DNA of 64,000 bases, from the NCBI RefSeq assembly GCF_900157305.1, contig NZ_LS974202.1, forward strand, positions 2,046,001 through 2,110,000, written 5' to 3'. Below the pieces are notes generated by a model that was given only the letters and a program-made list of their open reading frames with translations, ran no database searches and was not told the DNA's origin. Positions 1-64,000 of this stretch are shown here, piece by piece; position 1 is the stretch's first letter; each line of letters begins with the position of its first letter. The translations under genes and the position numbers were made by a program. This DNA comes from Mesotoga infera (lineage in GTDB: Bacteria > Thermotogota > Thermotogae > Petrotogales > Kosmotogaceae).

Positions 1-153
1 AAACCGGTTCTCATCAGTGAAGATGAGGGAGTGCTGGCTTCATGGTTGAAGGAGAACACAAAGAAGGGTGACCTGATTTTCTTCAAAGCCTCCCGCGGTG
101 TCTTTCTAGAGAGGGTCTTCGGAAAGTTCATGGAGTTGATTAAAGATGGTTGA
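1..153 (+). CDS. murF: UDP-N-acetylmuramoyl-tripeptide--D-alanyl-D-alanine ligase, C-terminal end (partial)
   Basis: The first reading frame is open from base 1 to a TGA at 151-153, giving the last 50 residues of a protein that starts outside the window. The tail contains KASRGVFLERV, which resembles the 'KGSR...E' motif near the C-terminus of Mur ligases. MurF normally adds D-Ala-D-Ala to the UDP-muramoyl tripeptide in the cytoplasm. The assignment rests on this motif and on the position directly before mraY, with which it overlaps by 8 bases. MurE or another Mur ligase is possible but less likely given the gene order. Confidence 0.75.
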   Translation, partial: KPVLISEDEGVLASWLKENTKKGDLIFFKASRGVFLERVFGKFMELIKDG

Positions 154-1072
154 TCAAGTCCTCTCGTTTTTAATTTCACTGGTTGCGACGGCAATTCTTC
201 TCGAACCCTTCAAGCGATTCCAGAGGAAACACAAGATAGGCCAGTACATACGACAGGAAGGACCGGATCTCCACAATTACAAAACCGGTACTCCCACGGC
301 CTCAGGCGTTATCTTCATACCCGTCTCCCTGATCGTCATGATCCTTTTTTTCCGGAAGCCGGAAACACTCATCGTGGTGATGGCCGGTATTCTTTTCGGC
401 GCCGTCGGTTTGATCGACGATATTTCGAAGATAGCTAAGAAGAACGCAGCCGGTTTAAGTGGCAAGAGGAAGTTGCTATTGCAGTTCGTGTTCGCCTCTA
501 TCGTAGTGCTCATGATTCAGTTCTACAATCCCCATACATCTATGAAGATCCCATTCGGTGGCGAGATCGAATTTGGCTTTATGTATTACATAATCTCCGC
601 AACAGTTCTGGCTGGTATGAGTAACGCAGTCAATCTTTCCGATGGGTTAGATGGGTTAGCGGGTTCTATGTTCATCTTTTCGCTGTTACCTCTCTTCGCC
701 CTTCCGTTGTGGCAAAATGGAATCATCGCCCCGATCTTCGGCGCTCTGGCCGGTTTCTTGTGGCACAATTGGTTTCCAGCATCCGTTTTCATGGGAGATA
801 CGGGCGCGCTCGGCCTGGGTGGTATGTTGGCCACGATTTTCGCTATTGATGGCAGAGAGCTCTTCTTGATCTTTTTCGGCGTCATGTTCGTAATTGAAAT
901 GTTCAGTGTGATACTTCAGGTGGGGTCCTTCAAACTCTTTGGGAGAAGAGTCTTCAGGATGTCACCCATCCATCACCACTTCGAACTCAAAGGCTGGAAG
1001 GAAACAAAGATCACTTTCAGATTTTCGTTGCTTGCATTGACCGCGGCCGTCATTGGCCTGCTGGCCTGGTAG
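146..1072 (+). CDS. mraY: Phospho-N-acetylmuramoyl-pentapeptide transferase
   Basis: This integral membrane enzyme transfers phospho-MurNAc-pentapeptide from UDP to undecaprenyl phosphate, making lipid I. The 308-residue product has about ten hydrophobic segments. Family signatures are visible: the DD pair at residues 91-92, NLSDGLDGLAG at 163-173, MGDTG at 216-220 and HHHFE at 276-280. The length is slightly short of the usual 320-360 residues but all catalytic motifs are present. The ATG lies inside the end of murF, and murD follows at once, so translational coupling is likely. Confidence 0.97.
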   Translation: MVDQVLSFLISLVATAILLEPFKRFQRKHKIGQYIRQEGPDLHNYKTGTPTASGVIFIPVSLIVMILFFRKPETLIVVMAGILFGAVGLIDDISKIAKKNAAGLSGKRKLLLQFVFASIVVLMIQFYNPHTSMKIPFGGEIEFGFMYYIISATVLAGMSNAVNLSDGLDGLAGSMFIFSLLPLFALPLWQNGIIAPIFGALAGFLWHNWFPASVFMGDTGALGLGGMLATIFAIDGRELFLIFFGVMFVIEMFSVILQVGSFKLFGRRVFRMSPIHHHFELKGWKETKITFRFSLLALTAAVIGLLAW

Positions 1073-1084
1073 GTGGAGGACGTG

Positions 1085-2416
1085 TTGAAAAGCAAAATAG
1101 GTTTCGTGGGACTGGGAATATCCAATTATAGATTGCTCAGAGTACTCCGCAAGGAGTGTCCATCATCGTCTTTCTTCGTTTCTGATATGGGATCGATCGA
1201 GGGAGAAGCCCTTGAATTTCTGAGAGACAGCGGTATAGAGTATGAAGATAACGGTCATACTGAAAGGCTTATGGAGTGCGGCAGCTTCATAGTATCACCT
1301 GGCGTTTCGCCTTTCTCGAAAGTCGGGAGAGCCATTCTCGAGAGCGGAAAGCCATTCACTACCGAACTGGAAGTGTCCTTGGATATCCTAAAATCTAAGC
1401 CTCACGGAGTGATAATAGGTATCACAGGGACTAATGGAAAATCGACCACTGTCACCATGCTCGGGCATGTGCTCGCAGCCAGGGGAAAGAGTATCTTTCA
1501 GGGTGGAAATCTAGGCGACCCGCTGGCTGGGATACTTGGAGAAAGTCTTGAGTACTACGTTCTCGAAGTTAGTTCGTTTCAGCTTAAATGGTTCAGCAGA
1601 AGCGATATTCGCTTCCATTTATCGGCTGTTATCAATATAGGCGAAGATCATATAGACTACCACAAAACGTACGAAGACTACCGACAGTCAAAACTTCGAC
1701 TGGTCGATATGACGGAAGGTTTTTCTTTGCTTCCTTCGTGTGAGAAGGAGTTTTTCGAAGGTAAACCTCAACAAGGGAAGATACTTCCATTTTCAATGCA
1801 CGGAGAGACCGATTGCTGTTACGATCTGGGCAAGTTTAAAATAGGAGGAGAGTCCTTCGATAGCGGGGACCTGCCTTATGAGGGAATTCACAATTTTGAA
1901 GACACCCTGGTAGTTATGACCCTGGCAAACCTTCTTGGTATGCCTCTGAGAAGAGTCTTCGAAGATCTAAAGAAGTACGAGTTCCTCTCTCACAGGCTTC
2001 AATTTGTCGGAGAGATAGATGGTGTAAAATATTACGACGATTCCAAGGCAACCAACGCGCACGCCGTTGTGGCGGCTTTGAAAAACTTCAACCCCGAGAA
2101 AACCGTTCTTGTACTTGGTGGAAAAGCAAAGGATGAGACCTACGGCGAGCTGCTCCAACTCTTGAAAGGCTTGAAAAGCATTATCGTACTTGGCAGCTCT
2201 ATGAAATCTTTGATCGAGAAGATGAGAATGTCGGGAATAAACTTCGAATTGGTTGGCTCAATGGAAGAAGCCGTGGAGGCGGGTAGACGGAATTCGTGCA
2301 GCGGTGATAGTGTCGTTCTAAGTCCGGCCGGTTCCAGCTATGATCTTTACAGGAATTATAAGGAGAGGGGAGACCATTTCAAGAGCATAGTAAAGTCGCT
2401 TGCAATGGGAAATTAA
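1085..2416 (+). CDS. murD: UDP-N-acetylmuramoylalanine--D-glutamate ligase
   Basis: This cytoplasmic ATP-dependent Mur ligase adds D-glutamate to UDP-MurNAc-L-Ala. An N-terminal Rossmann-like stretch (IGFVGLGISN) is followed by the P-loop GTNGKST about 115 residues in, and by the central-domain motif YYDDSKATN. Three in-frame starts are possible: GTG at 1073, GTG at 1082 and TTG at 1085. I chose TTG 1085 because GGAGG at 1075-1079 lies five bases upstream and the protein then begins right at the Rossmann strand, as in the family. It ends with a one-base overlap with ftsW. Confidence 0.95.
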   Translation: MKSKIGFVGLGISNYRLLRVLRKECPSSSFFVSDMGSIEGEALEFLRDSGIEYEDNGHTERLMECGSFIVSPGVSPFSKVGRAILESGKPFTTELEVSLDILKSKPHGVIIGITGTNGKSTTVTMLGHVLAARGKSIFQGGNLGDPLAGILGESLEYYVLEVSSFQLKWFSRSDIRFHLSAVINIGEDHIDYHKTYEDYRQSKLRLVDMTEGFSLLPSCEKEFFEGKPQQGKILPFSMHGETDCCYDLGKFKIGGESFDSGDLPYEGIHNFEDTLVVMTLANLLGMPLRRVFEDLKKYEFLSHRLQFVGEIDGVKYYDDSKATNAHAVVAALKNFNPEKTVLVLGGKAKDETYGELLQLLKGLKSIIVLGSSMKSLIEKMRMSGINFELVGSMEEAVEAGRRNSCSGDSVVLSPAGSSYDLYRNYKERGDHFKSIVKSLAMGN

Positions 2417-3531
2417 TGAAGAAAACTTATTTGATACTCGCTCTTTTTACAAGTATCTTCCTGATTTTTGGATTCGTTTTTATCTACAGCGCCGGAATCA
2501 GCATGGAGGCAAGGCATCCCGATGTCAGCGCTTCGGAATTCCTTGAGAAGCAGCTGATAGCCTTTGCGATAGGTCTGGCCGGTGCGCTAGTTATGATCTA
2601 CCTGAAGGGTTCCTGGCATTTCAAAAGGGCTTTTACAATTTACTACCCCTTAACGCTTATTCTTCTAGTGGCAGTACTCTTTTTCCCCGACAGGGGCGGA
2701 TCTCACAGATGGCTGGATATCGGCAGCCTTTCCCTCCAGATCTCCGAGTTCGCCAAAATATCTCTGCTTGTGGTTCTGGCAAGTTATCTGGGCAATATAA
2801 AGAAGAGGTCATTCCTCAACACCTTTCTGATTCCTATCGGACTTGTCTTGCCGTTAGCCTTTCTTGTTTTCATAGAGCCAGATCTATCGACGACCGGCAT
2901 TCTAGTCGCTATAACCTTTGTGATGATGATAATCGGAGGTATAAAGCTGCGTTATATACTGCTCGCCGTAACACTGGGCGTACTGATCGTTCTAATACTG
3001 TACAGCGGAGGATTCATAAAGCCCTACCAATTGGAGCGGATAACTTCGTTCCTAACATCTATAACCGGAGAGGAACACGAACAGGTTTCCTACTCGATCA
3101 TGGCTATATCTTCGGGTGGGCTGATGGGTAAAGGCCTTGGAATGGGGCTTGTAAAGTACTACCTCCCGGTGAGCTACTCGGATTTCATCTTTGCGGTGAT
3201 CGGTGAAGAATTGGGTCTAATAGGGATCGTGGTACTCATGCTGGCTTACGTTGGCTTCATCAGGGAGTTAATACTTGCGGGACTCAAAGGACCGTCGAAA
3301 CTTGAAGGCAAGTTGTACATCATAGGTTTTGCGCTGTATATAATGATTCAGGCAACGATAAATATCGCGGTCAATCTAGGCCTCTTTCCTCCAACGGGTG
3401 TCACCCTTCCCTTCGTCAGCTCGGGTGGCTCTTCGATAATGTCGTTGATGATCGGCTACGGTCTGGTCTTTGCGATTCTTATAGAGAAAGAAGAAGAGAA
3501 TAAGGCGAGCGAACCCCATGAGAAAACTTAA
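2416..3531 (+). CDS. ftsW: Lipid II polymerase of the SEDS family, cell division type
   Basis: The 371-residue polytopic membrane protein belongs to the FtsW/RodA/SpoVE (SEDS) family of peptidoglycan glycosyltransferases. It has about ten transmembrane segments and the C-terminal signature PFVSSGGSSIMSLM, typical of FtsW. The ATG overlaps the murD stop (TAATG). The position between murD and murG is the classical place for ftsW rather than rodA, which supports the FtsW assignment. A charged cytoplasmic tail (EKEEENKASEPHEKT) overlaps the start of murG. Confidence 0.94.
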   Translation: MKKTYLILALFTSIFLIFGFVFIYSAGISMEARHPDVSASEFLEKQLIAFAIGLAGALVMIYLKGSWHFKRAFTIYYPLTLILLVAVLFFPDRGGSHRWLDIGSLSLQISEFAKISLLVVLASYLGNIKKRSFLNTFLIPIGLVLPLAFLVFIEPDLSTTGILVAITFVMMIIGGIKLRYILLAVTLGVLIVLILYSGGFIKPYQLERITSFLTSITGEEHEQVSYSIMAISSGGLMGKGLGMGLVKYYLPVSYSDFIFAVIGEELGLIGIVVLMLAYVGFIRELILAGLKGPSKLEGKLYIIGFALYIMIQATINIAVNLGLFPPTGVTLPFVSSGGSSIMSLMIGYGLVFAILIEKEEENKASEPHEKT

Positions 3532-4588
3532 GATAGCCTTTTGTGGTGGGGGCACAGGCGGGCATTATTATCCGGCCGTAGCCCTTCTTCAGGAGATAGG
3601 CAAACGCACCGACTTCGATTTGCTGTACTTCACGGTAAAGGGTAAGATAGACGACAGAAGTGTGGAAAGAGATTTCCCGGGGGTTTCGAAAGTGCCGCTG
3701 GAACTCAGGGGGCTTCTGAGGCCGCTTTACAGTCCGGGAAACATACCGATACTCTTCTCTCATATGATGGCCAAAAAACAGGTTCTGAGAAGCCTGACGG
3801 ATTTTAGACCCGATTTCCTCTTTTCGACGGGTGGTTATATTTCCTTTCCGGTAATAAAAGCGGCGCACGAGCTGAAAATACCGATATTCATACATGAACA
3901 GAATTCAATAGCCGGCATAACCAATAAAAGGATGGCCAAATACGCCGAATACTTTTTTATCTCTTTTGAAGAGACTGCCGGAGAAGTGAAGCTACCGGCA
4001 GAACGCATTGTACTTTCGGGAAATCCGGTCAGAGAGAGCACCAAATCCAGAGAGGAGTTGCTTAAGGGATTCGGTCTTTCCAGCGAATTACCATTTGTCG
4101 TCGTTTTGGGTGGCAGTCTCGGATCTTCAGTAATCAACGACGCCTGTGAAAAGCTGTATGACCTGCTCGAAGAGTCAAATGTGTTTATGAACTTTCTGCA
4201 TTCGACAGGAGATGAAGAAAAAGCGAAGGATTTACTGCGTTTTCCTTTCGTGAGGTCTTTCGCTTATATAGAGAATCTTTCCGATGCGATAGCAGTTTCG
4301 GATCTCGTGATTTCCAGAGCCGGGGCGACCACTATCGCCGAGCTACAGTATCACGGTAGAAAGGGTATAATAATACCGTGGCCTGGAGCAGCGGAAAATC
4401 ATCAATTGCACAATGCGATTTCACTGGAGAGACTTGGTCTTGGTTATGTTATACTGGAAAGTGATCTAACCCCAGAAAAGCTGTTCGTTGCAATGCAAGA
4501 GATGTTGGTTAAAGATATCGGTTACATGCCTCCAAGAAGACCTGTTGATATTATTTTGGATTATATACTCCGGGAGGAATCGATTTGA
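3518..4588 (+). CDS. murG: UDP-N-acetylglucosamine--lipid I N-acetylglucosaminyltransferase
   Basis: MurG is a peripheral membrane GT28 glycosyltransferase that converts lipid I to lipid II. The glycine-rich loop CGGGTGGHYYPAVALL lies near the N-terminus. A second nucleotide-binding loop, GGSLGSSVIND, starts the C-terminal domain, and SRAGATTIAEL plus PWPGAAENHQ match the UDP-GlcNAc pocket of the family. Its 356 residues are of normal length. The start overlaps the end of ftsW by 14 bases, and the stop overlaps the TTG start of murC by four. Confidence 0.96.
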   Translation: MRKLKIAFCGGGTGGHYYPAVALLQEIGKRTDFDLLYFTVKGKIDDRSVERDFPGVSKVPLELRGLLRPLYSPGNIPILFSHMMAKKQVLRSLTDFRPDFLFSTGGYISFPVIKAAHELKIPIFIHEQNSIAGITNKRMAKYAEYFFISFEETAGEVKLPAERIVLSGNPVRESTKSREELLKGFGLSSELPFVVVLGGSLGSSVINDACEKLYDLLEESNVFMNFLHSTGDEEKAKDLLRFPFVRSFAYIENLSDAIAVSDLVISRAGATTIAELQYHGRKGIIIPWPGAAENHQLHNAISLERLGLGYVILESDLTPEKLFVAMQEMLVKDIGYMPPRRPVDIILDYILREESI

Positions 4589-5928
4589 AATACCATTTCA
4601 TTGGCATTGGCGGAATAGGAATGAGCGGTCTGGCAATGCATTTAGCATCTGAGGGATATCAGGTATACGGTTCGAACTACGAAGAGAACGAGAGAGTGGA
4701 ATATCTTAGAGCCCGGGGGATAAGTGTTTTCATAGGACACTCTCCCCAAAATTTCGATAAACCCGATCTAGTGATAAGAACTACTGCGATAAAGCAGGGA
4801 AATCCCGAACTCGTAAGGGCCATCTTTGAAGATGTTCCTACTATCTACAGAATGGAATTATTACGAAAGATCCTCGCCGACAATATATCTACTTGTGTCA
4901 CCGGTACCGATGGTAAAACTACTACCACCGCCATGGTTGCCAAAATACTCTTCGATGACGGGAGAGACCCGACGGTCTTTCTGGGAGGGTTGAACGCCTT
5001 CCTTGCAGATGGCAATTACAGGAGGGGCGGTAAAGTTATAGTCAGCGAACTGGATGAAAGCGACGGTTTTTTCGCCTCTTTTAAGCCGGAAAATGCTATC
5101 ATCACCAACATCAGGGGCGATCATCTAGAGCATTACGATAATTCCTTCGAAAACCTGAAAAATCATTTCAAGTATTTCTCCAAAGGTGTCAAGAACCTTC
5201 TCGTATTCAACGCCGATGATCCTGTCTCTGAAAGGCTGTTCAAAGATGGAATCACCTTTGGCAAAGAAAAAGGCTTGTATCGGTTTTCCGATAGAAAGAC
5301 TTGTCTGATGAGTCAAACCTTCAGCTGCTGGCGCGGTGATAGCCATATGGGACAGATCAAGCTGATGATACCGGGTGAATACAACGCCTACAACGCAATG
5401 GCAGCGGTGGCGTTGACTCACGAACTCGGGGTGTCGATAGATACGATCAAAGCTTCCCTGGAGTCTTTCAGGTCCGTTGATAGAAGATTTACGTTCAGAG
5501 GCATGGACAACAGCAGGAATCTCTTCTTCTTCGACGATTACGCACATACTCCTGACGAGATAAGCAGCACCATAAGGGGTGCCCGGGAGTTCTTTCCAGA
5601 TAAAAATATAATCGTGGTCTTCCAGCCGCACAGGTACTCCCGCCTTGTGAGGGAGAATGGTCGATTCGCACTCTCTTTGAGAGATGCCAGCGAAGTCTGT
5701 GTTTACAAGCTCTACGAGGCTTACGAGAAGGGTCAGTATGCGATCGACGAAACCGAAGTCCTGAAGGGGCTAAGTAGTTACGGAGTCCCAGCGGTTCACG
5801 CGGTTAACTACGCCGAGATACTGGACTGGCTAGAAAGAAAAAGGGATGCCGTCGTCCTCTTTCTGGGTGCTGGGGACATTACAGAAGCGTCAAAAATGAG
5901 TGCTCTCAAACTTTGCGCAACACATTAG
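4585..5928 (+). CDS. murC: UDP-N-acetylmuramate--L-alanine ligase
   Basis: MurC adds L-alanine to UDP-MurNAc, the first amino-acid step of the stem peptide. The N-terminus has the Rossmann loop FIGIGGIGMSGLA, followed by the P-loop GTDGKTT at residues 107-113, a DHLEHYD motif and FDDYAHTPDEI. Start is TTG at 4585 with a strong GGGAGGA site just upstream. At 447 residues it is of normal length. It closes the visible mur cluster. Its last 23 bases overlap tail-to-tail with the radical SAM gene on the other strand, and no terminator separates the two. Confidence 0.96.
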   Translation: MKYHFIGIGGIGMSGLAMHLASEGYQVYGSNYEENERVEYLRARGISVFIGHSPQNFDKPDLVIRTTAIKQGNPELVRAIFEDVPTIYRMELLRKILADNISTCVTGTDGKTTTTAMVAKILFDDGRDPTVFLGGLNAFLADGNYRRGGKVIVSELDESDGFFASFKPENAIITNIRGDHLEHYDNSFENLKNHFKYFSKGVKNLLVFNADDPVSERLFKDGITFGKEKGLYRFSDRKTCLMSQTFSCWRGDSHMGQIKLMIPGEYNAYNAMAAVALTHELGVSIDTIKASLESFRSVDRRFTFRGMDNSRNLFFFDDYAHTPDEISSTIRGAREFFPDKNIIVVFQPHRYSRLVRENGRFALSLRDASEVCVYKLYEAYEKGQYAIDETEVLKGLSSYGVPAVHAVNYAEILDWLERKRDAVVLFLGAGDITEASKMSALKLCATH

Positions 5929-7684
5929 TGATTCCGAGTCTTCCACATACCGAACAACCTGCGCATCCAGTCCACCTGCAATCGGGTGTTGTATGGCCTT
6001 TAAGTGATCTGAAGTATTCGCTCACCAGAAATTCCTTAGAGACACCGAGCGAGACGTGTTCCCATGGCAGCGTCTCGTCGGTAGAATAACCCTTGAAGTA
6101 GTATTCCGTATCGATCGAGGCGATTTTGAAGGCTTCATCCCAGATCCTCCGGTCGAACTGGTCGTCCCATTCATCGAACATCGCTCCAAGCCTGTAGGCC
6201 TCGTAAACGGCTCTACCTACTTTTCTGTCGCCACGGCTCAAAATCCCCTCCACCGGCCCGCTGGAGGGATTGTGAATTTTGATATCTATGCCCCTTCCGG
6301 AAAAACCCTTCAAGAACTCGGCCTTCTGGCTGGCCTCGTTCTCGTCTATCTGCCTGGAAAACTGAAAAGGGGTGTGCGGTTTAGGTATGAAAACGGCAAC
6401 AGATATGGTCAGTTCTTTGAAACCGATAGCCTTGACTCTTCGGCTTAGCTTCACTATACCTTCGATATCTTCCGAAGTCTCGGTGGGAAGACCGATCATG
6501 AAGTACAGCTTCAACCTCTGCCAGCCTTTTTTTCTGGCTATCATCGCGCAGCTTAAAAGATCTTCCTCGGTCACGTTCTTGTTTATAACATTTCTCAATC
6601 TCTGCGTTCCAGCCTCAGGTGCGAAAGTCAGTCCGGTCTTCCTTATAGAAGCTATTCTGGAAGCGATCTCAACATCGAAAGCATCTACTCTGGAGCTAGG
6701 GAGAGAGAGGGCAATCCTGCGGGGTTCCATTAGAGGCAAAAGTGAGTCTGTCAGTTCACCTATCTGTGAATGATCCATCGTTGAGAGCGAGAGCAAGGAA
6801 ACCTCGTCGTACCCTGTACCTTTCAAAATTTCTCTCACTCCTTCGACGATCTCTTCTTTTCCCCTCTCTCGAACGGGCCGGTAAAAAATCCCGGCCTGGC
6901 AGAACCTGCAACCTCTGTTGCAACCTCTCATGACTTCGACGATCGCTCTGTCGTGTATTACTTTCATGAAGGGCACTACCGGTTTTCCATCAATTTCGTA
7001 ATCAGAGATGTCCGCAACGGCAGCCTTTACTATGTTTTTTCTTTCAATCGAGGGAACATAAACGCCGCGAACTTCAGAGATGGTCTCCAGAAGCTCTCTC
7101 CTTTTCCCTGATTTTAGAAGATCGATGTTCTTCTCTATAAGTCCACACACTTCTATAATAGCCTCTTCACCGTCTCCGATAACGAAAGCATCGAAGAAGT
7201 CAGACATCGGTTCTGGATTGGAGGCGCATGGTCCGCCGCCGAGGACGATGGGCTCGTACGTTCTATCCCTCTGAAACAGGGGTATTCCAGCCAGTTCGAG
7301 AAGCGCAAGAACATTTGTATACCCGAGCTCGTATTGGAGCGTGATACCAACTATGTCAAACTCCAGGGCCGGGGAGTAAGTCTCCAGAGAGAAAAGCGGC
7401 ACAGAACTTTTCCGCATTTCTTCGATCATGTCCTTCCAAGGAAGATAGGTTCTCTCGGCGAAGATAGAATCTCTGGAGTTCAACTCTCTGTAAAGGATTT
7501 TGAAACCCAGATGCGACATACCAACCTCGTAGGCGTCCGGAAAGGCCAGTAGGACTCTGAGCTTTCCCGCCGGATCTTTGAGGACCGCGTTTAACTCCTT
7601 CCCGATATACCGACTGGGTTTTCCTACACGTGTCAGAACGCCTGAGGAGACTAGCCACTTTCTTATTTCTTCGGAAACGGTCAT
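5906..7684 (-). CDS. B12-binding-domain radical SAM protein (TIGR03960-like)
   Basis: The 592-residue protein carries the radical SAM cysteine triad as CNRGCRFC at residues 255-262, which binds a 4Fe-4S cluster and S-adenosylmethionine. The region before it (FPDAYEVGMSHLGFKILY and LGGGPCASNPEP) resembles the vestigial cobalamin-binding domain of this family. A second cysteine cluster (CRWTGCAGCSVC) closes the protein. I recognise the TIGR03960-type architecture. Longer members fuse a TIGR03936/DUF2344 domain, which is absent here. The substrate is unknown, although some family members sit near tRNA or ribosomal genes. It overlaps the upstream M42 peptidase gene by four bases (ATGA), so the two form an operon. 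Confidence 0.82.
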   Translation of the reverse strand: MTVSEEIRKWLVSSGVLTRVGKPSRYIGKELNAVLKDPAGKLRVLLAFPDAYEVGMSHLGFKILYRELNSRDSIFAERTYLPWKDMIEEMRKSSVPLFSLETYSPALEFDIVGITLQYELGYTNVLALLELAGIPLFQRDRTYEPIVLGGGPCASNPEPMSDFFDAFVIGDGEEAIIEVCGLIEKNIDLLKSGKRRELLETISEVRGVYVPSIERKNIVKAAVADISDYEIDGKPVVPFMKVIHDRAIVEVMRGCNRGCRFCQAGIFYRPVRERGKEEIVEGVREILKGTGYDEVSLLSLSTMDHSQIGELTDSLLPLMEPRRIALSLPSSRVDAFDVEIASRIASIRKTGLTFAPEAGTQRLRNVINKNVTEEDLLSCAMIARKKGWQRLKLYFMIGLPTETSEDIEGIVKLSRRVKAIGFKELTISVAVFIPKPHTPFQFSRQIDENEASQKAEFLKGFSGRGIDIKIHNPSSGPVEGILSRGDRKVGRAVYEAYRLGAMFDEWDDQFDRRIWDEAFKIASIDTEYYFKGYSTDETLPWEHVSLGVSKEFLVSEYFRSLKGHTTPDCRWTGCAGCSVCGRLGITNVLRKV

Positions 7685-8682
7685 GGAATTAGAAACTCTG
7701 TTGCGAGAGAGAACATGAGCCTGACGAGGTTGTCATAATCATCCATAGATATATATTCGGTCTCCGAGTGAAGGTTTTTAACGGCCAGAGAAAGAGGTAC
7801 CATCTTCACACCATGCTGCTGAAAAGGTATTCCGTCGGTTCCGCCGCCGGTGACTCCTATTTGAAGAGGAAAACCTTTATCTCTTGCGTGTTCCACTATT
7901 TTCCTGCCAGTCTGATAATCGCCCAGAGAAGACGTGTCCGACATCCGAAGCACCGGCCCGTTACCCGGCCTGACATCTCCGGTGAGTCTTGAACAGCAGG
8001 CGAAAGAGTCGACGGGAAAGAAAAGTGAAGGCTTGATTCTCTCGGAAAGAGCCCGTGCACCGATCAATCCTATCTCTTCCTGCACCGTCCAGGAAAACAA
8101 CACCCTTCTGGGAAGATCGAATTTCACGAGAAGATCGAGAAGATCGAGAAGCGCGAGACAGCCGAACCTGTCATCGAGAGATCTCACCGCCACGAACTTT
8201 TCGTTCAGAATCGATATCTGCTTTCTAAAGACGGCATAATCGAGAGCTTCTATACCCATAGATTCGGTCTCTTCCTTCGAAGTAGATCCCACGTCTATCG
8301 ACAGACTCCGGCATGATTGATCCGTCTTCTCCCTAAGATGGGGAGGAGTGATACCTATAACACCGTCTATGGACTCTCCGGAAGAGGTTATCACATCCAT
8401 GTGTCGTCCCACGAGCAGCTCTTCGGGGACACCGCCAATCTTCTTGAAATTAAGAGTCCCGTCGCCATTAACACCCGTTATCAGAAGACCAATCTCATCC
8501 ATGTGCGCGGCGAAGGCGATGCTGGGCTCGCCCTTACCTATTTCGATTGTGACGTTTCCCAGATCATCTATTTGCGGTTCTATCTCTTGGGGTATCATTT
8601 CGAGAATTTTGGATCTTATCATCTCTTCGCGTCCGGTGATTCCTGGAACGAAAACCACTTCCGTCAATCTGTCGAGATCCAT
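7681..8682 (-). CDS. M42 family glutamyl/leucyl aminopeptidase
   Basis: This cytosolic di-metal aminopeptidase of the M42 (FrvX/endoglucanase-like) family removes N-terminal residues from peptides, usually as a large tetrahedral oligomer. Metal and catalytic residues are visible: AAHMDEIG near residues 58-65, SLDDRFG near 168-174, and the EE pair in TVQEEIGLIGARA near 202-203. Length (333) fits the family. The ATG at 8680-8682 has a strong AGGAGGT site seven bases or so upstream. It leads the two-gene operon with the radical SAM protein. Confidence 0.93.
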   Translation of the reverse strand: MDLDRLTEVVFVPGITGREEMIRSKILEMIPQEIEPQIDDLGNVTIEIGKGEPSIAFAAHMDEIGLLITGVNGDGTLNFKKIGGVPEELLVGRHMDVITSSGESIDGVIGITPPHLREKTDQSCRSLSIDVGSTSKEETESMGIEALDYAVFRKQISILNEKFVAVRSLDDRFGCLALLDLLDLLVKFDLPRRVLFSWTVQEEIGLIGARALSERIKPSLFFPVDSFACCSRLTGDVRPGNGPVLRMSDTSSLGDYQTGRKIVEHARDKGFPLQIGVTGGGTDGIPFQQHGVKMVPLSLAVKNLHSETEYISMDDYDNLVRLMFSLATEFLIP

Positions 8683-8987
8683 GAGATTACCTCCTTGTGG
8701 TAGTAAATAATCATATCTTATTTAGATCGTCCTAAAATAGAACTATCGTAGGATCGTTGGCGTTCTTTTGCGGTGATGGTCCGAGATTTTTTGCCTTGCA
8801 AAATATCGTTTCTCCCGCTTGTTCGATTTCCTACCTATTATAGCTTACGAAAAAGAAGATATGAACTTGAGTCCACAAAGGAGGTCTGGCCGGTTATAAT
8901 CGGTATTGATCACAATTGACACGCGGCTATATTTGATTTATCTTGAATATGAAAGATCTATAAAGACTTCGAAATGGAGGATGAGAA
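8683..8987. other. Divergent intergenic region between the M42 peptidase and the methylmalonyl-CoA operon
   Basis: The roughly 305 bases carry the Shine-Dalgarno of the leftward peptidase gene (8691-8697) and the promoter of the rightward mutase operon (8916-8944). I see no credible gene and no structured RNA in the rest. The longest open stretch starting with ATG is about a dozen codons. Confidence 0.6.
8916..8944 (+). promoter_or_regulatory. Sigma-A-type promoter of the methylmalonyl-CoA operon
   Basis: A perfect TTGACA at 8916-8921 is followed by exactly 17 bases and TATCTT at 8939-8944. The mutase start lies about 44 bases downstream with GGAGG at 8976-8980. This is the best -35/-10 match in the intergenic region and probably drives the seven-gene operon. 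Confidence 0.7.
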
Positions 8988-10658
8988 ATGAACAATCCAG
9001 AAAGCCTTAGAAAGGTCAAGGAAGAATGGAAGGAAAAGAAGGTCTTACCACTGCTGAGAAAATTTCCCGAAAGAAAGAATCAATTCAAAACATCGTTCGA
9101 TAGCGATATCGATATCCTCTACACCCCCGAAGATCTTCCACCCGATGGTTACGATAAGGCCCTGGGCTTCCCGGGACAGTATCCGTTCACGCGAGGTGTA
9201 CAGCCGACAATGTATAGGGGAAGGCTCTGGACAATGAGACAATACGCCGGTTTCGGAACGGCGGAAGAGTCTAACGAAAGGTACAGATATCTCCTCTCTC
9301 AAGGTCAGACCGGTCTTTCGGTGGCCTTCGATCTCCCCACACAGATCGGTTACGATTCAGACGATCCGATGGCCGAAGGGGAGGTAGGTAAGGTGGGAGT
9401 CGCCATCGATTCGTTGGAAGATATGGAGATTCTTTTCGAGGGAATACCGCTCGACAAGGTAAGTACATCTATGACGATAAACTCTACGGCGGCCATACTT
9501 TTAGCCATGTACATAGCCGTTGGAGAAAAGCAGGGCGTAGATCCCTCGAAATTAACTGGAACGATTCAAAACGATATATTGAAGGAATACATCGCCAGAG
9601 GAACCTACATTTTTCCGCCAGACGCTTCTATGAGACTGATTACCGATATATTCGAATACTGTTCGAAGAAACTTCCGGAATTCAACACCATAAGCATTAG
9701 CGGGTACCACATAAGAGAGGCTGGGGCCGATGCCGTTCAAGAAGTGGCCTTTACGCTTGCGGATGGTATAGCCTACGTCGAATCTGCCATAAAGGCCGGC
9801 CTGGATCCAAACATTTTCGGAAAGAGGCTCTCTTTCTTCTTCAACTCTCACAACAACTTCCTCGAAGAGATCGCCAAATTCCGCGCTGCAAGAAGACTCT
9901 GGGCGAAGATAATGAAAGACAGGTTCGGTGTTACTGACGAAAAAGCCATGATGCTCAGATTCCACACTCAAACCGGTGGTTCTACACTAACCGCACAGCA
10001 ACCGATGAACAACATAATCAGAGTGGCATTCCAGGCTATGGCTGCTGTTCTGGGCGGTACACAATCTCTTCATACCAACTCTTTCGACGAGGCTCTAGGT
10101 CTGCCGACACAGGATTCGGTTACAATAGCCCTCAGAACACAGCAGATAATCGCCTGTGAAACCGGGGTGACGGACACGGTAGATCCGGTAGGAGGATCTT
10201 ACTACGTTGAAAACCTGACAGACAGGATTGAGAAGCTCGCATCGGATTATCTCCAGAAAATCGACGATCTCGGGGGAATGGTCAAGGCCGTTCAGGAAGG
10301 TTACATACAGAAGGAGATTCTGAAGACCGCCTACAACTACCAGCTCAAAATTGAAAGAGAAGAGCAGGTAATCGTGGGTGTAAATCAGTACCTCTCCGAT
10401 GAAAATCCGAAAAAGGATATTCTCAAAATCGATCCGATCATCGAAGAGAAGCAGATAAACAAACTAGGCACACTAAAAAGAAGGCGAAACTCGCAAGCGG
10501 TCGAGGAGGCTTTGAAGGAACTCAAGAAAGCTGCGCTGGGCTCTGAAAACCTCTTCCCCTTCATACTGAACGCAGTTAAATGCTATGCGACGCTGGGAGA
10601 GATTTCGAATACCCTCAGGGATGTCTTCGGAGAATACACCGAAGCCGTCATTCTTTGA
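8988..10658 (+). CDS. Methylmalonyl-CoA mutase, large catalytic subunit
   Basis: This is the (beta/alpha)8 barrel part of B12-dependent methylmalonyl-CoA mutase, which interconverts succinyl-CoA and (R)-methylmalonyl-CoA. Clear family blocks are present: [20 protein letters not shown] near the N-terminus, [15 protein letters not shown], and [17 protein letters not shown] in the substrate barrel. The 556-residue product lacks the cobalamin-binding domain, which is a separate gene just downstream. This split form is typical of archaea and many anaerobes. It leads an operon with the small subunit, MeaB and the epimerase. Confidence 0.95.
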
Positions 10659-10675
10659 GATAAAGAGGTGAAATG

Positions 10676-11068
10676 ATGAGAAGATTAAAGGTGCTCGTTG
10701 CAAAGCCGGGACTCGACGGACACGACAGGGGTGCAAAAGTGGTGGCGATGGCACTCAGGGATGCTGGCATGGAAGTGATATACACCGGCCTCAGGCAATC
10801 GGCAGACGAAGTTGTGAAGGCCGCCCTCCAGGAAGACGTAGATGTCATTGGTCTCTCAATCCTTTCAGGTGCACACATGAGAATCTGCGAGAAGGTTCTA
10901 AATCTTATGAAAGAAAAGGGGATAGACGAAAAACCCGTCTTTGTAGGAGGCATAATACCGGCTGAAGACGCTCTAGAACTCAAGAAGATGGGAATTTTCG
11001 AAGTCTTCGGTCCAGGAACGCCTTTGAAGGCGATAGTCGATTCGATAAAAGGTGCCATAGATAAATGA
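10676..11068 (+). CDS. Methylmalonyl-CoA mutase, cobalamin-binding subunit
   Basis: The roughly 130-residue protein is the free-standing B12-binding domain that completes the mutase. The signature [13 protein letters not shown] is near the N-terminus, with the histidine that replaces dimethylbenzimidazole as the cobalt ligand. It is followed by the family's SILSGAHM and VGGIIP strands. Two adjacent ATGs (10673 and 10676) are possible. The second is five bases from GAGGTG at 10665-10670 and is preferred. It overlaps the meaB start by four bases. Confidence 0.95.
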
Positions 11069-11934
11069 GCGAAGGGCTTTCTTATGCAAATCAGCTCGCC
11101 ATTTCCAGAACTTTGACCAGAATAGAAAACGACAGATCGGTAGCCAGAGAGATCATCGGTTCGCTGGAAGAGAGAGATTATCACGTTGTGGGTATCACAG
11201 GCAGCCCCGGTGCCGGGAAATCTACCCTTACCGATCGACTTGCCCTCTTGAGTTCTAAAGAAAAAAGAACGGCGATAATTGCCATCGATCCTTCCAGTCC
11301 CTTCACGGGCGGAGCCTTCCTGGGAGACAGGATAAGGATGAAGCGCTCCACCAAGAGCGAAGAGATATTCGTGAGATCTATGGCCAGCCGTGGTAAGGTT
11401 GGAGGCCTAAGCCCTTCGATCTACGATGCCGTCGAGTTCCTCGGCCGGAGCGGGTTCGACAGAATTTTCGTTGAAACGGTCGGAGCCGGTCAGTCCGAGA
11501 CGGATATTGAGAATCTGGCCGATGTAGTTCTGCTGGTTTTGGCTCCAGGTATGGGAGACGATGTTCAAACTATGAAGGCGGGAATAATGGAGATCGGAGA
11601 TATCTTCGCCGTGAACAAAATGGACCTGCCCGGAGCGTCACAGCTGGCAGCTAAGACAGAAGCCATTCTTGAAATGAGCGGCAGAAAGCTTCCAATAGTT
11701 CTTACAAATTCAATCAACGGTCAGGGAGTGGAAGAGCTTCACAGCCTTATCGAAAAAGCTCTTGAAGAACTAGATAGCAGCGGAGCGATCGAAGAGAAAA
11801 GGCGCCGGCGTACACTTTACAATAATTTGAACAGCGTGTACCAGATCATAATGGAAGACTTCTCGGAAAATGCTAAACTCGAAGAGTTAATGAATTATCT
11901 TCTAGAAAACAGGAGGTTATCTGATGAGAGCTGA
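11065..11934 (+). CDS. meaB: MeaB/ArgK-type G3E GTPase, methylmalonyl-CoA mutase chaperone
   Basis: MeaB is a P-loop GTPase that loads adenosylcobalamin into methylmalonyl-CoA mutase and protects it from inactivation. The Walker A motif GSPGAGKS lies at residues 46-53. The D-rich switch region ([19 protein letters not shown]) and the family block [12 protein letters not shown] follow, and the base-recognition motif is NKMDL. At 289 residues the length is normal. It sits between the mutase subunits and the epimerase, which confirms the partnership over the older annotation as an arginine transport kinase. Confidence 0.94.
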
Positions 11935-12331
11935 CAGGATAGATCATATCGGGGTCGCCGTTAGATCCATCGAAGAGAGACTGAAGGTTTACAGAGATCT
12001 TCTAAAACTCGACCCGGTGAAGATCGAAGAACTCCCGGAAAGGGGTCTAAGAGTGGCATTTGTGAGTGTTGGCGACACACGAATCGAACTGCTCGAACCG
12101 ATCGCGGAGAACAGTCAGGTATCGAAATTCCTGGAGACGAGGGGTGAGGGGATACATCATATGGCCTTTCACGTCGATGATATTGAAGCCGCCATTAAAG
12201 AGGCCGTTGAGTTGGAGATAGTCCCGCTCACGAAGGAGGCTCAGCCCGGGGCTTCGGGTACGAGGGTGGTATTTTTACACCCTAAAAGTGCCGGTGGTGT
12301 TTTAATAGAGCTCGTTGAAGGATTCCACTGA
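11924..12331 (+). CDS. mce: Methylmalonyl-CoA epimerase
   Basis: The 135-residue protein of the glyoxalase/VOC fold interconverts (R)- and (S)-methylmalonyl-CoA. Metal ligands are visible in the usual positions: a histidine in RIDHIGVAV, the histidines of GEGIHHMAFHVDD, and a glutamate in VLIELVE at the C-terminus. It overlaps the end of meaB by 11 bases. It links the mutase, which makes the R form, with the carboxyltransferase downstream, which uses the S form. Confidence 0.94.
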   Translation: MRADRIDHIGVAVRSIEERLKVYRDLLKLDPVKIEELPERGLRVAFVSVGDTRIELLEPIAENSQVSKFLETRGEGIHHMAFHVDDIEAAIKEAVELEIVPLTKEAQPGASGTRVVFLHPKSAGGVLIELVEGFH

Positions 12332-12343
12332 GGGGGTGTTGAA

Positions 12344-13882
12344 ATGGATGACAAATTGAAGAATTTCTTTGAAATTGACAGGAAGGTATCTCTCGGTGGC
12401 GGGGAAGACAGGATAGAAAAACAGCACAAAGCCGGTAAATTGACGGCCCGCGAACGCATTGAAGCTCTTTGTGACGAGGGTAGTTTCGAAGAGACCGATA
12501 AATTCGTCAAGCACAGAGCGACCACCTTCGGTCTTGAGGGGAAGGACTTTCCCACCGATGGAGTCGTAACAGGCATCTGCTCGGTCAACGGCAAAAAAGT
12601 TGCGGTCTTCTCTCAAGATTTTACCGTGCAGGGTGGCTCTCTCGGTGAGATGCATGCCAAAAAAATCATGAAGGTTCAGGATATGGCCTTGAAGCTTGGA
12701 ATTCCGATAGTCGGGATAAACGATTCCGGTGGCGCGAGAATACAGGAGGGTGTTGATTCGCTCTTTGGCTACGGGGGAATATTTCACAGGAATACACTTT
12801 CTTCAGGAGTCGTACCTCAGATAACCGTTATCTGTGGACCGTGCGCGGGTGGGGCCGTTTACTCGCCAGCCATAACTGATTTCATAATCATGGTTCGCGA
12901 CAACTCGCAGATGTTCATAACCGGTCCCCAGGTAATCAAAGCCGTAACAGGCGAGGAAACCTCGATGGAGGAACTCGGTGGTGCACTTGTCCACAACAGC
13001 AAAAGCGGGAACGCACATTTCATAGCCGATAACGATAAAGAAGCCATGTCTCTGGTCAGAAAGCTACTCGACTTCCTTCCCCAGAACAACGCCGAAGAAC
13101 CCTATAGACTGCCCTCGCCCGGAGTGGTTGACGAAGAGAAACTGAGAGCTATAATACCCGACAACCCGAAGCAATCGTACGATGTGAAGGATATAATATC
13201 GCTCCTGGTTGACGGTGGGGAGTTCATCGAAGTACACAAGCATTATGCGAAAAACATGGTGGTTGGCTTTGCGAGAATCGGTGGGAGGGCCCTGGGAATA
13301 GTCGCCAACCAGCCGGCCGTCTTCGCCGGTTCGCTCGATATAAACGCCTCCGATAAGGCGGCGAGGTTCATAAGGTTTCTGGATGCCTTCAATCTTCCTA
13401 TAATCACCCTTGTCGATACGCCGGGCTTCCTCCCGGGCGTTTCTCAGGAGCATGGAGGAATAATAAGGCACGGTGCCAAGCTGCTTTACTCCTACAGCGA
13501 GGCCTCCGTACCCAAAGTGACACTCATCCTTAGAAAGGCTTACGGCGGTGCCTACATTGCCATGGGTAGTCAGCACCTGGGAGCAGACATGGTTTTCGCC
13601 TGGCCAGGCGCCGAGATAGCCGTCATGGGGCCCGAAGGGGCGGCGAACATCATATTCAGAAAGGAAATCGAAAGTTCTTCTGAGCCCGAGAAGACCCGGG
13701 AAGAGAAGATAAACGAGTACAAAGAACTCTTCGCCAATCCCTATGTTGCTGCTTCCAGAGGATACATAGAGTCCATCATAGACCCGGCGAGAAGCAGGGC
13801 AGAGATATGCAGGGCTCTAGATATACTAGAAACCAAGACCGAGGGGAGACCGGCTAAAAAACACGGAAATATACCCCTTTAA
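12344..13882 (+). CDS. Methylmalonyl-CoA decarboxylase / propionyl-CoA carboxylase, carboxyltransferase subunit
   Basis: The 512-residue protein has the two crotonase-like halves of the acyl-CoA carboxyltransferase family. It moves a carboxyl group between methylmalonyl-CoA and the biotin of the carrier protein, giving propionyl-CoA or the reverse. Typical blocks are GKLTARERIEAL, SQDFTVQGGSLGEMHAKKI, GINDSGGARIQEGVDSL and VDTPGFLPG in the second half. It follows the epimerase after 12 bases with GGGGGTG upstream. No biotin carboxylase gene is nearby. With an OadG-like protein and a biotin carrier downstream it most resembles MmdA, the alpha subunit of a sodium-pumping decarboxylase. Confidence 0.93.
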   Translation: MDDKLKNFFEIDRKVSLGGGEDRIEKQHKAGKLTARERIEALCDEGSFEETDKFVKHRATTFGLEGKDFPTDGVVTGICSVNGKKVAVFSQDFTVQGGSLGEMHAKKIMKVQDMALKLGIPIVGINDSGGARIQEGVDSLFGYGGIFHRNTLSSGVVPQITVICGPCAGGAVYSPAITDFIIMVRDNSQMFITGPQVIKAVTGEETSMEELGGALVHNSKSGNAHFIADNDKEAMSLVRKLLDFLPQNNAEEPYRLPSPGVVDEEKLRAIIPDNPKQSYDVKDIISLLVDGGEFIEVHKHYAKNMVVGFARIGGRALGIVANQPAVFAGSLDINASDKAARFIRFLDAFNLPIITLVDTPGFLPGVSQEHGGIIRHGAKLLYSYSEASVPKVTLILRKAYGGAYIAMGSQHLGADMVFAWPGAEIAVMGPEGAANIIFRKEIESSSEPEKTREEKINEYKELFANPYVAASRGYIESIIDPARSRAEICRALDILETKTEGRPAKKHGNIPL

Positions 13883-13892
13883 GAGGTGAGCG

Positions 13893-14243
13893 ATGGATCA
13901 GTATCTTCAGATAACAATCATAGGTATCGCGGTTGTCTTCTTTACACTTGCGATTCTCTATTTCATATTCAACATATTGGGTAAACTTTTATCCAGGGAC
14001 GATAAAAAGAAGATCATGCCCAGAGTCGTTTCACCTTCTCCAGCGGCAGATTATGGAAGAATAGAAGAGAGGTCTTCGCAGGATGCCGAAGCCGTTGCCG
14101 CTATAAGTGCGGCTATACTGGAAATCATCGGACATGAAAACTTTCAGATAAAATCATTGAAACCGGTCCCGATAGCTCTGCCATCGGCCTGGAAAAGACG
14201 GGACCCTGTGGTTTACTGGAGACTAAGGAGGAGCAAGAATTGA
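13893..14243 (+). CDS. OadG-like gamma/delta subunit of a biotin-dependent decarboxylase
   Basis: The 116-residue protein has one membrane segment at about residues 6-29 and a charged cytoplasmic tail. The tail includes an AVAAISAAI stretch followed by conserved-looking WKRRDPVVYW. This architecture matches the small OadG/MmdD subunits that anchor the carboxyltransferase and biotin carrier to the membrane pump. Sequence conservation in this family is low, so the call also relies on position between the carboxyltransferase and the biotin carrier. It has a GAGGTGA site and overlaps the next gene's TTG start. Confidence 0.8.
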   Translation: MDQYLQITIIGIAVVFFTLAILYFIFNILGKLLSRDDKKKIMPRVVSPSPAADYGRIEERSSQDAEAVAAISAAILEIIGHENFQIKSLKPVPIALPSAWKRRDPVVYWRLRRSKN

Positions 14244-14665
14244 GAAGGTTCAGGGTTAGGGTTAATGGAAAAGAATACGACGTAGAAGTCGAAGAGTTGT
14301 CTTCGCAAACACAGGTCCAGCAGACGGTGAGTGAAACTCCGGAGGTGCCTGTAGCTGCCGGGAAAACGGAACCTGTGAAAAAGGTCGAAGAAGTTAAAAG
14401 GTCCGAACCGCAGGCCGGAGAGAGGTCTTCCCAATCGGGTGGTACCGGAGGAATTAATGTTGTCTCTCCGATGTCTGGAACGATCCTCGAGGTTTTCGTC
14501 TCCGTTGGCGATAGCGTTAGCATCGGTCAGAAACTGGTGATACTGGAAGCCATGAAGATGGAAAACAGCATTCTGGCGGAGAGTTCGGGAACGGTCCGAC
14601 AGGTTAAGATCCGTAAGGGCGACAATATAGATGCCGGAGAGACTATGATAGTTCTCGGATCATAA
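14240..14665 (+). CDS. Biotin carboxyl carrier protein of the decarboxylase
   Basis: The 141-residue protein carries the biotinylation motif EAMKMEN at residues 103-109, with the target lysine at 106. A proline/glutamate-rich linker (about residues 20-68) precedes the compact biotinyl domain. This matches GcdC/MmdC-type carriers that shuttle CO2. It starts at a TTG that overlaps the stop of the OadG-like gene. Its TAA stop lies inside the left arm of a perfect 17-bp hairpin. Confidence 0.93.
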   Translation: MRRFRVRVNGKEYDVEVEELSSQTQVQQTVSETPEVPVAAGKTEPVKKVEEVKRSEPQAGERSSQSGGTGGINVVSPMSGTILEVFVSVGDSVSIGQKLVILEAMKMENSILAESSGTVRQVKIRKGDNIDAGETMIVLGS

Positions 14666-14693
14666 AGGCGGATTCTTCCGCCTTTATGATCCG
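14656..14693 (+). terminator. Perfect 17-bp hairpin at the end of the methylmalonyl-CoA operon
   Basis: Two 17-base arms (14656-14672 and 14677-14693) are perfect reverse complements around the loop TTCT. The left arm contains the last codons and the TAA stop of the biotin carrier gene. There is no real U-tract afterwards, so it may act as a 3' stabilising or transcript-end hairpin rather than a textbook intrinsic terminator. The next gene starts only 16 bases later. Confidence 0.6.
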
Positions 14694-14708
14694 AAAAGTC
14701 TTTCCGTT

Positions 14709-15086
14709 ATGATCGATATGAAGTTTCCAGATGACAGGGAACTGGTAACTCTGTCAAGAATTCTTTCATTAAAGGTTTTCGGGGTCTTTCCCGATATACC
14801 TTTTTCGTTCAATTCGAGACTAAAAAGAGTTCTCGGCAGGCTTGTTTATCTGAAGGCTGCCGGTCGTTACAAGCCGTTGAGAATAGAAATAGCCTCCTCG
14901 ATTTACGCGAACGAAGAGCTTCTCAAAGGCACAATACTTCACGAGCTCTCGCATTATTATCTCATGATAAATGGAAGAGACTTCTCGCATTCTTCGCAAG
15001 ACTTCAAAAAACTCTCCAGTGAACTGGGCTTCGATATAAGAGTACCCGCAAAAGTCGAATCTTCCAGAGGATCGGAAAATAGTTGA
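14709..15086 (+). CDS. SprT-like zinc metalloprotease-domain protein
   Basis: The 125-residue protein contains HELSHYY, an HExxH zinc motif at residues 78-82, in the context GTILHELSHYYLMINGR. This resembles the SprT-like domain, found in DNA-protein crosslink proteases such as Spartan. The usual downstream zinc-ribbon is missing. The catalytic glutamate and both histidines are present. There is no clear ribosome binding site before ATG 14709 or 14718, and the upstream hairpin sits very close. The location next to the translesion polymerase operon loosely fits a DNA-repair role, which is an inference. Confidence 0.65.
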   Translation: MIDMKFPDDRELVTLSRILSLKVFGVFPDIPFSFNSRLKRVLGRLVYLKAAGRYKPLRIEIASSIYANEELLKGTILHELSHYYLMINGRDFSHSSQDFKKLSSELGFDIRVPAKVESSRGSENS

Positions 15087-15112
15087 TTTTTCCGGAAATC
15101 ATCTGCTATAAT
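15083..15112 (+). promoter_or_regulatory. Promoter of the small-ORF/dinB operon
   Basis: TTGATT at 15083-15088 and a perfect TATAAT at 15107-15112 are separated by 18 bases. The -10 box forms the first bases of the long palindrome that follows. The expected transcription start falls near 15119, inside the palindrome. Confidence 0.65.
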
Positions 15113-15142
15113 TATTTATACCATTTGGTATAAATAATTATA
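15107..15142. promoter_or_regulatory. 36-bp perfect palindrome, probable operator overlapping the -10 box
   Basis: Two 17-base arms (15107-15123 and 15126-15142) are perfect reverse complements with only TT between them; the core is TATACCATTTGGTATA. It starts at the -10 hexamer and ends about 14 bases before the next start codon. This is where a dimeric repressor would block initiation. The core is unlike the Gram-positive type LexA box (GAAC-N4-GTTC). If transcribed it would also form an AU-rich hairpin near the ribosome binding site. Confidence 0.6.
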
Positions 15143-15156
15143 ACGGTGATAGGAAT

Positions 15157-15396
15157 ATGACTCAAAAGAGGCTATCCAAAGCACTTGTATATTACAATGA
15201 AGAATATTTCATACCTATAAGGTTCAGTTATGATGGTATAAAAATTTTTATAAAGACCATTACTTCGAACTGGATAGAATCTGCGGGCAGAGAGAGAATA
15301 CACCACTTCTCGGTCCTCACCAACCTGGGAGCCTACAGTCTGGAGTTCCACGAAACACTGAAAAAATGGTACTGTCGTCCATTGGAGAACTGTTAA
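15157..15396 (+). CDS. Uncharacterised 79-residue protein cotranscribed with DNA polymerase IV
   Basis: I do not recognise this protein. It is basic at the N-terminus (MTQKRLSKALVYY) and rich in aromatic residues. It reads like a small beta-rich domain (YFIPIRFSYDGIKIFIK) with a C-terminal WYCRPLENC tail and no membrane segment. Upstream is GGTGATAGGAAT as a modest ribosome binding site. The palindromic promoter precedes it, and dinB starts one base after its stop. The tight coupling suggests a role linked to polymerase IV or its control. Confidence 0.7.
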   Translation: MTQKRLSKALVYYNEEYFIPIRFSYDGIKIFIKTITSNWIESAGRERIHHFSVLTNLGAYSLEFHETLKKWYCRPLENC

Positions 15397-15397
15397 A

Positions 15398-16636
15398 ATG
15401 ACGGGCATAGAATACATTGCTCACATAGATATGGACGCTTTCTTCGCGAGTGTAGAGCAAGCGGCCAACCCCTGCTTGAAAGGACGCCCTATCGCCGTCA
15501 CCGGAATCGGTAAACGCCATTCGGTAGTTACTTCGGCCAGTTACGAAGCTAAAAGATTCGGTGTGAGATCAGGAATGCCCTTCTTTCAGGCCGTTAAGCT
15601 CTGTCCCGATTTGATGGCAGTCAAGGTGCAATCAAGGAAGTACGAATATGTTTCCAGAGAAATCATGAAAATGCTCACCAGCGTTTCCCCGAGAATAATG
15701 GTGACAAGTATAGATGAGGCTTACGTCGACCTAGGTTTCTACACAAGGCTCGAGGAGGCTCTGGAGAGTTTCATAAAGTTCAAACACGATTTGAAAGAGA
15801 GTTTCGGGATAACGGCCTCTGTGGGGGTTACTGTCAATCCAGTGCTTTCCAAAATCGCGAGCGATTATTTGAAGCCGAACGGTTTTGTAGTCGTGAAGAA
15901 AGGTCTAGAAAGGACTTTTCTGAAGCAGATACCTCTTGGCGACGTCCCGGGCATCGGGAAGCATACACTGATCAAACTGGAATCGATGGGTTACAAAACG
16001 GTCGGAGAAGTTCTCGAGGAGTTCGAAAGAAATCCCATAAAACTCTACACCGCTTTCGGGAACAGCTTCTTGGGACTAATTCAGAGTCTCTCAAAAAATA
16101 GTTTTTCTCGGGAGATTTTTTTCAGAGAGGAACCACCCAAATCCATAAGCCATTCCATGACTCTTTCTGTGGATATCACCGATCGGGAACTGGTGATGAG
16201 GGTAGCCAACTTCCTGGCCGCCAGAGTTGTTTACAGACTTGGGAGATGTTCTATGGAAAGTGCGGGACTCACTGTTCATCTGAAGTACTCCGACGGAAAG
16301 TTGCGCAGACTTTCGAAAAGACTCGGTTCCACGATCTCCTCCATAAAGGATATGACCGAAATCCTGCCGTGGATGATCGAATCCATCTGGAAGGGTGAGG
16401 CCATCAGGGCCGTCGGCATTACCTGCTGGAACCTCACCGAAAAGAAGAACGGAGAGCAACTCTCACTCTTCGAAGCGAAGAGAAACCCGCTGGAAACGGC
16501 GCTGGAGATCGAAAAAAAGTTTGGAGAGTATTCGATCTTTCCCGGCAATATACTATTCCTTCCCGGAATCAGAAGAGTCGAGAAACCTTCCGATCTCCAT
16601 TACCAGGGCTTCTGCCGTCGCCAGGTTAGTTGCTAA
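15398..16636 (+). CDS. dinB: DNA polymerase IV (Y-family translesion polymerase)
   Basis: The 412-residue protein starts with the Y-family signature [13 protein letters not shown], followed by [18 protein letters not shown]. The second acidic catalytic motif is [10 protein letters not shown]. The thumb has the helix-hairpin-helix stretch [14 protein letters not shown], and a little-finger domain follows. It copies damaged DNA in the cytoplasm. There is no obvious beta-clamp motif at the extreme C-terminus, although QLSLF at about residues 360-364 inside the tail looks like a clamp-binding peptide. The final 28 codons overlap methylglyoxal synthase on the opposite strand. Confidence 0.95.
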
Positions 16637-16960
16637 GGGTTTGTTGTGAACATCGCAGACTCTGAGCAGGGCGGTAACATCCGGTTCGTGGGGCTGTGCC
16701 GTGAGAGGGTCTCTGAGAAAGATTACGAAGTCTACCTCGTCGTTGGCAATCAAAGAACCGATCTGAAGGTCTCCACCGAGTGGACCGGATTTGAAGGAAG
16801 TCAACTCTAGTTTGACTTTCTCTTTCAGAAGGTTTCCGGTTGTACTGGTAGCGTAGAGCCGGCAGTTTTTGAAAACGTCCAGATGTTCTCTGACGAACAT
16901 TATGAGATCGATTTTCTTTTTATCGTGTGCTATGAGGGCAACTCTTGGAATCTTGCTCAT
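16553..16960 (-). CDS. mgsA: Methylglyoxal synthase
   Basis: The enzyme converts dihydroxyacetone phosphate to methylglyoxal and phosphate, a glycolytic overflow route. The 135-residue product has the family opening [14 protein letters not shown], the phosphate-binding TSTTGNLL, and the block [14 protein letters not shown] followed by [14 protein letters not shown], which holds the catalytic aspartate. I chose ATG 16958-16960 because AGGAGGT lies a few bases upstream and the protein then starts like its relatives. An in-frame start further upstream would add 13 residues. Its 3' end overlaps dinB by 84 bases. Confidence 0.95.
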
Positions 16961-17059
16961 ATTTACCTCCTTTGATTTCCTGAAAAGATGATACCACAAT
17001 GCGATCTTTAGCGACCGGGAGGCAGATCGAGTTATCGAATTGTTGAATTGAGGTGACCT

Positions 17060-17401
17060 TTGTCTTTATCATTTAACGAAGTCATCCTTTACGGCATAGC
17101 CACGTCCGATCCTGTCTCTACAGAGTACGGCGGTTTTTTCAATCTAGGGGTAAAGAGATTCTCAAAAGCCGGGGAGATTCTGGATACATTCGAGGTTCGT
17201 TTCTCGAAGAAGAGCACCGGAAGGGTGGTCACGGAAATATACGCCGGAAGTGCCCTCCTCATGAAAGGCGCACTGAGAATTTCTAAAAGGGGCCACCACA
17301 TAGACCTTGAAGATTTCGTCGTTACTACCGGCTTTTTCGACAGAGATCTGGGTATAGAGATACCCAGAGTGGTCAACAAACTCGGAAGAGACTACTTCTG
17401 A
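17060..17401 (+). CDS. Small SSB-like (OB-fold) protein, function unproven
   Basis: The 113-residue protein opens with [14 protein letters not shown] followed by [10 protein letters not shown]. This reads like the first strands of single-stranded DNA-binding proteins. The later stretch ([24 protein letters not shown]) resembles the strand that gives 'GxLxVEGRLRTR' in SSB. It lacks the acidic C-terminal tail of true SSB, ending instead in [10 protein letters not shown]. It starts at TTG with GAGGTGA upstream. The OB-fold reading is my inference from pattern; it could be an unrelated beta barrel. Confidence 0.6.
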
Positions 17402-18096
17402 AAAGTTTCGTAGAAGCTCTTTCTAAGATCGGAAAACAACTGCTTGTCGACCTTCATCTGCAGGTCTAAAAATTCGATATACAGGTACTCCTTCTCCAGT
17501 CTGTCGGTTATTTTCAAGAACTCGAGGTTCGGAAAATAACCCTCCCTTCTTTTCAGTGAAAGATATATGTGCATGAGGTTGGGGAGATACCCGCCACCGC
17601 CGAGGAGGCCGAGCATCCTCATTCTTGATTCCGAGGGGAGTATTTTATAAACGCTTCTATCAGAATGGGTTTCGACTTCCCAGCTGAAATTTGATTGTTC
17701 CATGAGACCTCTGAAAAACTGTCCCAGCAGGTTTTCTATCAATCCCGTTTCATAACTCCAGCGGTACTGCTTCCATGGAACCCCATCGACGATACTGAAG
17801 ATCACTTCTTCTCTCATAAGATATACGAAAGCTATTTCGCTCAGTTCTTCGGGCTCGAGAAACTCAATGTACAGATCTTCGCCTCCACTGAGCATGAAGC
17901 GGGCACCGACGAGAATGTCGCGATAACTCGAGCCGTCGCCGTCGGAATCGATGATGTGAAACTCCATCTTAACGCGTGCGTCTATGTCACCGCTTTCAAC
18001 TATCTCTCTTATGAAAAGTGTCAGATCGTTGTATTCTTCAGTCGAAAAAGCGTACAGAGAAATTATTACAAAGAGAAAAACCAGAATTCGCTTCAA
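17392..18096 (-). CDS. Secreted protein, possibly LolA-like outer-membrane carrier fold
   Basis: The 234-residue protein has a signal peptide (hydrophobic residues 3-16, then AFS). No lipobox cysteine or membrane segment follows. The body is rich in alternating hydrophobic residues and aromatics. It reads like the half-barrel of outer-membrane lipoprotein-sorting or DUF-type periplasmic proteins (DGVPWKQYRWSYETGLIENLLGQ). I do not recognise it with certainty. Start is TTG with AGGTGA upstream and a possible TATAAT at 18115-18120 on this strand. It ends with a ten-base overlap with the SSB-like gene. Confidence 0.6.
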   Translation of the reverse strand: MKRILVFLFVIISLYAFSTEEYNDLTLFIREIVESGDIDARVKMEFHIIDSDGDGSSYRDILVGARFMLSGGEDLYIEFLEPEELSEIAFVYLMREEVIFSIVDGVPWKQYRWSYETGLIENLLGQFFRGLMEQSNFSWEVETHSDRSVYKILPSESRMRMLGLLGGGGYLPNLMHIYLSLKRREGYFPNLEFLKITDRLEKEYLYIEFLDLQMKVDKQLFSDLRKSFYETFQK

Positions 18097-18168
18097 TCGC
18101 TTTCACCTCGGCACATTATAACATGCCAATCGAGAGTAAAAATGATAAGATCATAATGAGGTGATACT

Positions 18169-19683
18169 TTGAAAGTTGCCTTTCCGGTGCAGATGAGAAG
18201 AATAGACGAACTGATCATCGAAAGAGGGATCCCCTCTGTACTTCTAATGGAAAATGCTTCGAGGAGCGTACTTGAGGAAGTTCTGAAATACCCCACGGTC
18301 AAAGAGATTGCGATACTTTGCGGTGGAGGTAACAACGGTGGGGACGGTTACGCGATAGGGAGGTTGCTGTTGAACGCCGGAAAGACTGTATCTGTAATCG
18401 AGTGCTATCACCCTTCCACGCCGGACGCGATCTTCAACGCTTCACTCTTTGTCTCTTTTGGAGGAGGGATACATGCTTGCGAAGAGAGTACGGTCGAAAG
18501 CCTCCTTTCACGCGCCGATATGGTAATAGACTCCATATTCGGTACGGGTTTTCATGGAGAGTTGCAGGGTAGAGTCGCCGAGCTTGTAGAGTACATAAAC
18601 GGACTGAAATCCGTGAAATTGGCAGTTGACATCCCCTCTGGAGTTTCCGGTTTCGATGGAAGCGTTAGAGGAATTGCTTTCAGGGCCGATAAAACTGTGA
18701 CTTTCGGGGCCGGGAAGGTAGGTCATTACCTCTACCCCGGGCGTGATTACTGCGGCGAGGTGGTTGTGAGAAGCGAGGGTTTCTCCAGAGAGATTCTGGA
18801 TAGACAACTCGATTCGTCGGTCATAGATGAGGAACTGGTTCTGGAACTCCTCCCGGAACGTCACGCCGACAGCCATAAGGGTACATATGGAGCGGTGTTG
18901 ATCGTTGGCGGAAGCGAAATCTACACTGGAGCACCCTTTCTGAGCGCGCTCGGTGCACTGAGGTCCGGCTGCGGCCTGACCTACACCTACACTCCCCCAG
19001 AAGCGGCTGCTGTGATACGGAGCAACCTTCCCGAGGTAATTGCAATCGTTGGCAAGGGGCCGCACATATTCCGCGACGATCTGGACACGATAGTCGAAAT
19101 CGCGAAGAAGGCAGATTCTATCGTTATAGGTCCGGGAATAGGAAGAAATGAAGAAACGGCGGAAACCGTTCTGGAGTTGCTGAAGGTCTTCTCGAAAAGC
19201 AGCATGGTTCTGGATGCCGATGGCCTGTACGCTCTCTCTAAAGATTTGACCGTACTGTCGCGCACGGAGGATATCCTCCTGACCCCACACCCCGGCGAGT
19301 TCAGACGCCTGTGCGGTGAGACCGATCTAAAATCTCTGATGGATTTCTGCGAGAACTTCCATTGTAGAGTTATCTTGAAGGGTTCGAGTTCCGTTTTATG
19401 CAACCCTTATGGAAAGTTGAGCATAAACATCACCGGTACGACAGGCCTCGCGAAAGGCGGCAGCGGCGATCTTTTGAGCGGTACGATCGGAAGTTTTGCG
19501 GCTCAGACCGGAGATCTCGAAAGAGCCGGAATTCTTGGAATGTATTTCATGGGGAAAGCGGCGGAATTGAGCGATGAATCTGACGCGTCGAATACCGCTT
19601 CCAGTATCGGGAAAGAATACTCCCGGGTATTTTCCTGTCTGGTTGAAGGAGCAAGGGGAGAGAAACATGGAATTGGGACATGA
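18169..19683 (+). CDS. nnr: Bifunctional NAD(P)H-hydrate epimerase / ADP-dependent dehydratase
   Basis: The enzyme repairs hydrated NADH and NADPH. The N-terminal YjeF/epimerase domain (to about residue 205) shows LMENASRSVLEE, GGGNNGGDGYAIGRLL, DSIFGTGFHGEL and VDIPSGVSG. The C-terminal ribokinase-like dehydratase domain shows SHKGTYGAVLIVGGS, VIGPGIGRNEET, LDADGLYAL and the ATP/ADP site GLAKGGSGDLLSGTIG. The fused form of 504 residues is the usual bacterial type. Start is TTG with GAGGTGAT upstream. It overlaps rpoN by 17 bases. Confidence 0.96.
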   Translation: MKVAFPVQMRRIDELIIERGIPSVLLMENASRSVLEEVLKYPTVKEIAILCGGGNNGGDGYAIGRLLLNAGKTVSVIECYHPSTPDAIFNASLFVSFGGGIHACEESTVESLLSRADMVIDSIFGTGFHGELQGRVAELVEYINGLKSVKLAVDIPSGVSGFDGSVRGIAFRADKTVTFGAGKVGHYLYPGRDYCGEVVVRSEGFSREILDRQLDSSVIDEELVLELLPERHADSHKGTYGAVLIVGGSEIYTGAPFLSALGALRSGCGLTYTYTPPEAAAVIRSNLPEVIAIVGKGPHIFRDDLDTIVEIAKKADSIVIGPGIGRNEETAETVLELLKVFSKSSMVLDADGLYALSKDLTVLSRTEDILLTPHPGEFRRLCGETDLKSLMDFCENFHCRVILKGSSSVLCNPYGKLSINITGTTGLAKGGSGDLLSGTIGSFAAQTGDLERAGILGMYFMGKAAELSDESDASNTASSIGKEYSRVFSCLVEGARGEKHGIGT

Positions 19684-20863
19684 AGTATCTCAGAAGCTCG
19701 AACAGAGACAAGGCTTATCCTTAAGATCTCAGCAGGCTCTGAGGTTATTGCAGCTGAACTCTCAAGAAATAAACGCGGAGCTAGAGGAGATAGTGCAGGC
19801 CAATCCTCTACTCGAGATCAAGAGAGACGATTACGACCTCATCGAAGACGGTGAGGATAAAGAAAAAAGAAACGAAGATGAAGAGAACGCCGAAGATGGA
19901 GATCTCTACTCTCAGCCGATACAGTACTCGGTTTACATGAGAGAAGAGAGTTCGGATAGGGAAGGCTGGGACTTCGACAGGTTAGAGCCACAACAACCTA
20001 CTTTCAGAGAGATACTCAAGGATTTCGCTTACTACATTCTCGATGATAGACAGTACAGTCTTTTCGAAACGCTTCTGGATAACATGGACGACCACGGTCT
20101 ACTCAGCAGGGATCTCGAAGCGATAGCGAAGGAGGTTGCATGTAGTCTGGAGGAACTCGACTCGATTATAGAGGCGCTCAGGGAGAGCGGCTTCGATGGT
20201 GTCTTTGCCAGGAACAGGGAAGAACTTGACGACCTTATGGACAGTGGTTTTTTCCCTTCCTCGGGCTACAGCGATGGAGCTTTTGTTCGTTACGTCGAAC
20301 CAGATCTTTACATCGAATTCTTCGACGAGAAATTCATGGTAACCGTCAGAGACTGTTCGTTGATTCTCAATATCGAGGACTCTTACAGAGAGATCCTTGA
20401 AAACGGCCAGAAGGACGCCAGAGATTATCTGGAAAACAAACTAGAAGAGGCCCAGTTCTTTATCAGCGCTCTAGAGAGGAGAAAGACGACGCTTCTGGCC
20501 ATAGGAAACGAAATAGTCATGAGAAATGCTGTCTTTCTCCTCAACCGGGGAGATAAGATAAGACCTCTAAAGATGAACGAAATTGCTGATAAACTCGGCG
20601 TTGTGGTGTCAACCGTAAGCCGAGCCGTGAAGGGTAAATTCATTCAGACTCCCGTAGGCACTTTTCCTTTGAGGTATTTCTTTGGAAACCTCCAGGAAAA
20701 GGAACAAGCTCTGGAGATCATAGCGGAGATCGTAAAAAATAACGAAGAGATATCAGATTCACGGCTGGTGAGTGAGTTAAACAACAGGGGAATATCGATC
20801 GCCAGGCGCACTGTCAACAAGTACCGTAACCTTTTAGGTCTCGGAAAGGATAGCCAGTCTTGA
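19667..20863 (+). CDS. rpoN: RNA polymerase sigma-54 factor
   Basis: Sigma-54 directs transcription that needs AAA+ activators and -24/-12 promoters. Region I is glutamine- and leucine-rich (QKLEQRQGLSLRSQQALRLLQ), followed by an acidic stretch (residues 60-85). The core-binding domain, the helix-turn-helix (LGVVVSTVSRAVKGK) and the RpoN box ARRTVNKYR follow near the C-terminus. The product is about 398 residues, at the short end for the family. I chose ATG 19667 because AGGGGAGAG precedes it and it gives a proper region I. No -24/-12 promoter was noticed in the window. Confidence 0.95.
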   Translation: MELGHEVSQKLEQRQGLSLRSQQALRLLQLNSQEINAELEEIVQANPLLEIKRDDYDLIEDGEDKEKRNEDEENAEDGDLYSQPIQYSVYMREESSDREGWDFDRLEPQQPTFREILKDFAYYILDDRQYSLFETLLDNMDDHGLLSRDLEAIAKEVACSLEELDSIIEALRESGFDGVFARNREELDDLMDSGFFPSSGYSDGAFVRYVEPDLYIEFFDEKFMVTVRDCSLILNIEDSYREILENGQKDARDYLENKLEEAQFFISALERRKTTLLAIGNEIVMRNAVFLLNRGDKIRPLKMNEIADKLGVVVSTVSRAVKGKFIQTPVGTFPLRYFFGNLQEKEQALEIIAEIVKNNEEISDSRLVSELNNRGISIARRTVNKYRNLLGLGKDSQS

Positions 20864-21507
20864 AGGCCGGGCTCTTTTTGGGCGGTCAGTACCCTTCCTC
20901 GAATGACTATTACTCGAGGAGGATTTCGAAGATGGATGTGATAGTTGCCGCCGATTCTGGCGCCGAAAAACTCCGCGAACTCGAAAGACCGCCGGAGATA
21001 CTGGTGGGAGATATGGATTCGATATCTCCCGCAACTCTCGAATGGTGCAGGAAAAGTGGTACCCAGATTCTGATCTTTCCGCCGGAGAAGGATGATACTG
21101 ACACGACGCTGGCCATAAAGATCCTTTACGAAAGGGGCGCGCTCGAAGTTGATATCTTCGGCGCATCGGGAAGGCGCGAGGACCACTTCCTGGCGACGCT
21201 CTTCTCTATCTACGGCGCCGATGCTAACATGAAACTCCTCATAACCGAGGAGAACTTCCAGGCCGGTCTCATAAGGAGTGATTCCCGCACTATCATGGAA
21301 GCTATCGAGGGCGAAACCTGGTCTTTTTTACCTTTTGGCAGTGGCCTTCCGGTTGTGACTCTGGAAGGGTTCAAGTATCCTCTGGAGGGGCAAACTCTTG
21401 ATTACACCAGACCTCTCGGGGTTTCAAATGTGGCCACGGGATCTCTGGTGAAAGTAATGTGCAGAGGAGGTGCACTTCTTTATTTCAGATGGTTGAAAGA
21501 GTTCTGA
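20860..21507 (+). CDS. thiN: Thiamine pyrophosphokinase
   Basis: The enzyme makes thiamine pyrophosphate directly from thiamine and ATP. The 215-residue protein shows the family blocks VIVAADSGAEKL, PEILVGDMDSI, PPEKDDTDTTLAIK and GASGRREDHFLATL, with the acidic residues that bind magnesium and ATP. The C-terminal domain has SNVATGSLVKV, matching the thiamine-binding region. It starts at a TTG that overlaps the rpoN stop by four bases. Confidence 0.94.
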   Translation: MKAGLFLGGQYPSSNDYYSRRISKMDVIVAADSGAEKLRELERPPEILVGDMDSISPATLEWCRKSGTQILIFPPEKDDTDTTLAIKILYERGALEVDIFGASGRREDHFLATLFSIYGADANMKLLITEENFQAGLIRSDSRTIMEAIEGETWSFLPFGSGLPVVTLEGFKYPLEGQTLDYTRPLGVSNVATGSLVKVMCRGGALLYFRWLKEF

Positions 21508-22025
21508 TACTATCCGATACACACGGGGCTTTTGAAAGAACAAAAACGCTCATAGATTGCTTCGGTCCTTTCGAAATGATCCTCCACTGCGGAGATTATC
21601 TCTACCACGGTCCACGCAACTCCATTCCCGCCGATTACGACCCCATTTCTCTTTCAACGCTCTTCAAAGATATGGGGTATAGACTCGTGGGAGTCAAAGG
21701 GAATTGTGATAGTGAAATAGATCTGACCTTGATCGGCAAAGACAGACTGCCGGACTCGAGAGTTGTGCACATAAACGGGCTCGAGATTTACCTATTCCAT
21801 GGGCACAGAAATGAGAATCCTCCCTTCGAAAGGGGACTGGTGATCAGCGGCCACACGCATTTGCGTGGACTGATGAGGAAAGGCTTCTTGTTTTTGCTAA
21901 ATCCGGGAAGTCCTTCACTTCCAAAGGACGAATCTACTGGTTCTTTCGGTACAATCGACTTCAAAAAAAGAGAGATCTCAATTTTCAACCTTACCGGTGT
22001 CAAATCGGCAGGCGAAACTTTCTGA
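21489..22025 (+). CDS. yfcE: YfcE/MJ0936-type metallophosphodiesterase
   Basis: The roughly 178-residue protein has the calcineurin-like metal motifs LILSDTHG, HCGDYLYHG, VKGNCDSE, FHGHRNE and SGHTHL. It is most like the YfcE family of two-metal phosphodiesterases, whose physiological substrate is uncertain. I chose ATG 21489 because the enzyme then begins with the first beta strand. The start lies within the last 19 bases of thiN. A further in-frame start 30 bases upstream is possible. Confidence 0.9.
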   Translation: MVERVLILSDTHGAFERTKTLIDCFGPFEMILHCGDYLYHGPRNSIPADYDPISLSTLFKDMGYRLVGVKGNCDSEIDLTLIGKDRLPDSRVVHINGLEIYLFHGHRNENPPFERGLVISGHTHLRGLMRKGFLFLLNPGSPSLPKDESTGSFGTIDFKKREISIFNLTGVKSAGETF

Positions 22026-22089
22026 CTCACCCATACAGCTTTGGAAAAACATGTTACAGAAGCCATGATATAATAAGTATCTGGGTGAG
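22026..22089 (+). promoter_or_regulatory. Inverted repeat and -10 box between yfcE and the MBL hydrolase
   Basis: CTCACCCA at 22026-22033 is the perfect complement of TGGGTGAG at 22082-22089, which includes the ribosome binding site of the next gene. Between them is TATAAT at 22069-22074, with only a poor -35 candidate (TTGGAA at 22041, spacer too long). A transcript coming from yfcE could fold over the ribosome binding site, while one starting at the internal -10 could not. Confidence 0.4.
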
Positions 22090-22094
22090 GTATT

Positions 22095-22721
22095 ATGTTG
22101 TTGAAATGGCATGGACATTCATGTTTTTCTGTGGTTTCCAGAGAGAGGACTCTACTGATAGATCCCTTCGATGAGGGGGTCGGTTATCCGCTGCCGGCGG
22201 TAAAGCCGTCCATAATAGTTGAATCCCATCAGCACCACGATCACAATTCTCACGACAGATATGCAGGCGAGTACGTTCTGATTAACAGAACCGGTAAAAC
22301 ACAGGCCCATGGATTCTCTATCGAGGGTTATCCCACCTTTCACGATGAATTCGGCGGGAAAAAGCGTGGGCCTAACATCGTATTTGAGATAATCACTCCC
22401 GACGGCTTCAGGATAGTTCACTGTGGTGATCTCGGTCACAGACTCACCGAGGAGCTTTCGAGCAGGCTCGAGGGGCCGGATGTTTTACTGATTCCGGTTG
22501 GTGGTGTCTATACGATCGATGCGGCCGTCGCAAGAGAGATAACAAGGAGGATCGGGCCCTCGTTCGTGGTTCCCATGCATTACAAAACGAAAGCCCTGAG
22601 GTTCGAACTGGGTTCTGTGGATCCATTCATCGCCGGTGAACCTTTCGAAAGCTTGAAGGAACTCAGGCTGGAAACCAAGAGTTCCGTTGGTACAAAGATC
22701 GTTGTTCTAAGTTACAGCTGA
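22095..22721 (+). CDS. UPF0173-type metal-dependent hydrolase (MBL fold)
   Basis: The 208-residue protein belongs to the metallo-beta-lactamase superfamily. The opening KWHGHSCFSV is typical of UPF0173 proteins. The metal motif appears as SHQHHDHN, an HxHxDH variant, followed by VHCGDLGH and the late HYKTK. The protein lacks extra domains. Its substrate is unknown. The gene has GGGTGAGG as its ribosome binding site and precedes the L7Ae-like gene by 13 bases. Confidence 0.87.
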   Translation: MLLKWHGHSCFSVVSRERTLLIDPFDEGVGYPLPAVKPSIIVESHQHHDHNSHDRYAGEYVLINRTGKTQAHGFSIEGYPTFHDEFGGKKRGPNIVFEIITPDGFRIVHCGDLGHRLTEELSSRLEGPDVLLIPVGGVYTIDAAVAREITRRIGPSFVVPMHYKTKALRFELGSVDPFIAGEPFESLKELRLETKSSVGTKIVVLSYS

Positions 22722-22734
22722 TCGAAGGTGAAGC

Positions 22735-23061
22735 ATGGACGAAAAGAAGTTGATGTCTCTCCTGGGAATCGGTAGAAAGGCAAACAAGGTTGTGTTTGGC
22801 AAGGATCAATTGAGAAGTTACTTGAGGCAGCCGGTTAAAAACAAAATACTTTTTCTGGCGAGCGACACCAGCGCTTCTATAAAAGAAGGCTGGATTTCAA
22901 GATGCAAAAGCCACGGTGCCAGGTGCGTCCTCCTCAAAGAACACGACCGTATCGCTCTGGGAAAAGCCATCGGAAAGAACAACATATCGGCGGTAGCGAT
23001 ATCCGACGGTGGCTTAGCAGAGGAGATTTCAAAGATGATGACGCAGGCGGGAGGTGACTGA
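22735..23061 (+). CDS. L7Ae/L30e/S12e family RNA-binding protein (YlxQ-like)
   Basis: The 108-residue protein starts [20 protein letters not shown], which is the signature of bacterial YlxQ/L7Ae-type K-turn-binding proteins. It ends in a helix, with [14 protein letters not shown] nearby. Such genes commonly sit just before infB in the nusA-infB operon, as here, and the product probably binds K-turn RNA on or near the ribosome. The stop lies inside the ribosome binding region of infB. Confidence 0.88.
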
Positions 23062-23065
23062 GCTT

Positions 23066-25150
23066 ATGCCAAAGGCCAGAGTGTATGAGCTTGCTAAAAG
23101 ATTAAATATATCGGCAAGAGAACTGCTGGATGAGCTGGAAGAGCTCGGTGTTACTGTTAAGAACCATATGTCGGTTCTCGACGATGAAACTGTGAATATC
23201 ATAGTGGGCCTCTATGAAGAAGAGAAAAAAGAAACGGTGAGAAAGAACGAAAAGGCCAAGAGTAAGGTTCAGGAAAAGGAAGTTAAAAAACTTGAGAAGA
23301 AGCTCGTTTCCAAGGAGGAGACGCCCCAGGAAAAAAAGGCTCCTATCCAGCAGGAGGCCAGAACGATAAAACTAAAAAGCAATGAATTCAAACTCGACAT
23401 ACTGGCCAAGAAAATGAATATCCCGATTTCGAAGATAATCAAAGACCAATTCATGAAAGGGATAATCCTGAGACCGGGGCAGATACTTTCCATGGAAGAC
23501 ACGAGAAACATTGCATCTCAGTACGGATGGGAAATAGAGCTCATTCAGGAAGATGAAATTAATCCCTTTGAGAGGCTAGTAGAATCTTACCAGAACGCCT
23601 ACAGGGAAGGAACAAGGCTTGTTCAGAGACCTCCTGTGGTAACTGTTATGGGTCATGTTGACCATGGAAAGACAACATTGCTCGACAGGATAAGGAAGGC
23701 AAAGGTCGCAGAAGGCGAGATCGGGGGTATAACACAGTCTATAGGTGCGTACCAGGTAGAAATCAGGGGAAAGAAGATAACCTTCATCGATACACCCGGT
23801 CACGAGGCCTTTACTGAGATGAGGGCGCGAGGCGCCCAGGCCACGGACATAGTGGTACTGGTAGTGGCAGCGGACGATGGCGTCATGCCTCAGACTATCG
23901 AAGCCTACAATCACGCGAAGACCGCCAACGTTCCAATAATCGTCGCCATTAATAAAATAGACAAGCCCAACGCAAACATAGATCTCACGAAGCAACAACT
24001 GGCTTCGAAACTTGGCCTAGTTCCGGAAGACTGGGGCGGTGACACCGTCACTGTTCCCGTATCTGCCAAAACCGGAAAAGGTGTCGAAGACGTTCTCGAG
24101 ATGATTCTGCTGGTCTCCGAGGTGGCCGATATAAAGTGCATACCTCAGGGTCACGCGCGTGGAATAATCATCGACTCAAAACTTGACAAAGCCATGGGTC
24201 CTCTGGCTACGCTGGTCGTCAAAGATGGAGTTCTAAAGGTAGGAGACTACGTAGTCGCCGGTAGTTCGGCCGGAAGGGTGAAGGCGCTGATAAACGAAAA
24301 CGGCAAGCGGATTAAAGAGGCACATCCTTCCGATCCCGTACAGATCATCGGTTTCGATGAAGTACCGGATGTTCACAGTATCGTCTATGTTGTGGACGAT
24401 CTCGATACATCCAGGGCTCTTTCTCAGTACAGCAAGGGACAACTGCAGAAGGAGAAGTCGGTAACTAACAGACGCCACGTTCGACTGGAGGAGTTCCTTT
24501 CTATGACCGGCGAGTCGAATGAGAAGAAGGATCTAAAACTCATACTCAAGGCCGATTCTTTTGGCGCCGTTGAGGCTTTAAAACAGGCCATGTCGAAATT
24601 GGAAAACACCGATGTGCGGATAGAAGTGGTGCATTCGGGAATAGGTTCGATTAATTCTAGCGATGTTATGCTTGCGTCGGCTTCCGATGCTGTAATAATG
24701 GGGTTCAAGGTCAAACCCGACGCTCAAGCCCGTCATCAGGCCGATGTGGAAGGCGTTCAAATAAAGGTTTACGATATCATATTCAACCTTATCGATGATC
24801 TGAAGAAAGCGCTAGAAGGTTTGCTGGAACCTGAAGAGGTTGAAGAAGTGACCGGTCGGGGACATGTGAAAAAGATCTTTAAAATAAGCAAGGTCGGTAC
24901 GATCGCCGGTGTTCAATTGATCGAGGGACACGTCCTTAAAAAGGGGAAGATGCGCGTTTATAGAAACAACGAAGAAATTGCCGATGTAGATATAGAGTTT
25001 CTAAAACATTACAAAGACGATGCTAGCAGGGTGGATGCTCCCAAAGAGTGTGGAATAAAAGCCGTCGGGTTCGACGAATTCGAAGAAGGAGATCAGCTGG
25101 AGTTCCACACCAAAAAGAGCGTTAGGAGAACCATTGATTTCAACGAATAG
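23066..25150 (+). CDS. infB: Translation initiation factor IF-2
   Basis: IF-2 is the GTPase that brings initiator tRNA to the 30S subunit. The product has an N-terminal IF2_N motif ([20 protein letters not shown]), a short lysine/glutamate-rich linker of about 50 residues, and a second IF2_N-like domain. The G domain has [23 protein letters not shown] and NKIDKPNAN, then domains II to IV. The length of about 694 residues is compact. I chose ATG 23066 because GGGAGGTGA lies eight bases upstream. A GTG twelve bases earlier is part of that site. Confidence 0.97.
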
Positions 25151-25169
25151 TGTGTCTTGAATTTTGAAC

Positions 25170-25778
25170 TTAATGAGGGCCCTTTTCCTGTACGGAGAGG
25201 GCTCTTTTCCTTTTCTTCTTTGAAGTCTCGATCCTGTCCAGCAGAAGGTGCAGATAGTATCCGGTAGTCCCTGCCAACGAGAGGAAACCTATCTCCGTAT
25301 AAGAAAAGTTGCCGGTAGAAACTCCCGACCTGGGGAGCAGAAGAGCCAGAACAACAGCGCCGTAGAGAAGTCCGGCCCAGAAGGTGTGAAAGAAGCCCCT
25401 GTGGCTCAGTAAATCAAGTATCTTCGAAGTCACGATTCCGCAAATTATCGCCATAGAAAAAGAAATAGTCACTGCGACAGGAAGAGAGTAGATCCATGAA
25501 AGAAGAACGGGTTGAAGCTTAGGCGATATAAGCGAAGAATATATAATCGATGAAACTACTCCGGCTATCATGACCTCCAGAGTACGTTTAATAAGTGCCT
25601 GTTTCGAATCGATATCCGGCAGATCGCTCCCCAGAATGTAGAGAAGATAACCTGTCCCGATTATTCGGCTATCGACGATCATTGGAAGTTTGGAAATCTC
25701 TATGATCAACATTGCAGCGAGCATATATATAGGATAGGAAAAGAGTCCCCACGTAATATGTGTTTTGAAATCGGGCAT
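25170..25778 (-). CDS. YdjM/DUF457-type membrane-bound metal-dependent hydrolase
   Basis: The roughly 202-residue protein has about five membrane segments. Conserved polar motifs include DLPDIDS in a loop and HRGFFHTFW at a helix end. These are typical of the LexA-regulated inner-membrane hydrolase family (DUF457/YdjM), whose substrate is unknown. I chose ATG at 25776-25778 because the protein then opens with MPDFKTHITWG, the usual DUF457 start with a zinc-type histidine. It overlaps nothing but follows the upstream gene by one base, so it belongs to the leftward cluster. Confidence 0.78.
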   Translation of the reverse strand: MPDFKTHITWGLFSYPIYMLAAMLIIEISKLPMIVDSRIIGTGYLLYILGSDLPDIDSKQALIKRTLEVMIAGVVSSIIYSSLISPKLQPVLLSWIYSLPVAVTISFSMAIICGIVTSKILDLLSHRGFFHTFWAGLLYGAVVLALLLPRSGVSTGNFSYTEIGFLSLAGTTGYYLHLLLDRIETSKKKRKRALSVQEKGPH

Positions 25779-25779
25779 C

Positions 25780-26277
25780 TCAGACCTCCCCGAACTTCTC
25801 ACCGCTGCTGGAGACATCGACGAAAAAGAGAACATCCTTGAGGGATACGCTGAGACCACATTCGATTTCTTCTGGAATCTCTCGATTGGTATCGACTGGC
25901 AAGAGAAACTTTCTGTTACACAACGAAAAGTTTACCCTTGAAAAACGCCTGTAGATTTCGCACATCTCTTTATCGCTTATATCCAGACCAGCCGTCGCCG
26001 TAACGCCGGACATAAAAAGGTATTCGAGATCGTCGGGGCCTATATCTGCTGGTTCTTGTCTCAAACCGTTTTCAGTAGGTTTACAGAAGAAGAGTATCTC
26101 TCTGGAAAGGTTCAACAGTGGCGTTCCTTCGAGTTTTTCGTACATTCTATATTTATCTATCGTATCTTCGTTGGCAAGAAGCACCCGACCGCTGTACTGT
26201 ATAAGATCTCCAGCCTTGAGCTGTCTTATGTTTTTTATGGATATCGGGTAAAACATCTTCAATGTTTGTCTGGCCAT
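25780..26277 (-). CDS. Small protein resembling the fumarase class I C-terminal (beta) domain
   Basis: The roughly 165-residue protein contains IRQLKAGDLIQYSGRVLLANEDTI in its first third and EILFFCKPTEN further on. These recall the 'L.vGD.v..sG....RD' and 'yCGPT' blocks of the class I fumarase / tartrate dehydratase beta domain. The canonical serine/threonine-rich GPTTS motif and the catalytic context are altered, so activity is doubtful. ATG 26277 has GGAG upstream; a GTG four codons earlier also works. It sits after a 291-residue unknown protein in a cluster with a MoxR ATPase and a VWA-like protein. Confidence 0.5.
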   Translation of the reverse strand: MARQTLKMFYPISIKNIRQLKAGDLIQYSGRVLLANEDTIDKYRMYEKLEGTPLLNLSREILFFCKPTENGLRQEPADIGPDDLEYLFMSGVTATAGLDISDKEMCEIYRRFSRVNFSLCNRKFLLPVDTNREIPEEIECGLSVSLKDVLFFVDVSSSGEKFGEV

Positions 26278-26278
26278 C

Positions 26279-27154
26279 TCAATCTCCACATTTCTTAAGG
26301 GGAAATTCGTTTTCGATCTGATCTATCATACTTGTAAGGGTTCTTTCAACACAGCCGCAATAAAACTCGTACAGATGCGGCAAAGCTGGCAGGATCTCCC
26401 TCGCCTTCACCAGATCGATCTCGAAAACCGTTGCGACAGGTCGATCTATTCGCATATCCGGAGTTACACTGGCACTCCTGAGAACGCTGTATTTTTTAGT
26501 AACCTCGGATCTAAAAAGCCTCGAAAGCTCCATGACCACGGATTTATCGACGTTTCTTTCGGATTTTGGAAGGCCGAAAGCGATCTTTAAAACGTTCTGA
26601 ACCGGAAAGATGAAGACCTCTCCGGAGGGAAATTCCAGCCATTTCCTGTAGTTCTTTATGCAGATATCTATAAGTTCTCCATCAACAACCTCCGGAAGCC
26701 GGAAATACTCCTTTCCCCTCAGAGAGTCTTTCAGGATCTCCCTCTTCAGAAGTCTCTCATTTCCATAGTACGAAAGGAAGTAGAGCTTTAAGGGAGTCTG
26801 AAAAATCGCTCTCTGGAAGGTCAATTCTGTATCACCAAAGAAATCCATGAAAGCTTCCCTCAACTCTTCGGCCTCTTCCTTTCCAAATCTGTAGAGGGCA
26901 CTGGCGGTTTCGAAGGGAGAGGAATTTGAAAGTCCGCAGAAGCCCCTGCCCTCGCTATCTACAAAAATCGATAAAACCGGGAAATCTCTCCTCGACGGTT
27001 GAACTACCAGAGTCATGAAATGTCCAAAGGCATTGTCGAGCTTGTCGGAATGCTTGTCAACAAGGCTTCCGATCTCCATGAACCTTCCGCTGATGCTGTT
27101 GTAAACTCTCTCAAGTCTGTTTCTATAACTCTGCGGTCCTGCGTAGTAAATCAA
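26279..27154 (-). CDS. Uncharacterised 291-residue protein of the AAA+/VWA cluster
   Basis: I do not recognise this protein. It is soluble-looking, with mixed helices and strands and no signal peptide or membrane segment. A cysteine pair near the end (EFYCGCVERT) and a final KKCGD could bind metal, but this is weak. The position after a MoxR-type ATPase and a VWA-like protein suggests it is their substrate or partner. The gene starts at a TTG that overlaps the VWA stop by three bases, and it ends just inside the next gene's leader. An iron-sulfur enzyme alpha-like partner to the fumarase-beta-like neighbour is an alternative, but I see no supporting motif. Confidence 0.55.
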   Translation of the reverse strand: MIYYAGPQSYRNRLERVYNSISGRFMEIGSLVDKHSDKLDNAFGHFMTLVVQPSRRDFPVLSIFVDSEGRGFCGLSNSSPFETASALYRFGKEEAEELREAFMDFFGDTELTFQRAIFQTPLKLYFLSYYGNERLLKREILKDSLRGKEYFRLPEVVDGELIDICIKNYRKWLEFPSGEVFIFPVQNVLKIAFGLPKSERNVDKSVVMELSRLFRSEVTKKYSVLRSASVTPDMRIDRPVATVFEIDLVKAREILPALPHLYEFYCGCVERTLTSMIDQIENEFPLKKCGD

Positions 27155-28350
27155 CTAAGGAACACCACCGATGATTTGCCGTAAATAGATCTGGCCTCCG
27201 AAACGAAATCTGGGTTGTGGCTCTTTGAAAGTACGAATAGTACCCTCCTGGTGACCGATGGGAGATCAGTGTAACCGTCGGTGAAGATAATCAAACCTTC
27301 CGGTCTCAGGTTTTCCTGTGAGTAATCTATGGCCGGTTGAAGATCGGTCTCTCCCCGGCCAACTAGTTTGAGGTCTCTCCACATACCTTTGCTATATTTC
27401 ATCACACTCTGGACGGTCTCATCGACCTGTACCAGCCAGATTCTAGAATCGGTGATTCGAGCTACCGCATCTATTTCGCCGAAGAAAGCGTTGAATTCAT
27501 CTTCTATGACACTACCGCTGGTATCGACAACTACAACCAGCTTGGCCGCGTAATCGCTTTTCCAGCCCGGTTGATCGTCGTAACGTCTGTTCGGTCTCAT
27601 GGGAGTTCTGTATCTGCCCACGTAGGTAGATGAACCGAAAAACCTTCGTATCATGTTCCTCCAGTCGAGCACGGGATTGTCGAGCACCAGTTTCATGACC
27701 TCTTCCAGACCTTCTGGCATCCCGGTCCTCGCCTTTTCAAGCGTCTCTGAGATGACCTGCTTCAAAAGATCTTCGATGAATTCTTTAGGCAGTTCGAAGC
27801 TGCCAAAGTCTTCATGAGAATCCACCCTGGAGAGACTGCTCTCGAGAAGTTCAAGGTCGATGGATCTTTTTTTCCCCATAAAGTCCAGCGCCCACGAATG
27901 GTAGAACTCGGCCGTCTCACCCGGGTAAGCCATGGGTGGACCGACGAAGAACCTCTCGTTGTCGGTGCCACACCCCTCTGAGAGCAGAGAATCCAAAGGA
28001 AGACTGAAGGCGTCCAGCTCAGGTATATACTGATTCACCGCAGCGTCCATAGAGAGATCCCAGACGACTTTCTCTCTGGATTTGTTCACGGGAATCAGAA
28101 TATGTCCATTCACTATGTGAAGACATTCGTGTTTCAACAGTGCCTTTGTAAAGACCATAGGTTTGTTGCCCAAAACGTCTGGATTGTAGAGAAGCTGAAA
28201 TCTCCCCCTGGATGTCACGCGCAACCTGACGGTTCTTGTGGCCGAGGAAGGTATTCTATCAACGAAAAGGAGCAGGAAATTGTAGAATGGGCTATCCTTG
28301 CCCAGTTCAAAAACTGCGCGCTCCATCAGTTCTTCATTTTTCACTCTCAT
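27151..28350 (-). CDS. DUF2201-type VWA-like metallopeptidase-domain protein
   Basis: The 399-residue protein has an N-terminal zinc-peptidase-like domain with HECLHIVNGH. A von Willebrand A-like domain follows, with the MIDAS-type motif VVDTSGSV and later FTDGYTD. This is the DUF2201 arrangement that accompanies MoxR-family AAA+ ATPases. The HExxH-like motif is HECLH, so the glutamate and both histidines are present. It overlaps the ATPase gene by 17 bases. Such pairs are thought to remodel or activate target proteins, and the cell target here is unknown. Confidence 0.85.
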   Translation of the reverse strand: MRVKNEELMERAVFELGKDSPFYNFLLLFVDRIPSSATRTVRLRVTSRGRFQLLYNPDVLGNKPMVFTKALLKHECLHIVNGHILIPVNKSREKVVWDLSMDAAVNQYIPELDAFSLPLDSLLSEGCGTDNERFFVGPPMAYPGETAEFYHSWALDFMGKKRSIDLELLESSLSRVDSHEDFGSFELPKEFIEDLLKQVISETLEKARTGMPEGLEEVMKLVLDNPVLDWRNMIRRFFGSSTYVGRYRTPMRPNRRYDDQPGWKSDYAAKLVVVVDTSGSVIEDEFNAFFGEIDAVARITDSRIWLVQVDETVQSVMKYSKGMWRDLKLVGRGETDLQPAIDYSQENLRPEGLIIFTDGYTDLPSVTRRVLFVLSKSHNPDFVSEARSIYGKSSVVFLS

Positions 28351-29431
28351 GGCTCCCCTGTAGGAATTTCATGACATCGTGATCCATCGCGAGCTCTTCG
28401 AGCAGGTTTTCGAAGAGGGCACGCTTCAGACCTTTTTCTCCTTCTATCTGGTGTACCAGATGCCTGATTATCGAGAAGAAAGAGTCTCTAGGGATCACTC
28501 TTCCTATTTCGAGAAGATTTCCCGCAATCTTCGGAACCATCTGGAAGTACTCCTGAACCTGCATTTCATCGAGTTCCGAAAGATGTCTGGTTATTCTCAT
28601 GACTGAGGCGCTGATTCCGGATATGTCACTCTGGGAAATTCTCTTCAAAATAATATCGTCCAGTTCCACGAGCAGGGTTCTGGGAGATGGAAGGAGCTGG
28701 TTCCCCTGAATCTTGCTCATGAAAGTTCTTGCGGCTTCCGGTCCGACGATCCCAGCGGCTAACACGTAGCCGTACTTCTCTATCTCATCGACCTGGAGTA
28801 TACCGAAGACCCTTCCAAGTTTGTACCAGCTTCTCGGACTTGGTCTGAGTTCCAGTCTCATCGAGACAATCGTGTCCCTGGAAAGGAACTCGGGATACTC
28901 TCCGATGAATCTGGTGACACAATCGGGAACGTTCTGTTGTTTTGACCATTTCAGCCATTCTTCGGGATCGGGAGTCAGCTCTATATGAAAGAATCTAGAC
29001 ATGAAGGCAGGATCGGTTATGAGTTCAACCTGGTCATACTCCTCGTCTGGCGGGTTGGCAGCCGCGATGATCCAGCTACCCTCTGGAAGAAAATGGTTAT
29101 GTATTCGCTTGTCTATGAGAAGCTGCATTATGGCGTTCCTTATTGATCTGTGGGCCCTGTTTACCTCGTCGATCATAAGTATCACGTTTCCATCGGTCGG
29201 CCACCAGTCCGGTCTCAAAAACAGTGTCCGTTCACCGTCTCTGGAAGGCATCCCTATTAGATCTCCCGGTTCCATTTGGGAGATTACAAGTATCACCAGT
29301 CTCCTACCGGTTTCTTCGGCTATTTCTCTGGCTAGGTCGGTCTTGCCGACTCCGAAATGACCCCAAAGGAGCGGTATTTCTCCGGCTTCCATGATCTTCC
29401 TGCTAAGATACTTAACGTCTTGAGCTTTCAA
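28334..29431 (-). CDS. MoxR-family AAA+ ATPase
   Basis: The roughly 365-residue AAA+ protein has Walker A GHFGVGKTDLA and Walker B VILMIDEVNRAH. ELIT and PAFMSRFFHIEL stretches match sensor 1 and the arginine-finger region. MoxR ATPases pair with VWA-domain proteins to insert cofactors or activate enzymes. The gene begins with two adjacent TTG codons (29434 and 29431). TTG 29431 is six bases from GGAGGGA and is preferred. It leads the downstream VWA, 291-residue, fumarase-beta-like and DUF457 genes. Confidence 0.9.
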   Translation of the reverse strand: MKAQDVKYLSRKIMEAGEIPLLWGHFGVGKTDLAREIAEETGRRLVILVISQMEPGDLIGMPSRDGERTLFLRPDWWPTDGNVILMIDEVNRAHRSIRNAIMQLLIDKRIHNHFLPEGSWIIAAANPPDEEYDQVELITDPAFMSRFFHIELTPDPEEWLKWSKQQNVPDCVTRFIGEYPEFLSRDTIVSMRLELRPSPRSWYKLGRVFGILQVDEIEKYGYVLAAGIVGPEAARTFMSKIQGNQLLPSPRTLLVELDDIILKRISQSDISGISASVMRITRHLSELDEMQVQEYFQMVPKIAGNLLEIGRVIPRDSFFSIIRHLVHQIEGEKGLKRALFENLLEELAMDHDVMKFLQGSHESEK

Positions 29432-29454
29432 CAATATCCCTCCAAAAACCTCAT

Positions 29455-31086
29455 TCAGACAAAATTATAGCACAGCGATTTTAACGATGCCCAGATGATG
29501 CCAGCCCACAAAAGAAAAGGGATTGCCATTCCGAAGATCCAGTTCCAAGGGTTGGCTGCCGGCAAGTTCAAAAAACCCAGAAACGCGGCTATGCTACCGG
29601 TAGTGTACATTGCCAGGGGAAGCGTCGTGAAGACAGGCAAAAGGGTAGAGAGAACGAACGATATCAAAGCGCCGGCAAGTGTAAGAGCCTTGAAAACGTT
29701 GCCCGTATCTCTGGTCCCGAAGCTTTTTTCAAGATAACCGCCCAACAGTGACAGCGAAAATATCGTGGGGAGCATGAAGAGGAGAAAAGTGAACATGAAG
29801 TCCCTGTAAACCGAGGCCTTCGATACCACATAAAGCCCAACCAGGAATACGATGAGCGAGTAAAGAAATGTGACTATCGAAGCCTTCGAAATAACAGTAC
29901 CTAACCTTTTTACAGGGAAGAGAAGACCATTATCGCCCAACTGTCTTTCGAAGGCGAAAAGTGCCGTTGAAGTGACGGTGGAATAGTTGCTAAACAGGAA
30001 GACGATCAATCCCAATAATTGAAGTATTCCGAAACTTCTCAAAAGTGTGGGGTTGGCCATGACGACAACAGGTACGAAAAGTGAGGGATAAAGAAAGGCG
30101 AAAGTGAGCTTTGGCTCTCTAATCAGAAGGAGAAAATCCTTTTTCAAGATGCCGGAGAAAGAATGCGATCGACCACGTCCCTCTTTTCTAAAGTTTTTTA
30201 TAGAACCTGTTGGTCGAGTCGTAAGCTTTTGAATAACTCCGGGATATAAAAAGATTTCGAGAAATTCAAGGATCATGATTATCGCAAGAGAATAAAGTAG
30301 GAACAGAACCACGTCGTCGGTCTTCCCCAAAATTGAATTAACAAAGGGTGTCCAGGGCAAATAAGGGGCCGTAATAACTCCCTGAAGTGTGCCGAACTGC
30401 TCTGCCACATGGTCGGGTCTGGCGAGATCTATGGCCGAGAAGTCCATGAAACGCAGCGTAAAAATAAATGCGAAAAGCGTTACCATAGTCATTATCGAGG
30501 AGAGGACTTTGAGGAACCTTCCCCTGGAGAGAAAGACTACCGCGAAAGATATCACACTTGTAATACACAGGATATCTACAACGAAAATGATGAGCAAAAC
30601 CAATGCCAGCCAGAATCTAAACCCGGAAACTCCCAGTCCACTCAGGGTCGCCAAAAAGACTGGCACAAATAGCAAAATCGGTAACCCGCCGGTGGTAAGG
30701 ACTTCGGAAAGCTGCACTTTGGCTATGGTCGATTTTTTGACGGGCATCTGTATGAGTAGTTTTACCCTGTCGGAAAAGAAAAGATTCGAAATAACGACGG
30801 GTAGATCGCTACCAAGAAGAATCGAGAAGATGATCGCGGAGAAAAAAGTTATGACGATCATTTTCAAATCTATGCCGGTCAATTCCCTCAACTGATCGGA
30901 CAGCCCGGCAATCCTAGAAAAGTTGGGAATAAAGTACTCCCGCATATAGAAGATGAGCGGAACACTGAACATAATCAAAAAGATAATTGCCAGGGAGGAG
31001 ATGAGTATAGTTTTCCTTCCCTGGCGGGTGACCAGCCTGGCGGCTTCTTTACTTCTCCATTTAACTATGATAAAGAAATCTCTCAT
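29455..31086 (-). CDS. ABC-2-like multi-spanning membrane protein (putative transporter permease)
   Basis: The roughly 543-residue protein has about twelve hydrophobic segments in two halves, split by a cytoplasmic loop (IKNFRKEGRGRSHSFSGIL, then KKDFLLLIREPKLTFAFLYP). That loop is like the coupling region of large ABC-2 permeases for export or for daptomycin/bacitracin-type systems. No ATPase gene lies next to it. I chose ATG 31086. A start 33 bases upstream would lie in the groEL terminator, which makes it unlikely. The stop is about 20 bases before the MoxR ATPase gene, so a joint transcript is possible. Confidence 0.65.
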   Translation of the reverse strand: MRDFFIIVKWRSKEAARLVTRQGRKTILISSLAIIFLIMFSVPLIFYMREYFIPNFSRIAGLSDQLRELTGIDLKMIVITFFSAIIFSILLGSDLPVVISNLFFSDRVKLLIQMPVKKSTIAKVQLSEVLTTGGLPILLFVPVFLATLSGLGVSGFRFWLALVLLIIFVVDILCITSVISFAVVFLSRGRFLKVLSSIMTMVTLFAFIFTLRFMDFSAIDLARPDHVAEQFGTLQGVITAPYLPWTPFVNSILGKTDDVVLFLLYSLAIIMILEFLEIFLYPGVIQKLTTRPTGSIKNFRKEGRGRSHSFSGILKKDFLLLIREPKLTFAFLYPSLFVPVVVMANPTLLRSFGILQLLGLIVFLFSNYSTVTSTALFAFERQLGDNGLLFPVKRLGTVISKASIVTFLYSLIVFLVGLYVVSKASVYRDFMFTFLLFMLPTIFSLSLLGGYLEKSFGTRDTGNVFKALTLAGALISFVLSTLLPVFTTLPLAMYTTGSIAAFLGFLNLPAANPWNWIFGMAIPFLLWAGIIWASLKSLCYNFV

Positions 31087-31102
31087 GACTATATTCTGCC
31101 AT

Positions 31103-31134
31103 AAAAAAAGGGAGGGCAATGCCCTCCCTTTTTT
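31103..31134 (-). terminator. Intrinsic terminator of groES-groEL
   Basis: GGGAGGGC at 31110-31117 pairs with GCCCTCCC at 31121-31128 around the loop AAT, and the stem is flanked by A and T tracts (31103-31109 and 31129-31134). On the minus strand the hairpin is followed by a run of T, just beyond groEL. The symmetrical tracts could let it work in both directions. Confidence 0.92.
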
Positions 31135-31162
31135 GTGAATATCGCTTTTCTATTTTCTCCTA

Positions 31163-33068
<1,906 letters not shown>

Positions 33069-33095
33069 CTAAAAGCCTCCTTCCAATCTGTATAT

Positions 33096-33122
33096 TTAGC
33101 ACTCGATATATGAGTTTGCTAA
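33096..33122 (-). promoter_or_regulatory. CIRCE-like HrcA operator of groESL
   Basis: One arm is a perfect TTAGCACTC (33096-33104). After nine bases the other arm is GTTTGCTAA (33114-33122), two mismatches from GAGTGCTAA. This is the known HrcA heat-shock operator layout and lies between the promoter and groES. HrcA itself is not in the window, so regulation by HrcA is an inference. Confidence 0.8.
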
Positions 33123-33125
33123 TTA

Positions 33126-33154
33126 ATGATAAAACAACATCACAATTTCTTCAA
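33126..33154 (-). promoter_or_regulatory. Promoter of groES-groEL
   Basis: On the minus strand TTGAAG (33149-33154) is followed by 17 bases and TATCAT (33126-33131). The predicted transcription start falls at the CIRCE element, as expected for HrcA repression. Confidence 0.65.
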
Positions 33155-33243
33155 GCACCTTTTTTGTTAAATGATGTTGACCAGAGAAGATTATACATCC
33201 ATAGAGACAATTATGCCAGCAAATCTCGTTGTTGCTCACTTTT

Positions 33244-33281
33244 AAATAAAAAATGGCAGGAAATCTCTTGATCCTGCCATT
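33244..33281 (-). terminator. Intrinsic terminator after pyk
   Basis: AATGGCAGGA (33252-33261) pairs with TCCTGCCATT (33272-33281) around a ten-base loop. The stem is followed on the minus strand by a T-rich run (A tract at 33244-33252 on the plus strand). It lies just past the pyruvate kinase stop and ends the pfkA-pyk transcript. Confidence 0.85.
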
Positions 33282-33294
33282 CAAAGGTTTTCTC

Positions 33295-34713
33295 TCAGGC
33301 TTTTTCCAGTTTTAAGATGTTAGTGGACCTGCTGGTTCCAAAAGGAATACCGGCGGTGAGGATTATGGTATCGCCTTTCTTGACGAGCTTAAGTTTTTTA
33401 GCCAGTGGTCCGGCTACCTTTACTAGATCGTCAGTTGATTCTCCCAGGCCCATCAGAACTGGATGAGCTCCCCAGATCAGACCAAGCTTGTAGTAAGTTT
33501 CTTCATTAGGTGTAACGGCAAGAATATGAGCCCGTGGCCTGAAACCCGATACATTTCTCGCAGTATGGCCGGAGAAAGTCGAGCTGACTATCACTTTCAC
33601 TTTCAATGCTTCGCTTATGTCCCAGGCGGCCCTGCAAATTGCGTCGGTATGATCATCTGTCAGGACTTTTTCGCGTGTCCACCTTAGAATGTCGGGATTC
33701 TGGTTCAGATACTTCTCCGCCGCCCTGGCCGTCAGATCCATAACCGAGACCGCCTCAAGTGGGTGCTTCCCTATCGAGGTCTCCCCCGAAAGCATTATCG
33801 CGTCGCTTCCATCTACGATAGCGTTGGTTATATCGGTTGTTTCCGCCCTGGTTGGCACGGGGTTCTCTATCATCGATTCGAGCATCTGGGTTGCCGTGAT
33901 CACTGGTATTCTGTGATAATTTCCGAATTTTATTATCTTTTTCTGAGCGATTGGTACTTCTTCGACCGGTATCTCGACCCCGAGATCGCCTCTGGCAACC
34001 ATTAAGCCATCGGAAACGGCGGCGATTTCTTCGATGCTCTTAAGCGCCTGTGCCGTTTCTATCTTGGAGATAATTGGTATAGAACCACGGCTATCGGTCA
34101 CGATTTGACGGGCCAGGATAACGTCCTCCGCCTTTCTTACGAAAGAGAGGGCGAAATAATCTACTTCCTCTTCGATTCCTAGTTTTATGAACCCTCTATC
34201 TTTCTCGGTGACTGCGGGGATACTGATATCGATTCCCGGAAGGTTTATACCTCTCCTGTGAGTGACTACGCCTCCGTTGATTACTTTCGTTAGAATGCAT
34301 CTTTCGTCAGTAGAAAGGACCTTCAGCTTTATTTTGCCGTCGTCCATCAAAATCACATGTCCTGGCTTGACTTCACCGGGCAGACGATCGTAGTTGACGC
34401 TCACCCCGGTTTCATCACCCTCGATAGTCGAGGTTGTCAGAAGAAAATCTCTGCCGGGAAGGAGCTCAACTCTCTCCTTTTTGAAGGAACCGGTTCTTAT
34501 CTTGGGTCCTGAAAGGTCCAGAAGCAAAGACAGAGGGACTTTCAGGGAGTTGCGAACCTCTTTGATTCTACGAATCCTCTCTCTATGTTCCTCCAGATCT
34601 CCATGCGTCGTATTCAATCTGGCAACGTTCATTCCCCTGAAAACGAGTTTTGTCAACATCTCCCAGGATTCGGTTGCCGGACCGATTGTACAGACTATCT
34701 TCGTTTTCCTCAT
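33295..34713 (-). CDS. pyk: Pyruvate kinase
   Basis: The 472-residue enzyme converts phosphoenolpyruvate and ADP to pyruvate and ATP. It shows RKTKIVCTIGPATES and RLNTTHG at the N-terminus, DLSGPKIRTG, the signature ISKIETAQAL with the catalytic lysine, and VARGDLGVEIP. ATQMLESMIENPVPTRAE and MLSGETSIGKHP follow. There is no extra C-terminal PEP-utilising domain. It follows pfkA after nine bases, so glycolytic enzymes share a transcript. Confidence 0.97.
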   Translation of the reverse strand: MRKTKIVCTIGPATESWEMLTKLVFRGMNVARLNTTHGDLEEHRERIRRIKEVRNSLKVPLSLLLDLSGPKIRTGSFKKERVELLPGRDFLLTTSTIEGDETGVSVNYDRLPGEVKPGHVILMDDGKIKLKVLSTDERCILTKVINGGVVTHRRGINLPGIDISIPAVTEKDRGFIKLGIEEEVDYFALSFVRKAEDVILARQIVTDSRGSIPIISKIETAQALKSIEEIAAVSDGLMVARGDLGVEIPVEEVPIAQKKIIKFGNYHRIPVITATQMLESMIENPVPTRAETTDITNAIVDGSDAIMLSGETSIGKHPLEAVSVMDLTARAAEKYLNQNPDILRWTREKVLTDDHTDAICRAAWDISEALKVKVIVSSTFSGHTARNVSGFRPRAHILAVTPNEETYYKLGLIWGAHPVLMGLGESTDDLVKVAGPLAKKLKLVKKGDTIILTAGIPFGTSRSTNILKLEKA

Positions 34714-34722
34714 TTCACACCT

Positions 34723-35685
34723 TCAAGAGAGTATTTTGGCCATCTCGACAAGTTCCATATCGATCGTTTTCTTTTGAGAAAGGATCTTTTCAAGCGAAAC
34801 ACGGACCATTTTTCCTCCCTGAAGCGCGATCATAGTGCCGGCCTCGTTTTCCTCCAGGGCTTTTACAGAGGCGTAGCCCATTCTAGAGGCTAGAACCCTG
34901 TCGAAGGCCGTTGGTGATCCCCCGCGCTGTATATGTCCCAGAATGGTGATTCTGGTCTCGTACCCTATTCTGTGTTCAACATGCCTGGCGACAGTGTAAG
35001 CGCTCGAGGCGCCTTCGGCCACGACGATTATGCAGTTGATCTTTCCACGCTTTCTCTCCCGCCAGATCTTGTCGGCTATCTCTTCGTAGTTTACCGGAAT
35101 CTCCGGAATTATTATTGCCTCGGCACCGACGGCCATTCCAGATGCCAGGGCTACATAACCCGAACTCCTGCCCATCACCTCTACAACAAAGGCACGCTCG
35201 TGCGAAGAGGCCGTATCTTTCAGTTTTTGAATCGTATCCACGCAGGTATTCAAGCATGTATCAACCCCTATGCACATATCGGTTAGGGCTATGTCGTTGT
35301 CAATGGTGCCGGGAAGTCCTACCACGGGAATTCCCTGTTCTTCCATTAAAAGTTTGGCCCCACTGAGACTGCCTTCGCCACCGATAACTAGCAGTCCGTC
35401 TATCCCGTGCTTCTTCAGTATATCAGCGGCCTTTGCCCTGCCTTCTTCGAGTCTGAACTCCTCGCACCTAGAACTTCGCAGGATAGTTCCGCCTCTTTCC
35501 ATAATCCCTCCGACAGAAGAGTAATCCATGCTTGTGAAGTCTTCGTCGAGAAGGCCGGAGTAACCTCTATGGATTCCAAAGACTTCAAGACCGTCCGTTA
35601 CCGCAGTCCTGACCGCCGCCCTTATTGCCGCATTCATTCCCGGAGCATCACCACCGCTGGTCAGAACCCCGATTTTCTTTATCAT
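34723..35685 (-). CDS. pfkA: 6-phosphofructokinase (ATP type)
   Basis: The enzyme phosphorylates fructose 6-phosphate, the committed step of glycolysis. The 320-residue protein has [41 protein letters not shown] with the catalytic aspartate, [12 protein letters not shown] and [16 protein letters not shown]. The glycine in GGEGS (not D as in some PPi-dependent enzymes) supports the ATP-dependent form. ATG 35685 is six bases from GGAGGG; a TTG lies one codon upstream. It is the first gene of the pfkA-pyk operon. Confidence 0.96.
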
Positions 35686-35775
35686 CAATATCCCTCCTGA
35701 GATTTCAATCTTGCTGTACGCCTTAATTTTAGCATATTAGCATATTAATTTCACGAGAGACGAAGCTTCACTAAG

Positions 35776-35804
35776 TTAACTAGTTACATGAGTTGGTGTA
35801 TAAT
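35776..35804 (+). promoter_or_regulatory. Promoter of the DUF2007-gcv operon
   Basis: TTAACT (35776-35781) and a perfect TATAAT (35799-35804) are 17 bases apart, and GGGAGGAG (35816-35823) follows before the first ATG. I looked for a glycine riboswitch ahead of the glycine cleavage genes and saw none in the roughly 30-base leader. Confidence 0.6.
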
Positions 35805-35831
35805 CTCGAATGGACGGGAGGAGTGATTAAA

Positions 35832-36062
35832 ATGAAGGTTCTTAAGTCGGGAGTTCCCGTGTACGAGGCAAAAATGTACCAGGAAATACTTCTCAAAGAA
35901 GGAATCTTCGCAGAGATAGTCGATTCACATTTCGCGTACACCGATAGCATCTATTTTGGATCTGGTGGCATGGTGGACATAATTATTCCAGACGATGACT
36001 ACGAAACCGCTGTTAACATATTTGAAGACTTAAAAGTCGAAGGGAGAGAGGATCCGGAATGA
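35832..36062 (+). CDS. DUF2007-like putative signal-transducing protein
   Basis: The roughly 76-residue protein opens MKVLKSGVPVYEAKMYQEIL and ends with a ferredoxin-like alternation (MVDIIIPDDDYETAVNIFEDL). This resembles the DUF2007 fold seen in PII-like/regulatory proteins. No catalytic residues are evident. The ATG has GGGAGGAG eight bases upstream. Its stop overlaps the gcvT start by four bases (ATGA), so it may regulate or be expressed with the glycine cleavage genes. The functional link is an inference. Confidence 0.75.
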   Translation: MKVLKSGVPVYEAKMYQEILLKEGIFAEIVDSHFAYTDSIYFGSGGMVDIIIPDDDYETAVNIFEDLKVEGREDPE

Positions 36063-37165
36063 GTGATTTGAAAAGGACACCTTTGTACAAGGAGCATCTC
36101 AGACTGAAAGGAAAAATCGTTGACTTCGCAGGTTGGGAAATGCCTCTTCAATTCGATTCGATCATCGAAGAACACAATCTGGTCAGAACGAAGGCGGGGC
36201 TCTTCGATGTCTCTCATATGGGAGAGATAGAAATCGTCGGTCCTGCAGCAATTTCCTACTCCGATTACCTGGTCACCAACTCCGTTGCCACTATGAAAAA
36301 TGGTGAGATCGTATATTCACCAATGTGCAACGAAAAGGGTGGAGTCGTAGATGATGTTCTGGTTTACAGAATAAGCAACAACAAAACTCTCTTTGTGGTG
36401 AACGCTTCCAACAAAGACAAAGACTACGACTGGATACACAAGAACTCCAAAGATTTTGAAGTGCAGGTGAAGGATGTTTCGGATAATTATGCCCAGATAG
36501 CCTTTCAGGGACCAATCGCCGAGGAGATACTTTCCGAGATTTCTCAGGTAAGGCTCGACCAGATACCCTTCTACCATTTCGCCGAAGGAAGGGTTAACGG
36601 AATCAAGGCCCTGGTTTCTAGAACCGGTTACACCGGTGAGGACGGTTTTGAAATTTACACCGAACCCGATGCGGCCGTACCCCTGTGGAGAAAGCTCCTC
36701 GAGATCGGCGGACCAAAAGGTGTAAAGCCAATAGGTCTAGGTGCCAGAGATACGCTCAGATTTGAAGCCTGTTACATGCTGTACGGCAATGAATTGAACG
36801 ATCAGAACACGCCACTGGAAGCAGGGTTGAAATGGACCGTGAAATTCGATAAAAACTTTATCGGTAAAGATGTACTGGCCAAACAGAACGAAGAGGGAAC
36901 CGAATACAGGTTGAAAGGCATCGAAATTACTGGAAAGGCTATAGCACGCCACGGTTATGAAATCGTAGACGGGGATAACGTAATCGGTTGGGTTTCGAGT
37001 GGTCTCTTCTCCCCCACCCTTGGAAAATCTCTCGCATTGGCCTATCTGAAGAAAGATTACTGGAAATTAGGCACCCAGGTTGGCGTTTCGGTGAGGGGAA
37101 AGGTAGTACCGGCAACCGTTGTGAAAACACCTTTCTATAGAGGTTCCGTGAAGTCAAAAGGATAA
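36059..37165 (+). CDS. gcvT: Glycine cleavage system T protein (aminomethyltransferase)
   Basis: GcvT moves the methylene group from the H-protein arm to tetrahydrofolate, releasing ammonia. The 368-residue product has RTPLYKEHLRLKGKIVDFAG, the family block FDVSHMGEIEI, GYTGEDGFEIY and GLGARDTLRFEACY. It overlaps the upstream DUF2007-like gene and is followed by gcvH after 16 bases. Confidence 0.97.
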   Translation: MSDLKRTPLYKEHLRLKGKIVDFAGWEMPLQFDSIIEEHNLVRTKAGLFDVSHMGEIEIVGPAAISYSDYLVTNSVATMKNGEIVYSPMCNEKGGVVDDVLVYRISNNKTLFVVNASNKDKDYDWIHKNSKDFEVQVKDVSDNYAQIAFQGPIAEEILSEISQVRLDQIPFYHFAEGRVNGIKALVSRTGYTGEDGFEIYTEPDAAVPLWRKLLEIGGPKGVKPIGLGARDTLRFEACYMLYGNELNDQNTPLEAGLKWTVKFDKNFIGKDVLAKQNEEGTEYRLKGIEITGKAIARHGYEIVDGDNVIGWVSSGLFSPTLGKSLALAYLKKDYWKLGTQVGVSVRGKVVPATVVKTPFYRGSVKSKG

Positions 37166-37181
37166 AAAGGAGGAGTAAAAA

Positions 37182-37553
37182 ATGAAGAAGTACACAAAGA
37201 CACACGAGTGGGTATCTGTCGATGGAGACATAGCAACTGTAGGTATTTCCGATCACGCCCAGGATCATCTCGGAGATGTGGTCTATATAGACCTACCCGA
37301 AGCGGGCAAATCCCTGAAGAAGGGGGACGTTCTCTGCACGATCGAATCCGTTAAGGCAGCAAGCGATGTTTATGCGCCCGTGAGCGGTAAAATTGTGGAG
37401 GTCAACGTCGAACTCGATTCCTCTCCCGAGACGATAAACAGCGATGCCGAAGGTGCTGGCTGGATCGCAAAAATAAAACTTAGTAGTCCTACAGAGCTCG
37501 ACAGCCTGATGGATCTGGAGGCTTACAAGAAGCATTGTGAAGAGGAGGGCTAA
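37182..37553 (+). CDS. gcvH: Glycine cleavage system H protein
   Basis: The 123-residue lipoyl-carrier protein shuttles the aminomethyl arm among the P, T and L proteins. [17 protein letters not shown] marks the start, and [15 protein letters not shown] contains the lipoyl-lysine in the expected ExVKxxx context. The ATG has AAAGGAGGAG upstream. It ends two bases before the gcvPA start. Confidence 0.97.
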
Positions 37554-37554
37554 T

Positions 37555-38901
37555 ATGCCTGAATTCCCGTATCTTCCTCAGACAGAGGTAGAAATAGAGG
37601 AGATGCTGCGGGCGATAGGTGTCAAAAGCATTGCCGAGCTCTTCACGGATATTCCGGAAAAGTTCGATGTTGATCTTTCGATACCGGCCAGTGCAGACGA
37701 ATTCACTGTGCTCAGGGATCTTAAAGAACTGAGCCTGCGAAACACAAATTTGAACGATCTTTCAGTATTCAGAGGCGGGGGTATATACAAGCACTTCATA
37801 CCCAGCGCGGTGCAAAGAATAGCCGGACGTGGGGAATTTCTCACCGCATACACTCCCTATCAGGCCGAGCTCTCTCAGGGAACCTTGCAGATGCTCTTCG
37901 AATACCAGACAATGATCAGTGAGCTTACCGGCATGGAGGTCTCCAACTCCTCGATGTACGACGGTGCCAGCGCCTGTGCCGAAGCGGCCTTGATGTCTGT
38001 GAGGATAAATGGAAAGGCGAAAATCCTCATATCGAAGGCTGTCCATCCTGAATATATCGAAACGGTGAAAACGTATTGTTTCGGGGGAAATGTACACGTT
38101 GACGAGGTTAATTTCGATCGTAAATCCGGTCAAACAGACCTTTCAGATCTTAAGAACAAGCTTTCCGACGATGTATCGGCTGTAATAGTCGGCTATCCGA
38201 ATTTCTTCGGGATCATCGAAGATCTGAGAGAAATCAGAGAAGCGATTCCGGAAAACGTTATGATGATCGTAAGTGCTAATCCCACAGCTCTTGCGATTCT
38301 CCAGGCGCCGGGAAAACTCGGAGCCGATATAGTAGTTGGGGAGGGCCAACCACTGGGCAATCCGCCATATCTTGGAGGGCCGGGCTTCGGCTTTTTCGCT
38401 TCGAAAGAGGCTTATATACGTAAGATGCCTGGCAGAATAATCGGTGAGACGAAAGACGGTGAGGGGAGAACCGGTTACGTTATGGTTCTACAGACCCGCG
38501 AACAACACATAAGAAGAAACAAAGCCACCTCTAATATCTGTTCTAACCAGGCTTTCAATGTGCTCCTTGCATCGATATATATAAGTCTGGTCGGACCAAA
38601 AGGTTTACAGGAAATCGCTCGCCGCTCTTACGATAAGGCTCACTATCTGGCCAAACGTATAGAGAAGATGGATAAAGTTAGACCGGTTTTCACTGGACCT
38701 TTCTTCAACGAGTTCGTAGTCGAATTCGAAAAGGATCTTTCGAGTTTTAATAAGAAGCTTTTGAAAGACAAAATACTCGGCCCACTCGATCTGGGAGAGT
38801 TCATGAGCGAAATGAAGAACCACGGTTTGATATGTCTTACCGAGGCCAATAGAAATGAAGAGATCGAATTCTTCGCCGGGAAACTGGAGGAATTAGAATG
38901 A
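37555..38901 (+). CDS. gcvPA: Glycine dehydrogenase (decarboxylating), subunit 1
   Basis: This is the N-terminal half of the split P protein. It pairs with GcvPB to decarboxylate glycine with pyridoxal phosphate. Conserved stretches include [34 protein letters not shown] and [19 protein letters not shown], then [17 protein letters not shown] and TSNICSNQA. The PLP lysine is in the other subunit. I chose ATG 37555 with AGGAGGGC upstream. It overlaps gcvPB by four bases. Confidence 0.96.
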
Positions 38902-40346
38902 CGATTTTCGACGCGACTGTGGAAGGTAGAACTGGATTTCGCCTTCCAGAAGAGAAAAGTTACGGTTTCGAGCCGATCGACGTTCTGCCTGAACATCTCC
39001 TGAGAGATTCAAGGCCAGAACTTCCACAGGTGAGCGAACTTCAGGTAGTGCGTCACTTTATGAGTCTTTCAAAAAAGAATCATTCGGTAGATAGCGGCTT
39101 CTACCCGCTTGGATCTTGCACTATGAAGTACAACCCCAAGCTGAACGAAGAGGCGGCCTCTTTCGAAGGGTTCAGTCAGTTACATCCCTATCAACCCGAA
39201 GAGACGATACAGGGAGCTCTGGAGTTGATGTACAACCTGCAGAATTCGCTGTGCGAGATCACCGGTATGGACGCCTTCACCCTGCAGCCAGCCGCCGGTG
39301 CACACGGCGAGCTGGTGGGAATGCTGCTTGTAAAGAAGTACTTCGAATTGAAGGGCGATACTTCCCGAAAGAAAGTCATAGTACCGGATTCTGCACACGG
39401 AACAAACCCGGCCTCGGCGGCGATGGCCGGTTATGATATAGTCGAAGTTGCCTCCAACAAAGACGGTAGGGTTGATCTTGAAATCCTTGACAGATTGTTA
39501 GATGAAAGTGTTGCGGCAATAATGCTCACCAATCCGAACACCGTTGGGCTCTTCGAGAAGGACATCTGTGAAATACAGAAGATGGCTCACGATAGAGGAG
39601 CCTTGCTTTACTACGACGGAGCGAATCTCAATGCGATAATGGGACATGCAAGACCGGGCGACATGGGCTTCGATATCGTTCACCTGAATTTGCACAAGAC
39701 CTTTTCCACACCTCACGGAATGGGTGGTCCCGGAAGCGGCACGGTAGGAGTAAAGGCCTTTTTGAAAGAGTTACTACCCGTTCCAGTGATAGATTTCGAC
39801 GGTCAGAAATATAGGGTAGTTTATGATCTGCCCGATTCAATAGGGAAGATCAGGAGTTTCTTCGGAAACTTCGGTGTCCTGGTGAGAGCTTACGCCTACA
39901 TCAAAACCATGGGGAGCGACGGATTGAAAAGAGCCAGCGAAATGGCGGTACTTAACGCCAACTATCTAAGGAGCAAGCTGATTGAACTAATCCCCACCGC
40001 CTATCCTGGCATCTGCAAGCATGAGTTCGTTCTTAAGGGTACAAAGCTTATCTCCGAGTATGGTATCAGAACTCTCGATCTTGCCAAGAGACTTCTGGAT
40101 TATGGTATTCATCCACCGACCGTCTATTTCCCGCTCATCGTAGATGAGGCCTTAATGATAGAACCGACAGAGACCGAAACTAAGGAAACGCTCGATCATT
40201 TTGCGGCCACGATAGCTACTATACTCAAAGAAGCGAAGGAAAACCCGGAACTGTTAAAATCAGCGCCTCACACAACACCGGTAGGGCGTCTTGATGAAGC
40301 AACGGCTTCGAGAAAGCCAAAGACAAGGTGGTCCAGGGGCTCTTGA
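38898..40346 (+). CDS. gcvPB: Glycine dehydrogenase (decarboxylating), subunit 2
   Basis: This 482-residue subunit holds the PLP site: [20 protein letters not shown] contains the lysine. Other blocks are [26 protein letters not shown] and the [12 protein letters not shown] segment. The subunit forms the active P protein with GcvPA. Together with gcvT and gcvH this gives three of the four parts. The dihydrolipoamide dehydrogenase (L protein) is not in the window. The tRNA-Thr promoter begins right after the stop. Confidence 0.97.
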
Positions 40347-40349
40347 GGC

Positions 40350-40378
40350 TTGAAAGTTAGAAAATGCTATGATATTAT
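40350..40378 (+). promoter_or_regulatory. Promoter of the tRNA-Thr gene
   Basis: TTGAAA (40350-40355) and TATTAT (40373-40378) are separated by exactly 17 bases. The tRNA begins 12 bases after the -10 box. The TTGAAA overlaps the region just past the gcvPB stop. Confidence 0.75.
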
Positions 40379-40390
40379 AGTTTCAGCAGA

Positions 40391-40467
40391 GCAGGCGTAG
40401 CTTCAATCGGTGGAGCGCCGCCTTGGTAAGGCGGAGGTTATGAGTTCAAGTCTCATCGCCTGCTCCA
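40391..40467 (+). tRNA. tRNA-Thr, anticodon GGT
   Basis: A full cloverleaf can be drawn: acceptor arm GCAGGCG with CGCCTGC, anticodon stem CCGCC with GGCGG enclosing the loop TTGGTAA, and T arm ATGAG-TTCAAGT-CTCAT. The anticodon GGT reads ACC and ACT for threonine. The terminal CCA is encoded. It has its own promoter and an intrinsic terminator. Confidence 0.96.
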
Positions 40468-40476
40468 TGTTGTGAG

Positions 40477-40503
40477 CTGGACCTTTCAAAGGTCCAGTTT
40501 TTT
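40477..40503 (+). terminator. Intrinsic terminator of tRNA-Thr
   Basis: CTGGACCT and AGGTCCAG form a stem with a TTCAA loop, followed at once by six T (40498-40503). It starts nine bases after the tRNA CCA end. Confidence 0.93.
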
Positions 40504-40784
40504 CACAAATTATAATGAACGTATGTTCAAAACCTCCCGCTTGGTATCTGGTAATAATCTATGTTAAAATAAAAATGTAACCTTTGAGATCCGAGAATTT
40601 TGTCAACATTCATATGGGTTTTCTTTACTGAATATTTTCCACCTCGGGAGAGATTTTAGGTCGGATCGAAGTTGATCAGATCAGTTTTAGTTGCTTGGAA
40701 ATCGGTTTCTTTCTTTTGGATTATCGCAAAGACATTCGTTCAATATTGACTTCTATCCAGTCCTTTATTGCAGAGGTGAAGTTA
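40504..40784 (+). other. Intergenic region before the PAS protein, with a LexA-box-like site
   Basis: About 280 bases lie between the tRNA terminator and the chosen start of the PAS protein. TATAAT (40511-40516) is directly followed by GAACGTATGTTC (40517-40528). That matches the Gram-positive-type SOS box GAAC-N4-GTTC, although no matching -35 box is seen 16-18 bases upstream. The rest holds AT-rich promoter-like DNA (TTGTCA near 40600) and the ribosome binding site AGAGGTGA at 40772-40779. A weaker in-frame TTG start for the PAS protein lies at 40695. Confidence 0.45.
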
Positions 40785-42212
40785 GTGTTCGATTTCTATT
40801 CTAAACCCAGAATTATACTTGTAGGTAGAAGCCAGAAAGATGCAAGAAGATTAATAGAGGCTTTCGATGATCGTTTCGATGTCCGTTATGTCGAAGAGAT
40901 ATCTGATGAATTCAGCCGGTTTTCAGATGCAATGATCTTCGATTACGTAACCGAAGAGATCATCAAAAGCCTCAGAGCGGCGACCATCCCATACCTCTGT
41001 TTGGTCGGAAGCGAAAAATCTGTGGCCAAACACGAACTCAAACCGGGCGAGTATCTTCTCAAAGGGCCGGGGTATCTTCACTATCTACCGGAGATAGTCT
41101 TTTCTATGCTTGAGAAGCACAGACTTCAGAAGACACTGGATTTCGAGCGGGAAAAGTACATGGGTCTAGTAAACAGCATGGGATGCGGTATGCTTATCAT
41201 TAGGAAACGCGATGGCAACGTGATCTTCTCAAATAAAGTTGCTCAGAGACTTCTTGGCTATGAAGAGAGTGAAATCGAGAAAACACGCCTTCAGGATTTG
41301 GTGTACGATGAGCCGCTCGCGTTGAACCTAGTTCTTGAGAGAGAGGGCGTCAATTCAGATAGAGAGATAGTTATGCTGACCCGCACCAATGGAAAGATAT
41401 ACGTTATCTTCAACACCTCCGAGATGCTTTATGGAGCCGAGAGAGTCGTACAGTTCACTTTCATGGACATATCCAAACAGAAACGAGATAGGGAAGAGCT
41501 GATCTTCCAGTGGCGCTTTCTGGACAACGCCGAGGAAATTGCCATCGCCGTTGATGAAAGGGGAAGAATCGTCTATCTTAACCGTTTTGCCGCCGAAATT
41601 CACGGCTATAGCAGAGAAGAGATGATCGGCAACAACCTGAGCAACTATCTGGTGCAGAATGAAATGGAGGCAAAATCCAGACAGTTTGAAATAATGAGCT
41701 CGGGAAAATGGAAAGGCAGACAGTTGCACAAAAAGAAAGACGGCTCTGTCTTCGTTGTAGAATCCAAAAGAAGCGTTCTCCGTGTCGATGATAACGTTTA
41801 TGAATTGATCATCGGCATGGACCTGACCGAGAGCATAGAGCTTCAGAGAAGTTATAACCTTCATTCCCTGCTGCTTAACGGGACCGAGGATATAGCGATC
41901 GCAACCGATATGGACGGCCGAGTTATTTACATGAACAAGGCCGCTCAGAAGTTCTTCAAAACCTCTCTTGAATCTATCCATCACAAACTGCCTGAAGAAA
42001 TACCGTCGGAAAATCTACGGGAGTTCCTCAGGAACGGTCTCTCCTGTGAAACTTGCGATGAAGGCTCCAGAATAATCACCATAGTCGATGATTCTGCCAC
42101 TTCAAACCGTGTGGAATTCAGCGGTAAAGTCGTCAAAGATGAAGAAGGAGATGTCGGCACGATCTTCATAGGTCGGAGAATAGCCGGTTCTGGTAGCAGA
42201 TCGGTTATATAG
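40785..42212 (+). CDS. Soluble PAS-domain sensor protein with a receiver-like N-terminus
   Basis: The roughly 475-residue protein begins with a response-regulator-like fold (PRIILVGRSQKDARRLIEAF). Three PAS domains follow, each with the typical opening and PAS-to-PAC pattern (GMLIIRKRDGNVIFSNKVAQ, IAIAVDERGRIVYLNRF, IAIATDMDGRVIYMNKAAQ). I see no histidine kinase, GGDEF, EAL or DNA-binding output domain. The receiver-like part lacks a clear DD...D...K set, so it is probably not phosphorylated. I chose GTG 40785 because AGAGGTGA is five bases upstream. It may signal through protein-protein contact. Confidence 0.72.
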   Translation: MFDFYSKPRIILVGRSQKDARRLIEAFDDRFDVRYVEEISDEFSRFSDAMIFDYVTEEIIKSLRAATIPYLCLVGSEKSVAKHELKPGEYLLKGPGYLHYLPEIVFSMLEKHRLQKTLDFEREKYMGLVNSMGCGMLIIRKRDGNVIFSNKVAQRLLGYEESEIEKTRLQDLVYDEPLALNLVLEREGVNSDREIVMLTRTNGKIYVIFNTSEMLYGAERVVQFTFMDISKQKRDREELIFQWRFLDNAEEIAIAVDERGRIVYLNRFAAEIHGYSREEMIGNNLSNYLVQNEMEAKSRQFEIMSSGKWKGRQLHKKKDGSVFVVESKRSVLRVDDNVYELIIGMDLTESIELQRSYNLHSLLLNGTEDIAIATDMDGRVIYMNKAAQKFFKTSLESIHHKLPEEIPSENLREFLRNGLSCETCDEGSRIITIVDDSATSNRVEFSGKVVKDEEGDVGTIFIGRRIAGSGSRSVI

Positions 42213-42221
42213 AATCTTTCT

Positions 42222-43937
42222 TCAATCTCTGTACTTGTTCGTAATCGGCATTCTCCAGTCCTTACCGAAAGCCCTTTTCGATACCTTTATACCCGGTGCC
42301 CCTTGCTTGCGTTTGTATTCACTTCTTTGCAGGAGCCTTAACACATATTCAACCGTCTCTCTATCGAATCCCTTGCTCACTATTTCATCCAGTGAAAAGC
42401 TCTCTTCGATATATAGCCTGAGTATGCCGTCGAGTATTTCATAAGGTGGAAGGGAATCCTGGTCTTTCTGGCCTTCTCTTAGTTCTGCCGTTGGAGCTTT
42501 TAAAAAGACGTTACGAGGTATGATCTCCGTGCCGGTCTGTTCGTTGATCCTCTTGGCTATCCTGTAAATCTGGGTCTTGTAGAGGTCTTTCAGTATTGCT
42601 AGACCTCCAGCCATATCTCCGTAAAGCGTTGCGTATCCGGTTGCCATTTCACTCTTGTTACCCGTAGCAAGAACCAGCCAACCGAATTTGTTTGACAGCC
42701 CCATAAGAATAATCCCCCTGATTCTCGCCTGAAAATTCTCTTCGGTTACATCGTGAGTCCTGTCTGAGAACACCGGTCTCATTAACCCGTTGATCGAATC
42801 GAAGACACTTTCAATTGGAATCTCGAATGTCTCTATTCCCAAATTTTTAGCCAGTTCGACGGCATCTTTTTTCGACTCGTCGGAGGTTATTCTGGAGGGC
42901 ATCATCACGCCTATGACGTTTTCTTTGCCGAGCGCTTTTACGGCCAGTGCGGCAACAAGCGAGGAATCCATACCACCACTGAGACCCAAAACGACCTTCT
43001 TGAATCCGTTCTTCTTTGTATAGTCCCTAAGGCCTAGCACCAACGAATCAATCAGGTCATCTTCCTCGGACGAAACTCTATAGGTCTCTTCAGGAAGAAA
43101 CTCCTGGTGTTTTCTCTGGGGTATTATTACATTTATTTCTTCGACTTCGGCCTTTTTGCAATAGCCCTTTCTCTTGCCCTCCAGGAGGTTGTATCGCGTC
43201 GATTGATCGGTATCAATGTCTATGACAAGGAAATCCTCCTCGAAGGATCTGGCGACTATTCTATGACCGTCTGGCATTATCGCGGTGCTTCTACCGTCGA
43301 AAACGAGCTCGTCCTGACCACCCACGTGATTACAGTAAAGCATACAGCAGGAATATTCCATCGCTCGCGTTTGGAGGAGCGACATTCTGGTTAGGTTCTT
43401 GGTCGAAGTGAAGGGTGAAGCCGAAAGATTCAAAATGAGATTCGCGCCGGCTATCGCCTGATCGTTTGTCGGTCCTGCTGGGACCCAGATATCCTCGCAT
43501 ATGTTCACTCCGATCTTCAAACTGCCACTCATGATTATCAGAGGACGGGAACCTGGGGTGAAGTACCGTCTCTCATCGAAAACGGAATAGTTGGGCAGGT
43601 TCATCTTTCTGTATACTCCCTTTATCTCACCGTTCTGAATAATTGCCGCTGCGTTGTATATCTCCAAAGAAAAATCTACGAAGCCTACCACGACCATCGT
43701 GTCACTACCGGTCGTATAAGCCTCGACTTCCTTCAGAACTCTGATATTGTCGCGAAGGAAACCCGTGTGCAACAGCAAGTCCTCCGGAGGATACCCCGTT
43801 ATGGTGAGTTCCGGGAAGAGAAGTATTCCCGCCCCGGCCGATCTAGCACTGTCTATCGAGCTGAGAATGATCTTTTTGTTCCCTTCCAGATCGCCGACCG
43901 TTGTATTTATCTGGGCCATTGCCGTCCTGATTATCAC
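42222..43937 (-). CDS. nadE: Glutamine-dependent NAD(+) synthetase
   Basis: The enzyme makes NAD from deamido-NAD with ammonia taken from glutamine. The N-terminal nitrilase-type glutaminase domain shows FPELTITGYPPEDL, KMNLPNYSVFDERRYF and the nucleophile in GVNICEDIWVP. The C-terminal synthetase domain has LGLSGGMDSSLVAALA, the SGGxDS P-loop, and ATGNKSEMATGYATLYGD. The 571-residue two-domain form is normal. It ends nine bases from the convergent PAS gene and overlaps the phospholipase D-like gene by four bases at its start. Confidence 0.97.
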   Translation of the reverse strand: MIIRTAMAQINTTVGDLEGNKKIILSSIDSARSAGAGILLFPELTITGYPPEDLLLHTGFLRDNIRVLKEVEAYTTGSDTMVVVGFVDFSLEIYNAAAIIQNGEIKGVYRKMNLPNYSVFDERRYFTPGSRPLIIMSGSLKIGVNICEDIWVPAGPTNDQAIAGANLILNLSASPFTSTKNLTRMSLLQTRAMEYSCCMLYCNHVGGQDELVFDGRSTAIMPDGHRIVARSFEEDFLVIDIDTDQSTRYNLLEGKRKGYCKKAEVEEINVIIPQRKHQEFLPEETYRVSSEEDDLIDSLVLGLRDYTKKNGFKKVVLGLSGGMDSSLVAALAVKALGKENVIGVMMPSRITSDESKKDAVELAKNLGIETFEIPIESVFDSINGLMRPVFSDRTHDVTEENFQARIRGIILMGLSNKFGWLVLATGNKSEMATGYATLYGDMAGGLAILKDLYKTQIYRIAKRINEQTGTEIIPRNVFLKAPTAELREGQKDQDSLPPYEILDGILRLYIEESFSLDEIVSKGFDRETVEYVLRLLQRSEYKRKQGAPGIKVSKRAFGKDWRMPITNKYRD

Positions 43938-44842
43938 CGTGCATACCCCCCTTTGAGATACTCAATATGTTCAAGATACTGTCTTGAAAGTCCCTCGGAG
44001 TCTATTATAGCAACGATTTCTCTATTCTTGCCCCAACCACTCAAAGTTGCGTTTGCAGAGCCTGTTATGATTTTTCTGCCATCTATTACAAAGGTCTTGT
44101 CATGAATTGTGAAAGAGGCGTCTCCCCAGATAACATCCATCCCGGTGGAGAGGAAGTCTTCCAGAGGAGAGGAGAGGTTCCAGCTGTCAAGAACACCAGA
44201 AACCCAAACTCCGTGGGATGCCTTGAACTTGAGAGCGGAAAGAACTGACGGATCCGTGAAGGCGAACATGGCAAACGAGATCTCGTGCCGGGCCTTCATA
44301 ATCTCCCTTATCACTCTCTCCCTTGCTTTTTCTGAAGGGCAGAGATAGAATTCCATGTTCTCGAAGCACTTTGGCTCTCTCGATTCCCCACTAATTATAG
44401 CTTCATAGAAATCGATGAATATCCCGGCCAGCTCTTTTGAATCGATCTGAATGAAACTGTTAGAATCCTCCCTGAGGCTACCCTGTGTAAAGTTGCCCGT
44501 TCCGAACAGAACCTTTTCTCTATCCACCACGATGAACTTGGAGTGAATCAGGGCCTGTGTGCTATCGGTGAGCATCTCGAGGGTGGCAGACTCTCCGAGA
44601 GTCCTTCCAATGGTCGAATCGTCGATCATTATTTTGATATCCACTCCTCTTGCGCCTTGCCTTTCCAGGCTCTCCATGACCTCGCGATCATCCAGCGAGT
44701 AAGAGACGAGAATAACCTCCTTCTCGGCCGATTCTAGAAGCTCTACTATCCTTTCAACTGCGGTTCCGTCATCCGTGAAGAAAACGACCGAAAGGACCGC
44801 TACTTTTATCAAAAGCGCCAACGCGATAAGCGTACCTTTCAA
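43934..44842 (-). CDS. Exported phospholipase D-like protein
   Basis: The roughly 302-residue protein has two HKD motifs: HSKFIVVDREKVLFGTGN and HDKTFVIDGRKIITGSAN. These are the paired catalytic sites of the phospholipase D superfamily, which acts on phosphodiesters of lipids or nucleic acids. An N-terminal hydrophobic segment (about residues 4-20) suggests export or membrane anchoring. I chose TTG 44842, five bases from GAGGTGA; a GTG three codons upstream lies inside that site. The substrate is unknown; a small nuclease (Nuc-like) is an alternative. Confidence 0.85.
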   Translation of the reverse strand: MKGTLIALALLIKVAVLSVVFFTDDGTAVERIVELLESAEKEVILVSYSLDDREVMESLERQGARGVDIKIMIDDSTIGRTLGESATLEMLTDSTQALIHSKFIVVDREKVLFGTGNFTQGSLREDSNSFIQIDSKELAGIFIDFYEAIISGESREPKCFENMEFYLCPSEKARERVIREIMKARHEISFAMFAFTDPSVLSALKFKASHGVWVSGVLDSWNLSSPLEDFLSTGMDVIWGDASFTIHDKTFVIDGRKIITGSANATLSGWGKNREIVAIIDSEGLSRQYLEHIEYLKGGYAR

Positions 44843-44860
44843 AACAGTCACCTCTGCCAG

Positions 44861-44886
44861 AAAAAACAGGGAGCAAAAGCTCCCTG
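44861..44886 (-). terminator. Intrinsic terminator of tRNA-Ala
   Basis: CAGGGAGC (44867-44874) pairs with GCTCCCTG (44879-44886) around AAAA, and the minus strand then reads a run of six T (A tract at 44861-44866). It starts two bases after the tRNA 3' end. Confidence 0.92.
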
Positions 44887-44888
44887 TC

Positions 44889-44964
44889 TGGTGGAGACGA
44901 AGGGATTCGAACCCTCGGCCTATACAATGCCATTGTATCGCGCTCCCAACTGCGCTACGTCCCC
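44889..44964 (-). tRNA. tRNA-Ala, anticodon GGC
   Basis: On the minus strand the acceptor arm is GGGGACG with CGTCTCC, including the G3-U70 pair that marks alanine tRNAs. The anticodon loop ATGGCAT gives GGC for GCC and GCT codons. The T arm GAGGG-TTCGAAT-CCCTT is intact and CCA is encoded. Confidence 0.96.
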
Positions 44965-44976
44965 ACTCCAGAAAAG

Positions 44977-45005
44977 ATTATACACTACCGTCCCTGACTT
45001 TTCAA
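44977..45005 (-). promoter_or_regulatory. Promoter of tRNA-Ala
   Basis: TTGAAA (45000-45005) and TATAAT (44977-44982) on the minus strand are 17 bases apart, a near-consensus promoter. The tRNA starts 12 bases beyond the -10 box. Confidence 0.82.
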
Positions 45006-45019
45006 CAGGTTAACAACGA

Positions 45020-45943
45020 TCAGGCGTGCTTCCTGTTTTCGGAATTCTTCAGCCAGGTTATTACTATCGGACTGGCTATGTACAGAGAAGAGTATGTTCC
45101 TACAATCACTCCGACCAACATTCCGAAAGCGAATGGCCGGAGCACCTCTCCTGAGAATATGTACAGTGTTAAAACGGCTATGAAAGTTGTTAATGACGTG
45201 TTCAAGGACCTCACTATCACTTCGTTTATGCTTCTATTGACGATCGTTTCGACACCGTCGGCACCGCGCATCTTCTTCCTGTTTTCCCTTATCCTGTCGT
45301 AAACGACTATCGTATCGTTAAGAGAGTATCCCACCAGAGTCAACAGAGAGGCAATAACCGGAGCGTTGATCTCGATACCGAAAATGCTGTAGAAACCTAG
45401 AACGATCACCACGTCGTGGACCAGAGCAAGTATGGCTCCAACGGCGAAAGAAAACTTGAACCTTATGGTTATGTACAACAGGAGCAAAGCTATGGATACC
45501 ACCACGGCTATCCAGGCGTAGCCTCTGATCTCCTGGGCGGCATATCCGGATATGGTGCTTATGGAGAGGATGTTCTTATCGGTCACGCCTTCGCTACTCA
45601 GTGCCCTGAGCATCTTTCCCCTGACAGCCTCTTCGCTCTCGCTGCTGTCAATGATTATGGAGAACCTGCCGGACTCTTCCACGGTGCCCTCTTCCAGAAG
45701 CGGCCTCTGCTTTATTATCCTCGCGGATGCTAAGTTTGCGTCCTCAGCCGAAAGAAGGCTCCTGACCTCTGCCACGGTCATGTTCTCATCGGGAACGGAG
45801 ACACTGACTTCTATACCGCCGGTGAAATCCACACCGAAGTTGAAACCTTTAGTGAATACGAAAACCAGGGAAACTGCTATCAAAAGAAGAGAAAGAGTTA
45901 CATAGTACTTCCTCTTGCCTACAAAGTCTATGTTGAAGTTCAT
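45020..45943 (-). CDS. secF: Protein translocase subunit SecF
   Basis: SecF partners SecD to use the proton or sodium gradient in protein export. The 307-residue protein has six membrane segments, the periplasmic P4-like domain near the N-terminus after FGVDFTGGIEVSV, and the family pattern LVGYSLNDTIVVYDRIRENR. It overlaps the end of secD by four bases. Confidence 0.97.
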   Translation of the reverse strand: MNFNIDFVGKRKYYVTLSLLLIAVSLVFVFTKGFNFGVDFTGGIEVSVSVPDENMTVAEVRSLLSAEDANLASARIIKQRPLLEEGTVEESGRFSIIIDSSESEEAVRGKMLRALSSEGVTDKNILSISTISGYAAQEIRGYAWIAVVVSIALLLLYITIRFKFSFAVGAILALVHDVVIVLGFYSIFGIEINAPVIASLLTLVGYSLNDTIVVYDRIRENRKKMRGADGVETIVNRSINEVIVRSLNTSLTTFIAVLTLYIFSGEVLRPFAFGMLVGVIVGTYSSLYIASPIVITWLKNSENRKHA

Positions 45944-47451
45944 CTGGCTTCTCTCCCTTCATTTACTTTTTTCGTCTTGAGGTACCTTTCCGGTTTGATA
46001 CCACCGGCCATCGCCGTCAGGACCGTTCTCGAGACAACTATGTTGGTAAACATAGCTCCGATTACACCGATTATGAGAGTTATTGCGAAGCCTTTAACGG
46101 TTCCCGTGCCGAAGTAGAAGAGAACTATACCGGCAAGTATAGTAGTGAGATTGGCATCGAAGATCGTCCAGATGACTTTCGAGAAGGCCGAATCTATAGC
46201 ATTTTCCGTGGTTTTTCCCAGCCGGAACTCTTCCTTTATTCTTTCGAAGATGAGAACGTTTCCGTCGACGGTCATACCTATCGTAAGAACGATACCGGCA
46301 ATACCGGGCAGTGTTAGTATCGAGCCGGTCAACGAAACCATACCCATCAATAGAACACCGTTGTAAAGCAGAGCAATGTTGGCTACGATGCCCATCTTTC
46401 CGTAAATGACCAGCATATATATCATTATCAGGATCAACCCACCGATTCCTGCCCAGAGGCTGGCGTTGATGATGTCTCTACCGAGAGTCGGCGAGAGAAC
46501 GCGTTTGTTGAAAGCCGAAAGCTCGACCGGCAGGTTTCCGCTTCCGACCAGAATGGAAACTTCTTTCGCCTCGTCAAGAGAATTTAACCCTTCTATGACA
46601 GCGTTTCCGTCACTGATCTGTGTCTGAACCAGAGGGGCGATTATTACATTCTCGTCGAGAACGATCGCCAGTCTCTTTCTGATATCGGTGTCGGTGTAAG
46701 TGGATTTGACAGATGTGATCTCCCTGAAAGTCTTAGAACCTTCGGAGTTGAACTTCAGTGAGACCATGAATCTACCCTGCCCAGGTCTGGGCTGGTTGTT
46801 AATCAAGGATTTGGCTTCTGTGACAACGCTGCCGTCAAGCTCTAGATAGCTTGACCCGACGGCGATTCTGGGACTTATAAAGTACCAGGTGTTGTTCTGA
46901 ACTCCATTAACGTATTCACCGAAATGGAGTTCTTTTATCCAGAAAGGCTCTCCGCCCTGGAGTTTTCGCTTGCTTATTTCCAGAGACATTCCCGCGGGAA
47001 TTGATGGAGTCGAACTCGACGTCTCTATGGCGAGAACATCGGCGAAATAAAGCTTACCTGTCTTTCCGACAAGACTCTCAGCGCGCAACACATCTGTGAT
47101 ACCCGGGATCTGGACCCTAACCCTGACGGGAGGTATATCCTCGCCGAAAGAGATAGCCGTCGTGATCTTTTCGACGGTTGCTTCGGTGAAACCGGCAGCA
47201 TCCAGCCTGGTTCTCAAAACTTCTATGACTCTGTCGGCCAGAGCGCTCATTTCTTCTTTCGAAACGTCTGTGACCATCTGGTACTCAAGAAGGGCCCCTC
47301 CCTTAATATCGAGACCCAGCTTGATATTGGCAGCGATCTTATCCATGAAACTGCTGCCGGATGGAGCATTACCGTGCGGTATAAGCAGGGGTAGCAAGGC
47401 TCCTACAAGTACCACAACGGTTACGATCAAGCGTTTTTGGTTTGCTCTCAT
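45940..47451 (-). CDS. secD: Protein translocase subunit SecD
   Basis: SecD is the first half of the SecDF export motor. The roughly 503-residue protein has a long periplasmic domain between the first and second membrane segments. The first segment is followed by LGLDIKGGALLEYQM, and the RND-type membrane part ends with GMTVDGNVLIFERIKEEFR. I chose ATG 47451 because the protein then starts with a basic stretch before the first helix. An upstream TTG 42 bases earlier is possible; ribosome binding signals for both are weak. Cotranscribed with yajC and secF. Confidence 0.95.
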   Translation of the reverse strand: MRANQKRLIVTVVVLVGALLPLLIPHGNAPSGSSFMDKIAANIKLGLDIKGGALLEYQMVTDVSKEEMSALADRVIEVLRTRLDAAGFTEATVEKITTAISFGEDIPPVRVRVQIPGITDVLRAESLVGKTGKLYFADVLAIETSSSTPSIPAGMSLEISKRKLQGGEPFWIKELHFGEYVNGVQNNTWYFISPRIAVGSSYLELDGSVVTEAKSLINNQPRPGQGRFMVSLKFNSEGSKTFREITSVKSTYTDTDIRKRLAIVLDENVIIAPLVQTQISDGNAVIEGLNSLDEAKEVSILVGSGNLPVELSAFNKRVLSPTLGRDIINASLWAGIGGLILIMIYMLVIYGKMGIVANIALLYNGVLLMGMVSLTGSILTLPGIAGIVLTIGMTVDGNVLIFERIKEEFRLGKTTENAIDSAFSKVIWTIFDANLTTILAGIVLFYFGTGTVKGFAITLIIGVIGAMFTNIVVSRTVLTAMAGGIKPERYLKTKKVNEGREAR

Positions 47452-47517
47452 ACGGATTTTGCCCGAAGTTCTCGGACAGACACCCCCTTCCAATATCTAC
47501 GGATAAAACTACTATAG

Positions 47518-47907
47518 TTACTGCTTGACTGTCACATCGGGCTCGATCTCTTCTTTGTCTCCCTCGCCCCTGTTAACGACAACGGCTATCGCTTTCCTGG
47601 TTACATCGAGTTCCGTACCGGTGCCCGTCCTCAATCTGAGGCTGTCTGGTTTTATCAATGTAATCTTCCCGATTATTCCTCCTGCCGTAACTACTTTATC
47701 GCCTACCTTGAGTTTCTCCATCATCTGCTTGAACTGCTTGTCTCTCTTTCTCTGGGGCATGATGATGAGAAAGTAGAAAAAGGCGACCATAAGGACCAGC
47801 CAGATTATGATCCCGGTGAAGCCTCCGCTTGCCGCACCGGTGTCAGCCGTTGGAGCGGCCGCATCGCCAGCGGGAGCGTATGCTATAAAACTTAGGATTG
47901 GTAACAT
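47518..47907 (-). CDS. yajC: YajC, accessory subunit of the Sec translocase
   Basis: The 129-residue protein has one membrane segment after a short periplasmic stretch, followed by MPQRKRDKQFKQMMEKLKVG, the hallmark of YajC. The cytoplasmic domain ends with EIEPDVTVKQ. It is the first gene of yajC-secD-secF. The ATG has AGGAGGAATG upstream. Confidence 0.95.
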   Translation of the reverse strand: MLPILSFIAYAPAGDAAAPTADTGAASGGFTGIIIWLVLMVAFFYFLIIMPQRKRDKQFKQMMEKLKVGDKVVTAGGIIGKITLIKPDSLRLRTGTGTELDVTRKAIAVVVNRGEGDKEEIEPDVTVKQ

Positions 47908-47944
47908 TTACATTCCTCCTGTCGTGGATAGAGCATTCTGTAAG

Positions 47945-47973
47945 ATTTTACCAGAATAGATTATGCAATTCAA
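47945..47973 (-). promoter_or_regulatory. Promoter of yajC-secD-secF
   Basis: TTGAAT (47968-47973) and TAAAAT (47945-47950) on the minus strand are separated by 17 bases, upstream of the yajC ribosome binding site. Confidence 0.6.
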
Positions 47974-48004
47974 CTGAGAATGCATTTGTGGGTTGTCTAT
48001 ACGC

Positions 48005-48034
48005 TCGTCACCCAAAACGATGACATGATATAAT
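48005..48034 (+). promoter_or_regulatory. Promoter candidate of the frr operon
   Basis: A perfect TATAAT at 48029-48034 lies upstream of frr with AGGGAGG 22 bases later. The best -35 candidate is TCGTCA (48005-48010), four of six matches with an 18-base spacer. Only the -10 is convincing. Confidence 0.5.
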
Positions 48035-48068
48035 TTCCCATGACTAACGGAAGAAAGGGAGGTTTATG

Positions 48069-48623
48069 ATGAGTAGTCTTCTAAAAGATGCCGAAAACAG
48101 AATGAAGAAGAGTGTGGAGAAGATCGTTGAGGAATACGGTCAAATGAGGACGGGAAGACCTTCGCCGGCACTTCTAGAGTCAGTGAAAGTCGATTACTAC
48201 GGTGTTCCTACTCCTATAAATCAACTCGCTACCATCACCGTAACCGAAGACAGAACCCTGATCATAAAACCCTGGGACAAAACGGTCCTCAGCCAGATCG
48301 AAAAAGCCATATTCGCCTCCAAGCTCGACCTGACTCCGATGAACGACGGTGTAAATATCAAGCTGAGCTTCCCTACTCCAACCACCGAACAGAGAGATAA
48401 ATGGGTGAAGATAGCCAGAGAAAACGCCGAAAAGGGCAAAATCGCCGTGAGAAACATCAGGAGAGATGTGATAAAGGAGGCCAGAGATCTTCAGAAGGCC
48501 TCTGAAATGACAGAGGATGATCTTAAGAAATTCGAAGAGGATATCCAGGAATTGACCAATAAGTACGTTCTTGAAATGGACAAGGCCTTCGAGAAGAAGA
48601 GCAAGGAAATCATGGAGTTCTGA
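48069..48623 (+). CDS. frr: Ribosome recycling factor
   Basis: RRF splits post-termination ribosomes together with EF-G. The roughly 184-residue protein shows [22 protein letters not shown], the [12 protein letters not shown] turn and [13 protein letters not shown], then the final [17 protein letters not shown] helix. Adjacent ATGs at 48066 and 48069 are possible; 48069 is six bases from AGGGAGG and is preferred. Its TGA overlaps the ATG of uppS. Confidence 0.97.
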
Positions 48624-49318
48624 TGAGCCTTCCCGGTCATGTTGCCATAATAATGGACGGTAACGGCCGCTGGGCGGAAAAGAGAGGACTGGAAAGAATA
48701 GAAGGACACAGAAGAGGGGCGGAAATTGCCGATGCAGCCTCCCACTGGTGCGCCGATCTAGGCATCAAGTACGTGACTTTGTACGCTTTCTCCACCGAAA
48801 ATTGGAAGAGACCGGAAAGAGAAGTGAGCTTTCTCTTCGAGCTTATGTTGGTGTATATAGCGAGCCAGTTGCAGAACATGCTGGACGAGAGTGTAAGGAT
48901 GCGCTTCATAGGCCGGATAAACGATCTTCCTGAAAAGTTAAGAGAGTTCGCGAAGCATATCGAAGCAAGAACGGCCAGTGGAAAGAAGCTTACTGTAATA
49001 GTCGCCCTAAATTACGGTGGACGCGCGGAGATAGTGGATTCGGTTAACAGGTTTATTGAAAGCCAGAGAATTGACGAAAAGAGAAGAATAACGGAGGAAG
49101 ATATCACCGGCAATCTCTATTTACCGGAAGTACCCGATCCCGACCTTATAATAAGAACCTCCGGCGAGGAACGGCTCAGCAATTTCCTCATGTGGCAGAG
49201 TATATACAGCGAGCTTTATTTCACAAAGACTCTCTGGCCAGACTTCACCAAAGAGGAGTTTCTCGAGATAATGGAGGAGTACTCGAAGAGAAAACGAAGG
49301 TTTGGTGCCCATCAATGA
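48623..49318 (+). CDS. uppS: Undecaprenyl diphosphate synthase
   Basis: The cis-prenyltransferase makes undecaprenyl diphosphate, the lipid carrier for the peptidoglycan steps at the left end of the window. The 231-residue protein has IIMDGNGRWAEKRGL, GHRRGAEI, TLYAFSTENWKRP and the C-terminal DLIIRTSGEERLSNFLMWQ. It is coupled to frr and overlaps the cdsA ATG. Confidence 0.97.
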   Translation: MSLPGHVAIIMDGNGRWAEKRGLERIEGHRRGAEIADAASHWCADLGIKYVTLYAFSTENWKRPEREVSFLFELMLVYIASQLQNMLDESVRMRFIGRINDLPEKLREFAKHIEARTASGKKLTVIVALNYGGRAEIVDSVNRFIESQRIDEKRRITEEDITGNLYLPEVPDPDLIIRTSGEERLSNFLMWQSIYSELYFTKTLWPDFTKEEFLEIMEEYSKRKRRFGAHQ

Positions 49319-50166
49319 TGAAGAAACTGTCAGAGACCACTATCAGAATAGTAACCGCTGCTGTTATAGCTCCATTTGTAATTCTTTGCTTTGTCAATTA
49401 CTTTTCTTTCATAGGATTGGTCTCGTCCGTTGTGCTATTTGCCAGCTACGAATACTTGAAGTTCAGTCTGAAAAGCACCAATCACGATGTCGTAAGAGTG
49501 GTTATATCCGGTATCATCCCAGCCATAATCGTCGTGTATGGCATTTTGCTTTATAGATCAAGCTTTATGAGCTTTCAAAGACCCGAGCTGATATTTGCGG
49601 TCGGCGTGATCTCTTTATCCTCGATCGTCATAATGACGGTATCAGACGTCAAGGGTGCGAAGGAAATTATTGTGAATTCGGTTTTTTCACTCGTATACGT
49701 AGGGTTCAATCTGGCCTTCTTCTACCATATATATCTTCGCTTCGGCTCTTCGATGGCCCTGTTGGCGTTGACCTCTGTATGGCTTTTCGACACAGGCGCT
49801 TACTTTTCGGGCAAGCGATTCGGGAAAATCAGAATCTCGCCCAGTTACAGTCCCAAGAAAAGTCTCGAGGGTGTGATCGGCGGATATATAACAACCATCC
49901 TTTTTATTATCGCTTTCATCTATATCAGTGGTCTACTTGGACTCTACAATGGACCGGAACTGGGGCTGTTTCAGATAGCGATTCTCGCCATGGTAGTATC
50001 GATCTTCGGTACGATAGGCGATATAGTTGAGTCTTCATTCAAGAGATATCACGGCGTTAAGGATTCGGGCAACTTGTTGCCCGGTCACGGTGGTATGCTT
50101 GATCGTATAGATGGCGTGCTCTTCGTGACACCCATGTTTTATATATTTCTGACTTTGTTGACCTGA
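49315..50166 (+). CDS. cdsA: Phosphatidate cytidylyltransferase
   Basis: CdsA activates phosphatidic acid to CDP-diacylglycerol in the membrane. The roughly 283-residue polytopic protein has seven or so membrane segments and the family signature SPKKSLEGVIGGY, followed by DIVESSFKRYHGVKDSGNLLPGHGG with the catalytic aspartates. The start overlaps the uppS stop; ATG 49318 is an equal alternative one codon on. Confidence 0.95.
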   Translation: MMKKLSETTIRIVTAAVIAPFVILCFVNYFSFIGLVSSVVLFASYEYLKFSLKSTNHDVVRVVISGIIPAIIVVYGILLYRSSFMSFQRPELIFAVGVISLSSIVIMTVSDVKGAKEIIVNSVFSLVYVGFNLAFFYHIYLRFGSSMALLALTSVWLFDTGAYFSGKRFGKIRISPSYSPKKSLEGVIGGYITTILFIIAFIYISGLLGLYNGPELGLFQIAILAMVVSIFGTIGDIVESSFKRYHGVKDSGNLLPGHGGMLDRIDGVLFVTPMFYIFLTLLT

Positions 50167-50178
50167 GGAGGTTCCGCC

Positions 50179-52791
50179 ATGAAATACATGACTGGCGCAG
50201 AGATAAGAGAGAGCTATCTCAAGTTTTTTGAATCGAAGGATCATGTGAGGCTTCCGAGCGCCTCCTTGATCCCCAATGATCCTCAACTGATGTTTACAGT
50301 TGCTGGCATGGTGCCGTTCAAACCGATTTTTTGGGGAAAAGTCGAACCGACATACAAAAGAGTTGCGACGTGTCAGAAATGTGTCCGAACCAACGATATC
50401 GAGAATGTCGGTAGAACACCGAGACACCAGACCTTTTTCGAAATGCTCGGCAACTTCTCTTTCGGAGATTATTTCAAGCGGGAAGCTATAAAATGGGCCT
50501 GGGAGTATGTCACCGAGTATCTCAAGCTTCCTGAAAATCTTCTCTGGGTATCTATTTATCTCGACGATGACGAAGCCTTCAGTATATGGCACGAAGAAGT
50601 GGGGATTTCCGAGAGGAAAATCGTCAGACTTGGAAAGGACGACAACTGGTGGGGACCGGCCGGGCCGACCGGACCGTGTGGACCTGACTCGGAGATCTTC
50701 ATAGATCGTGGAGTGAACGACAACTGTCCCGACCCCGATAACTGCAGTCCGGCCTGTAATTGTGGGCGATTCCTGGAGTTCTGGAATCTTGTCTTCACCG
50801 AATACAACCAGGACGAAGAGGGGAACCTGGTTTACCTGGAAAAGAAGAATATTGATACGGGATTCGGTCTTGATAGAGCCGCCTCGATAATGCAAAATGT
50901 GAACACAAACTTCGACACCGACATGTTTATACCCATAATCGACAGGATTCAGGATATACTCTCGGTGAAGTACGGTGCACAGAAGGAACGGGACGTCTCT
51001 ATAAAAGTCATAGCCGACCATGCCCGCTCAATAGCCTTCATGATCTCAGACGGAGTTCTTCCCTCTAACGAAGGGCGTGGATACGTTCTGAGGAGAGTCC
51101 TCCGTAGGGCAGTACGTCATGGCTCTCTCCTGGGATACGACAGGCCCTTCCTTTACAGAATAGTGGAAACTGTTGCCTCGCATATGGGAGATATATATCC
51201 CGAACTCAGGGAGAGGCTTTCTTTCACCCAGGAAATAACACTGAAGGAAGAAGAGCGGTTCCTTTCCACACTGGAAAACGGAGAGAAGCGACTGAGAACG
51301 ATGCTTGTCGATAAAAAAGAGTTGACAGGCGAGGAGCTTTTCACCCTTCACGACACTTACGGTTTCCCTCTGGAACTCGTGAAAGAGATGGTAGAAGGCA
51401 CTGGAGTAAAGCTCGACAGAGAAGGTTATGAAGCCGCTATGGAGAGACAAAGAGAACGTGGCCGCGGAGCCATTGGCAACAGGGAATACCTCGGCGATGT
51501 CCAGGTTTACACGGAACTCTTTGAAAAAACCGGAAACAGCGTGTTCACAGGTTACAGAACTATGAGAGACCGATCAGCGGTAATAGGCCTTGTTAATGAT
51601 GGAATCGAAGTCTTCTCACTTTCGCAGGGTGAGACTGGTGAAGTAGTTTTCTTTCAAACTCCTTTCTATCCCGAGAAAGGAGGGCAAGTTACCGATAAAG
51701 GCACTCTCGAGGGAGACGGCTTTATGGCGAGAGTTGAGTATGTTTTCATTCCATATCAAGAGATGATAGTACATAGAGTGACGGTCGAAAGGGGTGTTCT
51801 AACTGTCGGTCAGAAGGTTGATCTCGTCGTTGACGACAGCAGAAGACGGGCCATTATGAGAAACCATACGGCTACACACCTGCTTCACGCTTCTCTGAGG
51901 AAAGTGCTCGGAGAGCACGTGCATCAATCGGGTTCTCTGGTTCTTCCGGACAGACTAAGGTTCGATTACTCTCACTTTCAGGCTATGAGCGAGGAAGAGA
52001 TCAAAAGAGTCGAAGATCTGGTCAACGAGCAAATACTTCAAGCCGTGCCGGTAAACACCACAGAAGTTAACTTCACGGAAGTGAAGGAAAAAGATGTGAT
52101 GGCCCTCTTCGAAGAGAAATATGGAGATAAGGTCAGAGTGGTTACCATCAACGATTTCAGCAAAGAGCTTTGTGGTGGAACTCATGCCGGCAATACAGGT
52201 GAAATTGGCCTTTTCAAGATAATATCAGAGACTTCCGTATCTGCTGGAACCAGAAGAATAGAGGCTGTAACAGGTCTGAATTCTCTCCAACTGGTCAGAA
52301 GGCTCTTCGATAGAGAAAAGCATTTCCGTGAATTGCTGGAGGTGCCCGAAGAATCTCTTGTCCAGAGACTGCAGAATCTCGTAATCGATTTAAGAGCTAA
52401 AGATAAGGAAATAATGCGCCTGAAAGAGCGCCTCCTATCGGGAGATGCCAGTAAGGATGACCTAAGGAAAGAGGTCGAAGGTGTAAGGGTGCTTGTGAGA
52501 AGGGTAAAAGGGGCCCCGTCGAACGTCTTGAGAAATAGTGCAGACGTATTGCTCGGAAAGGAAGGTGGTGGAATCGTCATTATCTTCAACGAGGTTGACG
52601 ACTCCGTGTCCTTCGTGGTAAAGGTTGAAAAGAGCCTCACAGACAGATTCAAAGCCGGCGAGATCGCCGGAAAGATAGCCAGAGAGCTGGGCGGGGGCGG
52701 CGGCGGTAAGCCGGAATTCGCACAGGCTGGAGGAAAGGATGTCGGAAAACTCCAGAGAGTTATCAACGGAATCGATGAATATATCCGATGA
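50179..52791 (+). CDS. alaS: Alanyl-tRNA synthetase
   Basis: The 870-residue class II synthetase charges tRNA-Ala, including the gene at 44889-44964 in this window. The aminoacylation domain shows FMVAGMVPFK-like MFTVAGMVPFKPIFWG and TFFEMLGNFSFGDYFK. The editing domain has HTATHLLHASLR and ELCGGTHAGNTGEIG, which bind zinc. A C-Ala-type tail with a glycine-rich stretch (LGGGGGGKPEFAQAGG) ends it. Start is ATG with GAGGAGG upstream. Confidence 0.98.
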   Translation: MKYMTGAEIRESYLKFFESKDHVRLPSASLIPNDPQLMFTVAGMVPFKPIFWGKVEPTYKRVATCQKCVRTNDIENVGRTPRHQTFFEMLGNFSFGDYFKREAIKWAWEYVTEYLKLPENLLWVSIYLDDDEAFSIWHEEVGISERKIVRLGKDDNWWGPAGPTGPCGPDSEIFIDRGVNDNCPDPDNCSPACNCGRFLEFWNLVFTEYNQDEEGNLVYLEKKNIDTGFGLDRAASIMQNVNTNFDTDMFIPIIDRIQDILSVKYGAQKERDVSIKVIADHARSIAFMISDGVLPSNEGRGYVLRRVLRRAVRHGSLLGYDRPFLYRIVETVASHMGDIYPELRERLSFTQEITLKEEERFLSTLENGEKRLRTMLVDKKELTGEELFTLHDTYGFPLELVKEMVEGTGVKLDREGYEAAMERQRERGRGAIGNREYLGDVQVYTELFEKTGNSVFTGYRTMRDRSAVIGLVNDGIEVFSLSQGETGEVVFFQTPFYPEKGGQVTDKGTLEGDGFMARVEYVFIPYQEMIVHRVTVERGVLTVGQKVDLVVDDSRRRAIMRNHTATHLLHASLRKVLGEHVHQSGSLVLPDRLRFDYSHFQAMSEEEIKRVEDLVNEQILQAVPVNTTEVNFTEVKEKDVMALFEEKYGDKVRVVTINDFSKELCGGTHAGNTGEIGLFKIISETSVSAGTRRIEAVTGLNSLQLVRRLFDREKHFRELLEVPEESLVQRLQNLVIDLRAKDKEIMRLKERLLSGDASKDDLRKEVEGVRVLVRRVKGAPSNVLRNSADVLLGKEGGGIVIIFNEVDDSVSFVVKVEKSLTDRFKAGEIAGKIARELGGGGGGKPEFAQAGGKDVGKLQRVINGIDEYIR

Positions 52792-53191
52792 AAGGTCCGG
52801 GGAAAAACTCCCGGACGTTCTTTTTCAGACGTTTGCCGATCCCGAGCGGCTTTCGCTAGATAGTCTTTCGTATGTCGGAGATGCAGTTTACACGCTTTTC
52901 TTCAGGCTAAGCACTCTATCGAGAGCTCATAGAAGAGCTGGGGTTCAGCACGACATAGTAAGCGAATACGTAAGCGCCCGGGGCCAACACAGGGCGCTTG
53001 AGATATTGATGCCATTGCTGACCAAAGAAGAGAAAAGCCTTGTCAGAAGGGGTTACAACTCCAGGGGGGCCAAGAAACACGGGGATGATGAAGATTACAG
53101 AATGGCTACCGCGCTTGAAGCCCTGGTCGGTTATCTTTATCTGAAAGGTGAACTCGGCCATCTCAGAGAATTACTTGAAAGGGTGGTTTAA
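52775..53191 (+). CDS. mrnC: Mini-ribonuclease III
   Basis: Mini-III trims 23S rRNA precursor ends. The roughly 139-residue protein is a single RNase III catalytic domain without a double-stranded RNA-binding domain: LSLDSLSYVGDAVYTLFFR, KKHGDDEDYRMATALEALVGYLYL. I chose ATG 52775, within the end of alaS, because the core then starts with a normal-length leader. A start 36 bases upstream is also in frame. It overlaps rlmB by one base. Confidence 0.93.
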   Translation: MNISDERSGEKLPDVLFQTFADPERLSLDSLSYVGDAVYTLFFRLSTLSRAHRRAGVQHDIVSEYVSARGQHRALEILMPLLTKEEKSLVRRGYNSRGAKKHGDDEDYRMATALEALVGYLYLKGELGHLRELLERVV

Positions 53192-53958
53192 TGTATCTCC
53201 ACGGAAGAAATGTACTGAAAGAGCTACTCGGTCTGAGAAATAGTAATATAAAAGTGAAAAGAGTCCTCTTCACCGATCAAAAGAATGTCGATAGCCAGCT
53301 GGAGCACCTGATAAAAGAGACCAGGGATAAGGGTCTTCGTGTAGAGATCCTTTCACCGGAAAAGTTAACCAACCTGTCTAGGGAGAAAAAGCACCAGGGC
53401 GTCGTGATCGAACTGAAGGAGTTTCCATATACCGACGCCGACGCTTTTCTTAATGACTCTAGCCCTTCAAAGAAATCTACACTAGTTCTTCTGGATCAGG
53501 TTCAAGATCCGCACAACCTGGGAGCGATAATCAGAACTTCTGTCGCCGCCGGAGTCGATGCCATAGCGATCACAACGAGTAACTCGGCTGAGATTACTCC
53601 GGCCGTTGTTAAAGTCTCGGCCGGACTTGTCTTCAAGATTCCGGTAATACCTGTGGGTAATCTTGCCCGGTTCCAGGAGAAACTAAAGGGAAACGGATAC
53701 TGGATCTACGCGACGGACATGTCCGGTGTGGCCTATTACGAGGTGGAGTACAACGATAAAGTGGCCATGATTTTTGGAAACGAGGGAAAGGGTGTTAGAA
53801 GACTGGTGAAAGAGAGGAGTGATCTGCTGGTGTCTATCCCGATGGAAAAGACGGTTGATTCACTCAATGTAGCCGCTTCGGCGGCTATCCTCTTGTTTGA
53901 CAGAAGACGGCGGATAATTATTGGGGAGAGATCTCAACTGTCAACGACCCCCGGCTAA
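53191..53958 (+). CDS. rlmB: 23S rRNA 2'-O-methyltransferase of the SPOUT family (RlmB/TrmH type)
   Basis: The 255-residue protein has an L30e-like N-terminal substrate-binding domain and a SpoU methyltransferase domain with LVLLDQVQDPHNLGAIIRT, MIFGNEGKGVRRL and VDSLNVAASAAIL, the knot motifs 1 to 3. After the knot it continues FDRRRRIIIGERSQLSTTPG. The last roughly six residues and the TAA stop are encoded by the left end of the inserted IscB-type element. The native C-terminus is therefore probably lost, but the knot is complete. Confidence 0.92.
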   Translation: MYLHGRNVLKELLGLRNSNIKVKRVLFTDQKNVDSQLEHLIKETRDKGLRVEILSPEKLTNLSREKKHQGVVIELKEFPYTDADAFLNDSSPSKKSTLVLLDQVQDPHNLGAIIRTSVAAGVDAIAITTSNSAEITPAVVKVSAGLVFKIPVIPVGNLARFQEKLKGNGYWIYATDMSGVAYYEVEYNDKVAMIFGNEGKGVRRLVKERSDLLVSIPMEKTVDSLNVAASAAILLFDRRRRIIIGERSQLSTTPG

Positions 53959-54160
53959 AGCCGGGAGCTAGTAGCTCAGGTTGACTAGTCTAAGTGTTTC
54001 GGACACTGTTACCGGCAAATGTATAGGCACCGTAGGATGCGTTCCCAAGTCTTACGCTCTGCGGTTAGTGGTTAAACAGTTCTGATAGGTAGGGACAGTG
54101 CTGCTAACGAGAAACTGTCGGATAACATTGGCGATGGGAGAATTACTCCGTAAGGAGGTG
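53940..54160 (+). ncRNA. Omega-RNA / HEARO-type guide RNA leader of the IscB remnant
   Basis: The stretch folds well in parts. GTCAAC (53940-53945) pairs with GTTGAC (53980-53985) and encloses two hairpins, CCCGGC-GCCGGG (53950-53965) and GAGCT-AGCTC (53965-53977). AGTGT-ACACT (53993-54007) forms a third. GTTAG (54064-54068) with CTAAC (54104-54108) and ACAGTT (54076-54081) with AACTGT (54113-54118) interleave as a possible pseudoknot. In IscB systems the guide lies 5' of this scaffold, so it would come from the rlmB tail. Expression is unproven. Confidence 0.65.
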
Positions 54161-54166
54161 GGCTAT

Positions 54167-54322
54167 ATGTTAGTCTACGTTATTAACAGGCACGGGAAAC
54201 CGCTAATGCCCTGTAAGCCGCAGAAAGCAAGGAAGCTATTGAAAGAACAGAAGTCTAAACCGCTATTATGCGAAAGGAGGGAAGCGTCATTCCTCACCGC
54301 GCTGAAGCACGGTGTCTCCTGA
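54167..54322 (+). pseudogene. Truncated IscB, PLMP domain remnant
   Basis: The 51-residue product MLVYVINRHGKPLMPCKPQK and following ARKLLKEQKSKPLL matches the start of IscB/RRXRR proteins (the PLMP domain). It then runs into a short unrelated tail ending TALKHGVS that overlaps the right-end hairpin. The bridge helix, RuvC and HNH parts are missing, so it cannot cut DNA. The ribosome binding site TAAGGAGGTG at 54151-54160 is intact six bases before ATG. The frame is open, so a peptide may still be made. Confidence 0.82.
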
Positions 54323-54325
54323 CGC
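54284..54325 (+). repeat. Right-end imperfect hairpin of the IscB-type element
   Basis: GCGTCA (54284-54289) pairs with TGACGC (54320-54325). Inside, after an internal loop, CACCG (54295-54299) pairs with CGGTG (54310-54314), and a GC pair closes a TGAA loop. Such subterminal hairpins are recognised by Y1 transposases of IS200/IS605 elements. It ends seven bases before the mutL start. Confidence 0.7.
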
Positions 54326-54332
54326 TGTTTAG

Positions 54333-56132
54333 ATGATCAGGATTCATGAATTACCGGGTGAAGTCGTAAGGAAGATCGCCGCGGGCGAAGTCGTTACCGG
54401 TTGCTACTCGGTGTTGAAAGAACTGGTAGAAAACAGCATCGATGCAGGTGCATCGTTTGTAGAGATTGAGATAAGATCCGGTGGAAAAGAGTACATAAAG
54501 GTGCGCGACAACGGTACCGGGATGACGCTCGAAGAGGCCAGGCTCTCTTTGAAACCCCACACAACGAGCAAGATCGCGACAATAGAAGATCTCGATTCTC
54601 TTTCGACCTTCGGCTTCAGGGGCGAGGCGCTTTCCACCATCGCTTCCGTTTCAAGAATGTTGCTCTCCACTGTGGGTGTTGAGGACACTCTGGGAGTGAC
54701 ACTGGAAGTTACGGCCGGAGAAGTGATCGGAGAAAAATTCTTCAACGGAGCCAGGGGTACCACAGTCGAAGTCTTCGATCTTCTCTTCAACACGCCTGCC
54801 AGAAGGAAATTTCTTAAATCTGTCTCTATCGAGGGGCGGATGGTCACCGAGATGATGCAAAGATTCATATTATCCTTTCATAGTGTTGATTTCTTATACA
54901 TACGCGACGGTCAGAAAGTTTATGACACAAGGGGGCTGACAGGTATCGAAGATCGTGTCTTGATGATCTACCCCGAACTTTCAAGGAGAGACTTACTGCC
55001 GTTCAAAGAAGAGACTCGCGAGATGAGAATCGAAGGACTAGTCACACTCCCGGTAAGGACGAAACGCAATAGAATGGGAGAGAACATTTTCGTGAACGGC
55101 AGGTATGTGAGGCAGTTCGAACTCAACTACGCCCTCGAGAGAGGGTACGGAGAGGCCTTGGAGAAGGGGAACTTCCCTTTCGCGGTCGTTTTTATTCAGA
55201 TAGATCCGGTCGAGGTAGATGTCAACATCCACCCGCAGAAACTAGAGGTGAAGTTCGCATCTCCGGCGACGATTCTTGAAGGTCTTAAAAGAGCGGTGAG
55301 GTCCGCGATAAGAAATGCCGGGAGTTTCTCTATTGACATTCGTCCTCCATCAATCGGCGGAGAAGAATCTAGGTCAGAAGAGAGAGATGAACCTAAAATT
55401 CGTTATAGAGAGAAAGCTTTTCCGACAGATAGAACGGACAGAATGAGTGATGAGGTAAAAGAGCCTTCCTGGAGAAACTACGACAGAAACGAGAGCATAC
55501 CCGTGAGTTTGGAACGAAGGATTTTCAGACCCTACATCGAATCGAGAAAGGACGAAGCTCTTAAAAAAAGTGTTGAGGACAGAACCGACTTTCTCGGTGT
55601 CCTCGGAGAGAGGTACATACTGGTAGAATCGGGGGAAGGACTGTTGATCATCGATCAACACGCCGCCCACGAAAGAATCCTGTACGAAAGATTGAAGGAG
55701 AAGATGGTTATAGATTCTCAAAATCTACTCGTACCCGTCGAACTCTCTTTCGAGTCAGAAAGGAAGGAACTTCTCACACTGAAAAGAGAGAGGATAGAAC
55801 AACTCGGCTTTAATTTCAGGTTCGAGGGTGATAAAATTCTGTTAGTGGCGATACCCCAGTTACTTCCAGTTGAAAGTGCGGCAGAAACTCTCGGGGAAGT
55901 GATTGACGAATTACGTCTGGAAGGACTCGAAGAACCGGAAAGGGTCTTCGATAACCTTCTCGCGACGATCGCCTGTAAATCGGCCATAAGAACTGGAGAC
56001 AAGCTTGACATAGGACAGGCGAGGGAACTTTTCGAAGAGCTTAGGAAAAGGCAGTTGCTCGTCTGTCCCCATGGAAGACCGATATCCATGGTAATAAGAC
56101 AGGAAGATCTGGACAGGTATTTCTCCAGATAG
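54333..56132 (+). CDS. mutL: DNA mismatch repair protein MutL with endonuclease motif
   Basis: MutL couples mismatch recognition to strand removal. The GHKL ATPase domain shows KIAAGEVV, ELVENSIDAGA, DNGTGM and STFGFRGEALSTIASV. The C-terminal domain has DQHAAHERILYE, the DQHA(X)2E(X)4E metal motif of nicking MutL, and CPHGRP. At 599 residues it is of normal length. There is no recognisable ribosome binding site before ATG 54333, since the IscB-type element ends directly upstream. Its translation may depend on new signals or on a weak start. Confidence 0.95.
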   Translation: MIRIHELPGEVVRKIAAGEVVTGCYSVLKELVENSIDAGASFVEIEIRSGGKEYIKVRDNGTGMTLEEARLSLKPHTTSKIATIEDLDSLSTFGFRGEALSTIASVSRMLLSTVGVEDTLGVTLEVTAGEVIGEKFFNGARGTTVEVFDLLFNTPARRKFLKSVSIEGRMVTEMMQRFILSFHSVDFLYIRDGQKVYDTRGLTGIEDRVLMIYPELSRRDLLPFKEETREMRIEGLVTLPVRTKRNRMGENIFVNGRYVRQFELNYALERGYGEALEKGNFPFAVVFIQIDPVEVDVNIHPQKLEVKFASPATILEGLKRAVRSAIRNAGSFSIDIRPPSIGGEESRSEERDEPKIRYREKAFPTDRTDRMSDEVKEPSWRNYDRNESIPVSLERRIFRPYIESRKDEALKKSVEDRTDFLGVLGERYILVESGEGLLIIDQHAAHERILYERLKEKMVIDSQNLLVPVELSFESERKELLTLKRERIEQLGFNFRFEGDKILLVAIPQLLPVESAAETLGEVIDELRLEGLEEPERVFDNLLATIACKSAIRTGDKLDIGQARELFEELRKRQLLVCPHGRPISMVIRQEDLDRYFSR

Positions 56133-56149
56133 TTCCTATGACATTGTAA

Positions 56150-56330
56150 CTCCGTATCAAGGGAAACCGGTGAGAATCCGGTACGGTCCCGCCACTGTGA
56201 ACGGTTACGAAATCCACAAGGTGCCACTGGGAAACCGGGAAGGCGTGGAGATTAGGTTGAGCCGTGAGTCAGGAGACCTGAGCAGAGTTGAGATATCACC
56301 ATCCTTCCGAGGCAGAAGGATGGTGAAATT
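56150..56330 (+). ncRNA. Cobalamin riboswitch
   Basis: Conserved blocks are in order: GGGAAACCGGTGAGAATCC near 56160-56180, ACGGTCCCGCCACTGTGA, GTGCCACTGGGAAACC, GGGAAGGCG, and the B12 box AGTCAGGAGACCTG near 56266-56280. A perfect 12-bp hairpin at 56296-56326 has the loop CGAGGCA. Its GGCA can pair with TGCC of the upstream CCACTG loop, which is the expected kissing-loop contact. It controls the B12-type ABC importer that follows. Confidence 0.95.
56296..56326 (+). promoter_or_regulatory. Expression-platform hairpin of the cobalamin riboswitch
   Basis: Arms of 12 bases (56296-56307 and 56315-56326) are perfect complements. No T run follows, and the ribosome binding site AGGGGAGAG is about 15 bases downstream. 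Control at translation is therefore more likely than at termination, but this is an inference. Confidence 0.6.
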
Positions 56331-56354
56331 CCTTGCAAAAAGGGGAGAGTTTTA

Positions 56355-57239
56355 ATGAAAAAACTGGTTCTGGTGTTATCGGTTCTACTTGCGATCTCTA
56401 CGGTTATGACCATCGAACTGGTCGATGACCTTGGACGTCTCGTTTCGATCGATAAGACTCCCGGGAGAGTCGTGATCGCCTCTCCTGCGATAACCTACTA
56501 TCTGGAACTTCTGGACGTCACGCACACCATAGTAGGCGTAACCGATTGGGACTCTTTCGCCCTTTCGAGGGAGGTTACCAAAATAGGAAATCTCACCCCT
56601 CTCAACCTCGAAATGGTTCTATCCCTTGAACCTGATCTAGTACTCATCTCTGGGGGCATTCAGGAAGTCGAAGTGGAAAAGCTCGAGAGAATGGGGGTCA
56701 ATGTGTTCGTGGTAAATCCTAACTCTTTCGAAGATATCTACCGCAATCTTACCGTTCTCGGCAATATCTTCGCGATTCCCGAGCGAGGAAGAAAAGTGGC
56801 CACCGATTTCAGAAACGGGGTGCTTGAAGTTGCCAAAGACGTTTACAACGTTCCTCAGGAGGAAAGGCCGAAGGTGATGTACATAATGATCGCCGGTTCT
56901 GTGAGTGATATATGGACCTGCGGTACCGGTTCATTTGTGAACCAGGCAATAGCATACGCCGGAGGTGCCAACGTTGCAGCACCTTACAGCGGCAACAACG
57001 GGTGGTTCCCCGTTAGCCCGGAATTCGTTCTCAATACGCAGCCGGATGTAATCCTGGTTCCCTACTATTACGAGGGGGGACAGCGCGAAGCTGTAGAGAT
57101 GATAACGTCCTATAAACCTTTCGCCGAAGTCCCGGCAGTTAAAAATGGGAGGGTATACCCTATCTCAGATTCGCTTACGGCTTACGCCAACCCCAGATTC
57201 ATAGATCTCGTAAAGACTCTGAAGGAGTATTTTTATTGA
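56355..57239 (+). CDS. btuF: Periplasmic B12/iron-siderophore-type binding protein of an ABC importer
   Basis: The 294-residue protein has a signal peptide (about residues 1-19) and the two-lobed PeriBP fold with a helical linker. TPGRVVIASPAITYYLELLD, VGVTDWDS, EPDLVLISGG and IWTCGTGSFVNQAI mark it as the BtuF/FecB class. It lacks a lipobox cysteine. The cobalamin riboswitch just upstream supports cobalamin as the cargo. It overlaps the permease gene by four bases. Confidence 0.88.
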   Translation: MKKLVLVLSVLLAISTVMTIELVDDLGRLVSIDKTPGRVVIASPAITYYLELLDVTHTIVGVTDWDSFALSREVTKIGNLTPLNLEMVLSLEPDLVLISGGIQEVEVEKLERMGVNVFVVNPNSFEDIYRNLTVLGNIFAIPERGRKVATDFRNGVLEVAKDVYNVPQEERPKVMYIMIAGSVSDIWTCGTGSFVNQAIAYAGGANVAAPYSGNNGWFPVSPEFVLNTQPDVILVPYYYEGGQREAVEMITSYKPFAEVPAVKNGRVYPISDSLTAYANPRFIDLVKTLKEYFY

Positions 57240-58228
57240 AGAAGATACTGCTTTTCATATCGATAGCCGCGGCATCCCTTATTGGGATGCTGTGGTCGTC
57301 GAGTTTTGGAACCGTTAAGTACTCGATGGTTGAAGTCTTTCAGATGATTTCTGGAAATCTAACTGGATCGCGTGCGAATATCTACATGAATCTGCGCCTT
57401 CCCAGACTTCTCGTTGCCTTTCTCATAGGTTCAGGATTGGCTGTTGGCGGAAACGGTCTGCAGCTAACGTTGAAGAACCCTCTTGCTGATCCGTACATAA
57501 TAGGCATATCGGCAGGGGCTTCTTTTGGCGCCGTCTTCTCCTTATTCATAAAGGAGATGAGTAGGACTACCATCAATATAGATCTGATGGCCTTTATTTT
57601 CGCCGTCTTTTCAGCTTTTTTGACTTACACCATTTCGCGCAGGGGTGGGCGGATTCCTATAACGACCCTTGTGCTGTCTGGCGTGATCGTCTCCTCGCTT
57701 TTCAACGCGGCCGTGACCTTCCTGGTGGTTTTCGCATGGCGAAACGTTATAACGCTTCACTTTTGGTCACTCGGTTCACTCTCAGGAGTCACGTGGGGAG
57801 ATGTTTTAAAGCTGCTACCTGCGACCCTCTTCCAGTACGCCGTGTTCACCGTGATCAGGAGAAAGATGTTGATTCTGGCAACGGGAGAGGAACACGCGAT
57901 AACGGTTGGGGTAAACCCTGAGAGAATAAAGTTCGTTGTCTTCTTCACGGTTTCGATCGTCTCGGCGATAGCGGTGTCCACGGCCGGATTGATAGGTTTC
58001 GTGGGCTTGGTAATTCCACACATTGTGCGACTGGCCTTCGGTACGGACAACAGGCTGAACCTTCCGGCAACGGCGCTGCTGGGTGGCTTTTTTCTTATCG
58101 TTTGCGATACCTTCGCCAGGACACTCTTTCAGCCAACCGAATTGCCAATCGGGGCCGTTACGGCTCTTGTGGGCGCTCCCGTTTTCATCTACCTTCTCAG
58201 GAGTAAAGAAGTGGTCAGGAATGGATGA
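57236..58228 (+). CDS. btuC: FecCD-family permease of the B12 importer
   Basis: The 330-residue integral membrane protein belongs to the FecCD/BtuC family with about ten membrane segments. LRLPRLLVAFLIGSGLAVGG, NPLADPYIIGISAGASFGAVF and LIGFVGLVIPHIVRLAFG are typical. It starts at TTG and its TGA overlaps the ATPase start. The order binding protein-permease-ATPase is normal. Confidence 0.93.
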   Translation: MKKILLFISIAAASLIGMLWSSSFGTVKYSMVEVFQMISGNLTGSRANIYMNLRLPRLLVAFLIGSGLAVGGNGLQLTLKNPLADPYIIGISAGASFGAVFSLFIKEMSRTTINIDLMAFIFAVFSAFLTYTISRRGGRIPITTLVLSGVIVSSLFNAAVTFLVVFAWRNVITLHFWSLGSLSGVTWGDVLKLLPATLFQYAVFTVIRRKMLILATGEEHAITVGVNPERIKFVVFFTVSIVSAIAVSTAGLIGFVGLVIPHIVRLAFGTDNRLNLPATALLGGFFLIVCDTFARTLFQPTELPIGAVTALVGAPVFIYLLRSKEVVRNG

Positions 58229-59000
58229 TGTCATAACTATAAGGGATCTCCACTTCAGCTACTCGAGAGAAGAGGTTTTAAGAGGCATAAATCTCACCCT
58301 TAAACAGGGCGAAGTGCTCGGTATTCTCGGGCCCAATGGAAGCGGGAAATCTACTTTGATGAGCATTATATGCGGGATTCAAAAAAACTGGAGCGGATCG
58401 ATAGAGATAATGGGAAGTCCTCTAAAAGACTATACGGGTAAAAGATTGGCCAGAATACTTTCTTACATACCCCAGAGTTTCGATCCTTCCTTCGATCTGA
58501 AGGTGGAGACGATAGTCTCTTTCGGTAGGAACCCATATCTCAAAGGACTGTCCGGTCCTGGAGCCAAGGACTACGAAATCATAGACGAAGTCATGGAACT
58601 TACCGAGATATACGGGTTCAAAGACCGCTTCTTCAGTACACTGAGCGGCGGAGAAAAACAGAGAGTGGTCATTGCCAAAGCGCTCGCCCAGGAGGGAAGA
58701 ATACTCCTCATGGACGAGTTCACCTCGCATCTCGATCCCGGACATTCAAGAAAAGTTGGCAAGATTGCCACCGATCTCGTTCGTGCCAAAGGTCTGAGTG
58801 CCATGGCCGTCTTTCACGATCTAAACCAGGCTATAGAGATGTCTGACAGACTGGTTTTCATGAAAGAGGGAAAGATCGAGGCACTTGGTGAAGTCTGGGA
58901 AACGGTGAACCCCGATGTAATATGGAAGGTTTATGGTCTCAGAGCCCAGATAATAACAAATCCCATTACGGAATTGCCACTGGTGGTTTTCTACGATTGA
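58221..59000 (+). CDS. btuD: ATP-binding protein of the B12 importer
   Basis: The 259-residue ABC ATPase has Walker A GPNGSGKSTLMS, the signature LSGGEKQRVVIAKALAQ, Walker B ILLMDEFTSHLD and the H-loop histidine in VFHDLNQAI. I chose ATG 58221, inside the end of the permease gene, because the ATPase fold begins there. It completes the riboswitch-controlled operon. Its last ten bases overlap the YbaK-like gene on the other strand. Confidence 0.93.
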   Translation: MDDVITIRDLHFSYSREEVLRGINLTLKQGEVLGILGPNGSGKSTLMSIICGIQKNWSGSIEIMGSPLKDYTGKRLARILSYIPQSFDPSFDLKVETIVSFGRNPYLKGLSGPGAKDYEIIDEVMELTEIYGFKDRFFSTLSGGEKQRVVIAKALAQEGRILLMDEFTSHLDPGHSRKVGKIATDLVRAKGLSAMAVFHDLNQAIEMSDRLVFMKEGKIEALGEVWETVNPDVIWKVYGLRAQIITNPITELPLVVFYD

Positions 59001-59461
59001 TCGAGCGGGTTGGTAAGGTCGAAGGCTTCACCACCGGTTATCCTCACAAGATCTTCAAAAGTGGTCTCCACGGCCGAGCCCGAAGTTCCTGCAGAAGGAT
59101 AGACTTTGTCGTATTCTCTCAACCATTCGTCAATCAGAACCTTCACTCCGTTAAGACCGAAGGGGCACACCCCGCCAGGTAAGAATCCGGTTAAGGATTC
59201 CGTCTCATCGGCGCTAGCAAGGCGTGGTTTCTCACCAGTCACTTTCTTCAATTTCGAGGAGGAGACTTTACGATCACCCGGACAGACAACTAGAAAGGCT
59301 CCGTTTTTCTTGCAAACAAAAAGGATCGACTTCGCGATCTGACCAACCGCAACGCCGAGCATACCGGCAGCGGTTACGGCCGTAGGTGTGGAACCGTCGG
59401 GGAATTCGCGGTACTTCAGTCCGTGCCTCTCCAAAACCCTTAGGACTTTTTCGGAAATCAT
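58991..59461 (-). CDS. YbaK/ProX-type aminoacyl-tRNA deacylase-domain protein
   Basis: The roughly 156-residue protein has the YbaK fold, with AVGQIAKSILFVCKKNGAFLVV, a GDRKVSSSKLKKVTG stretch and GGVCPFGL, the family pocket region. Such proteins remove mischarged amino acids from tRNA. I chose ATG at 59459-59461 with GGGGGAGAG upstream. An extension to 59527 would add a poor leader. Its exact tRNA target is unknown. Confidence 0.9.
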   Translation of the reverse strand: MISEKVLRVLERHGLKYREFPDGSTPTAVTAAGMLGVAVGQIAKSILFVCKKNGAFLVVCPGDRKVSSSKLKKVTGEKPRLASADETESLTGFLPGGVCPFGLNGVKVLIDEWLREYDKVYPSAGTSGSAVETTFEDLVRITGGEAFDLTNPLDQS

Positions 59462-59545
59462 TTCTCTCCCCCTTTTTTGCACGGCCTTAACAAAGGCAAT
59501 GTCTGGATTCGCTAGAGTGAGATACACCGTTGCTGCTCGATCATT

Positions 59546-60625
59546 TTATCTTCCCATATCGTTTATTATAACCGCTTTTGCCAGCTCATGTGCCAACGAG
59601 GTGAAATCTTTTCCTTCGATGTTGCTCAGTACGACGACGAAAATGTCATCTTCCACGTACCGGCTTATTCTGGTAGAAGTTCCCTTGGTGTCGCCATCGT
59701 GATAGACCAGTCGCCTGTACTGTCCGGCGATGAACTCCGTTCCCACAAAAACACCATAGCCGGCTTCGTGAAGCTGGCTTGTAGGTGTTTCCATGATCTT
59801 CACCGACTCTTTGGACAGTATATTCGTGCCGTACAGAGCCCTGTCCCAGAGATATAGATCGTAAACCGTTGAATAGAGGCCACCAGCTCCTCCGGGCAGT
59901 TTTCTATCCACCCAGTCGGCCTCTCTGATAAACTCATCGTCGATAACATACGACTGGCAGTAATACGGCCGGGCCCATCCCGAGTCGTACTCGTTGAAAT
60001 CATAGCCAGTGTTGTTCATACCGAGGGGCTTAAAGATATTTTCCCTCAAATATTCATCATAGGGCATTCCGCTTACTTTTTCTATAATTACCCCCAGAAG
60101 GAAGTAAGCACTGTTACTGTACAGGAAGGATGTTCCTGGTTCGAACCTGAGTGGAAGCGTGGAGATGTATTCGATTTCCGCGCTTTGAAGAGATTTGTCG
60201 TTTTCGTAAACACGTATATTTTCCAGTAATTCCTCGCTATTTATCATGGTTGGAATCCCCGAAGAGTGATTCAACATGTATTTAAGTAAAATCTTCTCTC
60301 CGTTCGGGAAGCCCTCCAGATACATTGACAGAGGATCGTCGAGTGTAAGCTCGCCTCTTTCGACGAGTTGCAAAATCGCCACGGCGGTGATCTGTTTCGT
60401 TATAGAGGCTATCCTGAACTTCTTTTCTGGAGTATTGGGGATATTTCTTTCAACGTCGGCCATTCCGTAACCGGCCGCATGAAGTATAGCATCGCCCCGG
60501 GCCACAAGAATCGCTCCCCAAAATCCTTCGAAATCAACGACTCTCTGAATGACTTCATTAAGGGGGTTAGCCAGGATCATTGAAGAGAAAAGTACAACGA
60601 TACAGATAAACGCAATTTTTCTCAT
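59546..60625 (-). CDS. Exported serine beta-lactamase/penicillin-binding-like hydrolase
   Basis: The 359-residue protein has a signal peptide (about residues 1-19) and the class C beta-lactamase fold: SITK as the SxxK motif, YSNSAYFLLG for the Tyr-x-Asn motif, and HDGDTKGTS in place of the KTG-like triad. Substrate may be a peptide or an ester; lactam resistance is not implied. The ATG has AAAGGAAG upstream. No partner gene is evident. Confidence 0.85.
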   Translation of the reverse strand: MRKIAFICIVVLFSSMILANPLNEVIQRVVDFEGFWGAILVARGDAILHAAGYGMADVERNIPNTPEKKFRIASITKQITAVAILQLVERGELTLDDPLSMYLEGFPNGEKILLKYMLNHSSGIPTMINSEELLENIRVYENDKSLQSAEIEYISTLPLRFEPGTSFLYSNSAYFLLGVIIEKVSGMPYDEYLRENIFKPLGMNNTGYDFNEYDSGWARPYYCQSYVIDDEFIREADWVDRKLPGGAGGLYSTVYDLYLWDRALYGTNILSKESVKIMETPTSQLHEAGYGVFVGTEFIAGQYRRLVYHDGDTKGTSTRISRYVEDDIFVVVLSNIEGKDFTSLAHELAKAVIINDMGR

Positions 60626-60665
60626 TTCCGCTTCCTTTCAATCATGTTATCCTTTTTGGTCGGCT

Positions 60666-63476
60666 TCACCAGAGCTTTCGCCGGATTTTTTCCAGTTGAG
60701 ATAAGATATCTGAAACATCGGTTTTCCTGAGATTTTTCGCTGCGATTTCAAGCTTTGAGCCAAGTTCAGATATCTCTTCTACCCCGTACATTCTGCCAGA
60801 TCCCTTGAGGCTGTGTCCCTCACGTGCCAGAGATTCGAGATCTCCCCTTTGAAGTAGCGAGCGGATCAACTCGATTGTTTTTCCAATATGTTTTCCGTAC
60901 TCCTCGAACATATCTGAGGCCTCTTCGAGTGTCAACCCCATCTCTTTGGCGAATATCTCTATCTTCTCTTCGGAAGGATTTCTATTACCTCCACCGTCGG
61001 CAATATTCAAAGTCAAAATTTCACGTTTTTTTCCGGTCTTGCCGTATATTCCGGTGTAATACCTCACAGTTTCGAGAAGATCGGTTTGTTTTACCGGTTT
61101 GCCAAGGAAGCCGTCACAACCTGCCGAAATCGATCTCTCTTCGTCTCCCTGCATCGTATGGGCCGTTAGGGCGACGATAGGCATCTTGTAACCTTCGTCC
61201 CTCAAAATTCTAGTGGCCTCGTAACCGTCCATTACGGGCATCTGCATGTCCATCAGAATAAGCGCATACCTCTCGCGCCTAACCAGTTCTGTAGCTTCGA
61301 GACCGTTGCTGGCGATATTCACCAGATATCCAGCCTTTTCCAGAATCTTTTTTATGAGTAACTGGTTGGCCTCGTTATCCTCTACGACTAGAACTCTGGT
61401 TTCTTCAATACCGACCGGTGTGAAATCGATATATTCATGGATCTTTCCGATCAGCTCTTCCTCCTTAACCGGTTTCTGGATAACCTCCTGTACCCACTCT
61501 CCGACTTCCATTTCTCCACCTGAGGAAGATATCACACCGATAACAACAGACCCGCCGAGCTCTTCCAGTGCTTCAAAAACCTCAGATTTCTCCGTGGGCA
61601 TATCCATTATCACCAGAGAGGCCCCGAACTCTCTTATAGCCCTGGCCGTGTCTTTGAGATTCTTGATAACTTCGAACTGTATCCCGTTCCTTTTTAGCAT
61701 CGCTCCGACTATAGTCGAAAAATCCTCGCTGGGCGATGCCAGAATTATCTTGCCGGATTTTACCTGTTCAGGTCTAACCTTCTCTTTAGGTGCCTCCTTC
61801 GATAAAGGTGAAGGAATTTTGACAGTCACTTTAGAGCCTTCATTGATTTTGCTCTCGAACCTTATGACCCCGTTCATGAGCTCAACTATTCTTTTGGTAA
61901 TCGTGAGACCAAGACCTGTGCCTCCGAACTTTCTAGACATCGTACCATCGGCCTGTGTGAAGGGCTCGAAGATCTTGTCTATCTGATCGGCCGAGACCCC
62001 GGTTCCAGTATCCTGTACAACATACGTCAGGTTTGAAGCGTCATAATTGACGATTATGGATACATAGCCTTGATTGGTGAATTTCAAACCATTGGAAACC
62101 AGATTGGTAAGTACCTGACGTACCCTGAATTCGTCCCCGTCCACAAAATCCGGTACATTTTCAGTTAAGCTGTAAGCGAGATGGAGTCCTTTAGAGTAGG
62201 CCATAGGCAAATACGTTTCGACTATCTCTTTCACCAGTTTCGAGGGATTGTATGGAGCTATGAAAAGTTCCAGCCTAGCCGCTTCTATCTTCGAGAGGTC
62301 CAGAACATCGTTTATCAGGCTTAGAAGATGTTCACCGCTCCTGTAAATGGTTTTAAGGTATTTCAATCTCTCAAGACTGCCTTCATCGCTCATCAGCAGT
62401 TCGGTAAAACCAAGTATCGCATTCATTGGCGTCCTCATTTCATGGGACATGTTGGCGAGAAACTCCGATTTCATCTTGCTGGCCTGCTGGGCTTCTCTGG
62501 ATACCTTTCTGAGTAATTCGTTGGAATTTTTAAGTCTGTCGAGGGTTCTCTCTATGAATACCATCGTGTCGTTGAGACCGGAAGCTATCTCGCCTAATTC
62601 ATCATCTGATTTCAAGGTTACCCTCGAGAAAGAACCCTTTTTGATCGACTCGAAACCCTTAAGAAGCTCTGAGAGGGCCCTAGATATGTAAGAATTTAAG
62701 GATAAAGAGAGCAAGAAAGAAAATGCGAAGACCCCTGCAACAACGAGAATTAGAATCGGTAGAACTCTGTTTTTAAGAAGTACGAGCAATCCCTCCGACT
62801 GGAGGACATATATAGTGGCACCGCCAATGGAAACCTTATCGACTAGAAAGAGCGAGCCGGAATTCAAGAAACTGAAGGCCGGACGCACCTCGCTGACAGT
62901 GAAAGGAATCTCTTTAGACCAGTTCTCTTCATCGAGAACGGTTCTAACATACAGACCTGAATCGGAAAACTCCTTCGGAATAACGAAGTGTTCTTCCATG
63001 AGCAGAAAGGCTATCGCATCCTGACCAAGAAAACTCGAGAGGCTTTCTATCTCGGCGTTGTCAAAAGTTATACCGATGATGTATTGGATATCGTCACTGA
63101 CCATTGTGGAGTAATAAATAAGCTGATTGTTGAACATCTTGAATCCGTTTCCCGCACTCGCCATATCGTTCAAAGAATCCTGCAGGAGTCCCGGCCTATT
63201 GCGGAGGATAACCACGCTTTCGCCCTTTTCAATCAACAGGTCAACAGCGTTGTCTATGTAATTATCCATTGAGTATCTATCCACATAAGATTTGAAATCG
63301 CGTCTCAAGTCTATAAACCATCTATAAACCGACTGTTTTTTGGATTCTAGATAGCTCGTATATTCATCGGTGGCGGCTTTGACAAATATCACCGAGAGGA
63401 GAACTATAAGAACAACCAGAACCGCCAGAACAAAAACAAAAAACTGCAGGGATATCTTTCTGCTTAATCTTTTCAT
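60666..63476 (-). CDS. Hybrid sensor histidine kinase with two receiver domains and an Hpt domain
   Basis: The 936-residue membrane protein has helices at about residues 9-31 and 238-260 enclosing a periplasmic sensor domain, then a HAMP linker. HisKA follows with SHEMRTPMNAI and histidine 345, then the HATPase (SNGLKF, DTGTGV, GGTGLGL). The first receiver (about residues 575-680, aspartate 625) is divergent. The second (about 693-810) has aspartate 743 in DMQMPVMDG. The Hpt domain carries histidine 888 in REGHSLKGSG. This multi-step phosphorelay resembles BarA/EvgS-type sensors. No output regulator is nearby. Confidence 0.94.
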   Translation of the reverse strand: MKRLSRKISLQFFVFVLAVLVVLIVLLSVIFVKAATDEYTSYLESKKQSVYRWFIDLRRDFKSYVDRYSMDNYIDNAVDLLIEKGESVVILRNRPGLLQDSLNDMASAGNGFKMFNNQLIYYSTMVSDDIQYIIGITFDNAEIESLSSFLGQDAIAFLLMEEHFVIPKEFSDSGLYVRTVLDEENWSKEIPFTVSEVRPAFSFLNSGSLFLVDKVSIGGATIYVLQSEGLLVLLKNRVLPILILVVAGVFAFSFLLSLSLNSYISRALSELLKGFESIKKGSFSRVTLKSDDELGEIASGLNDTMVFIERTLDRLKNSNELLRKVSREAQQASKMKSEFLANMSHEMRTPMNAILGFTELLMSDEGSLERLKYLKTIYRSGEHLLSLINDVLDLSKIEAARLELFIAPYNPSKLVKEIVETYLPMAYSKGLHLAYSLTENVPDFVDGDEFRVRQVLTNLVSNGLKFTNQGYVSIIVNYDASNLTYVVQDTGTGVSADQIDKIFEPFTQADGTMSRKFGGTGLGLTITKRIVELMNGVIRFESKINEGSKVTVKIPSPLSKEAPKEKVRPEQVKSGKIILASPSEDFSTIVGAMLKRNGIQFEVIKNLKDTARAIREFGASLVIMDMPTEKSEVFEALEELGGSVVIGVISSSGGEMEVGEWVQEVIQKPVKEEELIGKIHEYIDFTPVGIEETRVLVVEDNEANQLLIKKILEKAGYLVNIASNGLEATELVRRERYALILMDMQMPVMDGYEATRILRDEGYKMPIVALTAHTMQGDEERSISAGCDGFLGKPVKQTDLLETVRYYTGIYGKTGKKREILTLNIADGGGNRNPSEEKIEIFAKEMGLTLEEASDMFEEYGKHIGKTIELIRSLLQRGDLESLAREGHSLKGSGRMYGVEEISELGSKLEIAAKNLRKTDVSDILSQLEKIRRKLW

Positions 63477-63524
63477 GGTCCCTCCAACCTGAAAAGAAGC
63501 GTCTACTCCGAATTCTTTATGAGA

Positions 63525-64000
63525 TCAATGAACGCTCTTTTGCCCGGCATCGAACTCCCAAGATACACTTCCAGATGGATGTTTCAGAGTTAAACTGTAC
63601 CGGCTCCCTGTATCTATGTAAGCGGATAAAGCCAGTATAAGTCTTCCTGAACTTACCACGATGAGAGGATTATATCTAACGGTTTGTACGATTAAACCCT
63701 CGCCAATCAAAAAAAGATCGGCCCACGAGTCTTCGACCGGCTGTCCACGCTTGCATTTACCGCTCACTGATATGTATTCAAAATCGACCCGACTCAGTTC
63801 TGGCGGTAGCTTGAAGATCATCAGGCCTATCAAGTTTTCAATTCCAATTTCCAATCCATTCAACGCGGAGAGCGGGATAACCGTGACAGAAACCTGAAAA
63901 CCTGTCGAAGTGATGATCCTCTCTAGAGACGGATCCGTATCCAACGAAAGAATATAATCGACAAAAACTACGCCGAAAATGTTTGTGATAAGTACTATAA
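63525..64000 (-). CDS. Uncharacterised protein, 5' end beyond the window
   Basis: The leftward frame is open from the right edge to a stop at 63525 and so continues outside the window. Near the edge it reads a hydrophobic stretch (IVLITNIFGVVFVDYIL) that looks like a signal peptide or membrane anchor, followed by about 140 residues. Features in the body include PLSALNGLEIGIENLIGLMI and CKRGQPVEDSWADL. A TTG at 63944 could start it but would drop the hydrophobic segment. I do not recognise the family. Confidence 0.55.
   Translation of the reverse strand, partial: IVLITNIFGVVFVDYILSLDTDPSLERIITSTGFQVSVTVIPLSALNGLEIGIENLIGLMIFKLPPELSRVDFEYISVSGKCKRGQPVEDSWADLFLIGEGLIVQTVRYNPLIVVSSGRLILALSAYIDTGSRYSLTLKHPSGSVSWEFDAGQKSVH

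Follow-up and report, generated by a model that had tools for sequence, protein, structure and literature searches.

The small-ORF/dinB operon

We analyzed a 64,000-nucleotide window of the Mesotoga infera genome (G000, one contig of 2.97 Mb) that contains an operon for a translesion DNA polymerase. The first gene of the operon is a 79-aa ORF of no known family (15157..15396, plus strand). The second (15398..16636, plus strand), which starts 1 nt beyond the end of this ORF, is a dinB-type translesion DNA polymerase gene; its product carries IMS and IMS_C domains, and DNA polymerase IV models match it at scores under their cut-offs. An SprT-like protein gene (14709-15086) lies upstream of the 79-aa ORF. 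On the opposite strand, a gene with an MGS-like domain (16553-16999, minus strand) shares 84 bp with the 3' end of dinB.

The operon promoter (15083..15112, plus strand) was identified by a consensus scan and by invariance among orthologues. It comprises the -35 box TTGATT (15083-15088), an 18-nt spacer and the -10 box TATAAT preceded by TG, with 10 out of 12 consensus matches. The region contains two promoter-like matches, a number not above that of shuffled sequences (mean 2.6).

Among 103 genomes of the phylum we detected the small ORF in 14, each a member of the window's family (17 genomes), and a DinB relative in 35. The search for loci related to DinB used one close relative (L090) and left out 79 distant ones. 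Matches to both the small ORF and DinB are absent from G025 (98% complete, 7% contamination), the sister of G000 and of G026, its nearest relative in the genome set; this lineage may have lost the operon.

We compared the 79-aa protein with the Pfam, NCBIfam and PDB databases and obtained no sequence match. Its structural model, built from a two-row alignment, is all strand (pLDDT 65), and Foldseek returned nothing for it at E ≤ 0.001. On the basis of this fold and the lack of Foldseek matches at that threshold, we rejected the small ORF as a helix-turn-helix repressor. Speculatively, the protein may not be the DNA-binding component itself but its partner, or a sensor.

The palindrome and its conserved left half

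A 36-bp inverted repeat (15107..15142, no strand) spans the start region of the operon. Its two 17-nt arms (15107-15123 and 15126-15142) are 100% complementary and flank a 2-nt centre, TT, so that the perfection is limited to the arms; the core, TATACCATTTGGTATA, occupies 15117-15132. The left arm opens with TATAAT, which confirms the preliminary description of two 17-base arms that begin in the -10 box. The window holds five inverted repeats with arms ≥ 10 and a gap ≤ 8. By comparison, 60 first-order Markov simulations of the window gave a mean of 0.4 and a longest arm of 11, with none at 17. Pairing at 17 positions by chance has a probability of about 2e-9 at the local composition. The remaining four inverted repeats have a higher G+C content than the 36-bp repeat, and we take them, judged by eye, to be terminators. 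The longest in the window (14655-14694), an 18-bp repeat with a 4-nt loop and a terminator-like look, follows an ORF at 14240-14665 and precedes the SprT-like gene. Folded as DNA, one strand of the palindrome gives -10.7 kcal/mol (z -6.35). We did not retain a cruciform as an explanation because a good DNA fold merely restates the palindrome.

We compared the 14 orthologous promoters of the family. All of them contain an extended -10 box, TGnTATAmT, followed by N4-TATACC. The gapless columns that are invariant in the 14 promoters are TT of the -35 box, TG, TATA and the last T of the -10 box, one further T, and TATACC. The longer element TTTATACC (15115..15122, plus strand), which lies over the -10/start region, accompanies the small ORF in 14 out of 14 genomes and is exact in 13 promoters, that of G020 reading ATATACC. 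TATACC after a -10 box is not a general promoter feature: of 59 TATAMT strings in the window, the only ones followed by N4-TATACC are the two that lie in the arms of the palindrome, and among nine extended -10 strings, only that of the dinB operon has it. Across the family, TATAMTWWWWTATACC was found 24 times, against 2 for the control. Sixteen of these occurrences are at the dinB operon (one in each of the 14 promoters, and a further one in the right arm in two genomes), and 8 are elsewhere.

The right half is distributed differently. The 36-bp repeat is identical in G026; none of the remaining 12 orthologous promoters has it in this form. GGTATA at the N4 spacing is restricted to four of the 14 promoters, those of G000, G026, G032 and G033. 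In a tree of UvrB, RecA and DinB, G000 and G026 group together (1.0) inside the genus of the window, whereas G032 and G033 group together (1.0) in a separate clade with genera g3 and g4 (0.715). This separation implies two gains of the N4 dyad or several losses. In the two species of genus g5 the spacer of the dyad varies, and TATACC and GGTATA are unchanged.

An alignment with five of the six other genus genomes that have the small ORF showed that the promoter of G000 and G026 is shared through TATACC and thereafter differs in sequence and length. The right arm contains an inverted copy of the element, GGTATAAA (15127..15134, minus strand), at 4-bp spacing, as an extra site specific to this lineage. 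It was probably made as a template-switch copy of the left arm, a class of quasipalindrome mutation treated in PMC7202029 and PMC8794818. G000 and G026 are identical across 15048-15150, even though four genes nearby show third-position differences of 25, 17, 11 and 16%. The whole promoter block seems to be constrained; the right arm and centre, at 19 nt, are too short for a claim of constraint of their own.

We searched for the core elsewhere. TATACC-N4-GGTATA occurs exactly once in the 2.97-Mb genome, at this locus. Copies with up to two mismatches number 119, compared with 122 for the reversed control. Seven copies have one mismatch, and the six inspected (all except that at window position 46126) are inside long ORFs. 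In viral contigs, 40 stretches contain TTTATACC-N4-GGTATAAA. The preliminary description had suggested that translesion polymerase expression may be under an unfamiliar repressor, and had named absence of the palindrome from orthologous operons or from the rest of the genome as evidence against a regulon. We reject a regulon of the palindrome core, given its single exact copy, the control-level number of near-copies, the one-mismatch copies within ORFs, and the lack of GGTATA in 10 out of 14 orthologous promoters. The palindrome is mostly absent at orthologues and has no exact copies elsewhere, which is largely the outcome named in advance as contrary. What survives of the suggestion is a constrained element in the dinB-operon promoter.

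Related motifs were also examined. GNTATA-N6-TATACC gave 44 matches in 17 genomes and was rejected as a family-wide SOS box: the matches that we read away from the operon are mostly internal to ORFs or at unrelated genes, and include a conserved, coding-looking Mesotoga site and a resolvase-like gene. In three g4 genomes, a perfect GGTATA-N6-TATACC dyad adjoins a GyrI-like gene (L197, L198 and L199), with an acetyltransferase-like ORF on its other flank in two of the three; it is likely the operator of a different regulator. Near matches to TGNTATAMTWWTTTATACC in G000 number 27, against 9 for the control, and among 15 inspected by eye only the one at uvrB is at a repair gene. TCTTACACTTTTTTATCCC occurs six times in G000 (for example at C1:1460391, L296), by appearance within a repeated transposase-like ORF. 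Overall, the genome searches found no other G000 gene that clearly has the element, and the regulator is for this reason not traceable via a regulon.

An inverted copy within the first gene

The conserved unit proved to be the left half of the reported dyad together with a second site that the preliminary description had not reported. An exact reverse complement of the promoter element, GGTATAAA, lies inside the 79-aa ORF (15235..15242, minus strand), where it is covered by the codons GAT-GGT-ATA-AAA (D-G-I-K). A repeat finder pairs the promoter and intragenic regions at 83%. The intragenic copy is present in 11 out of 14 genomes, eight from the genus of the window and three from g4. The small proteins of g5 and g3 have other residues at this place. 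As the protein sequence differs in g5, the absence of the site there, which accounts for two of the three exceptions, is not independent of the protein. G019 has the promoter element, but the 700 bp that follow its -10 box contain no GGTATA.

We assessed whether codon usage at the site is constrained beyond the protein. Across the 11 genomes, the small ORF has 24 degenerate columns at which the protein is invariant. Four of them use a single codon, and these are adjacent: GAT, GGT, ATA and AAA. The dinB gene of the same 11 genomes served as the control. Only 3 out of 142 such columns are single-codon, none of them adjacent, and a single codon is used at 0 out of 48 fourfold columns and 0 out of 4 isoleucine columns. 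Because the codon constraint exceeds that of dinB, selection at the intragenic site appears to act on the DNA and not on the protein alone.

The pair is confined to the operon. TTTATACC-N90-120-GGTATAAA was found once each in 10 out of 17 family genomes, always at the dinB operon, and its reversed control was found in 2 genomes. G020 was missed by this search because its promoter reads ATATACC. The distance from the promoter site to the intragenic site, start to start, is 111 bp in six genomes, 119 in two, 120 in two and 121 in one. The distances, 111 to 121 bp, differ by roughly one helical turn, no more than a hint. A second nearby copy under nucleotide constraint in 11 out of 14 genomes is the pattern that a two-operator arrangement predicts.

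A two-site model and its alternatives

We propose that the conserved paired element, older than the palindrome, probably controls the error-prone DNA polymerase in this family. We give about even chances to the fuller model, in which a DNA-binding regulator uses a promoter operator and an inverted intragenic operator and the palindrome is a lineage-specific doubling. Operator 1, TTTATACC, would overlie the -10/start region of the operon promoter, and operator 2, GGTATAAA, would lie inverted 111-121 bp further on, within the first gene. One DNA-binding protein would fill both sites, and a dimeric repressor is the likeliest candidate; once bound, the protein would block RNA polymerase at the promoter, and the intragenic site would add occupancy or a loop. 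The lineage of G000 and G026 would have doubled the promoter operator by adding a second, exactly inverted copy 4 bp away, and so produced the 36-bp palindrome. Genus g5, which is without the intragenic site, has a shorter TATACC-N4-GGTATA dyad at the promoter place. We infer protein binding, repression and joint action of the sites from their conservation and arrangement.

LexA as the regulator is possible but unsupported. A family-specific SOS box, which would make dinB an ordinary SOS gene, is in our judgement unlikely, even though a LexA DNA-binding domain is encoded in 17 out of 17 family genomes, dinB is commonly an SOS gene, and the N4 spacing is shared with the Gram-positive box. Known LexA boxes include GAAC-N4-GTTC in Gram-positive bacteria and CTGT-N8-ACAG in E. 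coli. For Petrotoga, the box GANTN6GANNAC is given in PMC3789691, which cites Mazon 2006. Five LexA box patterns, four of them taken from general knowledge, have no exact match between -100 and +80 around the -10 box in any of the 14 promoters, which bears out the earlier statement that the core is not a known SOS box. With one mismatch allowed, 5 out of 14 promoters match, with none in common beyond G000 and G026. In its favor, uvrB of G000 and G026 is preceded by a related dyad: the sole other TATAMTWWWWTATACC in each of these genomes reads GGTATATAATATTATACT towards uvrB (loci L205 and L082, at G000:C1 near 160010, and L089). This dyad is, however, not retained in other Mesotoga. We could read 12 out of 13 full-length uvrB loci, with 4 out of 17 genomes having no full-length uvrB match. 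The five other genus loci have a different sequence, GGTGTA-AAATTG-TTYRCC-like in most, and the five from g3-g5 are coding in appearance. Against LexA, moreover, the 300 nt upstream of lexA, counted from the matched domain, lack TATACC and GGTATA in 17 out of 17 genomes, coding-like sequence precedes recA in all 15 readable loci (of 16), and the two-site pair is found at dinB only. As a separate observation, in most of the 17 lexA loci (L057-L073) another ORF, judged GyrA-like by eye, precedes lexA or overlaps it, so that lexA may be without a promoter of its own.

A further possibility, less probable than the two-site model although the strongest of its competitors, is that the right arm has no function and is a neutral by-product of template switching on a functional promoter. 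It stands in place of an unrelated, shorter sequence of other Mesotoga, it duplicates even the -10 box, a part dispensable for an operator, its pairing is far beyond chance (about 2e-9 for 17 positions), and the palindrome is confined to two related species. The right arm is nevertheless the same in G000 and G026 despite the 11-25% third-position difference in four neighbouring genes, and the g5 dyad has equal spacing. A neutral right arm is compatible with the best explanation of the left half. We regard it as improbable that the element acts in RNA, as a 5'-terminal hairpin AUACC-N4-GGUAU that shields the message or tunes its translation. The 4-nt spacing would suit a loop, and for transcripts whose first base is the A of ATACC, the probability of the local hairpin is 0.72-0.97 in the four N4-dyad genomes. 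The left half, however, is kept in 10 genomes without an N4 partner, a conserved TTT precedes the expected start, and the 83-nt leader is no more stable when folded than its shuffled versions (z -0.77). Long-range pairing between promoter and intragenic site is unsupported: from the same start its probability is ≤ 0.006 in the nine genomes whose sole partner is the intragenic site, and it reaches 0.43 in one genome when an earlier start is assumed. It is somewhat less improbable, yet still doubtful, that the intragenic GGTATAAA serves dinB as an internal promoter of the extended -10 type (TGGTATAAA) and not as an operator. TG and TATAAA are present at the site in 11 out of 11 genomes, but the best -35 matches only 2-3 of 6 positions in each and the last T of the -10 box is missing in all; an internal promoter also leaves unexplained why 8 bases match the promoter element exactly. 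Least probable of all, we consider, are face-to-face promoters that would tune the operon by antisense initiation or by competition between polymerases. A minus-strand site (15165-15137) combines the inverted TATAAT at the right end of the palindrome with TTGAGT, for 10 out of 12 matches; promoter-like matches are, however, not above shuffles, and the antisense site is present only alongside the right arm. At the intragenic site, internal and antisense promoters are both weak candidates. Because long-range RNA pairing and the internal and antisense promoters are each poorly supported, the protein-binding, two-site reading fits best.

A more far-reaching version of the two-site model is a long shot: the polymerase operon would run outside SOS, under a dedicated regulator that bridges both operators, possibly with involvement of the co-transcribed 79-aa protein in regulation, and a template switch would have strengthened the operator of one lineage. 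Error-prone polymerases are usually assumed to be controlled by LexA. A two-part operator that is conserved and confined to one operon, in a family with LexA, would suggest that mutagenesis is regulated separately in a deep-branching bacterial group. Literature titles on LexA/SOS in Thermotogales and Petrotoga, on Mesotoga promoters and on dinB in Thermotoga revealed no dinB operator in the family, in a search with most subscription journals outside its scope. Our analysis supplies an exact, testable motif, TTTATACC with an intragenic GGTATAAA. The conserved site pair is more solid and more testable than the palindrome, and the case illustrates that a striking palindrome may mislead when only half of it is the conserved unit.

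We compared the locus with known systems. It resembles quasipalindrome template switching, as presented in PMC7202029 and PMC8794818, in having a perfect inverted copy of adjacent sequence in one lineage; unlike documented mutations of this kind, the origin proposed here comes from comparison, with no intermediate seen. Like LexA/SOS boxes, the element lies over a dinB promoter and forms an N4 dyad in 4 out of 14 genomes, but the five listed patterns have no exact match in any of the 14 promoters and the element is missing upstream of lexA in all 17 genomes. In the lac (O1/O2) and gal systems of E. coli, a promoter with a main operator is accompanied by an auxiliary operator within the gene. 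The sites described here differ from these in that they are inverted copies of 8 bp and do not form full dyads in most genomes, and in being candidates known from sequence. As in lac and gal, a site in the start region is joined by a second copy about 110 bp away in the first gene, and both candidate sites are under nucleotide constraint.
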